From the NCBI GenBank assembly GCA_000181795.3, contig CM012954.1, forward strand, positions 12,059,051-12,123,050: a stretch of 64,000 nt of DNA, read 5' to 3'. Under the pieces are notes generated by a model. The model made no database searches, was not told the DNA's origin, and saw only the letters and a program-made list of their open reading frames with translations. The stretch is from Trichinella spiralis. Lineage: Eukaryota; Nematoda; Enoplea; Trichinellida; Trichinellidae. How positions within the stretch are numbered: the stretch's first letter is position 1; each line of letters starts with the position of its first letter. Position numbers and translations under genes: made by a program. Positions 1 through 64,000 of this stretch are shown here, piece after piece.

Positions 1-1509
1 TCACAGCAAGCTTGGTGCATCTGAAATTGAAAGTTCCGAAAAGCTTCTTACGTGTGCTCAGTGTCAATGAATGGATCGATCTTGGAGATGATAATTCAGT
101 TATACTGATTGACGCAAATCAGTAAATATTCACCTCTGAATTTACATTACAGTTTAAAAAATATTTTTTTTACTTTTAGTTGTCCTGGGGCGGTGATGTT
201 TTTATTTCATCTTAAAAATGATCATTACGTATTACATACGGGTGATTTTCGGGCCGAACGAGTGGTTTTGGATAATCCCATTTGGTCGTCTATACGAGTA
301 GACTATTTGTATTTGGATACAACATATTTCAATCCGGCTTATATATTTCCATGCCAAATGGTCGCAATTACGAAAATGATTTCAATTGTTAAACAAATTC
401 AGCAACAGCACAACAAATTGCTCATTTTGGTAGGTACTTATGAAGTTGGTAAAGAGCGTATATTTACAGGTAATTATGAATGAAAAATTGTGTTTGCTTT
501 TCTTAAAATAATTATAACATATTAGCTCTTGCGGAAGCTTTGGATTGTAAAGTGGCTGTGGAAAAGAATAAAATGCAAACATTGAAATGTTTTGATGATA
601 AAAAGCTTTCAGATTCCCTGACTTTGCTCAAATCATCTACATTTTTGCACGTAGTATCTATGGGTGTCTTGAACAGACAAGTGAGAACATTTTCTGTTGT
701 ATTATTTTTTGAATGGTTATTATTTTTTTTTAGAAATTGACCGCCTATCTTGCCTCATATCCCACCTACGAACATTTAGTTGCTATTAAACCAACAGGCT
801 GGGAATTTTCCGGCCGAACAGAGGACAATTTGATTGATGTACAGAAAATGAACAAAATCACAATCTTAGGTAAGCGATTCATATTCCGTATATACGTATT
901 ACAGTATGACTAGTTTGAATAAAAGCAGAAATTTTTACTAGCACACAGAATAAAGTATTTCATTATTATAACAATTTCAATTATTCAATCATCATTGTGC
1001 AAACAACCTTTTCCAACAATGGGTTATTTTTTTCATTAATAAACTTTATTCTTTGATCAGGTATGTTGGGTGCGGTCCGGAGAGTTTACGGAATTTTTCC
1101 GGAAAAGCAAGTGCAAGTTTGATGAAGTTGGAATTGTTTTTTCTTGCATAGTTTGAAATCTAGTAAATTTACGTAGCCATGAGGGAGGAAGTATTTTGAG
1201 AAATTTGAAGTGAAAACAGGTTAACTTGTATATTTGATGATCGAGAATATAATGTTTGCACGATGGGTTTTACTTTTTGCATTTTTATTGGAACATCTGA
1301 GGTTTGAAATTTTGTTTTTTGCAATTGTACATTCTGAATGGGATTTTTCATTTTTTGCAGGAGTACCGTATTCAGAGCACTCCAGCTTTGCTGAATTGAA
1401 GCAATTTGTTTTGAAACTTCGACCCAAGCAAGTGGTGCCAACAGTCAACGTTTCGGCTAGAGCCGAAATCAACCGAGTCATCGGCCAGTGGTTAAACGAA
1501 TCATCATAG
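1..1509 (+). CDS. DCLRE1A: SNM1A/DCLRE1A-type DNA cross-link repair nuclease, 3' part (5' end outside window)
   Basis: Metallo-beta-lactamase/beta-CASP nuclease; the family trims DNA ends in the nucleus during interstrand cross-link repair. Five exons join in frame: 1-121 (codons from base 3), 180-469, 526-680, 734-869, 1361-1509 (TAG). All four introns are GT-AG; the first three are 58, 56 and 53 nt, the last 491 nt. The first junction rebuilds the DANHCPGAV motif (His codon split CA|T). VLHTGDFRA is the metal-ligand motif, LYLDTTY and the GTY-x-VGKERIF segment are typical of SNM1A, and IKPTGWEFSGRT followed by GVPYSEHSSF is the DRMBL (DNA-repair metallo-beta-lactamase) region. The protein ends about 30 residues after PTVNV, close to human SNM1A. 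Motifs resemble SNM1A more than Artemis or Apollo. The N-terminal part, including the first catalytic His/Asp cluster, lies upstream of the window. Confidence 0.93.
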
Positions 1510-1624
1510 TTTTAAATTTTGAATATATTTTGTAAAAATTTTATCTGTTCATTTTCTAAGCAATGGTTGAAAAAAGTAAATTGCAAAAAAAATGGAATTA
1601 TTAGTGAATGAACGATTGAATGGA

Positions 1625-1648
1625 ATATATATATATATATATATATAT
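1625..1648. repeat. AT dinucleotide run
   Basis: About 12 AT units downstream of the nuclease gene. Confidence 0.9.
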
Positions 1649-2673
1649 AATGTTATAAAATAATGATTGAAGAGAATGGAAAATTGGTACTTTTCGAAAG
1701 TGGTGGTGAATTTTGCTAATTTTGCCATAATGATGACCGCTTTGTCGAATCAGAGCAAGTCCATTTTTGTAAACAGTTTGTAAACAAATTTGCATCGTCA
1801 AACTGGGGCAGTCGGTTTGTGAATAAGTGAAAAAGCTGTTGTACAATATGTCCCATATTGAACACCACTTTCCCATGGACGAAGAGTATGCGCATATTGT
1901 CATCAAGTGTTAAGTTTGCAGTTTCAAGCTCAAGCTGAGACTTTTTTTTAATGACAGGCCAGTTATTTTTTATAAGACGAAAAAAGCTTTTGCCCATTTT
2001 GCTTCGACAATTGGATGGAAATTATCATCTCGTCCTATTTCATCAGTTATTGGTGTTTTGTTTTTATTTAAATTTATTTCATGTGAATTGAATTGTCAGT
2101 GTTGGGTGTTGTTCATTTTTGTATTGTTCATTTTGTCGTTTAATGCGTAGGTGATGAAATTCCATCTGGTGACGGATGCATCATAGGTCGACTTTTTTCA
2201 GCATGCTATTAACAATGAATCATCTATCTTTTCATTGAAATTAAAACAAAACAAATCAATAAAGGTATTATTAATATTTTTTCTTTGTTGGTTGGTTATT
2301 CGACGAGTTCATGGCCTTCAGTTACAGAATGGTTTCGCTTGAGGCTGATAGTGGTGGGCGACCAGTTCTTTGGAAATTATCTTCCAACCGGTCTTAGAAG
2401 CAAGGCCTTGTGGAACTGGGTACGCAGGGGCGGAATTCTTGGCTGGTCAACAATTGGAACAGGCGAAAAGCATCTTCAACACAGTCGACCGTCATGACTC
2501 ACCTTTCGGCTTACTGTAGTTTATTTGTGTCTATAATTATATGACGCACGCGCGCGAGCGTTGTTTCCATTTCGCACGTTAGTCAGTCGAATCGCGCGCT
2601 GCAACTGCTCAACTCCAACCGAAAACTACTCGCTCATTCGATTTTTCCTTCTTCTGTTTAGCCGAAAAATAAG

Positions 2674-2728
2674 TAAACAAACAAGCAAACAAACAAACAA
2701 ACAAATAAACAACCAACCAACCAACCAA
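2674..2728. repeat. AAAC/AACC tetranucleotide tract
   Basis: Repeated AAAC-like units grading into CAAC/CAACC units, in the putative 5' UTR or promoter of the bublin-like gene. Confidence 0.85.
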
Positions 2729-2852
2729 GGAGACGTTTTTGTGTTCCAATTCTTCACTATACTTTTGTTTGTTCACAATACCGGTTGAAGAAGCACACGG
2801 TTTGCATATATCCATGCACAGTTTTGTTTTGATTTGAATAAACTCTTTACAG

Positions 2853-4677
2853 ATGCCTTGTGAAACAAACAATGCCGACGAGAGTGGGAAAATCAACGGT
2901 GATATTGGTGAACAAACCCCAACCACGCCGGTACGCTTAAGACGCAACGGAAACAACTCTACCGCCGATAGTCACGAGGTAATTCGTCGAGGTTTGGCCA
3001 CTTTGGCAGAAACTGATTTGGAAGAAAATATGACCGGTAAGCAAATTTATCCATATTCAACTAATACACTGTTTTTTTAAATCATTTTTTGACATAAAAT
3101 TTACACGATTGATTTTTTTTCAATGTCTCATTCAAACTAATGAACATTTTTTTATCGTTATTTCTGATGATCAGGTTCAGCAGTTTTTTCTTCTTGAAGA
3201 AAATCTTCATTAAAAGAATATTATTTCAATACTTCTACATTTCTATTGCAAGCGAGCTTGACTGGGCTTGACAGCAACTTTCATGAAATGAGTTTTTTTT
3301 TCATTTTCATCCTTGCAAAAATAATTCTATCAATAGCATGCAATTTTATGCTAATCATCACCAGTAGCGTCAATGATTTTTCTACATTTATTTTTCTGAT
3401 AATTCGAAATAGGAAACAAAAAAAACAGTATTATAAATAAATTTGTCGACCAAAAATTCGAAATATCATAATGTTGATTTATTCATTTATTTATTGTGAC
3501 GTTGTCTTGGAACAAATAGAAAACAAATAGATACAAGGAAATTGTTTGTTCTTGGTCAGACAAGTCGGCAAAGCTGATGTCAACTGGCAATGAATTGCTT
3601 GTCGCTTTGAGAAAAATGAAAAATATGCAACTAGCATTTGTTGTGATTCGAAACATTTTTCAGTATTGATTTTATTTTTATTTCCATCTAATTTTTTCAT
3701 TCTACTCATTAGAAAGAAATTCCATTTGAATACAACAAAACAATTGAATTTTGCTTGGCAGTAATATTTCAGTTTTTGAACTGACATTTTGCTTTTTTTT
3801 GCTGGGTGTGATATTTTTATTACGGAACGTGTCATAGGAAATTGTTTATTGCATAAAAACTTCTTAGCACAACTTTTGCAGGTTGGTAATAAATAGAAAT
3901 TATTGTTAAAACTAGTTGCCGGAGACTGGCTCCAAAAGAGCACTTTGCTTTAATCTTACTTTGTAAAGCGTCAAGTTAGCTTTACTCGACCAAAAGAAGC
4001 AGCTGTTTACAACATTATACATGTTTGAAGAGTGTAAATTATTGTTGAATTATATTTTAACAAATGAATAAAGTTATTTTTACTTATTTGCATAACTTTT
4101 TTTCCTTTTGTGCATTCAATTGGATTGTATTACTGTAAAACTAAATGGTGGTCAACGTTTTTTCTTTCTTGAACAAACATCGACAGATTATTTGTGTAAA
4201 TTTGAAATCAGATCGAAATTTGTATCCATTTATAAAATTGATTTGAATTTCATTTTCAAATTTGCAAAGTAAATGATTATTATCACATTATTATTATTCT
4301 GCATTATTGTTGTGGAAGAAATATTTTTATAGAGATAAAGAAACTAGATTCACAAATTGACCATTTGAATGACTATATGGCCAAAGTGGAACGTCGAAAT
4401 TCAGAACTGACGGGCCGATTGCAATCATTTTTACAGTCGCAAAAAGAAGAACGCGACAAACGACGTGCATCATTTTATCAGGTGAAATACTAATTTTAAT
4501 AATTTTTTCCAGCTCTATTTACATATTTATGTTTAATTTTAGAGACAACAAGAATCTGAAGCAGCACAGATCGAATTCAACAATCAAGTTCGTGCAATGT
4601 TGATGCGATGCCAACAGGCGCGTGGCGGACCACCGATTGACACATCCGGCTACGGTAACGGTGCATTTTTTTCCTGA
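2853..4677 (+). CDS. BBLN: Small coiled-coil protein, bublin/UPF0184-like
   Basis: Three exons join in frame: 2853-3036, 4333-4481, 4543-4677 (TGA), giving 155 aa. The ATG sits directly after a T-rich CTTTACAG acceptor, so an upstream noncoding exon or trans-spliced leader is likely. The N-terminal third is polar and low in structure. From about residue 60 a heptad-patterned helix begins (LDSQIDHLNDYM, then RRNSELTGRLQSFLQS), which resembles the LDQIN-x-x-LDHLEEKN...LQELL core of human bublin (C9orf16), a short coiled-coil protein; in C. elegans bublin acts in apical intermediate-filament organisation. The N-terminus and the extension after the coil are longer than in the human protein. The family assignment rests only on this helix. 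A second possible 3' end uses a donor near 4654 or 4660 and a terminal exon at 5134-5183 (in frame, ending VGRFCEQLRDNRKVQL). Confidence 0.55.
3037..4332 (+). other. Large first intron of the bublin-like gene
   Basis: GT-AG intron of about 1.3 kb. It is AT-rich, with short ORFs on both strands (for example 3491-3943 minus) that lack coding character. I see no additional exon in it. Confidence 0.6.
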
Positions 4678-5477
4678 CTCATTTTTTGGTTGGTGACTTC
4701 AAAAGCGAAAATGACGACAGTTGTTACAGTGACGTGGCTGGCCAACAGCTGCCTTTTTTCATGGAAAAATGAATACATATTTCATTTTTTAGTATTTGTC
4801 TTTTTTTTTCTATTCTTCCAAAATTCAACGCAGCCTCGCTATTTTTGTTCCTGATTGCATTTATCCCATATCACAGCTACGGTTGTCCATGCATGTTGAC
4901 TGCCACGTTGCGTTATTTATTTCTCTTTTTCTTTTTTACAGTAGAATATGTGAAAAGTTTTTCTTTTATTCCTTCTGTTCCTGTTTATATTTGGAATATT
5001 GGTAAAATTGGTTGAATAGTTTTTGTTTTTTTTCTACATGTACATTTTAATCTTTTGTTACTGTACAAATGGGTGTCTGAAAAGAACAACTTGAGGCATT
5101 GGACTCTTCAAATTATGGTAACCGTTGTTGCAGTTGGCCGATTTTGTGAACAATTACGTGACAATAGAAAAGTACAATTGTAAAAGTTTTCGTCTGCATT
5201 TTTCTCTTCAATAATCTTTATACTTTATGAAAATAGTACTTACTTTGAACAAGTGAATGATAAATTTCGCATGTGCAAAGAATTTCATTCGTGTAAAAAA
5301 TCAAGCGCAGTTCAATTCGAGCATCGTAAACAACAATTAAAAATTTATTTATATTCAAACATTGAATCAATAACGTTAACAATTTGTAAAAATGAACAAA
5401 CAAATGCGGCAGCATTTTTTGATAATCAATATCCTGAAACAGCTACAGTAAGTGAAAAATTATGTTTGAAAATAGTA
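4678..5477. other. Convergent 3' region between the bublin-like gene and CDC37
   Basis: The segment lies between two converging genes. It contains a candidate alternative terminal exon (5134-5183, after GTTGTTGCAG) and a plus-strand open segment at about 5233-5450 with balanced codon use, ending at a GTAAGT-like donor. I could not connect the latter to any gene or recognise its product. It may simply be antisense to the CDC37 3' UTR. Confidence 0.35.
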
Positions 5478-6530
5478 CTATTGATTATTTGATGATGTGC
5501 GAGCATACTCTTTCTCGTCACTTTTGGGCCAAATAGTAGAGGGAATATTCCATAAACCAACAGCGATGGCTCGCTTGAAATGGTAATAAAGTTCCCGTGC
5601 ACTCATATTATTCTGCACCTCTTGAGACAACAGTTTGCGATCTTTGGCTTCAAAATATTCTCTCAAAGACGGAGGCATCGCATTCAAAACCTCTTCAACG
5701 GTGAGATTTTCTTCAATTTCGACGTCGTCATCAATTTCTTCGTATTCCTTCGCACTTTGTCTAACATGTTCGATGTACTCTTCAACATCTTTCATGAATA
5801 ATTGCCTCCTGTCCGGTGATTCCATCAACGATGCAAAAAAGTGGCGAATGAGACCTGGGTTACTTGCATCCGTGTTGAACGCGCTTGCAATGCCATGCAA
5901 GTTACACAGCAGAATATGCTGATGAGCGATGTGTTCCATCATTTTATGATTGCCGTTCATTTCTTCCATAAGCACTCGAATCGTAATCTGTTCTAAACTT
6001 GCATCACAGCAAAGTTTAGGAAATTTCAGCAACAATTTCAAAGAATCTTCAAGCTTGTGCAGCATGCAGAAATGCTCCAATGCTTCCACTTCTTCATTGA
6101 TAACATCATTTGCATCGCACTTTGGCATGTCCGAATTGTCCGCTTTGCTTATCGAACTTCTTTCGAACCCTGGTTTTGAAATGGTATCCACATTCCATTT
6201 GGCTTTTTTCTCCTGCTCTTCGATCTCCTCCATGCACTGATCTAGCTCTTCCAACTCTTTATTCAAATCTTCCATTTTCTTCTCACTTTCTGCCCTTTCT
6301 ACATCGGACAATTGTTCGTTGGCAAGTTTGTCTTTTAATTTCTGCATTTCTTCCAAAACTGTCTTTCGATTCTGTTCAACCTCTTCCCGGTACTCTTTCT
6401 CCTGTTCCATACGTTCCAAACGCACACGGTGACGCATCTCAAAAAATGCGTTTTTTTCAAAATAAGGTGACAGACCATCTTCGTCGTCCGACAGTTCAAT
6501 ATCTTTCCATTTGGAGTAATCGATTGGCAT
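5478..6530 (-). CDS. CDC37: CDC37, Hsp90 co-chaperone for protein kinases
   Basis: Single 350-codon exon. CDC37 is a cytosolic adaptor that loads client kinases onto Hsp90. The N-terminus MPIDYSKWKDIELSDDED matches the family signature; the Ser before DDED corresponds to the CK2-phosphorylated Ser13 of human CDC37. A long charged coiled coil follows (about residues 30-115), then KWNVDTISKPGFE (about 120-132), equivalent to the human WNVDTLSKDGF start of the middle segment. The helical Hsp90-binding region (about 150-270) and a C-terminal helical domain with MPPSLREYFEAKD follow. Length is close to human (378 aa). The start is fixed by homology. The gene has no intron although most neighbours have many, so retroposition or intron loss is possible. 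It is transcribed toward the bublin-like gene. Confidence 0.96.
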   Translation of the reverse strand: MPIDYSKWKDIELSDDEDGLSPYFEKNAFFEMRHRVRLERMEQEKEYREEVEQNRKTVLEEMQKLKDKLANEQLSDVERAESEKKMEDLNKELEELDQCMEEIEEQEKKAKWNVDTISKPGFERSSISKADNSDMPKCDANDVINEEVEALEHFCMLHKLEDSLKLLLKFPKLCCDASLEQITIRVLMEEMNGNHKMMEHIAHQHILLCNLHGIASAFNTDASNPGLIRHFFASLMESPDRRQLFMKDVEEYIEHVRQSAKEYEEIDDDVEIEENLTVEEVLNAMPPSLREYFEAKDRKLLSQEVQNNMSARELYYHFKRAIAVGLWNIPSTIWPKSDEKEYARTSSNNQ

Positions 6531-8085
6531 TGTTGATCAGCGTAGGAAAAACCAACCGTCTGCGGCGAGAAATCTGGACAAAACTAAATTTTCACTCACT
6601 TAAAAACTGTAACGTCAATGAAAATTTTAAAATAAAAAGTTTAATATTTTAAACAAAGCTAACTTTAAAATCACTAGAAATTTAAACTAAAACCAGCATC
6701 TACTTTAATCAAACCTTCATTTTTTTAATATTACAGTAACAAGTTATTTTGTTCAGGTGTGTTGAAAATTCTTTTCTGGAAATTTATAAAAAACACAAAA
6801 TAAATACTTTAACTTAATTAATAATATGCATACTTAATGCTCAACATGAAAAACGTCGTTTTCAATTGCGAAAAAATTGTTAAAGTTCTAACATTATCAT
6901 TGAATAATTTTATTAAAATTAAAATATTTAGCAATTGAGCACAAAGTACAACTTTGATATTTTGTTGAATTTCGTCATAATCTCAAGTAACTGACTATTA
7001 TAGTTGGTAATTTAATTGATATTTTGATTTTAGAGTTCATACTGTAGATAGAATAATTTGCAGTAATCTGTAATTGTGATAAATGCCTATTTTTGCGCTA
7101 GTTTTTTTGTTACGTTAAAATTTAAAATTTATATCAACCACATTACTGAAAGTTGCTATTACAGAAGAAGTATCACGACTAACATTACTGTACATGAAAA
7201 TATAATGTAAGATGATAGAAATAACTTGATAATAGTCAAATTGCCACATTTTGTATTATTCAATCAAAAAATTTGACAGTTTTATTTCCAATTTGGAATT
7301 AAGGTTTTTTTCAATTTTCAAATGTGGATGAAGCTGCTGTAAAACGTTTTAATCCGCCTTTGTTTTTCCAGAAGTGTAATTTTTGTTCGTTCTATTCGTT
7401 CTTCTCTGTACATTTATGTATCCCTTGCGAAATATTTTGAAAATTCATTTTTTTATCGTTTCTTGAAGATTATTTTTCAGCAATTGTGTTCGATTTGAAT
7501 AAGTGATTGAACAACTACCTGAAAGTCATAACTAAACTGACAACAATCAAAAGATAAGCCAGTTAAGCTGTTGTTCGTTCTTGCTCTCTGCGTGTGTTTC
7601 TTTAAAGTAAGAGTTTTCTTTCTTCTTTTGTTCTTTATTCAGATTCTTTATTGATTCAGATCTTATTCAGATTCACAACTAACGTCAACGTCAGGCGACA
7701 TGCGAGTGCACATTATTGAAATGTCAGCTTTTACTCTGTTATAACAAGCAAAAACAGTTCCATCAAAAACTATAAATGAATAAAACCAGCATAGTGAAGT
7801 AGCAGACCTGAAGAATTTGCGATTCAGATTCGAACGGAGGGCGCAGATGGGAAGATATATTGTCAAAGTCGGTTGTTATGAACAATAATGGTAAGTGGTT
7901 GTTTTAGAGCAAAAAATGCACGCATTCAAACCGTACACTTGAGCGAGAGATTATTATATCATTTTGCACACAGCGCAATAAAAAATAAACTTGATAATAA
8001 TGTGCAGAGAAAACAGAAAATGAAAAACAGGATTAAGCCAAAAGTGAAAACCGTGTGTGCTCGTGGAAGCAAGAACTTGGCGTTT
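6531..8085. other. Intergenic region upstream of CDC37 and downstream of the CCCH gene
   Basis: Very AT-rich, about 1.55 kb. It must contain the CDC37 promoter on its left side and the 3' UTR of the zinc-finger gene on its right side. I see no convincing exon; short ORFs at 7663-7866 (minus) and 7888-8127 (plus) look random. Three TACTGTA-type heptamers occur (6732, 7040, 7186). Confidence 0.5.
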
Positions 8086-11000
8086 CTAAACGGTTGGCCC
8101 CGCATTCAGTGGAGACTCGTACTGTAAGTCTTTGCGACGTTCGCGTAAAGAGGGTATTTTTTCTTGATTTGATATTGTTTCCAGTGAATCAGCCGACGCT
8201 GGCACGGACCCTCTGCCATCATTCAAACTTGGATCCTGATTAACAACAGCAACACCACAAGATGAATTTGAAACAGCAGCGGCATCAGCATCAGCAATAA
8301 CATCAGCAGCAGCAGTTGCTGCAGCAGTAGTAGTAGTAGGGGTGGTGGTGGTGCTGACGGTAGGAGTAGTAGACGGTGGGGCAGCCGCAGCGAAGCGTTT
8401 CAGTCTTGGATCCGAAGGTCCATTTTTGTTGATCGGATCGATGATGCGTCCTTTCGCGTGTGGACGAGGCGGTTGCACCATGACGTTCATTCGAGATTGA
8501 GGTGGTCGCTGTCGGACAGGTCCGTCACCGACGTACAGCAAACCATGAGGCCGATAGCGTGAAACACCGCCAGCATAACCTCCGCCGGATGGCATCGGAC
8601 CACCACCGTACGGCCCGTTGTGTGCGTAAGCATGACGCGGACCCATCATGTCCGGACGTGGACAAAAAGCGGGACCGTTGAGCTGAGCTGGCGGCGGTGC
8701 GGCCATGTACGGATCGAACATATCGTTCGAACCGTTGTACCTGGGTGGCATGTCCGGATAAGCCATTGGATTCACCATTTCCGGTTCCATTGGCATCGGC
8801 TGACCACCGTGGCCGTAACCATAATTTCGGATCGGATCCGGAAAGCAAGCCATACGAACGTTGCTGGCGGAATCGTACGGCAGTATTGCATTGGACATCG
8901 GCATCTCTGGCGGCACAGATCCAGAGCCCGCGCCTGGGCCGCCGGGTTGCGTTTTGATCCTCGGATCACGAGGTCGAGCGTCAACTGTTCCCAGAACAAC
9001 CGCCGATGACGGTGAAGATCGACCACTCTTGGTCGATGATGTCGGATCGGTCACATCCTGAGCAGAAGTAGCATCAACTGATTCGCGTACGTTGTTAGCA
9101 GAAGGACTGGCTGCCACAATTGCAGGAGTCGGGTTATCCAACGGTTTCGAACCAGTGAACAAGTCCGAAACAGCATCAAACTGGTTTGCAAGGTACTTTT
9201 TCACACGTGGATCTGCCCGAAGCTTGACGTCTTTCAACGATATGACCATTGTCGGATCTCGAACTTTATTTTCACGCTTAACATCTCCAAGCAACTGCAA
9301 CTTGAAATCAACCAAAAGAACTGTCTGCGGAACCAAAACCCACTGCTTCATTGGTTCTGGACTAGCCGGTGAGTCTGAAATTTCAACATATATATATATA
9401 TATATATATATATTACAAATGTTAATAATGTTTCGTCAGTATTGAAAATCAAGAAGTTTAAATGAACTGGTATATTAAAAAAAACGCACATTATTTATTA
9501 TTACCTTGTATTTTATCGGCACCTTTGACTTGTGACTTTATCTCACGAAGCATAGCGATGATATTAATTTTCGCAGTCGGGACCGCCGCCGCTTTGGATG
9601 TACCAGTTTCATCGTGTTCTTTCTCTTTACGCATTTCCACATCGTCAATTAGCGATCCTGTTTGAGCTTCAGCCATGAAATTTTCACTTTTTATGTTCGG
9701 CGTTTCCAACAAAGGTTCTTGGGAAATTCTCGAATATTCTCTTTCCATGCTGGAAAAAGAGACTGATCATGTAGTAAATGGAAAGTGCATCAGCTAGCGG
9801 AAAGCATACTTGGCATAGGGAAAAGAGATACCATCATCGTGAGACATTGCATATGAAGAAGGTTGATCACAGTTGCCAGCAGCCATTTCACGCGGTGGTG
9901 AAGGAAGCAGACCCGTTCCAGTGTATGGCGTCGGAAGCATAGCCTGTTTCGGAGGATCGTTCAACAGCACCTTGCGTCGTGTTGGCAATTCCAATTGCAC
10001 TGAAGCTATTTTCGATCCCAGCGGTGGAACGTGTTGTTCCTCAAGTGGAACCTGAAAATACCGAACAAATAACACATGCAAAAAAGAAATCAAAGAAGCG
10101 TAAAGTCAGATTTCAAAATGTTACTGTCCACTTACGGATTTTGCAAATTCAGAATTGACCCCCCTGTCTGCGTTGATAGCATGTGAATAGCGGCATCGTT
10201 CCCCTTTGCGGCAATCTCCGATTGGGAAAAATTTGCACGGTAAATCATTGTGCATGTAGGGGCATTTGCGACCGTTTCGACAGTAACCCGACGCGAAGTA
10301 CTTGCACAATTCCTTTCGCTTGTTCTGAGAAGTTGCGGCGGCCGAAGGTGACCGCTTGGCGGTCGTGGCAGGTGAAACGTGTGAATATGGACAACGATCA
10401 CCCTTGAAACAGCAAAGGGAAATTCACCGACTATTATTATATTCAGTGTAAAATTCACCCACTCATACCTCACGACAGAAGCCTTCTTTGAAAAAGCGGC
10501 AAAGCGTACGATCACGACGATCACCACGTTCCCGTGCAGTACCTGCTGCTGCTGCTGCTGCTTGTGGTAGTGGTGCTTGTGGTGGTGGTGCTGGTGGTGG
10601 TGGTGATTTGGAAGAACGACGTTTCGCGCGTCCAGTGCGAACCAAGCCCCCAGCGTTTTGTTCTTGCTTGGGACGTTCTTCGCCGCTGCGGCTGTCGTTC
10701 TCAGAACGCGTGGGCGACATGCTGGTACGTTTACGCTTGGGGCGTGGACTGCGACATCCCCCTGGACCTCCTTTGCCGTGGCGTAGTTTTTTCGCTCGAG
10801 ATCGTTCGTCGACACGCTTTCTGTTGGATCTTGATCTTGGACCCCTTTCCGCCGCCAGTGGCTGCTGTGGACCGCGTTCTTCCGATTTACTGAAAAACCA
10901 GGCACCATTCATTAATCGACTATTAGTACACCCACTGTGTGAAAAGTAGCCACTCACATTGTCGTCGAACCGCTAATCTGTTCCAGTGAAGAAGTCGACG

Positions 11001-11722
11001 TTACTGTTGTCTCGCCGTAATATTCGTCGTTTGGGTCGAAGAAAGGCGAATCGCAATTTGCCAACATCGTCGCATCGTCTGCCAATTTTGATGATGTTTC
11101 AGCGTTCTTGGCACCCTTTGCCTTTGCCCAGTTGTTCAACATGTCAGCAGAATTTTCGTTCTGAATTATTGTAAACGAACGTCGAAAAACATTCAAATTC
11201 AACAGTCCACACAATTCAGCAAATTTTTCAGAAATGACAAACAACTTACGCAATCCAGATCCATGTAGAAATTGTTTCCCGACTGAAAAGACTTCACAGT
11301 CGATGAAGGGACCTCCTTGGTCTTCTTAATTGTTCTGGTATATTCAACGGCAGCTGATGATTTGGACCCATTGTATGCTTTGCCTGCATACCAGTCGAGA
11401 GCGTCTTTGCTCGGCTCGACCACTTCGCCCAATTCGTCCTGTGAATGACCGGTCAACTTAGCCACCAGCTCATCTCGTTTCTGAAAACAACGATCAGCAA
11501 AAGATGTACTGTAAAAATGGTTGTCACAAAACATATTTGGTAAAAAAAGAAATTCACCCTTTTCAAAGAAGCATCAAATTCCGACTTGTTCGTTATACAG
11601 ATCACACTGTCGCTGGAATCACTTGAATTTCCACTTTGGTTCACTTCGGGATTTGGGAAAAGAATATCATCGTCTGTAATTTCGCCTTCTTCAAGCAGTT
11701 CGCCTTCTTCCATTTGGCTCAT
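8086..11722 (-). CDS. Three-CCCH zinc-finger protein, ZC3H4/ZC3H6/suppressor-of-sable type
   Basis: Eight exons in transcription order: 11558-11722, 11250-11480, 10958-11160, 10469-10889, 10136-10402, 9810-10051, 9505-9749, 8086-9374; all phases agree, giving 1020 aa. The start has an in-frame stop (TAG) just upstream. The protein opens with an acidic MEEGELLEEGEITDD motif typical of this family, then an Arg/Ser/Pro-rich basic segment and three C-x7-C-x5-C-x3-H fingers at about residues 330-348, 373-391 and 396-414. The intron at 10403-10468 splits finger 1. The long last exon is Pro/Gly/Met-rich with scattered DPR motifs (ADPRVKKYL, RDPRIK, SDPRLKRF) and Ala/Thr tracts. Known relatives (human ZC3H4, Drosophila Su(s)) are nuclear RNA-binding factors that restrain unproductive transcription. 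Paralogue identity between ZC3H4, 6 and 8 cannot be settled. Confidence 0.9.
9389..9412. repeat. AT dinucleotide run inside a CCCH-gene intron
   Basis: Lies within the short intron just upstream (in minus-strand terms) of the last exon's acceptor at 9375-9377, so repeat-length changes could affect this splice site. Confidence 0.9.
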
Positions 11723-13198
11723 TTCATCAATCTAGAATAGTTCATGAATTCGCGTGAATTTCATCAATCATACAGTACAATACAGTCACGCGAGTTTAGT
11801 CAGCTGACTTGAAGTTTTCAACGTTCGTACAAAACAAAATGACACGGCCAAAAATGAATAAATAATACAAAATATTATCATGAAAAATGTGACAAACTTA
11901 AATCGTCAAGTCACCATCACGAAAGTCAACTTCACCAACGCCAAACCACACTTCACTCTGGTGAAAGGTATACAGTATCAAAAAAACACCGAACCTGTAT
12001 TCCATTTAGTAAAATTTTTCTAAGAAATATTTAAAAAAATACTTTCCCCAAATATTCATCACGTTTAGAGTGAAATAATTTCAATTTATTCACTTATATT
12101 TGATCATTTCAACATTATAAGTAACAAAAGTAACGCAACGTTTTTTAAATACAAAAAATTAATAAAATATTACCATAAATAGAAAATACAAATTGGAAAA
12201 AATTCTAAAATTACAAATCAAAGTGAGTAACAAAGCAAAGTAATTTAGTACGCAAAAGAGGAGCAAACGACAAGTAACAACTTTTCTTGCGAACCGTAAT
12301 ATTATACTGAACGCTTTTTAAAATTTCAAAATGTGCCAAATATTACATATTACATGAATTAGAAATTAATTAAAAATTTAATTTATGCACTGACAAGGTA
12401 GCATTTGGCATTGAAAATAAATAATAATTGCGCCAGACTTTGAAAACTACTTCATAATGAAATACAAAATCTAAGCATCACTGTTCACATGTAATGCAAG
12501 ATTACTTAAGTTCACAAAAAAGTCAAACGTTTTCATAAATTGTACATAGAGAATGGCAAATTACAAATGAAGCGCTAATTCATGAGAGAAAAATTCAAAT
12601 TCAAATGCCAGTCAACTGTCGTTTCGTCCCAACAGTATAGAATAATAAATCCATAAATTTTCATTTTTCTCATTTCAATTCAAAACTGTTAATGAATTAT
12701 CGATTAGTTTCACTTGGTACGTATTGAAATGCAAAAACTATGAACAAATCTCCCGCTTACAGTACTCAATGTATCAAAAATATACCTACTTATAACAATG
12801 TACTGTATTAAAAGCTGTAATACATAAAAAAATTTGTATCCATGCACCTGGCAACATTCATTTATGTAAAACAATGTCCAGATATCGAAGAATCTGAAAT
12901 GAAAGAAACACATTTGCTTTCTTTGCATGGATAATGCTTCAGCATCTTCTAATCGAAGCTTACTGGTAAGCAAATGGAAAATTTTTTACATTTTTTGCAT
13001 GTGGTACCAGTCATATCTCATAAATCTAACCATGGCATCAAAAGTTTTCAACTTCAACCTTAACAAAAAAGGAATAAGTAATACTTGCAAGCTGATTTGA
13101 AATCAACATTTGAAAACGTCTACATTCCATCATATCGATTATCTAAAGATAAGTTCTAAATGAATGAACGAATAAACTAATATATAAAATATAAAGAA

Positions 13199-13226
<28 letters not shown>
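13199..13226. repeat. AT dinucleotide run
   Basis: Perfect AT repeat in the gene-poor 11.7-17.8 kb stretch. Confidence 0.9.
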
Positions 13227-13229
<3 letters not shown>

Positions 13230-14801
13230 GATATAGACATGATAAATAGATATTGGTGACTCTAAAAATAAAATAACATTGAAGTATCGTTAACTGATGA
13301 TAACAGTTGATAGTAATAAGAAAGAAATAATCTAAGTAAAGAATTCAACAGTTGCAGTCATAAATGAATATTACCTATTTTTTTGCTCTACAACTAGAAG
13401 AGGGAAATGTACATTTGAGTTGTCGCTTTTAATCTGAAAAATAAGTAATCTGTTCGTTTCGGTTTTTCATAAGTCTTTTCTTGTAATTTGCATTACAGCT
13501 TTAAAAAATCGGTCTGAAAAAATTATTCTCAAGTGAATACCATCTACATGTAGCAGAATTGTACTAAGACTATTGTTAAAATGTTAAAATCATAAATTGA
13601 AGTGTCTACTGCGATTTCAGTGGTTTCAGTATAGTGCACTGAGCTGAAGTTTACACGTGTACGAATTCTGTGTATTTCTGTTTTTGTCAGTAATTAATCT
13701 AAGCCGTCCAGAAGTCATGTTGTCTTATGCTAATTACCTTTGAATAAATAAATTGAAAGCATTCATTCAACGTGATGATAAATTTTAGCATTTCATTTTA
13801 ACTGCACTGAAATCTGCGCGAAGTTGTACGCGTAAATAACATAGCTAATGGAAAACAGTTTCTACTAGCTATATTATTTAGTAACATATCGAAATTAACT
13901 GTTGAATACGATAATTTCAACAACGTCGGTATAGTATTATTACCTGAAAATCGCGTTTTTCAGTAAACAAAGAATACGGTAGTAATTTTATCTTAATATT
14001 GAAAAATTCGGCTATACTATCGGGTTTATCAAGCATATTTCCGAAAACAAAAAATAAATCAAAACAAAAATGCAGTAAATTTGCTTAAACTACGAAATTA
14101 GACTTGACAATCATGATAATGCTAGTATTACTGTTTCGATCGAACGACAAATTCTCACAACGTGATATGTGAATATCCGCTTAATGTTGTAATATATAGT
14201 GGGAGAGTTGAAGAAAAACACATCCGTAACGCATTTTTTAACGGACCCTGGCACTTGTTAAACTTTTATAACTATGCTGATGAAAAGAGAAAAAAAGTAA
14301 ATGCTAACACTATTGAGAAAAGCAGAAATGTGTCATTATCGTGACGTCAGAACAAATACGCATCAACAACCGAAATCGATTTCTGCTGCATCTGATGGAA
14401 AATAACGCGAACATAACAACTATTATCTTGGACAATGATCAATAATTCTATTATTAAATACATCTCTAGTTAATTTTCTCGAAATAAAGGTTATAAAAAT
14501 GAAATTTTCCCTGCTGCAATCATATCAGAAACAGGGAAAAAAACAGTAATGTATGTCCATTTTCAAAACGTTTCATTTTGTAGAAAATAAAGAAGAAAAT
14601 AAGAAAATATTGAATGATTTTCTATTGATTGCTGATGATACTAGATAATATAAAACTTTCTCATCATTAAATATTTGGTTAATAGAAACTGTGATAAATG
14701 AGATTACTTTTCGTTCATCATTGTGTCAATATTGCTATTTAAGAAAAGAGAAAACGTTTTACATTATATTTTTAAAAAAATTATAAAGTAGAATCTACAG
14801 G

Positions 14802-14849
14802 CACACACACACACACAAACCAATCCTATACATACATACATACATACAT
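14802..14849. repeat. CA run followed by CATA tetranucleotide run
   Basis: (CA)n at 14802-14817, then CATACATA-type units at about 14827-14849. Confidence 0.9.
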
Positions 14850-15376
14850 GCACGACATATACATACATCTGTGTATGTTGTATGTCTGATGTATGTTATG
14901 TGTATAAATAAATATAAATAAATATATAGTTTTTTTTTCAAGAGAAGAAAAATCGATTTACGCCTTTTGGCTTTTGATTACAGATTTAGAGAAACGAGTT
15001 CACAATCACCTGTGTAGCGTCAGCGGAGCGCCGTATAAATCTTGTGCGCACGTTGGCGCAGCAATTCGATTTCAGGCGCCCAGACTTGGTTGTGTTGTGT
15101 CTGTATTCTCCTTCTGTGCTGGACGTTGAAATTTTAAAATACAGTCAGCATTGTGACTGTGATTTTTTTTGTATATTATATATTATATATATTTATATAT
15201 TTATATTCGCGAGTTCATTTAGAACCGTGAACTAAAACTCACTGTTTTGCCAAAGCATAAGAAAATTGTTGATCAATACTTGACTATAGAGAATATCTTT
15301 GTCGATCCAGTAATCATCATCATCATCACAGAGAACTGTTTTACCGTTGGATATAGAGGTACTAAATGAGTGCTAA

Positions 15377-15465
15377 GAGAATGAGAGAGATTGAGATTGA
15401 GAGAGAGAATGAGAGAGAGAGAGAGATAGAGAATGAAAGAGGAGGCAGAGAGAGAGAGAGAGAGC
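15377..15465. repeat. GA-rich microsatellite
   Basis: Interrupted GA/GAGAGA tract, about 90 bp; start of a dense cluster of different simple repeats that extends to about 16316. Confidence 0.9.
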
Positions 15466-15751
15466 GAATAATCGAGACATGGAAGAGATAATATGCAGTA
15501 GAGCGACGGCGAATAAAAATAAATATTGCCATCGCAGCAGCAGTAGTTGTAGACTACACGTCGCACACACACACAAATAAATGCTCGTTGGCTGTGTGTT
15601 TATGCGTGGCACATGACGAATCGATTTATCGAGAAGCAACGTCTGTGAAGTGAATGCCGTGCACTATTTGGCGTGCAACTGGCCTTGGCAGAACACAAGC
15701 TTTTTTCCTCTTTTATTTCCTTCTTTTCTGCCTCTTTATATTATTAATTTC

Positions 15752-15785
15752 ATTCATTCAATCATTCATTCATTCATTCTTTCTT
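15752..15785. repeat. CATT/CTTT tetranucleotide tract
   Basis: CATTCATT units grading into TTCTTTCT and then CTCTCT. Confidence 0.85.
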
Positions 15786-15912
15786 TCCTTCTCTCTCTCT
15801 CTCGTTCCCTCTTTCTCACTTCTTTTCTACTCTTCAACTCTGCTACACTCATTTAGTTGATCAAAAATGAGTTAATTTCAAAAAATCAGCAAAACTGAAA
15901 CACAACATGCAA

Positions 15913-15947
<35 letters not shown>

Positions 15948-16009
15948 GTAGTAATAGTAGTAGTAGCAATAGCATCAGAATCAGCATCAGCGGCAGCAGC
16001 AGCAGCAGC
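15913..16009. repeat. CAG/TAG trinucleotide-rich tract
   Basis: Mixed CAG, CAA, TAG and CAT triplets. On the minus strand it reads as an Ala/Thr-rich ORF, similar in composition to the Ala/Thr tract of the CCCH gene's last exon, but no gene context supports translation here. Confidence 0.85.
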
Positions 16010-16294
16010 AGTGATGATAATACTGAGCAGCATCGACATTAAATACGAACAAGAAATGTCAGAAAAATGAATAGAAAATGCGCGACAGGCGCTCAATCTG
16101 GTTCACGAAACTGGGACGCCAACAGCGCCGAACTTCTCTCTCATTGTTTGAACTTATTCATTGCCAATAAACAAATATTTGCCCAAATTTCAATTTTCAT
16201 ACTCGTCATACAAAATTAAATAACACACAATTCTATTCTCAACTTCTTTTCTCTCACTTCACTTGTATCAAAGTTACAAAATCAATTAAACAAG

Positions 16295-16316
16295 CAACAA
16301 CAACAACAACAACAAC
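16295..16316. repeat. CAA trinucleotide run
   Basis: Seven or so CAA units. Confidence 0.85.
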
Positions 16317-17769
16317 ATAATAGTTATAATAATAAAACGATAAATGTAAATAAACCGTAACTTTATAAAATTTAAAAAGCACTTACAAAAATGGTTGTTT
16401 TTTTCCCGTTGTTATTACAATTTTATCATACAGAAATCCGCTTACATTATTACTGTGGTGCTTTAAGGTTGTTTTTACAACTTGTATTATTCGACATTCA
16501 TTCAATGAGAAAAATTTTTTCGCTAATGTGAGAAAACGAAGACTTGACCTTCTTGGTGGACAAGTCATTTGTTACCGCTGTTTTCTAACGAAGCAACAGG
16601 CGAATTCTTCAAATCTGTCAACGCTGCTTTATCAATATATATATATATTTTTTCAAAAAAATTTTCCACATATCACAAATCACAGCTACACAATCCAACA
16701 TCCGCTTTGTGAAGCGTGAAAAAAACAACCAATACCGTATTCGAATATTGAATACAGGTACTTCTTGTGTTCAAGGTCACGCTGTGGCAGATTGCGAATT
16801 CAAAAATTCACTGTAACAATCTGTGCTGACTGTAACTTTTTTTCCCCGTCAAATTCGACGCAATCTTGAAATTTAAACTTTACACGCACAATTTTTCACT
16901 TTTCTCATCAAAATCGACAAATTTTTTTCTTTTTATTTTTCATAAATAACATACCATTTGAAACTGAACTGCCTGTTGTTGTACTGTTACAGTAACAGAG
17001 TGACATGTCTTTCCATGTTTACTTTATTTCCAGGCAAAAAAAATTTGCATACACGTGCCATATCAAATGTAATTATTGATTACTCGCTGTGTTGGTTTTG
17101 CAACATTGTTTCAATAGCTACCTATTTATAAGCTTTGAGAAGAAGAAACAGTGCGAACTAATTAATTGCGTTATGCATATGCGAGCAAACTGCAAACGAA
17201 TATTGTACTCATTTCGTGATACTGATTAATTTGAACATAATTTAAAATTGAACAGAATTTTCTGCTTATGTAACACTTTTTTTATTGACAGAAATTCATA
17301 GCCTGTTTTACATGTTATTTTGATATTTTTAGTACACTTTCACTTAACAGCAAATTGAACCGTTTTTGAAATAATGTTTCACTTTCAAGTATCCATCTTT
17401 TGATTGATTGAGTCATTGTCTAGAATTTATTGGTCAGACAATTTTAGCTTAAACGTCAATCACGTTTGGCATCATACCTATCTATCGCATTTGTCATAAA
17501 TATTATTTATAAATTAAAATTATCATTTATATTGCATAATTATAATATTTAAATATCACAAAGAACAAGGAGTTTTGAAAAATACAAACCACATTACTGT
17601 AGTATTGTTATTGAAACGGTGTACGATACAATTTGTAAACCGTAACTGTATTTTTTTGTGATCATAAACTCAACCGGTACTAATAAATATGAAATGAATT
17701 AACGAGTGTATAAATTTTTTAAATATATATGATAAAATATTGATATGTACGATTTTTTAGGAATTTTTA

Positions 17770-19320
17770 ATGTTCTGTTGTCACAGCGTTCGAAAATCAG
17801 CGAGAATACGTTTGTTACTTCTTTGTGGAGATGCTCAAAGACGGTATGCTAGCAATAGTGTGAGAGTTCGTTTCGCGCCAAGTCCTACAGGGTTTTTGCA
17901 TTTCGGTGGTCTGAGAACTGCTTTATTCAACTATTTTTTTGCTAAACAGCGTGATGGAGTGTTCGTTTTGAGAATTGAGGATACAGATCGTCGTAGAATA
18001 GTGAATGGTTCTGTACAGAATTTGTTATCTGTTTTGCATTGCTTGAAAATCGCACCGGACGAAGGGCCAGCCAACGGAGGACCATATGGGCCATATGTCC
18101 AGTCGGAACGTATCCCACTCTACCAAGCGGCCGCTGAGCAGCTTATTGCCGAAAGAAAAGCCTATCGTTGCTTTTGTTCAGAACAGAGAATTTCCATTTT
18201 GAGAAAGGAGATGGCTCGTTTGCATCATCGGAAAAATTACGATAATTTCTGTAGAAAGCTGTCCGTGGAAGAGGCAAATCAGCGGATGCGAAATGGAGAA
18301 AAATTCGTCGTGCGATTTTTCCAGAAGTCGCGCAGCTATTCGTTGAATGATCTCGTCTATGGCCAGTACACCACTAATGTATCCGAGGAGGATGGTGATC
18401 CGGTGATCATCAAATCGGACCAATATCCGACTTATCATTTCGCCAACGTGGTCGACGATCATCTGATGCGCATAAGTCATGTACTGAGAGGAGAGGAGTG
18501 GCTCACCTCGTTAAGTAAGCATTTGCAAATTTATGAAGCGTTCAACTGGGAACCGCCACAGTTCGGTCATCTACCGGTTATGCTAGACATGGACGGTTCG
18601 AAATTGTCAAAACGTGACTTGTCGGTTCACGTGGATCATTTCTTAGCGTCCGGTTATCATCCAGATGCGTTAATTAATTTTGTTTGCTTTGCGGGTGGTG
18701 GATTCGGTGATTTGAAAAATGCAGACATGTTGTACAGTACGAAACAATTGATTCGCATGTTCAACTTGAATATGGTACAACGTCGTCGAACGAAATTAGA
18801 TGTACAATGGTTGAAACGGTTTAATCGAGAAGCCATTCGTCGACAAAGTGAAGATGCGTTGTTGGAACAACTTCTCAAGCTCATCGACCGTGAAATACCA
18901 GCTGAACACCGCATAGAATATGACGACAATTATTTCAGATCTGTCTTGAGACATTTTCGACCGCATATAGATTCCTTGTCTGATCTGTTGCTTAGCGAAA
19001 ACAGATATCTGTGGAGCTGGCCTAATCAAGTGCATTCAAAATTGACAATAGCCAACAATCAATGGTTACTGTTTCTCGACCAGGTTATAAATCAACTTGA
19101 TGCTTTGCCAGAGGATCACTTCATGGAAAATGCAGTAGCGTTGCATCTGTTGAACTGTGCAAAACACAGTCAGCTACAATCGAAAAAAGCGATGCAGTTT
19201 TTGCGCCATACTCTAACAGGTGCTGACAAAGGCTTGCCAATAGCTGAAATACTGGTTCTTTTTGGGAAAACTTATTCACTGCAACGGCTCCGGCGTATCA
19301 GAGAACAGTCAACAATTTAA
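17770..19320 (+). CDS. EARS2: Mitochondrial glutamyl-tRNA synthetase
   Basis: Single 516-codon exon (human EARS2 523 aa). Class I aminoacyl-tRNA synthetase that charges mitochondrial tRNA-Glu (and, in animals, mitochondrial tRNA-Gln before amidation). The first ~30 residues are Arg/Leu/Cys-rich with no acidic residue before position 21, as expected for a mitochondrial presequence. The Rossmann fold opens with VRFAPSPTGFLHFGGLRTAL; the HIGH-type signature reads HFGG at 44-47 where bacterial enzymes usually have HLGG. IEDTDR is at about 69-74 and the KMSKS-type loop GSKLSKRD at about 276-283. The helical anticodon-binding domain follows to the C-terminus. The ATG follows closely after an in-frame stop (TAG). 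Intronless, like CDC37 in this window. It converges on the tetraspanin gene with about 340 bp between stop codons. Confidence 0.96.
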   Translation: MFCCHSVRKSARIRLLLLCGDAQRRYASNSVRVRFAPSPTGFLHFGGLRTALFNYFFAKQRDGVFVLRIEDTDRRRIVNGSVQNLLSVLHCLKIAPDEGPANGGPYGPYVQSERIPLYQAAAEQLIAERKAYRCFCSEQRISILRKEMARLHHRKNYDNFCRKLSVEEANQRMRNGEKFVVRFFQKSRSYSLNDLVYGQYTTNVSEEDGDPVIIKSDQYPTYHFANVVDDHLMRISHVLRGEEWLTSLSKHLQIYEAFNWEPPQFGHLPVMLDMDGSKLSKRDLSVHVDHFLASGYHPDALINFVCFAGGGFGDLKNADMLYSTKQLIRMFNLNMVQRRRTKLDVQWLKRFNREAIRRQSEDALLEQLLKLIDREIPAEHRIEYDDNYFRSVLRHFRPHIDSLSDLLLSENRYLWSWPNQVHSKLTIANNQWLLFLDQVINQLDALPEDHFMENAVALHLLNCAKHSQLQSKKAMQFLRHTLTGADKGLPIAEILVLFGKTYSLQRLRRIREQSTI

Positions 19321-19660
19321 ATAGAAATCAGTTTCATTTATTCATTTTGTTCGACACAAAATTCATAACTGTACAGTATTATTCAAAAATTAGAAAACGT
19401 CAAAAGAGAGAGGAAAAAACGTGAAATCAGTTGGCAGAAAAGCTATTACTTTTCTTGTTAAGAAATGAGGTATTACATTGTGAAACACATCTGATTTTTG
19501 GAATTGTTAAACAGAAGACACGGGAACGAGTAAAGGAAATCCTAAGGCTAGCAAGCGAACGATCAACAATCAATAAAGAGCAATGATAACATACATGGAA
19601 GAATAGCTTAAAAGTTATTCATCTTCCATGTCGTCCCATCATCGACTGACAAAAATATAT
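19321..19660. other. Convergent 3' intergenic spacer
   Basis: 340 bp between the stop codons of the plus-strand GluRS gene and the minus-strand tetraspanin gene. It must hold both 3' UTRs. It contains two TACTGTA-family or related elements near 19372; I see no exon. Confidence 0.5.
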
Positions 19661-21376
19661 TCAATGAGAATAACGCCATCGGGCACGCTGTGCAAAAACA
19701 TCGCTACGCAAATTCTGCGCAAAACAAATACCAAGAATCTATAAAAATGAATCATTTTTTAAAACTGATCGTCGTTACAGTATTCTAAAATGCAATCGCT
19801 TAAAAATAACAGCTAGTCATGCATCTATAGCAAAATAAGCAACGTTGACAGGGCAGGATAAGTGAAGCGTGCGTCCGGCTTGCAAAAGCAACACACGACA
19901 TCCCTTACTTCAACTGCAACAACTGTCGACGCGATGCCTCCCATAAGTGCAAAATTTCTCTCTATCCAGTCTAGCCCACGATTTAAACAACCTTCACAGT
20001 AGATTTTCTTGCAAACCATCGGTGACTAGAAAACCAAAATTATAATATTGAATATAACTTTTACCTCCAAAGTAGCAACGCCGACAGCTACAGAACCAAC
20101 CACGGCCAAATTACGGCTAAACCATTCTTGCACTTGTATCAAGCAACCAGATTGAAAAATACTCTCTGAGAACTATAAAGCGAAAATAAAAATGGCAAAA
20201 TCAACCAAAGCAGCAACACATTCCGAACAATACATTTGTTAGTATTGAAGTAGTAAATAAAGAAGCGAAGAAAAGCAAGACAGAGCAAAAGGCAACACAA
20301 TAATGTTTACGTAAGTTAACATAATAAATGTGAAGAATCACAAAACAACTTACAAATTGATTACTGCATATAAAAACAACAATATGAAAAGTATCTGATG
20401 AAAAAAAAACATTCATTTATCCTATTTACAACTTTAGTAATAGCAAATTAAAAACAATTAATGAATAAAATAAACAGCCTGAACTTACAGGTGACATTTT
20501 TCGAGCACCGTGTCCACAATAATAATTCACCAGGCCATTCAAGCTAGCAGTTTTGCAACAAGAGAAGGGAACTCCTCCAGCTTCGGGACTTCCGAGAGCT
20601 TCGGACGAACTGTTAAAGTAAATATTCAAATCCCAATCATTCGGACCATGAATACCGCAGCATCGAAGCTGAAAAATCGAAAAAATATTTAATAATAAAC
20701 GAATGTCATTCTAATTTACCCAGTCCATTTGAATCCAATCAATCACGCTCTGCAAATCAGGATCATCACGGTAATAAATTATCATATCATCCAGCTGCGT
20801 CTCCAATTGCTCTTTGACCTAAAGAGATAAATTCATGTATAAAATGATCAGAAACCAATCATTGAGATTTATATCGATGAAATATCATTACCCAATCTTT
20901 AAAAACAAATCCAAGAATGCCAATTGCAAGTTCGATAAGAAGCAAATTTCCAACTAACACAGCATACTAAAGAATGAGAAAATTCATTAGAAACTGAAAT
21001 GCAAAATAACTGTTCTACAGTACTTACACATGCAAGTAGGCAAGTGTTCTCTCGTAAGGCGCCAATGCAACCCGTAAAACCAATTACAAAAGTGACACCG
21101 CCAACAATTATTAGTAACCAAGCCGGGTCTAAGTAAAACTTCGACAAACGAGTACCCAACTGACTGAAGGGATTTTTTTCTATTTGAGCCCATAAACCAA
21201 CGAGAAGAATTGTCAATCCAATTAGCTGATTTCATACATAAATGTTATTATATCAATAAAGCACAACAACAGTTTTCATGTACCCAGAAAACAACATTGA
21301 AACTGAAAACCATGTACTTCACAAAGCAGCTGATTTCGCTGGGATCCCGTCGACGAAAACCAGGAAGCTGATGCAT
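19661..21376 (-). CDS. TspanC8-type tetraspanin (TSPAN5/14/17/33 group; nematode TSP-14-like) with alternative exons
   Basis: Exons in transcription order: 21284-21376, 21028-21225, 20892-20966, 20720-20818, 20489-20668, then either 20065-20172 (B) or 19909-20025 (A), then 19661-19738. Every junction is phase 0. Product is 276 aa with B or 279 aa with A (human TSPAN5 268). Four membrane segments, GGV-x-F-x-x-GFTGCIGALREN in the TM2 region, FVFKDW ahead of the large loop, CCG and GVPFSCC in the loop, and a tail with ILGICFAQNLRSD match TSPAN5 closely. TspanC8 proteins escort the protease ADAM10 and so tune Notch cleavage at the cell surface. Start chosen at MHQLPGFRRRDPSEISC; a splice acceptor 14 nt upstream implies a 5' noncoding exon or a trans-spliced leader. 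Confidence 0.95.
19909..20025 (-). other. Tetraspanin alternative exon A (end of large extracellular loop plus TM4)
   Basis: 39 codons, phase 0 at both ends, flanked by TTTTCTAG and GTAAGG. It encodes the same structural segment as exon B but begins SPMVCKKIYCEGC, so it contributes three loop cysteines. Splicing in both A and B would duplicate TM4, so one replaces the other. Confidence 0.85.
20065..20172 (-). other. Tetraspanin alternative exon B (end of large extracellular loop plus TM4)
   Basis: 36 codons, phase 0 at both ends, flanked by a TTTATAG acceptor and a GTAAAAG donor. It encodes the terminal loop cysteine (SGC) followed by the fourth membrane segment. It aligns without gaps to exon A from that GC onward (GCLIQVQEWFSRNLAVVGS versus GCLNRGLDWIERNFALMGG). 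It contributes one cysteine to the loop. Confidence 0.85.
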
Positions 21377-22871
21377 TCTCTTCTTTACCACTGAATTACA
21401 GAATCAATTAAAGACAGTGTTCTAATAGTCTGTAACAAAGTAAAAGTCGTTTTTACATCAGTGCTTTCCTAAAAGATATCATAAATGAAACTAAGAAAAT
21501 TTTCAAAGCACTTTAATTTAAATGTACTTTAGTTAAGTTCTCTTAAATGTTAAAATAATCGCATAAAACTTAAACATTGCTTGATTTAGTTTAGAAACAT
21601 ACGTGAATCATAAATGCACGTTGAAATACTAAACAAATTTGAAATTTAAATGCAACATTACTTAAAGTAAGAGATAGACACTAACTTACCAAAGTAAAAA
21701 AAATAAATAAAATCTAAAATACAATAAGTAACAACATTGAGCTAAAAAAGCACAACAATAACACTGAATAATCTTGCAACAGCTTGTAGTTTACTGTAGC
21801 TATTTATAATAAGGTTGTATTTGCTTTTATCTTTGAATTGAAATTATAACAAATCTATTTCATGTCATAAATTTTATTTTTATGAGCATTTAATTTTATT
21901 TAATTGTTTTTTCATTGTTTTAAATGCTTTTATTTACTATTTATAATGAAGTTTAATTAAATTATCATTGCAAACAGTGCATGTTATTTAATTTGAGATG
22001 CTACCAATTTTCCTTAAAGTATGTTTTTCTTATTATACTAATTCAATACAGATATAGTACAATTATGATATAGTCATTATTGTTAAGAATATCGTAAAAA
22101 TGTGACCATGTTAAGAGCGTATTTTTTAAGTTGTTCAAAAAATGAAGGTTAACGTTTTTACGCTTTTTGACTTATATTTCATGCTTGAAAAGCTAAACAA
22201 GTAATATTTTAAATTAGCGTCATGTAAAATAAATATTGGTGCATTAGAATTACCATGAATATATAAAATTGCTTATTTTGTTTTATTTTTGATGAATTAA
22301 ATGACAGTTCTAAAAATACAATTATTAAAATGTTTCCTATTGCTTAAAATATTGAATTATAAGAAAAATGAAATTATTGAAATATTATCTATCGTTTAAA
22401 GACTTGAATTATTTTATGCACAATTGTATACTGTATTTTTGTATCGATTGTTTTTCAGTATTCGTCCTGTTTTGAATTATTTTTTCCCTGAGATCCGTTA
22501 GCAAAATTTTTATTTTAAAATTAAGAGCTTTTCTCAACCGTTGCTGTACTTATGATCATTTTGAATAAGCGTTGCTTAGATACTTTTTTTATTTTATAGT
22601 CACCTGAAATGTGTTATCTTTCGACATTAATTTTTCTGTGCTTTCAGTGGTTGAAAATTCAACTGAAAAGTCCCATAATCGAATGGATTAGTTTTTCGTT
22701 AATTAGTTGTTTTTATAGGCTTTTATATCGTTTTACAGAAGCAGCGGTTTCTGTTGCGTGGGCAATGTTGTAGGCGTTTTGACGTCACATTCGCTTCTGT
22801 CCTTGTGTACATCAACACGCATGGCCGGTGCTTCAGCGCAGCGTAAATCATTTTCTTTTGAAGACTGATCT
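21377..22871. other. Divergent intergenic region between tetraspanin and RUNDC1
   Basis: About 1.5 kb, extremely AT-rich (especially 21480-22560), holding the promoters of two divergently transcribed genes. A CAG acceptor at the left edge hints at a tetraspanin 5' noncoding exon further right. The less AT-rich block from about 22730 is probably RUNDC1 5' UTR; it has a TTTTACAG acceptor-like site just before. Confidence 0.5.
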
Positions 22872-25800
22872 ATGTCGAATGTTGGTGACGACTTAGACTG
22901 TTCTGAACATATTTCCATCGTTCAAGAAGAACCGATTCCTTCAGAACGCTTGGTTCCTCTCGGTGCCTCTTCTTCCGAAGTCTCATCTCCATGCACTGTA
23001 TTATCTGACATTGCGTAAGCTATTTTTAATATTTCTGAGTAATAATTATTTGTTTTTTTTTGTTTTGTTGTTGTACTTTCACGAATTCTGAGTTTGCTTT
23101 TAAGTATATAATGATAAGTGGAATTGTCATTTCATTGTCAACGTTACTATTATACCGTGCTGCATTTATTTCATACTGTTATCTTTATTTATTCAACTAT
23201 TGCTTTAGTTTAGTCCTTTCTGTTTATAAAGTGAACTGTATTTTTTTGTTATTTTTTCTTATGCATTTCAAGTTTGTAAATGTTAAATATTTTCTTCACA
23301 TTATTAATGCTGCGCTATGGTTGACAAATGTAATTCAGACTGTTATTCCTCATTTTAATTGTTACTGCACCGATATTATGAATATTACATTGTTTGCTTT
23401 CATTTTGAGTGTTGTTTAAATGATGAAATTCGTTTGTGTAATTAAAGTTAATGATGAATAATCGTTTAATTTACTTTTTTACACGTGTTAAACAGTTTAC
23501 TCAATATATTTATTTATAAGCATAAATTTTACATTGTATCGACCTTTTATTTGGTATGCGAGTTTAATATGGATGAAAATTATTATTCACGCCATTTATT
23601 TATATTTATATATGCATATTTCAGTGATGATCACTACGTGTCCGAACGATTTCGTCAACTTGAAGATGAACAAGAACAGCTTACATCCTCTCTTCTTGCA
23701 TTGTCTTGTCATTTTGCTCAAGTTCAGTTCCGATTGCAGCAAATTTGCAAAGCTCCCACTGAAGAGAAAGATGTATACAATTGAAGAATAATATTGAAAT
23801 AAATTTAAACAGATTATTTGTAACATTTCTATTCAGAGATTGTTGCGAGAACTTGAGGAATTTTCATTCCGAGAATGTCCGGACATTCTGGAAGCAAAGC
23901 GATTGCTTGATCCGAAGCGTGTGTCTGACGTAAGCTGGTCTTTACGGTTCATTGTGCAGTTTGTAATGATTTTTGCGTTTATGCAGAATTTGCATTCAAC
24001 TCATTCAGATAAGCTGAATATTGACCGGCAGCAGTTGAAAGAAGTGCAATTGATCGAACAATTGAAGCAGCAGCTGAATGATTTGGAAGCATTTGCATAC
24101 GAAGTTTGTTTTTATTAACTGATTAGCCAATTTTTATAATTTTAATAAGATGTAGTTTTTTAGAGAGGAGAAGGCGATTTACCATCTAGCAAAATAATTG
24201 AAAAACAGCGAGCTGTTATTGATCATTTGCAGCAATTGATGCCGCTCAATTTGAATCAATTTGAAAGATTGTCATCTGAAGAATTACAGTCAGAAGTCAA
24301 TCAAGCTTTGAAAAAAGTATGATTATAAGTTTCTATTTTTAATAAATGAGATTGTTCATACATTTTTTTTCAATTTACAGCTGGTAAATCCTATAAAAGT
24401 AAAAGAGCAATTGGTGCAGCAGTTGCAAACGCAGATTGTCGATTTGGAACGGTTTGTGGAATTTTTGCAAGGCAGCTCTGCTGCACAGCCGAACGATACG
24501 ATTAGAAATGCTTTGGCGAAAAAAAAGCCCAACCCTGTTGGCAAAGATTCTGGAATATTTGCCACACTGTTGTCCCAAATATCTACTGTTCTGCAAGTCT
24601 ACATTTTAAGTCAGTTGGGATGTCAGAGTCGTCGATTTAGGCGAAATGCGTTGAAAAATTCTTTCAAAGGCAGTCATTGGGGGTATAAATTTATTTTAAA
24701 ATTTTATTTTATGCTTGTATGAAAAATAATCGTATGAATTTATTGAGTAAATTTTTTCAGTGACCTCCGGGCTGCTTTGGAAATTAGCATTAATGAGATG
24801 GTGGAAATATGTGAACAGTATGATTTATCTTCAGATGCTGGTGCTAATCGCAGAAGTTTGACAATGTCTCAGAGTGAAGTAACTGTAAGAATTGAATTGA
24901 CAAATACCAAAAATATTTAACCACTGAAAATTGTTAAAGATGGAAGAGATTTGTCCGAGGGAAATTTTGAGAGCTGTTCGACGAAATCTTTGTCCAGCTT
25001 TAAGAGACTTGTTGCAGCACGGTTTAGTTGATGTAATATTGAATGAAATTATGATTATGTTTGTAATTGTCTTTTGGTTGTTATTGATTTATTCAAAAAA
25101 AATTCTTTTTAGTTTCCGGCTCATCAGGGTTCAGTGTTTGGATGCTTCTCAAAATATAATGAATACGAAACGAATGTATTGCATGTCTGGAATGTGGTGG
25201 AAAAATTCTATGAACTGAAGGTAGTAGATCAATTAGTATATTGCAAAACCATCATTTTTTTATGTTTTTCTAGCATGGCAAAGAGCTAGCCGATGCGCCT
25301 GTTAGAAAACTGTCTACTGCTTTTCAATTGGAAAATATTGGCGGGAAATCGATTACTTCTAGACAGGTTAAATTGTTGTTTTTACCTTACACTGTTTGAA
25401 TTTAAAATTATTTCAGCGTCTTCTTACGACGATTGATAATATATTGTCAACGCACGTAAAATTAAAAAGAAGCAGTGATGCCATGTTCAAAGCCTTCATC
25501 TCAGCTGCCCTCAAGTAGGTTGAACTTACTGTAGCTTTCAAAAAATTATAGATTCTGCAATGATAAAATTTCATTTAAAGTGAAATTTTGAATATGATTA
25601 TTTGAAAATTTAGTTATGGAAAGTTATCACCATGGTTGCGCATGATTTTTCACTGTAAAGAGATTCTTGACGATTGCTACACATCGTGGAGTTATTGTAC
25701 TGTCGTTGGTAAGTTACTGTACTTACTTAACAAGTTATAACTATATTATTGCATTTGTTTTCAATAAAATTTTAGGCATTGATGAAATATGCCAGTCACT

Positions 25801-25882
25801 TGATCGGCTCAGTACTTTCCAATTTTGCGTTCCGGTTGATTTTGCTATCCGTCCTTTTGACCTTCTTAATGACGCTTTTTAG
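22872..25882 (+). CDS. RUNDC1: RUN domain-containing protein 1 (RUNDC1)
   Basis: Thirteen exons: 22872-23014, 23625-23772, 23837-23929, 23987-24103, 24164-24316, 24381-24682, 24761-24884, 24940-25032, 25113-25220, 25274-25366, 25417-25514, 25614-25708, 25776-25882. All phases agree; 557 aa (human 613). After an acidic N-terminus, a coiled-coil block contains LTSSLLALSCHFAQVQFRLQ and RLLRELEEFSFRECPD, both close to human RUNDC1. Glu/Gln-rich coils continue to about residue 330. The C-terminal RUN domain includes FPAHQGSVFGCFSKY, ARKLSTAF-like (VRKLSTAF), LSPWLRMI and a final PVDFAIRPFDLLNDAF. RUN domains usually bind small GTPases or motors; RUNDC1 itself is poorly characterised (reported as a p53 modulator). 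In-frame TGA three bases upstream of the ATG fixes the start. The last exon boundary codons are all rebuilt cleanly, so the gene looks intact. Confidence 0.94.
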
Positions 25883-27962
25883 TCTTAAAAAGCATGATGC
25901 TTCAAAAGTTAATGTTTATTGCAAAATATTATTTGTTCTGTGAATTTTGAAATTTTAAAATGATATTTCATTTCATTACCAAAGAGAAAAATGCTATTAA
26001 CTGTTTTTGTCGTTTTTTCTGTTTGTCGAAATTTATGAAGAAATTTGAGGTACAAAATCCATGTTTCACATTCGTTAAGATGTTAGGATCGTTGGAACGA
26101 AGTATGGATGGGAGATGCGATCTGTTGTTATGTAGTGTGCGGAAATCTGAATTATAAGGTGAGTGTGAACTGTGTTTATTTTGCTCTGAGCATTTAAACA
26201 ATTTCAGTGATGTTTTTATACATAACAGATACAAAATTCAGATACGTTATTGATCTTATTTGATGTATTTTCCTGATATAAATATTATCTGAGAATGTAC
26301 TTAATTGTCACTTATTTAGTTAAATTGCGTTTTTTATTCTGTTTGCTGTTTTCTTTTTATTTTAGACGATTGCAGCAGATTGATGGAATGACAGTGCAGA
26401 ATATAGATCTATTTGCTGAAAAAATAAATCATTACGAAAGTGCTTTAACGCTAGTTTCTTTGTTTTTATGTATATTTAATAATGCAATACGAATTGGTAT
26501 GTAAATATTCTACTTGCTATTTCGATGTTTTCCGTTTACTGTTAAAAATGCTCCGAATTTACTATTAAAAATTTAAAAACAAATTACATCACGATGATAT
26601 GGGTAAATCAACAATGATTTATTTGTTTGCTATACTGTAGGTAAAATGTATTAAATTTAGCTACAGTATGCGGAAAAATGTAACAGAGCAGTTGTAGTTT
26701 TCTTAATGATTGATGCATTATAGGCAGTACTTAAATTAGTAAGCGTTATTTATGCTAAAATGTTTTTTCTTTACTCGTGAAATTTAATTCAAAAAGCAAA
26801 TATGGAATTATAAATACCTGAGTTTTTCATATTTATACTGTAGTATAAGCGGCTCTAGCAGCTGGTTGAGTGATGATTTTGTTATCTACTTTTTTTGATT
26901 TGATGTGTCAGCATCTATTGTTTGTTTTCTGCTTCTTGTTTTCATGTTAAAATATCAGCTTACTGCGCATTCGGTGTATGATGCTCAGTTCTAGATAAGT
27001 CTAGTTTTACGCACTGTATTTTCATTGAACTGTTTAATCATTTGTTTTTCAACTGTTGGCAAATTACAATATCTCGTTGAACTTGCTAACGACAACGGTT
27101 TCACTGGTAGAACTGACTTAGCAGTGATGTTGGTTTATAGAATTCAAGAAAAGCTAATAAATCATGATGGTATATTTGTTAGATGAACATGTTGATTCAT
27201 TTCTACATAGTATAAAGTTGTCGATTATTTGGAAACGTGTTCTTTTGACCACTTTTGTAAGTTTGATACTGTCACGATTAGAAAGCAAATGAAGAAGCTC
27301 GCTTGTCATCGAAGATGCTCGCTTATTGACGATTTAATAGTTCAACCAGCTGCTATTATTTAACCGAAAACTCGGCCAGTAAATATTGACTATATAGAAT
27401 GGTCCGTAAATGGATCGTGCAGCAGTTGAAAAGCTCAGCGCATCGGTCGTGACAAGCGTTAAACTGGACAGACCGGCTTCTGTCATACTGTAGTTTGCGC
27501 TCAGGTAGCTTTTTTGTCGGACATTGCTGCACAGTTAGTTCTATACCGTAACGGTATTTTCCTTCCATTACTCCATTGATTTTTGAACTTTTTTGCCTGT
27601 ACGGCTAATGTGTGAACGGTTGACAATGCAATTAAGCTTTTTTCCTTATGAAAATGGTCTCTCCGTTTTCTGTTTTTAAAATCAGTTTTTTTTTGTCTTT
27701 ATGCGCATTTTTGCTCATTGCCGACAGTTATTTTTAGGTCGTGTCTGGATCTTTTGATGAAATAGAGAGAGAAAGAATGAAAAAAAGCTATGAATTAAAT
27801 CACAACCGGTTTATTAGGAAGCTATGTTCTGCTTTTGCGCGGTGTTATTTTATTTATTATTATTATCATTATCATTATTTCAGTCGCGACATTTACAAAA
27901 TTTGTTCGCTGTATAAGCAGTAGTAAATTTTTTAAGAGTCTGGCAAGAGTGTAGGAGTGGCA
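25883..27962. other. Intergenic stretch upstream of the NHERF gene
   Basis: About 2.1 kb. Contains short open segments, notably 26366-26504 preceded by a TTTTATTTTAG acceptor and the AAG|GTGAGTG donor-like site near 26158, but they cannot be joined in frame without a stop, so no gene is called. Three TACTGTA heptamers cluster at 26633, 26662 and 26836. The NHERF promoter and 5' UTR must lie near the right end. Confidence 0.45.
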
Positions 27963-30900
27963 ATGGCGTTGCCAGCTGATGCTCCAAGAACACGACTTTG
28001 CCATTTGATAAAGTCTAGTATTGACCAAGAGTATGGGTTCAATTTGCATGCTGAAGCAGGCAAAGGACAATACATCGGCAGTGTAGATTACAATAGTCCG
28101 GCAGACAACGCTGGCTTATGCCGTGGTGATCGTATTGTAGCTGTGAATGGTGTTTATGTGGCCGATCAACCGCACAAGGATGTTGTGGCCAAAATCAAAG
28201 AAGATCCGTTGCAATGTCGGCTTACTGTCATCGATGAAGCTGGAGAACTTTGGTATCGTGAGCGCAATTTGACTGTACCACTGGAAGATGAATTCGAAGA
28301 CAATACTGTTTCAGAAGTGAGATGATTGTTTGTTTCTCTTATGAACCTGTGAAATTCAATTTGAAACAATTTTATTATCGCGACTTGCAGCAGAAACCTT
28401 TGCCCAGACTGTGCACGTTAGTACGGTCGAATGTTAATCAAGAGTATGGTTTCAATTTGCATGCCGATAGGGGCAGAGGTCATTTTATTGGCAAAGTGGA
28501 CATCGGCTCGATTGCCGAAAGAGCCGGTTTGGAACAGGGCCAGCGTATTGTCGGCGTCAACAACACGCTCATCTATGTGTCATCGTCGCATAAGGTTCGA
28601 ATAGCTCACATTCTAAACATAAAATTTTGCAATTTATATTTTACAAAAAATAGAAGAATATTTTTTTTTCTTCTATTTGCTCATTTCACATTTGAAGCTC
28701 AGCTTTTCAGGATGTTGTACGATTGATTAAGCAGGACCCATCCGGCGTGCAGCTTTTGGTCGCATCACCGTCAGTTGACGATTGGTATCGCAGCAATGGT
28801 GTTGAATTTTCTTTCACAGAAACCGAAACCTGGCTGCCAACGGTGGTCACTGGTGAACAGCGGAAGGATAATAACAACGGTTATGTAACCACTGAAGGAG
28901 ATGATCATATTGACGGCAAGTTCAAGGTAAGCTGAAAAATTGTTCATCATCATCTTTTTCTTTTCAGTCAGGACAGCAATAATGTTAGTGTACAATAATT
29001 TGTTGCATTTATTGAAATGAATTTTTCAAATATATCTTTTTATTATTTACTTTGTTGTATTGCTTTTCCGTGTTAAATTGGCAAACTTTGGCGTGATATC
29101 TGTCTAGTTTTCTAAGTTGTTTCGCAGTGCAGTGACGTGGTTGTGTTTGCACGCATATTGGGTAAGCAATTGAAAGCATTTTTCATTTTCAATGCGATGA
29201 CATTTGCTTAAAAAGGAATTATTTTTTCCATTGCTTACACTTAAAAAGGAAGGTAAATGCAGAAAGTTTCATTTTAATTGTTCGAATCTGTCTAGCCGGC
29301 GACTGACGTTTTCAAGCATAGAGTGGCAGTGCTTTGCTTTTTAATTAACTTGTAAAATATTACGGAAATGATTGAGAACGAGCCAAACGTAAGTGGACAA
29401 ATTCCATACAAATATAATTTATCTCATCGATGAATAAGTGAATATTATTTTCAGCGGTGAATCATTGTTGATGATTACTGTATCAAGTTGTAGATTTTGT
29501 TCAGTTGTTAGCAGTAGACTTGAGAAATTAGAATTCTATTTGTGATTTGATCATTTTGGTTTCAAGTTTCCCAATTTCAGCACTGCAGTTACTAAAGAAT
29601 TTTCATTTTATAATGTGTTCAGTTATATAATACGTGTTTAGTGTAACTGTTTCGCATGTATTAAATAACTTTACGTGATATTTTTGTATGTAAATGACTT
29701 TCAAGAAACATTAGAATAAATAGTAAAATGCTTTGATGAATGTAATAGAAGCATGCAAATGAAGACGAATTCATTTTATGATGATTATATTCAAGAAGGA
29801 CATTTAAGTATATTTTGAGAATGCAGTCTTTAAATGGTTTCCATTACAATCTGCTTGCGTTCACTATCTTTAGTACATAAATTCTTTATTGTCGATACTG
29901 ATTACTTCACAGTGCAGTATACGATTGCATAATATGTATGTTTTTTTCTATATGGAAATGATTTTCCTATATTTTCATTTGCATACTGTTTGATTCGCAT
30001 CGTTTTACTTGATTTTTAAGTTCTTTTCATACAAGTTTGACCTATTAGAACAGTAGAATATGTGAGTAAATTTTATTCAGTTGTCCAATCTTGTAATTGT
30101 GATAACCATTTTGATGCAATTTAAAAATATTTCAGCTAATCATTTGATGAGTCATTTGTTTTGAAGAAAAGATTAGCATGTTTATAATCTGTTGCACTTT
30201 TCTGATGACTATTTTGTAAACATGGTTTATTTATCAACTCTTGCGTATTGTTGTAATGTTTGCTTTTAAAGCATGGGTAAATTTATTTGATATGTCATTT
30301 TTGATCTTTCTATTTGATTGAATTGTAAAATTTTATCTATCAACAAGCGACAAAATGAATGACACATTTTTTCGACACTAGTTGTTTAGCATCAACAGTT
30401 CTTCCTGTCGTTGTTTCAGCTTTGTGCAAAGTATGATAATAACGATGGTGGACAGTTTTGATATTTTAAAGAAGCAAATTAATCATTATTATCAGTTGTG
30501 CAATGCGCGATATGCAGTTGAACAAGCAGAGACGATATGATGATGATGAGCTGGATGTTGTAATTAAGAAACGCGGATGTATTTCACACACGTTTTATGC
30601 ACATATTTGTATAAATTGTGTTGAATATGATTATTTTGTCGTTTATCGTTTGTGATGAGTGTTGTTTGTATGATTAGATGGAAATAACTAAAACGACGAC
30701 GCCCATGACTGAACCAGAACAAGGAAAAGTATCATTGGAAGATGTGAATGATCAACAGGTGAGTGAAGATGTGCAATGATAGAGGAACTGCTTGCTTGTC
30801 TTCCGCTTCATTTTGTTTTTGTTTTGTTTGATTTTCAGTTTGGTGCTGAATCAGCAAACGGAAGTTCCTTTAGCAATCACTGTGTCAGCCAAGAGTCACA

Positions 30901-31116
30901 GTCTTCGCGTAAGTTAATTTTCTTTTCTGATATTTGAAAAAAAAGAAAAAAAATTTTTTATTGCCATTTTTACGAATTTTAGGCGATGGATTGGGAGATT
31001 TGTGGGATTTGACAGCCGCTGAAATGCGTCAGCGTTTGCTAAGACAGAAGAAAGTTGATCCACGAAGCCAGCCGTTGAGTTTGGAGAAAAAATATGAAAT
31101 TGCGCAAAATTTATGA
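27963..31116 (+). CDS. NHERF1: NHERF/EBP50-type scaffold: two PDZ domains and ERM-binding tail
   Basis: Six exons: 27963-28316, 28391-28594, 28711-28926, 30678-30758, 30839-30908, 30983-31116; 352 aa (human NHERF1 358). PDZ1 (about 10-95) has the carboxylate-binding loop YGFNL at 24-28 and PDZ2 (about 124-205) the same loop at 137-141; both have GDRIV/GQRIV-x-VN strands. The tail ends KKYEIAQNL, matching the human ERM-binding end KKNELFSNL, so the protein should tether transporters to ezrin/radixin/moesin under the apical membrane. A basic MRQRLLRQKKVDPR segment precedes it. The ATG follows an in-frame TAA 30 nt upstream. The acceptor of exon 2 is a tandem CAGCAG, allowing a one-Gln difference between isoforms. 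The 1.75 kb intron before exon 4 may hide further exons. AATAAA at 31491-31496 could be the polyA signal. Confidence 0.93.
28927..30677 (+). other. Large intron separating PDZ region and ERM tail of the NHERF gene
   Basis: 1,751 bp GT-AG intron, AT-rich. It includes a short ATG exon-like segment at 29368-29388 (7 codons followed by GTAAGT, phase 0), a possible alternative first exon. I see no other coding sequence. Confidence 0.5.
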
Positions 31117-32362
31117 AGTAGCATCATTATCACTCATTTCAGAGAAACATTGATTTATTTCCATGATGAGCCACGGTGCTCCAGGTGTTTTTTGCTTGAC
31201 AGCTTGTAATTGAGGGGAAATTTGCTTGTACACACTTTATTTTTAATCTTTGTCTGTCGTTTAAAGATTTTTTTATTGTAAACTTGTTCTGATTGCATCA
31301 TCGATTTCTCTGAAAGCTTGTTCTGCTTATATTTTGCTTTTATTGATCTATATAAAAAATTTTAATGTTTTTCTGATAAAAAACAATCAATCGCCAGGAT
31401 TGTTGAATGCTATTGCGATTAAACAGCTAATTCTGTCATTGGAGCGTATTTTTCAAGGTGAAAACAGTGAAATGCAATGTGGGTGTGCAAAATAAAAAGA
31501 AGTATTTCATTTACAAGTATTTAAAGCAGAGCGCACTGCTGCATCGATGCAGTGAAACGACAACGTAAAGCGTACGAAACGCAATGTAAGAAAATGAATA
31601 ATTTACAGTAAGAACAGTTTTCAAGTTTCATTTCATAAAAGAATTTTATATTTCATGCAGTTTATTGTAAACTGTGTAAATGAACAAAACGTGAACTTTT
31701 ATGTAAATAACATAGCAATTTGTGTGAAAAATTTTACAAATATTCAAAAAAACAAAATATGATCGCCTAATTTATGAATTAAATTGAAAGTAAAAATATT
31801 TACGGCTCTTTTTGCTAAATTTATATGATTTTTTGCATACTATTAAGTGAATTAAAACTTTCTGCTAATTTTCATGCTCATGATGGAGTACTTTATATTT
31901 TTGAATTGCGAAAAATGTACCACAAAATGCAAAAAATGTAAATTCATTAAAAAATTTATTAAAATTTAAAAAATAATATGAAAATGAATTGAAAACTTTC
32001 TTGCAGCATCTCTTGGTCATTTCAATTAACATTTGAAAAAAGATGAATGATTAGAAGTATTGTATTGGTAAATAATATAAATTAATAAATGTTAAAAAAT
32101 TTAAATTTGTTCTGAAATAATTTTTTAAAAGTATTTATGAAATAAAATAAAAAATTTTTTGAAATTGTTCAGTATACCTGATTTTCTAAAAATCAGCACC
32201 TCGAAGGAAGTACAGTAAGTTTAGTACCAGATTTGTGTTCCGCGGCAAAGTGTCGAAGGCGTGCCTGTTTTAACGCGCTCGGTTTGCGCGCGTTGTCGCC
32301 CGCCCGTTGGCCTTAGCTTTCAATTTGTGGCTGTTGGAATTTTTATGGGTTACGGTGGTGAG
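31117..32362. other. Intergenic region between NHERF and CDK17
   Basis: The left part is NHERF 3' UTR up to about 31500. The middle (31600-32200) is extremely AT-rich with no exon. From about 32230 base composition rises sharply (CGCGCTCGGTTTGCGCGCG region at about 32273-32295), consistent with the CDK17 promoter or 5' UTR. A TACAGTA heptamer sits at 32211, just upstream. Confidence 0.5.
31491..31496 (+). terminator. Candidate polyA signal of the NHERF gene
   Basis: AATAAA 375 nt after the NHERF stop codon, ahead of an extremely AT-rich intergenic stretch. Not supported by transcript evidence. Confidence 0.35.
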
Positions 32363-35300
32363 ATGAAGCGTATCAAAAAGAGACTCTCACAGGCATTCAG
32401 GCCGACCACCACGTTGCTTGCATGTTCCGGTTCGCAAGTTTTCCCGCCCCCGCAGGACGGAAACCCATCGGCCAACGGTGATTCAGTGAACATGCGCTGT
32501 TCGCGTTCTGCGAATTGCCTGATGAACGATTCAATCAGTGAGCTTGCCGAAAGGTTTCACGAAAATGGGCTCGTTGAGGACGAAGGTGATTGGCCAGTAT
32601 TTGAAAAATTAACACTTTCATGAAATATGCCATTGTTGTTAACTTTTTTCAGTTAATTTTTAATTTTTGCTGCGTTTCAATTATAATATGTTGTTTTTTG
32701 TTGCGAATTTTTTTTAAATTCATGCTTTTGTATGAGCGAGTTCTGTGTGAACATTTGGAGATTTACTTTCAGTTTGTAAATTTGCTTTCAGCCGCCGCTA
32801 GCCACGTTTTTTCCGATTGATTAAATATACGCAACTTGCAGCTGTTGTTTCTCTCTACTTTTGCTTTTCAATTGGTTTGGAAATGAAATTTATTTTTGTG
32901 AATATGTTTTTCAGATGTTATTCTTGAACAATATGAAAAAACATATCCGGTGGTACCGGCGAGAACGAATTCCTGCTTCAAGAAGAACCGCCACGCTTAC
33001 ATGGGCCGTTTCAACGATCAATGTGTCAAACGCTATTTGGCCAGTTGTAAGTCATTAAAATTTCTTACATGTTTTTTTGTTCTCCGTTGACGCACGCATC
33101 CGAGCAGTATTTGAAATGTGTGTGTGTGGCGAGGGGGGCGGGGTCTGTCTGGTCAGCTTTATTTTATTGCTTTTTGCTTGCCGTCAACTTCTTGCGTTTC
33201 TTTTGTTCGTCTGTCAGTGGGAAGTGTGGCTTTTGTTTGCTCTTAGCTGCTTATCGGTGTGAGTCATCTCTGTCTTGGCGCGTTGTGCTCACTTTTTTCC
33301 CTTCTCTACAACCAGTTTGTGCAGTATTTGGTTAATTTTTATTCTATTTGTTATCTGATGTTTGAAAATTAATTTCAGTGTGACATTTTTAATGTCTTTC
33401 AGTTTAGATAAATGTTTAGTTTTTATATTATTGGTTCATTTCTTTTCTTTTTTTTACAGAACATGGTTGATTTCAAAAAATATTCTTTCTCAGTTGAACA
33501 ATTGCGAATTTTTGAAATGCACGAATACTTGGGCTAATGTATTGGAAAAAAAAATTATCATCACTGGAATGCATCGCTTGCACTGTTAGTGTTACAGTCA
33601 TTTTTTTTTCTTCAATTCTTTGTTGACCTTTAATTTCTGAGCAATTGTTAGTGGTAGAAATTTCACAACTTTTTCGCATTAAATTGAAATTTTATTTCAT
33701 TTACAACGAAATATGTTTAGGGTAATAATTTTTTAAATCAGATATGAAATGAGTGTAAAATTGAAATAGTATTTTTTAAAGTTTCTGTTTCAAGAAACGC
33801 CAAGTGTTGAGCTCAGTCAAATAGAATTTATTCTCTAAATTTACAGTAACACTATGAGGGCATTTTGTTTGCTGAACAATCATCATTTATATTCTATGCA
33901 AGATATGAAATGAAAATTTCATAATTTCAAACGTGAAAAGCTTTTTACATTAGTTTCCAGTTTTATTTTTTTCAATTTTATGGATGAACAAACACGTGAC
34001 ATTTTTTGGAAACTTGGTAGGTTTTATTATTCATTTTTGCACATTTTTGAACTGGAACCACGCTTGTCGATTTTATTGCAAGTTGAAATCGATTCATCGT
34101 CACTTTTTGGGTTGTTTGCTTATTCAGAAAGCTGACAGAAATGAAAATTATTAACCGAAACAAATGTGTTGCTTGTTTATTGATGCATTGAGTAGTGGAT
34201 AGAAAATTTTTTGCTTAAATATTAATATAAATATATATGTATTGACATATTTCTGTGGTGAGTGAAATTTGATGGCAGTTTTAATTTTCCTTCAATGCAC
34301 AATTTCATTATTGAGTTGATTGTGATCAGTAAGATCACAAACTTCATTGCTTATTTAAGAAGGCATTCAAATTTTGATGCAGAATTAAATAAATTGAAAT
34401 TCCCGTATGCAGTGTTCGTGTTATTCTCTTGAATAGTTAGTCGTTAGTCCGTAGGGAAATGGGAAATTGTGTTTGGAAATCAATTGAAACCGATTTTGTC
34501 ACAATTTTTATTTAGTTTCATTTATTTTTCATAAGGAAATATTTTAACTTGCTTGCACGCTATAACCTACTCTATATATATATTATAGCGAGAGAGCTAA
34601 AGCATTTCATACTTAATTGTAATAGTTAGATTTTTTTTGAAAGAAATTATAAATCATTTTTTAATGAATGGTTGAAAGATATTGCCATAATGTGTTATAT
34701 AATTATTTTAATAGGAAGGAAATTATGTTGTCAATTGAATATTGTTGTGAGGACTGTTGGTTTGAACGTTGGTAATTTTATCTGTTCAGCTACTTGATTA
34801 AATTATCGGTGCGCATTGTAGTCTGCTTATGAACGCGTTGATTAATAAGTTGTTTTCATATTGAACTTCTGATTTTTTGTGTGAAAATTAAAAAGCAAAC
34901 ATTATTTGTAATAGCTCTAAAATTTTTTTTGAAGAATAGTTGTTTTGTGATTCGCTCCTTATCGTCTACATGAAAAAATGAATTGTATATATATATATAT
35001 ATATGTGCTGTGTGATCTAAATTTCAAACGTTTTAATAGAGGAAAGAATGCTGCATGCAGAATTTAGGTTGGGCAATTGAAAGGACATTTTGCGAAACAA
35101 TGGTTTTCCTGTGGTATATTCAGTAATTATTTTTTTAACGTATCTGACACTTTGCAGCGGCACTTTTGGGCAGTTATTGGTTAGCATTCAGACAGGTTTG
35201 AAATGGTTACATTTTTTGTATCTTATTTGTTGCTTACGTTGTGAATGTTGGAGTGGGAGGAGGAGGAGGATCCGCCGCCAGGCACTTGATCTCGTCGATG

Positions 35301-38300
35301 AAATGACAACGCATGAGAAAAATGTTTGAAACGCTGATAATGATGATGATTGTTTCTCTAGAATTTATGCAACATTTTGCGTTCACTGATGATGAGAATG
35401 GCATATGCTTCTCACCTGCCAAACGGTGAAAACATTACCGTTGCCTACTAGCACAGCTAGCTAGCTAGCTTGCGGTTTTATTTTTCATGTTGACGTAGTG
35501 AAATTTGAGATCTGCTAATTCTTCTTTTGTGTTTTCAAAACTACTTCTCCATACAATTGAAATTGGGGGTGAAACTTTGAATCATCCATCCATCATACAT
35601 GTTGCTTTTTTAAGCAGAAAGCAGAAAATTTTGCTTCTTTTGAGCAGTTACAAAATGAAAATATATTTCAAAACACAACAACAGTGGCAAAGTGAGGTTT
35701 TATATATCAGTCGTCCGATGGTCACATTTGGAAAATAGAATTTTACATTTAAAATGTGTTCAATTTGTCCAATGCGACACACGCACACCCATAGACGACG
35801 ACTATTTGCTTCAATGAGTGTGCAGTAGTGATTATTATTTGCGTTGTCCATTCAGGACGACGACGATTAGCATCAATTGTGACCGGCAAGCGGAAATTAA
35901 TCACTTGTTCTTACTGGTTTTAGGCTAATATGCTAATGCTTTTGAAGTATTTTAGCAATTTTTCATTGCTACTTAGAAGGGTATCTCTGATTGTAGTATG
36001 TTTTTATGCAATTTGTTTGATTGTCTTCTCTACGTTTACAGATTTGTTTCACTTGTCCAACATTTGAATACTGATTCTAACTGAGCAAATTTTGAAAGTA
36101 ATTTTCACTGAGCATTAGTTTTTTTTGATAAGACTGTGTATTTCACGTGAAAAACAAATTGCAGATTATTTTTTTGGAAAAATTTAATTTTTCTTCTTCT
36201 TGTGAAGAGATGGGAGATTTATGTGAACCGACTTTCTACATATGCATCAGAGATTGTGCTTAGAATGATCGATTTTCGTGAACGATTGATCAGTTTTTAT
36301 CATGCTACAATGGTTGGAGCATTTTAGCTCATTTGAGTTGTGGTTTCTTTCTTTTTTTTTCACTCAGTAAATGCATTTAACATTATTAATGCAAAATTCC
36401 AGCTGTGGTGTTCGTTAGCCGTTTCAAAAATTTTGGAATTTTCAAAATCACACTTTCTCAATTTATGTTTCGTATGACAAACAATAATGCAAGAAATGGA
36501 TGGGTGGATGCGATTTAGTGAAGCTATCTGTGATGATGCTGATGATGATGATGATGATGCACATTCGCTTTATTGATAGAAAATGCAGCACGCTTATATT
36601 ATTACGTGCATAATTTTGGCAATGGCTGTTTTGGTTCTGAGAGATTTGGGCCCGACTAATTTAAATTTTTACTATCTTGCTTATTTCAGAACTTCAGATC
36701 TGTACGGATTTTGGTTTCATTGGCATGTTTTTATCACTGTCATCTCATTTACTCAGAAAATAAGAATAGAATTGAATTAGATAAAGAAATAATAAAATTA
36801 AAGAATGTTAGCATGATGAAAACATTTTGCAATATGCATAAAATATACCTTTTCTATCTCAAATATTCCGTACCAGGCAAGAAAATTAAAATTTTGCATC
36901 ATTGATTTTATTCATTACAATGCAATTAGTATTGCAGAAATTTTTCAATGAAAAAAACAATTTCAGATTTATACGGAAACTTTGTGTTCAGCGAGCGTAA
37001 TTGTTGATTTGCCATTTACCTGACTGTTGGATAGCCGGCGTTAATTTTCCGCGTTCATATTAGCATCTGTTCTTGATAGGCAGCTGTTTTGCGCAGACAT
37101 GGAAATTAATTACTGATTTATTGGTACATTTATTTGTTAGATAAAGTTTTATAAAAAGTGAATATAATAGGGAGAATGGTAACTCTGCGATGAATGTTGT
37201 ATAAATTTGCGTTTTAGAAAACAGCTGATTGCTAACTGGAAAGATAAATAATTATACATGTGTGTATAGGCAGTATTTTGAGAGATTGTTTTTCTTTTGC
37301 AACTTTTTGCAGATAGATAGGGGGAAGTTTTGCTGAGATCGATTCAAAAATTATTGTTTTACACGTAAATTATTGAATGCTACTCTCAGCAGCGGATAAT
37401 GGACGCATTTTCATGAAAGCAAGGCAGAAATGGCATTGGGTGGTCCCAGCTGTCCGTGACGAGCACAAGCTGAGACAATAATGGCATGTTGCCATAAATA
37501 AATGGCATATATACATTTTTGTGTGTGTGTGTGTGTGTGTGTGTTGTGGATATCTACAAGTTTTTGACAGATGGCAAAGTGATTCATATTTTTTAGAGAA
37601 CATTTAGCTTTCTTCTTCTTCTTTTAGTTAAAAATTCTGTGTTGTCAAAATGTTGAGTTTTATTAGGCAGCTACTTAGTTGGCCGCACTGGTTGGTGGGT
37701 GAGTGTAATTTATATAAGCGTGCATGTGGTAGAGGAGGAGGTGTTGGTCGAAAATGGTGATGAAAGAATCGATGCATGCACTGCTGGAGGAGCCAGCTTG
37801 CTTGTAAGCTGTTGTTGGTCGCCGCCAACATATCGGCCGCCCATATTAGCTGCTATTCTCCTAGCTTTCCAAACGTAATTATACGTTGCTGCTGGCCGCG
37901 CGATTCGTCATGACAGTTGTCGCGTGTCATCTGTCACCATTTGCAAGTCGGATCGGCTGAGATCATCGCTTTGAACAGCAGCAGGCTAGAAAAGCAGTGC
38001 ATTGGTCCGTTTTTGCTTTCTGATCTGCAAACAGACAACTCAAAGGGACAAATAATAAAAAAATATTTATTATTATTTGTTTTCAACTTGTAATTATTCG
38101 TCATTATTTTGGTTAACCTCTGACTGATGCTGTGTCGAATTTCCATGAATTCAGCCGGTGAACAGCAGCCATTACCCAAGTCTATTTCATTACATCAATT
38201 TTTGGATGCAAACGGTCGACGGTCACCAAACGTGGTGGTATCTTGCTTCAGCGATTGGTTGACTCGTTTTTCTCGTCGTCATGGACCTGGAATTAGCAAA

Positions 38301-41300
38301 ATGACTACCTCTATAAGCCTCTGTGAGCAGCTTTTATTTAAAAATCAATATATACATATATATATAGCAATAGTTTGTTTACTTTTTTCATTATTATTTG
38401 TTGTTTGATTTGTTTTTGCATTTTCTGCACATGTTGTTGTTTTTGATATTGCTCTGCTGCTGCTGCGTTTGTTGTTGTTGTGATGCGTATAATTTGAGAT
38501 TATTGCTTTTTTTTATTTAATTTGTTGTTCAATTTCAATTTTATTTTAAGCTGTTGTTCATGAGGACTGTGCAATTGGTTCAGACGGTCGAAGTCAAGAA
38601 ACATCTCCCTCAGTTGAAAGCAACGATGTATCACCGGCTCAAAATGGTGTTATGGTAAAGATGCGTCAAAAGAAAACCGGCCGCCGGTGGACAGAGGTAA
38701 GCTTCCTCTGCTGTTTTAGTTCTGATTAGCATTTTTTGTTTTTGTTTCTTCTGCTAAGAAATTAATGCAAGTTTTTCTGTGAGTCATATTTTATTTAAAT
38801 TACATTGTTGAAAATATATTGCTGTTAACTTAACATTATCATTTTTTTTCCCTCGAAGTGTAGTCTTCCAATGAGCTAGTGTGCATGAGAGTATTATTGT
38901 AATTGTCATTTGGGAAAACATCATTTGTTGAAGATAGATTGCTGCTTGTGTGAAATAGAAGCATTTTACGAAAATGCGAAAATTATTATTATGATAATGA
39001 TAATTATGCTCAACGTTGTTGCTGTTGATGTTGTTAGTGATCAACTTGTTGTTTAGCTTGCATTTCTCTAACACTTGGGCGGTTGTTTATTGAAGTTTTG
39101 GCAGAAAATTCATTTTGAGCACAAGGCAGAGATTTCGAGTGATTTCGTAGTACTTGGAACGCGGTAAAAATTATTTTCGCGTTTTCAAAACTAACTTTAT
39201 CGAATTGCAACAACGCATTTCGAAAGAAAAAATTGATATTTATTGGAAAGTTGATTTACGATGAAGCATCCCCAATAAATAAATAAATAGCGAGCATTTA
39301 AAAATAGTTGACGCGCTTTTTGCAGCAAATGATTTTGACTTTTTCTTTCTTTTTTGCAATATAGTGAATGCACTTAACTTTAACTATTTTTTAAATTCTA
39401 ATTTCTTATTAGTTTTTCTGATCGCTTGCATCGAGAAACTTTCAGTTCCTCCTCTTGCACAAGGAAATTAAAATAGGGGGAGGGATTGGTGGTTTTAAGC
39501 ATTTTAAATGGATCCGCGGCGATATCCATTTCTCATGTGACAACTTCTTGTATAATATATTTTTCATTTGGCCTAGGACGTAATAGTGACGTTTATTGAA
39601 TTGCTTTTCATATATATAGTGTGTGTTCACTGCTGTTAATTTTCTTTTTGTACATTTTTCTTTTTTATTATTTCATTTATTATAAGTTTGATTTTCTATC
39701 GATCTGATGACGTCTACCAGCGATATATGTACCAACAGGATGTAAGCGTATAGGGCTTTTTCTACTACTATTTCATATTTTCGAATTGCATCAGCTGTGC
39801 GATGAATTCAGTAAATTCTGGAATTTGTGTACAGGAGGGCAACATTGATCCAATAATCGTGAAATGATAATAATTAAAGGAAGTGCTCGAGGTGAAGTAG
39901 TGTTTACAATGAGCTATGCTAATGATGACTTTTGCTGAGCAGAAGAGGGCAGAAATCGATGATCAGCAAAAATTGCGTGTGCATTCCTTGAATATAAATT
40001 ACTCAGGCGGGGGAGTCCATTTTAGTTTTATTTACAGCTTCAGTTTTTTAAGCAGAGTAAATAAAAATAATATATATATTTTCTAAATTGATCAGAGTTA
40101 AATTATCATTTTTGCACCAGTATTTTTTTTATTGGAATATTTATTGGTGAGAGCAGCTGCACATGAGTACAAGTGGCAGCAGAATTTGATTTTGTGATTG
40201 CGATGTCAATTTTGATCGTTTTCTTTTTCATTATTTATTATTTACTTGGGCTAAAACTTAGCATGTCGTTTCACTGGTGTGCTGATTTAGAAATTTCACA
40301 AATGTGCAAAAATGCAGTCATGTAAATTTATAGTAAAATATAAATGTGGAATGTAATGGAATAATTTTGTTGGAGAACAATCATTAAATTATGATGTGCT
40401 GTAATTTGTAATTATTTGTTAGCATTTTATTTTGCACTTTTTTTATCAGAGTATATTAGGGGAGTGAATTAGCAGTTTTAATTATGATCGAGAACTTGGG
40501 ATTTGCTTTTTCTTTGTGAAGTTTACTTCCGTTTCTACGGTGAAAAAAAAGATAATTGAACAGAGTGGTGAGATCTTTTTTTTCAGATTGTCATAAATTG
40601 TTTGAATTCCCAAATCATTATGTTCTTTGTTGAGATTTAATGTTCAGATTTTCCCAAGGGGAAAAAACAAATTAAAACCTGCAAATCAATAATTTGTAAT
40701 AACGCATTTTTTTTCTCGTTTAAAACATTTTTTTCCTACCAGATGCTTTTAAAACATTCTCTTTTTTTGCATAATTTTGTAAAGTTATATTGTTCGAAAT
40801 TGTAAGTTGGAAATGAAGTATTCGAACCTTCTATTATTCTTAACTGTTAGTGGGGTGGTTATTTTCACATGAAATTTTTTTGTTTCCATTTTTGCTTGCT
40901 TCCTTTGTTAATGCGATGCCATGTTATATATTATTGATTATTGTTGAATATTTTACCAATTACAATTACATAGCAAACAAAAAAAATTTACTTTCATCAT
41001 CTTTTAGCGGGATATTCAAAAACGCTTATCACTGCCGGCCGATCTTCGTTTGCCGATCAGTGTCGTCGAGAAATTGAATACCACACCCATACTGAACCGT
41101 CCGTTGACTCGAAAAAATCGTCGAGCTTCATTGGTATTTTCCATTTTGTTGTGTTGTGTTGTGTTGTTGTTCATCAAATTTTTATATTTGGTTTTTTTTC
41201 AGTCTGAAATTGGATTTGGAAAATTGGAATCCTATCAGAAGTTGGAAAAGCTCGGCGAAGGAACGTACGCAACCGTTTACAAAGGCAGGTCTAGGCTGAA

Positions 41301-43149
41301 CGATGCTCTGGTAGCGTTGAAGGAAATACGATTGGAACAAGAGGAAGGTGCGCCGTGTACAGCAATACGCGAAGTTTCCTTGTTGAGGGATCTACGCCAT
41401 GCCAACGTGGTCACCTTGCACGACATCATTTACACGGACAAGACGTTGACACTTGTTTTTGAATATTTGGTAAGCATATCTTTTAATAATGTATGTTCTT
41501 CTATATCTACCACAACAACAGCAACATATGCATGTTTGGATTTCCTTTTGTAAAAAAATTACAACTAAACTTATTTTTAAAAAGTCAATTTGATCAAAAT
41601 TCTTCATTCACAACCATCACTGTTAATTCACTTTTAATGAATGTAAAAGAAATATTTCAAATTTATTATTTATAAAGTTTTTTTCTTATTCTTCAACCAA
41701 CGTTAGTAATCATCTTGTTGAATGAGTGATGCTCGATTGAAATGTTGCTACACTGCACTGTAGATTTTTATTAATGATGCGCAGGTTTTAGTTTCATGCA
41801 CAGCTTATAGAAACATCTACAACAGTAAAGCAGACTTTATTAGCTAAAAGCATTTTCTCAGTGAAATTTATGCAAAGGTAATGTAGAACATATTTTAATT
41901 GCCCATAACGAAGAAGCTAAATTAAAATTTTCCAATATCTATTATTATAATTAAGCCTGAACGTTTGTTGAATTGTTTTATTTTACGTCAAATTTGAAGT
42001 TAATAATTTAATGAATTTTCAAGGATTCCGATTTGAAACAGTACATGGATTCTTGTGGCAACATTTTGAGCATGAACAACGTCAAGGTGAGCCTACTAGC
42101 TGGCTGACTGAAATGATGAATTGAATTTGTTGAAGTGACAATGTTTCTTTTTCTTTTTAAAGATTTTCACTTTTCAAATTTTGCGCGGGCTCGCCTACTG
42201 CCATGCTAGACGGGTGTTGCACCGAGACTTGAAGCCGCAGAATTTGTTGATCAATCACAGAGGAGAGTTGAAACTTGCCGACTTTGGTAAGTCTGAAAAA
42301 AAGCAGAATGGCTGGCTTTTTTGCACGATTCATTTGCATATAGCATACCATATCTTGTTATATTTTAATGCTTGTTTTTCATTTTATTTTACAGGTTTAG
42401 CTCGTGCGAAATCTGTACCGACAAAAACTTACTCAAATGAAGTTGTAACGTTGTGGTATCGACCTCCGGACGTTCTTCTTGGCGCTACAGACTATTCCAC
42501 GCATATTGACATGTGGTATGTAGGTTGTATCTGTGTGTATGTGTATGACTTGTGCTGTTGTGATCGATGTTAAAATTGGCAGTCGAAGTTTCCATATTGT
42601 TCACTAACATCGTTCAGGGGTGTGGGCTGCATATTGTATGAGATGGTTACTGGTCGTCCATTTTTCCGAGGATGCACAGTGGATGAACAGCTGCATTTGA
42701 TTTTTCGCGCCCTGGGCACTCCGAGGCGTCCGTATCATGCAGATTTGGTAGAGAGAATTGAACAATCACAATTTCAATTTCCTCTATACAGACCTGAACC
42801 ATTCATCAACCATGCTCCTCGACTGGATGTCGACGGTCTTGATCTGCTTGCTCAGCTGCTTCAGTTTGAAGGTCGAGATCGAATTGGTGCTAAAGACGCC
42901 ATGTCGCATTCATTTTTCTCTACTCTACCACAGGATGTGATGCAATTGACAGATAGTAAAACATCCACACTAACAGTTTAACAGTTAAATTTTAATTAAT
43001 TGTTATTTTAACATATTTAACAAATTTTAGCGGAATCAATTTTCACAGTACCTGGCGTGCATTTGTCTCGTGATCCGGGTCGTCGGACGTGTACATCGCA
43101 CGATTATCCGTACAATTTGATGAAAAGTCGTCGACAGAGCATGCTTTAA
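32363..43149 (+). CDS. CDK17: PCTAIRE cyclin-dependent kinase, CDK17/CDK16/CDK18 group
   Basis: Eleven exons: 32363-32585, 32915-33046, 38155-38322, 38551-38696, 41008-41133, 41203-41469, 42024-42086, 42163-42286, 42395-42515, 42618-42955, 43031-43149; 608 aa (human CDK17 523). The start MKRIKKRLS mirrors CDK17 MKKFKRRLS; an in-frame ATG 18 nt upstream (32345) is also possible. [23 protein letters not shown] and [15 protein letters not shown] are PCTAIRE-family N-terminal motifs. Kinase domain: GEGTYATV (about 283-290), ATP Lys in VALK (305), PCTAIRE helix (316-322), HRD (395-397), DFG (415-417), then [12 protein letters not shown]. The end RRQSML matches CDK17 RRQSMLF. All catalytic residues are present. 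Exon 10 uses a weak donor (A|GTAAAA) confirmed by the homologous continuation TESIFTVPG. Family kinases act in vesicle transport and neuronal traffic, activated by cyclin Y. Exon 3 may also serve as an alternative first exon. Confidence 0.95.
33047..38154 (+). other. 5.1 kb intron of the CDK17 gene
   Basis: AT-rich intron with no supported internal exon. Features: a G-rich GC-box-like run at 33131-33143, an AT run near 34987-35004, four tandem AGCT-type units near 35455-35470, a GAT/ATG trinucleotide run near 36530-36560, a GT run at 37521-37544, and a distinctly less AT-rich block at about 37790-37990 shortly before exon 3 that could be an internal promoter. Confidence 0.5.
37521..37544. repeat. 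GT dinucleotide run
   Basis: About 12 GT units within the long CDK17 intron. Confidence 0.9.
38697..41007 (+). other. 2.3 kb intron of the CDK17 gene
   Basis: GT-AG intron before the exon encoding the conserved [11 protein letters not shown] block. AT-rich throughout, no additional exon seen. The open segment at 40850-41077 is the exon-5 region read through its intron in another frame. Confidence 0.55.
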
Positions 43150-46100
43150 TAAGAATAATAATAATATTGTTGTTGTTGTTGAGAAATGAAGAAAATAGGA
43201 ATATAAAAAATGCTGTATATTGGATCAGATCATAGTTTATTATTCATATTTTGTTTATCAGCTATTGTTCTCAACAGCACCATCAACATCATCGTCATTA
43301 TCAGTAGTAATATTTCTTTTTTTATTTTTGCTTCTTGCACGTTTCACGATGCCAAAACTGCTCTCTGTTAAGTAATATGCCGCATCACACGAACATTTGT
43401 TTCCTTTTCTTTTAGAAATTTTTACTATCTTTTTTATACGTTGCTTTCAGCAAAATTAGCCATTTTTACAAAGCAATATTTATTCTATTTATTCTGCTTT
43501 TTTTCCTATCTGATCTTACACTGATGGTCATGATTCATTTTGTTATTAGTAATTCTCTATTCTTTCGATTATTTATTTCTGTCTCTGATCTTTCTCAAAT
43601 TTTTTCATGAGGTTTGAAAAAGAGACAAGCAAACAAAAAAAAATAGAAACAGCTGAAGCCCTCCCTATCTACTATACATATATACTATCTTTTTGTTTCT
43701 TCAGTTGTGATATTTTTTCTGTTTGTTGTTATTCATTATGATAAATAATGTGGCATGCTCTTCCTGCTTTCTTATCCCATTCCAGATGGAACCGAATATG
43801 CAGTACAACAGCAATTCACTTCCTTGTGCTTGTTCGGTTTTTGGTCCATTGTTGATCTTTTTTTAAGAAAAAGAATATTTCTTCCAATTTTATCCGCATC
43901 ATTTTTTACTTTTGTAAGCAACTGTTTGTTTCCATTTTGCTCATATGAAAAATGTCGCTTTGTTTTCTTCACTATATCAGCAATGTAGTTTTTGGAATTG
44001 CACTCCACTATTCATTTGCATTAAACCTTCAATACTATTATTGATATCATTATATCTTCAATTAATTAACATATTCGAAGTACGTGTAATTCATTAATTA
44101 TTTATTTGTTTTTTATTTGTTTAGATTTTGTTCTTAATTGGAGACTGTGTAAGTGAAAAAGAAAAGCAGAAAAATTACTACTTGACCGATGAACTTATCG
44201 CTTTGTTATCGTTCTTGTGAAATAGTCAGTGCCTTGTAATTGGTAAAAAAGGAATGCTATTTCTTATTTGATGGAAAACTTTTTTATAAAATAACAATAT
44301 ACTTATTTTTTATTATAAACAAATAGATAAATGAAAATAATGATAAGTAATATTTTTAGCGACAAATGGAGGAACAACATGGAAATTTTTACATTAAGAA
44401 TCAGGCAAAGAGTAGTAATGTGAAATCAGATCATAGCAAATTCTTCAAAGCCAGCATCTAACTTCGCCACTATTTTAAAATATGTTTCAACGGTCAATAA
44501 TCGATCGATCGGTGATTTGGCTTTTTATTTTGTTTAAATAAAAGGTAGGCTTAGTTTGTATTATTATGGTTTGCTTGGAATGTGCAAATTTTTTATCAGT
44601 ATTATTTTTATTACGCATGAATCTCCTTTATAAATTTTTATAATTGAATCAAAATTGACGCTGTTTATTTCACCAGTTATTACTATCAGTTGTCTGAAGT
44701 AGTTATTCAATTCAATGAATGGCTAATTCCATTAATTGGAAATATTGCCATTTTCGATTGCATTAACTGATAGCGGTTTTTTTGTGTGTGTGCGTGGGGG
44801 GGGGGGGAAGAAAATTCATTTATATATTCACATTTTTAGTATAGCTTTAAAATTTGGTGTAACAACCAACTGAATTGAATTGTATTAATTATTCATTCAG
44901 TGATAAGTATTAAAATTTGAATTGTTTTCTTCAGATGAAAGACAGTAAAATGAAAAGAAGGTACGTTGTATGTTTGTGATGTTATTTGAAATTTTCAATT
45001 TGCTCGAAGAACATTCTGTAGTTGTGGAATTGTTTAAGAACTAAATGTAAAATTTTACTAACAATTTAAATATTTTAATTTTTTATTCACTTTTGTTTGT
45101 TTTTGCAATTTGCCGAAAAATTTAATGTAATGAAACTTTGTCGCACTTTCAAATTGCCAAAGTTTTAAAGATTTTTATTTATAGGTATAGGTATCCTGAA
45201 AATAATGATAAAAGTAGTTTTACAAATTAAAGAAATAACTGGTGAAGAAATAAAGTATATATTTATATTCTTTGTATTGTGTAAGTGTTCATTTGAAAGC
45301 ATACTTCAAATAATCGAATATGGTTTTACTGAATTGTGTTATTGGTTTATTTTCTATAGATTAAGAAGAAGGCACTGTTAAATTTGAGGTGAATTATCAC
45401 GGAAATCAGTCAGATCAACGACAAATAAGAAAACTCATACAGCTTGTATGTGAAGTGAAAGTCACTTCTTCTGCTGATCGTTTTTACAGTTTTCTACTTG
45501 TCTGAGCTTTTCTTTCTGCTTTATAAACAGTTCAAAATCATTTTTGGAGGTGCTGACTAAAGGTAAGCTTAATTATTTTATTTATATTATTATTATTAGA
45601 TTGTTATTATCATTATTATTTGTTCTCAGTTTTGCTTTACTTTAACTAACCACCCTACTGAGCCTTTGAAATAGTCAAAATTTTTTCAAGGATTCCACCC
45701 TTGTGCGCAGTCAAGCCGATAGTTTAAAGAGCGGCATGCTTCTGTTATTCACTTTTAATTTGGGTATTGAATGAATGTATATGATGATAACCGGAAATTT
45801 GTTAGTCGGGTTTTCGTTTTGATCCTTTGACCGTGGCTTATGAAGGGGAAAATTGGAAACCAAGCGGGGCGCTTTATTATAATTATTATTCTAATTTTTA
45901 CTATTATTATTTCAATTCTGTTTCTTCTTATTCTTCCTCTTTTTCTTCTAATTCTGCTTGCTGTTATGAAAACTGACCATCTGTAGTGAACGCAGATGCT
46001 GATCGGCTTCTTGCTCATCGAACAGTGAACGGGCAACATTCAAATTGGTCGTCCTTCGGGGCACGCATCTGTTGGTTTTTAAGCTCGAATGCCGTCGTCC

Positions 46101-49100
46101 TCGAAACGAACCGCTGATGTACACTCGGTTCGTCTTGGACAATGGCTGCACTGTCGTGCAATTCGATCGGGTCGGTCACTTGACTGACCAGTGGTCAATT
46201 AATTTTCACCGTCCGGCACAACGGTGATCAGTAATCCGACGCTCAGTTTAATAATTAATCAACATCTTTACCGTTTCATTAGCAACGCCCACTTGAGCGG
46301 CCATTCTTATATGCAGCAAACAATGAGAGAAAAGGTATAATAAAATTATCATAATGCAAAAGTACACTTGGTCGAAGATCAGAAATCTCCTTGGTGGAAG
46401 TACAGATGTTTAGAAGTTGTCGATTTTTTCCTGCCGAACTCTGACACTTCAGGTCACCGATCCAAGCTAATGATGAAAAAGTAGCAAATAGAACACACAG
46501 CTAGGCAAAGCATTGAATGCCTCCCGTCGACTGGATACCAATTCAACCAGCCCTCTTCCCTCCCGTAGTGACCAACTGGTGCTTTGTTTCACTTTAACCA
46601 TCATGATGAATGAAAAAAATTTTTTTCCCACTTGTTACTGTTTTCAAAAATCACACCTACATCTGGCGCTTTTGCAGGAACAAACAAGCATTGTTGTGCT
46701 AGCAAAATGATTGTCAGACTAATTAATTAATTCGATTGTATTTCTTCTTAGTTTGGAAAAATTTCAAAAGGCATTTTTTAATAGCATTTTTATAAATTTG
46801 TGAATGAGAATATTCAGCATGTTTAACAATTTTCCATTGTTATTCTACTGTAAGTGGAATGCGTTGTTATTAATTAAGACTAGCGGGCTGTTTTTATTTC
46901 ATTTTTAATTTGAAAAGAAATTTTGACAAAAAAGAAAATTAAAAATTAAGATGCATTTTCTTCCAAGGTTAACAAGAGAGCTATTGAAATTTGAAGAAAA
47001 TATTTCCGGGGTGAGGTTTACAAATTAATTCAGGCCAAGGATCTCATTGAAGAGGAAAAGCAAAAGAAATTGAAAAAAATGGCAGGAAATTGCTTGTACT
47101 TTTTAATTTCATTTCTTATGCAAGGAATCGAAATGAATTGCTTTTTGAAAAAAGGAATGACACACAACACTTTGGAATAGATATTTTTCTGCTCTATTGT
47201 TTAATTGGTGACATTTTCATTTTGTCAAATTTTCAGAAAAAGCCGTTTCTTATTCCTCTTCTATTTTTTTGTTCTGTTCTGTTTTACATTCTCTTACTGT
47301 ACAATTTAATGCTTTTGCAAACAAAATGCGCGTCCTCCACTTGTGAAATTGCAGATTTATAAGATATATGATATTAGTAGAGATTTCATTGCCAACAAGA
47401 GATGTATACTTGCCTTTGCCCAGGTCAACCTTTTTAAAGTGAACAAATTTCCATTATTTCAATTGCAGCAGTGAATTTTCAAATTATCTTCTGAACAGTG
47501 TTTATGTTTCAATCGCATTAAGTAGTATTTAAATTTAAAAAGTGAAAAATTTGACACAAAACAGCAAATACAAATGGAATTAACTTTTTGAAATGACTTT
47601 TTATTTTTTCATTTTCAGCATATTTGAATATTATTTTTCATTTGACTAAAAGTAGTTCAGAAAAATTAAAGAGAAAGAGAAAAATATGAAAAAGAGTGAT
47701 AATTTTTGAACTCTTGTCTTATTTATCAGTTATGATAGTAATGCATGGCAGTTTCTTCTTCTTCACCTTCTTCCTTAATGAAGGTTGGTTATTGTTTGAA
47801 AGTAATAATTAGATGAAATCTGTTGGATAAGAGTTGTCAAAAGCTGGATGACCCTGACAAAAAGCTGGTGTCATATTTTTATTTCGCAAAGCTGCTCACG
47901 AACTAGCAATTGGTGGTTGGATTGGATGGCTTGGCGAAGGAAAAGTGCCGCCAAGCGTGAAGGCCAAGACAAAATACAGAACAGAGCAGAACAGATTGGC
48001 CATTCCAGGCAGCCGGCTGACTAACATAACAGACTGACTGACTGAATGCTAGGGTGCTGCTGACTTTTTTCCATTTTCACTCACTAGCCCACTTGTGGAA
48101 AAGTTGTGTTCACATTTCTCATTTTTCAACAAAGCCAACAACACACAAGCTGCATCGATCAACCGGAAGCCATAGAGCAGTCGGTGCATGTAAAAATATT
48201 TTTGTTGTTCGCCTCAGTATGGGTCACACCCGCGGTGCCAGCGTTCACCGGCTCATTAATCATCCCTTTTGTACGTCTAAGCAAAGACCGGCCAGTTGCA
48301 GGCAAGAAAAGCAAACTTGTACCTGCAGTGCACACTAAGTGGGACTTTGGCAGAGTTTTGTAAAAATTTTTCCACAAACTTCCCACGGTTCGTTTTTCAT
48401 CTCATTCTATTGATGCTGGCAGATTCACAAAGGTGAATACAAATTTTGGAAAAGAAATCACAGTTGAAACAGACAATTCAAAAATACAAATGAAAGATGA
48501 AAATTTTCAGAACTCACATATGCTTATTTATATGAAAAATATTTTCATCAATTTTATCTGCAGAAACAAAAAGAGAAATTTATAAACAGTTGCTGCAACT
48601 AATTGATCTCATAATTTTCAGTGAATTATGAAAATATTTTTCCATCAAATACTGGTTATCTTCAGCAGATACTTTTGTATTAAATATATATGTATATGCA
48701 TATTTTTAGCTTATATTTATATATATGGTGCCGCACCTTCTATTCGCTTCGAACCGGCTACATTGAATTAATCATTTTAATGAACAGATTGGTTAATAAT
48801 AATAATAGCCTGTCATTCATTTATTTAATTTTAGACTCTAATTAAGGACAGCTTTTCTGAAAGCTGCTTGAAATTTTATTCTATTTTAGGGATCAAGTGT
48901 GAAGTTACTTTTGTGAAAATTTATAATTTTGTAGCAGCTGCACATATCACATTGAGCACTAAATCAGTTCTATTGGTAGAGCTGGAAAATTTTTCCAAGT
49001 AAGTAACTTTTGAAATATCTTCATCATAACAATGCAATTGGGTGAGTTTCATTATTGGACAAATAATGCATGCGTGTTAACTTGTTTGAAATTATTACAG

Positions 49101-50408
49101 TGCCATTCATTTCACTGAATTAGGAATAAAAAGCAAAAACAAAAAGCAACATGCGCATACTTAACTTGTACCAGTGTGTCGTCTGCTACTTGTGATGTGC
49201 CTGGTACGATGCGAGTGAAGCACTCTTGAGCAGTTAAGTTAAGCACGGTTGCATTTTAAAAAGATTAGAAGCAATATTTAAATTCATACTAGTTTCAAAG
49301 AATCAACAGAAATGAGTTTTCATTAATGTAGGTAATTTTTGCAATTGAATTGCATTAGCAGTTGCAAACGATCTGTGAAAATGTTTTGAGGGTGGAAAAA
49401 ATTTTTTTCATTATCATTCATGTTAAATAATTGCATACTCTCTTGCTCAGTTTTTGTGTTTTTTTTGAATAACTTCTTTTTCCAGAACATTTAGAAGCGT
49501 GTGTGCCAAATGTTTTTCTTATTAGTTTTCCGAATGTGATATAACTGATAAGTATGATAAATGATAATCATAAACCATAGTTGGGGAAGATTGGATTGAA
49601 AAGAAATTATTCAACTTGCACAGTTATGAATGGTGGCATTTTCATTCACATTTTGCTAATGCAAGTTAGTTCTCTCCATTTTGAACACATCATCAAAGCT
49701 ATTGTGAACATGCATTGTTTTCTTTCTTTTTTTTGTTGTTGCATAATATATAACATTGTTCTTTTCATTTGCAATGTTGCATATGCTAGAAAGCAGATAT
49801 TAAAGCACGCTGAAAACAAAATAAATACATAAATACGCACATTCAGAGAAAAATAAATTTAGCAACAGCGGGCGTCTTTAGTTGTTTGAATGGAAGCTTT
49901 TTTGGAAACGCCCCGACGAATGGATCTTTTTAATCTTTTGCTTAAGTGATTCTTTTTTTTACTTTTGATTTCTGAGACATTTTCCGTTCTACACAGCAGT
50001 CGTTTTGTTCATCTAGCCGTTGATGTTTTATTTATTTATCTTTTCAGTTATATAATTTATCCCTCTTTTCAGTAAGTTGCTTTTGTTCTTTTTTTCGCTG
50101 ACATCAGATGGCAACAACGGATTTTTAAAAGACGTAGTTCAATGGTAAGCTTTTGTGAAATGGCTTCTGTTTTGTTGAAAGTTTATTCTTGTGAAACAAT
50201 CTATTTTTCTGAGCTTTGTTTTGGAAAACGAAAACATCCTAAACCGAGTCAACAGCTCGCGGCTCTTTGTTACAAAGGCGGGCCTTGCGGTGACCAATCA
50301 GCGTCCACTTCGAGACCGCTGTCCAATCGCTTTTCGCTGTCGTCGAAACGCATCGATCTTGTCGAGAAGAGGGCTAGCATTTTGCATTCCGTTCCTGGTT
50401 CTGTGAGG
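43150..50408. other. Seven-kilobase gene-poor region upstream of the Notch ligand gene
   Basis: The left edge is CDK17 3' UTR. No exon could be supported by family motifs. Points of note: a run of consecutive G at about 44796-44807; a GC-rich island at about 45990-46240 open in several frames on both strands; a second less AT-rich block at about 47880-48370; TACTGTA elements at 46856 and 47295. The right edge (50230-50408) carries the ligand-gene promoter with paired CCAAT boxes. Long-range regulatory DNA is a reasonable guess for much of it. Confidence 0.45.
50294..50327 (+). promoter_or_regulatory. Tandem CCAAT boxes in the Jagged-type gene promoter
   Basis: GACCAATCAGC has CCAAT at 50294-50298 and GTCCAATCGC has CCAAT at 50323-50327. 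They are 29 bp apart start to start, in the same orientation, about 80-115 bp upstream of the proposed ATG, in a locally GC-rich sequence. Spacing near three helical turns is typical of paired NF-Y sites. Their presence argues that transcription starts downstream and that the ATG at 50409, not the in-frame ATG at 50142, begins the protein. Confidence 0.55.
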
Positions 50409-53400
50409 ATGTTGTCGTCTGTACGTCAAATTTCTCTCATCGCACTGTTATTGCTTGCTTGTAGTGTAAGTTGCTTTTTTTCAACGTGACAAATGTCGAA
50501 GAAAAGTATTAAAAAAATTTTTCCCCTCAATTCAGGGTAGCACGTATGCGGTAGGTAGGATTGAAATGGCTTTGGATGCTGTGTATAATCCGAAAGGTCA
50601 GCTGAGCAATGGTGCACACTGTCGAGATCGTTACATGATTAATGAGTCGGTAGCGGTGCCAGGACTTTGTCATACCATTGCGATGATTTGTTATCGAACG
50701 TACGACGACCAAGAACGTCTGAGTACGGTTGAAGTTGGAAAATGTCACTATGGTCAGTGGTCATCGCACGGTGAACTTGGACTGAACAGTTTCGGCGATC
50801 CGGATGATCTTCTCAAACCGTTGATTTCTAATCGTCAAGATTTTACTTATAAATGGCCGGTAAGTTGAACACAAATTCTGTTCAAATTTGCATGTTGTTT
50901 TTGTATAGACGTGTACTTTTGTATATTTAAATGTAGTTTCAGTAGTCTGTAGATGTATGTATATATATGTGGGTGGGTAATTGTTTCGTGTTCTTCTTTT
51001 TTTTGAATTCACATGGCTGATCGATGCAAGTTAGACGCAATGCGACAGTGCAGCTGATGATGCAGCGCCGCGCAATCAGATCATTTGTTTACAGGTACAA
51101 CGTTGACCCGGCTTAGAGCGCTCTGAACCGAGTGGTCGCTTTTCAACAAATCTTTAGATGACTATCTGTTGACGAGCACATGTGGAACAGCTTGTACGTC
51201 TAGGCAGCGTTTTCGTGTTGACTGCTTGCCGGACAGCAGCTGGTCGACCCTTTCGCTGTATGGCTATTAGCTGAACAGAGCAGATGTTGACAAAGTTATA
51301 CAATACTTGGTCGCATTGCATTATGGGCTGTTGGTGCATCTGCTGGACAAAGCGGTCGACTGTTACGACTGAGTGGCGTAATTTAAGCATCATCTGCCAC
51401 CGTTGTCTGTCTGACGTTGCGTCGCAGCTGTACAACAGCGTCTAGTCTGAATTTTGCCGCGCAGTTCGCTAAGGTCAGTCTGATCAGTGAAGGAAGTGAA
51501 CCCAAATTAAATTATTAAGCTGGTCAACAGACGATCACGCCTGGGTTCTTTGTTTTCATTAGACAACTTGAAAAATTCACTTGGCTTCAAGAGCTAACTT
51601 ATCAGTTTTTCTTGCATTTTCTATTTCCACTGCCTGTATGGAAAACCATTTTGTATTATTTGATTTTTCATTTTGTCAGCATTTTCAATTTTTGCTATCA
51701 TTCATCACTGGGATCACCATAATGCCGGCACTTTTATTTATTCAACCATTTATAAAGCTTTTGTTCCCTGCAGTCCGTGCGGCAGTAGTTTGCTCAGTGT
51801 TGCTTCTTTTCTCTTTCTCTCTCGACCGATCGATAAGATATACATGCATGCATATATCATGTATATACATGGTAAGATTTCTGCTTTAGACTGGCGGCAA
51901 AAGAATTTTATTTTCACTTGCAACATGACAATCTTTCAGCAAAGCAATTCAGCGCAAAATGGTTAGTTAGACAAGCAAGTTGAGCGAAAAGAGTTCGCAA
52001 AGCGCTATGTATCATAGCTTTAACAAACGGGGAAAGGTGAGGAAAGAAAAACAGTGTTTGCTTTATTATCATTTATCCGTTGCAAACTGGGAACAACACA
52101 CTGGAATAATGATATTCTGTTTTTTTGTTTTATTTTTGTTTTTTATTATTATTTAAACATTGTTTCCAAACGCCATCATCAAGATTTTGCAGCCTGTAGA
52201 AGTTGACTGTGAAAATGATAAATCTTTTATCATTTCTAAGATATGTATTTATATATGATTTTGTTCTTTACAATTTTTGCATCTGTGAAAAGTAGTCAGC
52301 AAGTGAAAGTGAATGGAAATTAAGCAAGAAATCTAAATACAAAAAAAATACCAATTAGTAGAAAGGCAGAACAGAAGAACAGGATGTTGATTGAGACGTT
52401 ATGTATGTGTTGACAAGTTGAATGTGCTATTGTATCTGATTGGTGATTGTCGATTGATGTCGTCGCTACATGGGACAGACATCTAGTTTTCTGTTTTATC
52501 ATGCTTTGTTTTAATTGTACATGCTGAGAAAAGTTGTGAAAACGAAATTTCCTCACATGGAGGTATTTTAATTAATTCATTTGTTTGTTTGTCTGTGTTA
52601 GTTTATTTGAATCGTATATTTGAATCATTGTATTAGCTGAAGCGTATGTGTGCCGTTTGCGCATTTTGCTTGATACTACACCGCATGCCGCGCTATTATT
52701 CATGTGCCTCAGGGTGAGCAGCTTTTAGGCCACTTGAAAGTTCTCACGGGTTTTTGCTGTGCAGTGCGATGTGATTTGATCGACGCGATCTGATCGTTTA
52801 CTCGACAGCTTAACTGGTCCAAACTGGTCCCAGTTTAGTTGAAGCCATAAGAAAAGCTGTTTAAGGTTGACTTTTCAATTTGGTTTGTTTTCAGGGGTCG
52901 TTGACAATCGTGGTGAAGCTGATTCACGGCGGGCCGACTGTTGGTAAGTGGAAGATATTTATTTTATTTTATTTAAAATAAAGGAATAAATAAATCATTT
53001 AATGCTTTGTGTGTTTATTTTAAGATCGGCAGCAGTTGATTTTTGAATCAGTCAAGCCAATGTTGTTAGTGGCTTCATCAGACCAAGGATGGACTCGTGT
53101 TGATGATTACGGTCAAGTGGGCGTCGACGGTTCTGTTGGTTTGACGTATCGTATTCGTGTTGTTTGCGCTGATCACCATTACGGACCTGACTGCGCGAAA
53201 CGATGCAGTCCTAAAGAGGGATATTACAACTGCAGTGCCGAAGGAGAACGCATCTGCATGCCTGGATGGCTTCCACCGAAATGTCAAATGCGTAAGCCCA
53301 TAAATGAACAACAACGATTATATTATTTTAAGAAAAATGAATAATAAATATAATTAGGAAAAAAGCATAAAAGATTGTTAATTTTGTTCTTTTCATTTTT

Positions 53401-54005
53401 AGCAATTTGTTTGCCCGGATGTACCAGCACTTGTCGTAGACCAGGAACGTGCGATCTTTGCCCTCAAGGTTGGACCGGTCCGACGTGTGGCCAATGTGAA
53501 GTGCGTCAAGGCTGCGTGAACGGCTATTGCAACAAGCCGAACGAATGCATCTGCCACGAACGATGGGGTGGAGTGCATTGTGACATTGGTAAAAGCCTTC
53601 ATTCACAACTTCTACAAAGTTTTTTTTTATTGTGGATGAAATTTATTCTAATTTTACCTTCAGATTTGGATTTGTGCTTTCATCGAAATCCATGTCAAAA
53701 TGGCGCCACTTGCCTTGGTCGAACGCAAGGCAATTTCACCTGCTTATGCGCTTCTGGATTTACTGGAACATACTGCAATACAAGTGCGTTTGTGTTTCGA
53801 GAAAAAATTAATATTAATTTGTCAGTTTTATTTCAGCTAAAGTAAACTCATCGAACGAAGCAAATTCTTGTAAATACAACGGCATCGTATATCAAGCACA
53901 GCAACGTTGGCTAGTTGACGATTGCGCCATTTGCGAATGCTCTAATGGAACAGTGCATTGCAATCGGGTATGTTAACAAGCTAATTAATTAAAACGAATA
54001 AATAT

Positions 54006-54056
<51 letters not shown>

Positions 54057-55866
54057 ATCTGGTGAATTAACTTTTTGTTTACTTTATATATATATATATA
54101 TGAAATAAAATATTTTTTTCATTTTCGAATTTTCAGTTTATTAATTTTAATTCAAATTAAATCAATTGCTGAAAATGAAATTGTCTGTGTAGGGTTTCTT
54201 TGTGTAGTGGGTTGGAATTAGTTTTATCCGCAAATTAATATTTGTGCTTTGTATTCATGTTTCAATTGATCTTTTCAGCAAATGAAAATTTTCTTCGTCA
54301 AAGCCATCCGTCCATTTATTGCTTTGTTAATAATTTACTTTATTACATTGTTTTCAGTGGAGAAATATGCAGTGGAAGTTTCATTTTACTTTAAATTCAT
54401 TCAGTCATTAAACTTCATCAACGACAAGTTCAATTATTCATTTCTTGCAATAAATTTAGCAACTGAATAAATTGAATAAGAAGAGAAATAAAATATTGTT
54501 ATCCCTTTTTTTGCAGGAATTGTGCAATCCTAACGACTGTTTAACGGTGACTCATAGCAATGGCCAGCATTCGGCTTGTCCTGCTGGTCAGCTATGCAAA
54601 GCGATCTATCCGTCTCCATCGTCTTGTTTGAAAGCACCGTGTAGCTTATTGCCGTTTGGTCAGTGCTGGCCAGTTGAACTGATTGAGCGCCAACAGTCGA
54701 TTGAGGACCGGCGTAAATTATGCGATTTTGACCATCGTGGACTGAAAACTTCTCAACAGTTTTGCTCAAGAATATTCCTGCGTCTCAACATCTCCACGTT
54801 GGACAAAGTGATTAAAAATTAATTCAGTTTTTTACCATTCGCTTGACGGTGATACAATTTGTTCTATATTTTTGCAGAATACCTACGTCGAACAACTGTG
54901 CAGCACGTTTTGGTTACAATTATCCAAGTTGGGCTTTGCACGTTTTCACACCCAATGCAAAGTATACAACACGCAATCGTTTCCTGTGGTCAGTGTTGAT
55001 TTGGTACGTGGCTTTGTGTTTTTTTATTCTGTTCATATATACATACTTTTCATTTTCGTTTCATTCATTCATTCATTCATTATTTAAAAATTATATATTT
55101 TTACAGGTGTCACTAACTGCCACACCAGCATTTGAATTGAAGAGTCATCTGTTGCTGTTGATTGGCAAACGGCCGTTGCTTTTCACGGCAATGAATCACA
55201 CCGACGGTGAAATGGAAGTTGACGAACACAACGACATCAACAACAAGGAGAATAATCATAATTATAAAAGAGCACCTCAGCAAACAACACCATTTCTTGG
55301 TTCCAAGCAGGCAGTGACAGATAAGCAAGGTAACGAAATGTACATAATAAAGTAGAATTTTTCTTTAAAAAATTACTTTAGACGTGTACAGTGAAGCAGT
55401 GCATAATTTTTTGTCTGTTGTACTGCCGGCTGCAACTGTACTTTTGTTCGTTTTTCTGTTGATCAGTTGGACAGTGTGGCGCAAGTTGAAAAAACTGAAT
55501 CAGTTGCACAAGAGGAGCAGTGGGCCGGCCAATACGACCAAGTGCACCATTGTAGGATCGATGCCAATAACAAAATCGGCTGGATCGCAGTTGGATGTAC
55601 TTTACAACGAACTTAGGCCACAACCGTCGTGGACTCGGCAGAAACGTCCGTTCGATAACAATAGCAGACACTGTTGGACAATGGCATCCAGGTCATCAAG
55701 TCCTCGGATTGGTCGGCTCTATTCGAAAGGATTCACCACAGGCGTCTATTCGGATCCGGTAGTGCAAGAAGAATTGGAATCACCGCCTCATTACGATGAA
55801 GTGGTCGGTAATGGGAAAGATGGTCGCCGAACCAGACCAATATTTCAATTCGATGTTGGAATTTGA
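50409..55866 (+). CDS. JAG1: Compact Jagged/Serrate-type Notch ligand
   Basis: Eleven exons: 50409-50465, 50536-50859, 52895-52943, 53025-53291, 53403-53588, 53664-53783, 53837-53967, 54517-54807, 54878-55003, 55107-55329, 55382-55866; all phases agree, 752 aa (human JAG1 1218). Order: signal peptide (1-19), MNNL/C2-like N-terminal domain (20 to about 150), DSL domain with YRIRVVCADHHYGPDC and CMPGW (about 180-230), EGF1 and EGF2 (233-294, matching the Jagged pair GCVNGYCNKPNECIC), a canonical EGF3 (295-334), then directly a VWC module (WLVDDCAICECSNGTVHC) and the Jagged-only Cys-rich region (ACPAGQLC, LLPFGQC). A membrane segment lies at about 601-620, followed by a basic ~130-residue tail with a PPHY (PPxY) motif and C-terminus FDVGI. 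Delta proteins lack the VWC region, so this is Jagged/Serrate type with 13 or so EGF repeats absent. The exact start is inferred from the signal peptide. Confidence 0.92.
50860..52894 (+). other. 2.0 kb intron of the Jagged-type gene
   Basis: GT-AG intron after the MNNL exon. Most is AT-rich, but 51030-51480 is clearly less AT-rich, with many CpG and CAGC/GTCG words, and includes a 94-codon minus-strand ORF (51154-51435) that I do not recognise. Possibly an intronic enhancer or an unannotated nested transcript. Confidence 0.45.
54007..54056. repeat. AT run adjoining GT run
   Basis: AT repeat (54007-54030) directly followed by a GT repeat (54031-54056), inside the intron before the Jagged Cys-rich exon. 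A second AT run follows at about 54083-54100. Confidence 0.9.
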
Positions 55867-57370
55867 ATCGGATATTGAGACGGAAAGCCAAAAAATGTAC
55901 GAAGCAGCAAATAAAAATGGTTCGTAGACGGTTGTTGGTCTGTAACAAAGCGAAAAAGATAAAAGCCCTCTCTATTCTCGGTGAAAATATTCCTCTCGGC
56001 TATTTCATGCAGTGCTTGTACAGATTCCTTTTCTCACTTGCTTTCCAAACTGCTCCGTTTGCACTGTGTTATAAATTTATTTGTGTTTTTGCTTTCTCGG
56101 TTTATCGTATGCAGTAGATTCGTTTTTTACAAAAAAAACCATCGCCTTGAAAATTGTCTGCATTGTTGTTGTTAGCTCAGGCTTTTATTTATTTCATTTG
56201 GTACAAAAAAGAAAAAGATTTCATTCAGTTCAATAATCTCTTTGCTAATAACAACAATATAATTCCATCTATGAAAACAGTTAATAATCAATCAAATGAA
56301 GTTAAACAGCAATGTAAAATTTCAAGCATTACATTGTATTTTGACTTTCTTCGTTTGCAACGCTTGTTCACAATGAACGTAAACAAAATGCCATGAAATT
56401 ATTAAGTAAATAATTGACATGCTCAGTTGAACAAACGTGAAATCGTAATAATTCAAGATTAACTGATTTCCTATCTGCATGCAAATTGCTTTTCTTTAAA
56501 TAAAATGTTTAATTAATAATTCATTGGATAACTTTTTTTATTGTATGCGTTTAGGTAAAATTCATTTCGGTAAAAAAGTTTTCAAAACAAATTCAAATCA
56601 TTTGAAGAATAAAATCACAAAACAATCTGCATTCGTCACTAAGCAAAATGGCAAAAACATCATTGTCAGTCAACAAAAAATGCAAAATAACGAAACAAAA
56701 ATGCTCTAGTCAGAAATAGTTACAGTAAAACAAAAATCAAGTATGTTAAATTTTCAGCTGATTTGGAAAATTTTTGCCTTTTTTGTTTGTTAAGTTTTGC
56801 AATATGAAAGTAACATTTTTAAAACATCTTTGCATATCGTGTTTAACGAATTCCAACTTTGATTATAGTTAGCACCGATCAGTATAAATAATTCTTGCGC
56901 GTTATGTGCCGTTTGTCATGAACGAAGTTTATAAATCAGATAACAATAAAAAAATGCAACCTACAAAGAACAAAACTTAGCATGGTATTTTTATTCTTGT
57001 TAAAAACTGAACCAGTTTAATTGAACCAAGCATGTAAAATTATGTGAAAAATTATTATATTGAAAATTTTGAATCATAATAGAATGTTAAATTGCATATT
57101 TGTACTAATTTGAAATCAGGTTGACCACTTTTGTCGGACAATTTTAAATTGTACCTTGGGTTGTCGAAAATCAGGATCAGCTTACTGTATTTTTGCTCTC
57201 CTTTGCAAGCCAAAAACAATTGCTTCCAGTGGTTTGCTAGTTGTGAACGTTATGCATTAATTTGATCATCTGTTTTGGAAGCGTTTTTAATTTTATAAAT
57301 TAATTTTTTGTCGAAGTGCTCGTTGCTTTTCACCGACGGTCGAGCGCTTCTACTTTTCTCTACTGCTACA
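55867..57370. other. Intergenic region between Jagged-type and B56 genes
   Basis: 1.5 kb, AT-rich. The left side is the ligand-gene 3' UTR, the right side (about 57310-57370) the B56 promoter/5' UTR with a CGACGGTCGAGCGCTTC patch. No exon seen; TACTGTA elements at 56721 and 57183. Confidence 0.5.
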
Positions 57371-62596
<5,226 letters not shown>

Positions 62597-64000
62597 ATTC
62601 GTTATTGGGCCATTTATGAACAAATGGAACAACATACGCATAAATGCTAAAAGTCGTGCACATGCGCATACACACAATAGCGAACACGTACATGCTGCAT
62701 ACGCAACCACACCCACTTACCACTAGCACACGCACAAACACAAATACACACACACGCACGTATATATGCATATGTGTTCAAGTGTATTTAACATGTTTGT
62801 GAAAATGTGTTTGCTGATTATCATCGAAATGTTGGACATTGTTTCTGTAAATTGTCGCATTTGATGCAGGCTAAATTTGCTCAAAGTGTCGTTTTCTGCG
62901 CATGTTATTATCATCATTATTTTATTTTATTGAAACTGTTTGCCCAATCTCTTCTAATTAATTAATCATTTGCTTTTGTGAAAAATGTTTTCCTCACTTT
63001 CACTGCTGTCCGCGTTGTTCTCTTTTGCTTTTTCGTAAAGTAGTGGAGCTTTTTGTTTTTGTAACTTTTGCAACCAACCAGTCAATCAGTTAGTCAAAGA
63101 GAACGAATTATTTGAAAGCAATGTACGAAATCTATGTTCGTACGTACGAATGTACGAATTCATCTAAGTCAAGTGTATGTATGGATTATATATCCGCTGT
63201 GATGAAAGGAGATGGTTTGGCAGCATACAAGTCTTGCTAGCAAATTTTTGCTATTAGTTCACTTCTGTTCTGTTTTTGCTTTTCCAACAATTGTATATAT
63301 ATATAACTTGTTTATAGATTATTGCACATGTACAGTGCATACAATGGAATTATCATTTCAGTTGGAAAATAACTGTATCATTTTGTCTGTTTAATAATAC
63401 TTTGTTAACTTTTGAACGATTTTCATTTTTGTGAAAAACTTTGTTTATACTCAGTCGCCGCCACTCGTATTTTTTCTTACTTTTGTGTCACAGTTGTCCA
63501 GCTGAAGAAGCACTTTCATTCTGTAATTTTTTTAAATAACGCTGCCGCTTACCGATAGCAGACAATTCAGATGTCTAAATTGCTATGTAAAACAGGCATT
63601 TGCCCATTTAGTTAGTAGTTATGATATAACAGAGATTGCTGTAAGAAGCTGTTTTGATTTTCATTGTCAACATGAGTAAAAAAACTTTGGACTCGAATCT
63701 AAAGAATTTGCATTTTTTGACTTCTGACTTCGGCGACATTTCTTGAGGCTATACGCTGAAGTTTCTGCATAAATATTAATAAAATGGAATTCTCTTCTTG
63801 ATTATCAACATCGCAGGTTTTATTTCCTTTCCTATCGCTCCGATTAAAATCGCAACCCTATGAAACATTTAGTCAATTTCTCATCAAATACGCTTTTGTA
63901 CATCGTCGGACAAAGTTTGTAGGGTCAATGTTGATCGTGTGATCGAATGCAATCATATTCAGTCAAATTTCAAATGGCAAAGGTTCAAACAACCAAGCAG
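62597..64000. other. 3' flank of the B56 gene
   Basis: AT-rich sequence with a CA/CACG-rich stretch at about 62665-62762, a cluster of GTACGAA/TTCGTAC heptamers at 63123-63158, and AATAAA at 63778-63783 that could be a distal polyA signal. No exon supported. Confidence 0.45.

Follow-up and report, generated by a model that had tools for sequence, protein, structure and literature searches.

Two homologous tetraspanin exons 39 nt apart in Trichinella spiralis, candidates for mutual exclusion by a gap below the usual intron size

Two consecutive exons of a tetraspanin gene of Trichinella spiralis, hereafter B and A, encode the same part of the protein and are separated by only 39 nt. The original prediction for this locus attributed the pair to a tandem exon duplication and proposed that the two exons are used exclusively, the gap being too short for them to be joined. 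The question is whether this gap is indeed too short to be spliced, and what other causes could keep the two exons apart.

Gene anatomy and homology of the two exons

The gene lies on the minus strand of the window, i.e., the whole 64,000-nt stretch of DNA analysed here, and is composed as follows.

21284..21376, minus strand: constitutive coding exon 1, from MHQLPGF, identical to T. spiralis GenBank record P0003
21028..21225, minus strand: constitutive exon 2, TM1/TM2 (Pfam Tetraspanin)
20892..20966, minus strand: constitutive exon 3, TM3
20720..20818, minus strand: constitutive exon 4, start of the large loop
20489..20668, minus strand: constitutive exon 5, large loop with the CCG and SCC motifs and five cysteines
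20173..20488, minus strand: intron 5 if B is chosen, 316 nt
20065..20172, minus strand: alternative exon B, 108 nt, 36 codons, end of the large loop and TM4, one loop cysteine
20026..20064, minus strand: 39-nt inter-exon gap, GT...AG, from the donor of B to the acceptor of A
19909..20025, minus strand: alternative exon A, 117 nt, 39 codons, end of the large loop and TM4, three loop cysteines
19739..19908, minus strand: intron 6 if A is chosen, 170 nt
19661..19738, minus strand: constitutive last coding exon, ILGICFAQNLRSDVFAQRARWRYSH and stop

The predicted coordinates, frames and splice dinucleotides of B and A were recovered unchanged, as was the 39-nt GT...AG gap, and both exons are open, homologous and adjacent, each encoding the loop end and TM4. 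The splice sites of the gene are GT-AG throughout. The 315-residue translation of all exons, B and A included, is identical to the matching part of P0003; T. nelsoni P0005 departs from it at two positions and T. pseudospiralis P0004 at three. Each of the eight coding exons has a length divisible by 3 and every junction is in phase 0. Therefore, the phase shared by B and A, to which the prediction had drawn attention, is real but not special, and it is uninformative, since joint inclusion or joint skipping of the two exons would also stay in frame.

The deposited T. spiralis model P0003 (410 residues) reaches further 5' than the MHQLPGF start. Two minus-strand segments of the window, 22736-22891 and 22934-23011, encode parts of this N-terminal extension (MSDNTVHGDETSEEE... 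and SSPTFDIDQSS...TLPTQQKPLLL), and another piece of it, STCIYDSLVKKR, was not found as a single stretch. Exon 5 contains an imperfect tandem repeat of 18 nt (window 20567-20602). On the plus strand, positions 17761-19317 form a single 519-codon open frame, glutamyl-tRNA synthetase-like judging by its sequence, which lies tail to tail with the tetraspanin gene.

The gene has the features expected of a tetraspanin, namely the PF00335 domain, four membrane segments and the CCG motif. Against the Pfam profile (cut-off 32.1), isoforms with B or A alone both cover positions 1-221 of 225, with 175.3 and 172.7 bits, respectively, and the form in which both exons are skipped covers positions 1-169 with 145.0 bits. 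For the B+A fusion, the match is split into two stretches and reaches 180.0 bits; therefore, the Pfam score is no argument against fusion. A hydropathy scan, in which overlapping windows were merged by eye, gave four membrane segments with A or B, five with B+A and three with both skipped. The numbered tetraspanin names in the best 120 of 552 hits are all 5, 17 or 26A, and the best relative of solved structure is Tetraspanin-15 (E 2.8e-34); by homology, this gene is the T. spiralis relative of TSPAN5/Tsp26A, in the TspanC8 group. Modelled with AlphaFold, isoforms A (Trichuris suis P0012; pLDDT 63, pTM 0.47) and B (T. pseudospiralis P0010; pLDDT 60, pTM 0.42) come out poor in the loop; therefore, disulphides cannot be placed on them, and a helical TM4 is the sole reading that we take from these models.

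The alignment of B and A is gap-free from the GC motif onward, over the 28 residues that remain in each exon, as had been claimed. In the 30-residue segment beginning four residues before GC, 11/30 residues are identical, a level reached by 0 of 100,000 shuffles of A, and BLASTP aligns the two exons with 7/19 identities (E 9e-5, for a single comparison). The exons are adjacent, homologous, similar in length and in the same phase, with intact splice sites, as is typical of tandem exon pairs. The predicted tandem duplication is backed by this homology, by segments of matching length in a protein of Trichuris, and by the doubling of the same segment in arthropods, whose transcript-like sequences use a single copy (see below). 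At the sequence level, tandem duplication and alternative use of B and A appear well supported. Inspection by eye of the translations of introns 5 and 6 yielded no third copy of the exon.

The 39-nt gap and the choice between B and A

The gap had been described as shorter than the shortest ordinary introns of the window, quoted as 53-58 nt. It is indeed shorter, but the quoted minimum has to be lowered, as intron 4 of this same gene measures 51 nt (introns 1-4 being 58, 61, 73 and 51 nt). The alternative joins would require introns of 316 nt (exon 5 to B), 463 nt (exon 5 to A), 326 nt (B to the last exon) and 170 nt (A to the last exon), and joining B to A would require one of 39 nt.

Donor-acceptor pairs were counted by spacing over the whole 53-Mb genome (14 contigs), using the reversed pattern as a relative control. 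For GTAAGT..TTTCAG, the observed/control counts are 171/120 at 20-29 nt, a range in which, to our knowledge, no nematode introns are to be expected, followed by 191/139 at 30-39 nt, 152/113 at 40-49 nt, 245/125 at 50-59 nt and 206/108 at 60-69 nt. Between 20-29 and 30-49 nt the ratio is unchanged, and it climbs at 50 nt (Fisher, 50-69 vs 20-49 nt, p 0.0014), with weaker results for single bins against 20-29 nt (50-59 nt, p 0.05; 60-69 nt, p 0.09). The corresponding estimated excess is -7 ± 32 at 30-39 nt, -9 ± 27 at 40-49 nt, +67 ± 31 at 50-59 nt and +52 ± 28 at 60-69 nt. For the second motif, GTAAGT..TTTTAG, the counts are 121/501 at 35-44 nt (ten lengths), 72/240 at 45-49 nt (five lengths) and 220/467 at 50-59 nt (ten lengths). 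The reversed-pattern control is not composition-neutral, and since it lies above the TTTTAG count in every bin, the change between bins alone is informative for this motif: the 50-59 nt bin differs from the 35-44 nt bin (Fisher, p 2.2e-7), and the 45-49 nt bin shows no difference from 35-44 nt (p 0.20) and differs from 50-59 nt (p 0.004).

Genome-wide, motif spacing thus reveals no detectable intron-length signal below 50 nt and a signal at 50-69 nt; this spectrum concerns strong GTAAGT donors, B having GTAAAA, and bounds rather than excludes rare very short introns. Part of the matches at short spacings are repeat copies. The claim that 39 nt lies under the usual intron size holds, by this measure, for the genome and beyond the introns of the window, and B and A belong to the steric class by distance only (a 39-nt gap vs a signal from 50 nt). 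The gap sequence itself (20026-20064) has a single genomic occurrence, with up to three mismatches allowed. Introns were also called de novo, on the basis of open frames and codon usage, in genome samples, 6 of 20 of which (L017, L018, L019, L027, L028 and L030) were left out because N-filled and GC-rich sequence dominated the model; there was no clear excess over decoy splice sites, and one version showed some clustering at 45-75 nt, on which we do not rely. Four of the 10-kb samples (L018, L027, L028 and L030) have 46-55% GC, vs 29-38% in the other non-masked ones, and look transposon-like by eye; L018 and L027 contain N-masked bases.

From the distance and the anatomy of the pair, we consider it fairly probable that B and A are true mutually exclusive exons and that the short gap acts as the physical block. 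Joining B to A would mean removing a 39-nt intron, about 11 nt below the shortest detectable intron class of the genome. Simultaneous occupation of the donor of B and of the branch point or acceptor of A would be impossible; this would physically prevent joint inclusion, whose product would have a fifth membrane segment with the frame intact. In each mRNA, the last loop segment and TM4 would be supplied by B or by A, either one giving a full four-pass tetraspanin, and the choice would be left to exon competition (site strength, tissue factors).

Frame-shift decay cannot police this choice, as neither B+A nor double skipping disturbs the frame; a physical block would be the simplest enforcer, and it is as such that we infer steric hindrance. 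NMD was discarded as an enforcer for the same reason, and an incompatibility between U2 and U12 sites was discarded because all sites are GT-AG and ordinary U2-looking by eye. If the gap is retained after B, it is read in frame (its length being a multiple of 3) as VKVIFNIIILVF, 12 codons, and terminated at the TAG contained in the acceptor, which would yield a short protein of four passes without the usual tail; consequently, retention could not yield a B+A fusion either. Above a rough score, the gap contains a single branch-point candidate, at 25 nt from B's donor. Since the ordinary 51-nt intron 4 also contains one, by the same rough score, at 24 nt from its own donor, the distance between donor and branch point alone does not discriminate between the gap and this intron.

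Exclusive use could also depend on trans-acting splicing regulators or on RNA structure, with the short gap as an incidental feature or a helper. We regard this as unlikely, because a gap below the intron-length signal of the genome would block joining without any regulator. Nevertheless, Drosophila Tsp26A is among the genes whose splicing is changed in brains without the neuronal eMIC programme (PMC8797185, which in its accessible part leaves the exon unstated), and a 21-nt inverted repeat of 76% connects 19906-19926, at the donor of A, with 20232-20252, in intron 5 upstream of B, although it may be due to chance. Only weak, A/T-rich or 76% repeats were found as potential RNA-pairing arms at the locus.

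Conservation in Trichinellida and doubling in arthropods

The homology search was examined for its best 120 of 552 hits, each representing a 90% cluster. There are nine Trichinella records among the matches listed: B and A are joined in seven (P0003-P0009) and B stands alone in two (T. pseudospiralis P0010 and Trichinella T6 P0011), with no A-alone record among these nine. The partial model of Trichuris suis (P0012) has A alone, 27/39 identical to exon A of the window. The same exon pair, for which a search in related nematodes had been proposed, is present in Trichuris trichiura P0013, where both segments align gap-free over the Trichinella lengths of 36 and 39 residues, the Trichuris exon limits being inferred from the protein. 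P0013 is identical to the window at 27/39 positions in A, 18/36 in B, 47/60 in exon 5 and 21/25 in the last exon. Outside Trichinellida, the nematodes listed (best 120 of 552) are single-copy, without any second segment. Searches with the region of exon A or B only returned Trichinella alone (7/8 and 9/14 candidates); this restriction stems from the search's word filter, as Trichuris also went undetected.

The common ancestor of Trichinella and Trichuris has been dated to ~281 mya, with a 95% interval of 384-204 (PMC4740406, accessible part). As T. trichiura carries both segments at the same lengths as Trichinella, the pair is probably about 281 My old. Only one of the two exons might be in use, the other being a decaying duplicate, and B is indeed less conserved than A between the two genera. 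This reading is highly improbable: both exons are open, their sites are intact and the segment lengths have been kept over this time, and across the listed Trichinella records B is invariant and A has one or two changes (in T. pseudospiralis P0004, 36/36 and 38/39 identical residues).

Could B and A instead be normally joined, with the 39 nt working as an ultrashort intron and the protein having one more loop segment and crossing the membrane a fifth time? The joined form in the seven Trichinella records and one Trichuris record (best 120 of 552), together with the two copies in 17 listed arthropod records, RefSeq X isoforms included, would favour it. We consider it very unlikely, however, because there is no detectable intron-length signal below 50 nt, the product is five-pass, B-only and A-only models exist too, and both copies occur in none of the 31 transcript-like proteins of the family, which include no Trichinellida. 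The Trichinella protein sets were obtained by de novo and homology-based prediction, according to the accessible part of PMC4740406, and we judge the joined B+A records of Trichinella and T. trichiura to be probable prediction artefacts.

Two loop/TM4 copies are found in 25 of the best 120 hits (of 552), i.e., eight Trichinellida and 17 arthropods, the latter comprising a tick, a spider, Artemia, Daphnia, an ostracod, a mayfly, a cockroach, a termite, three moths, a butterfly, an ant, three wasps and a bee. In arthropods, the doubled segment stands just before ILGICFAQ or a close variant, in a place equivalent to that of the Trichinella pair; that the copies are separate exons is deduced from the protein limits. 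In one bee species, an isoform with copy 1 only (P0113) exists alongside one with two copies (P0118), and P0058 and P0069, on short contigs with the same flank, carry copy 1 singly and copy 2 singly.

Of these 120 records, 31 come solely from jgi/lgn sources and have a frame without interruption on contigs of ~1-4 kb; we presume them to be transcripts and treated them as transcript-like. Both copies are present in 0/31 of them vs 25/89 of the others (p 2.4e-4; best 120 of 552), and, restricting the comparison to arthropod-like records (n=98, without the nematode-like rows and Lineus), in 0/26 vs 17/72 (p 0.005). Five of the 31 are nematode-like and none belongs to Trichinellida; therefore, this result concerns the family and not T. 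spiralis. Since some of the two-copy arthropod records are RefSeq isoforms, rare joint inclusion may occur in arthropods.

The phylogeny of the exon peptides was reconstructed from 30 sequences and 33 columns, a number that the program itself flags as few. In the best tree, all nine nematode rows, including A and B, are placed opposite the arthropod copies and Lineus (87/95, not starred), and the A segments of both genera, Trichinella and Trichuris, branch together at 100/100. Arthropod copies 1 and 2 are poorly separated, with Bombyx copy 1 among the copy 2 rows, and pairwise identity gave no assignment of A or B to either arthropod copy. When clades were held, the p-AU values were 0.124 for A with B, 0.248 for A with arthropod copy 2, 0.134 for A with copy 1, 0.198 for B with the nematode-like P0014, 0.383 for arthropod copy 2 alone and 0.036 for B with copy 1, which is the sole held clade rejected.

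From these sequences, we favour separate duplications in arthropods and in Trichinellida. A single duplication in the ecdysozoan ancestor, giving both the arthropod and the Trichinellida pairs, is conceivable but doubtful: the same segment is concerned, before the last exon and in tandem layout, in chelicerates, crustaceans and insects, and the grouping of A with either arthropod copy was not rejected; in contrast, the best tree, from its 33 columns, sets the nematode rows apart from arthropods and Lineus, and the listed nematodes outside Trichinellida are single-copy. The single-copy P0014 shares 60% identity with B over a 30-residue segment, so that B is probably of the ancestral type, in a tree without an exclusive B/P0014 group.

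Loop cysteines and relation to known systems

The two alternatives differ in their loop cysteines: to the five of exon 5, B adds one and A three, giving totals of six and eight. The two extra cysteines of A are in new positions and are both retained in Trichuris. In the best 120 of 552 hits, a large loop with eight cysteines, including an FNC motif before the switch, is found in 98, and six loop cysteines without FNC in 20, of which 15 are nematodes by name and five are unnamed and nematode-like by sequence. These 20 six-cysteine records, all without the FNC...AC pair, are P0003-P0011, P0013-P0015, P0024, P0025, P0041, P0046, P0048, P0066, P0077 and P0080; the tally ran to the first GC motif, hence joined B+A records were counted as the B form. 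T. suis P0012 reaches eight cysteines without FNC because exon A supplies two of them, and P0016 is an odd record with a repeated segment. The FNC...AC pair is missing from exon 5 of the window and present in arthropods and Lineus, among the matches listed. Given the six vs eight loop cysteines and the different TM4, switching between A and B would probably alter the choice of partner or cargo.

Steric interference between tandem exons is a known mechanism. In human OGDH, exclusivity is enforced by branch points that lie at 25-41 nt from the donor, below a proposed threshold of ~50 nt (PMC7969005), and potential steric interference was proposed for 57/629 human clusters (PMC5740500). As far as the accessible parts of these two sources go, the Trichinella pair resembles OGDH exons 4a/4b, alpha-tropomyosin and actinin, i.e., tandem homologous exons with a donor-branch point distance below the steric threshold. 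However, the OGDH branch points are near the donor and far from the acceptor, whereas in Trichinella the whole gap is 39 nt, with ordinary introns from ~50 nt. Steric hindrance was also invoked for the choice of alternative exon 17 of Dscam, together with RNA structure, as known from the title of a reference; at the Trichinella locus, in contrast, no convincing RNA structure was found.

The closest non-nematode relatives among the matches listed, the arthropod TSPAN5/Tsp26A/TSPAN17-like proteins, have the same segment doubled before ILGICFAQ. Unlike Trichinella, they keep the FNC...AC pair in the preceding segment and have one loop cysteine (GC) per copy. The best tree favours a separate arthropod duplication, the arthropod side being known from proteins alone. 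Among nematodes, the TspanC8 gene of C. elegans likewise has two protein isoforms, TSP-14A and TSP-14B, but these differ only N-terminally, through alternative 5' exons, and share the four TM and the eight loop cysteines (PMC8827444, accessible part).

No account of the B/A pair or of mutually exclusive exons in TSPAN5/Tsp26A was found in the full-text literature searched, a scope outside which most subscription papers lie. In their accessible parts, tetraspanin or TSPAN is unmentioned in PMC5740500, tetraspanin or Tsp in PMC3228551, Tsp or CG9093 in PMC3303723, and TSPAN in PMC9741552, and the survey of tetraspanin introns in PMC2650405 contains neither 'mutually' nor '26A'. Therefore, the class of mechanism is known and the Trichinella case appears unreported in the literature searched.

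More broadly, we give even weight to the idea, and to its opposite, that the loop/TM4 exon of TSPAN5/Tsp26A is a recurrent, ancient and unrecognised isoform switch, which would have arisen through one or more early arthropod duplications and a further one preceding the divergence of Trichinella and Trichuris. Within Trichinellida, the cysteine pair absent from the preceding exon, as in all listed nematode members, would be offset by two new cysteines in one of the alternatives. Splicing would thereby toggle the loop between six and eight cysteines, along with TM4, in a probable regulator of ADAM10, Notch and BMP, exclusivity being set by a gap shorter than the minimum intron of the genome.

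Several public protein records of Trichinella, Trichuris trichiura and arthropods fuse the apparent alternative exons into a five-pass protein, and real isoforms would thus be hidden in them. If confirmed, the locus would be a natural case in which the minimum-intron rule, acting as an isoform switch, could be cleanly tested. It would also demonstrate repeated duplication of one exon in a tetraspanin that, by homology, belongs to the ADAM10-regulating group, so that what TM4 and the last loop segment do could be tested in Drosophila.

Elsewhere in the genome, two tetraspanin matches (L002 and L003, at G000:C1:12495915-12496544 and 12505400-12506029) are separated by 9.5 kb and score the same against Pfam (80.2 bits each); they are probably a recent duplication.
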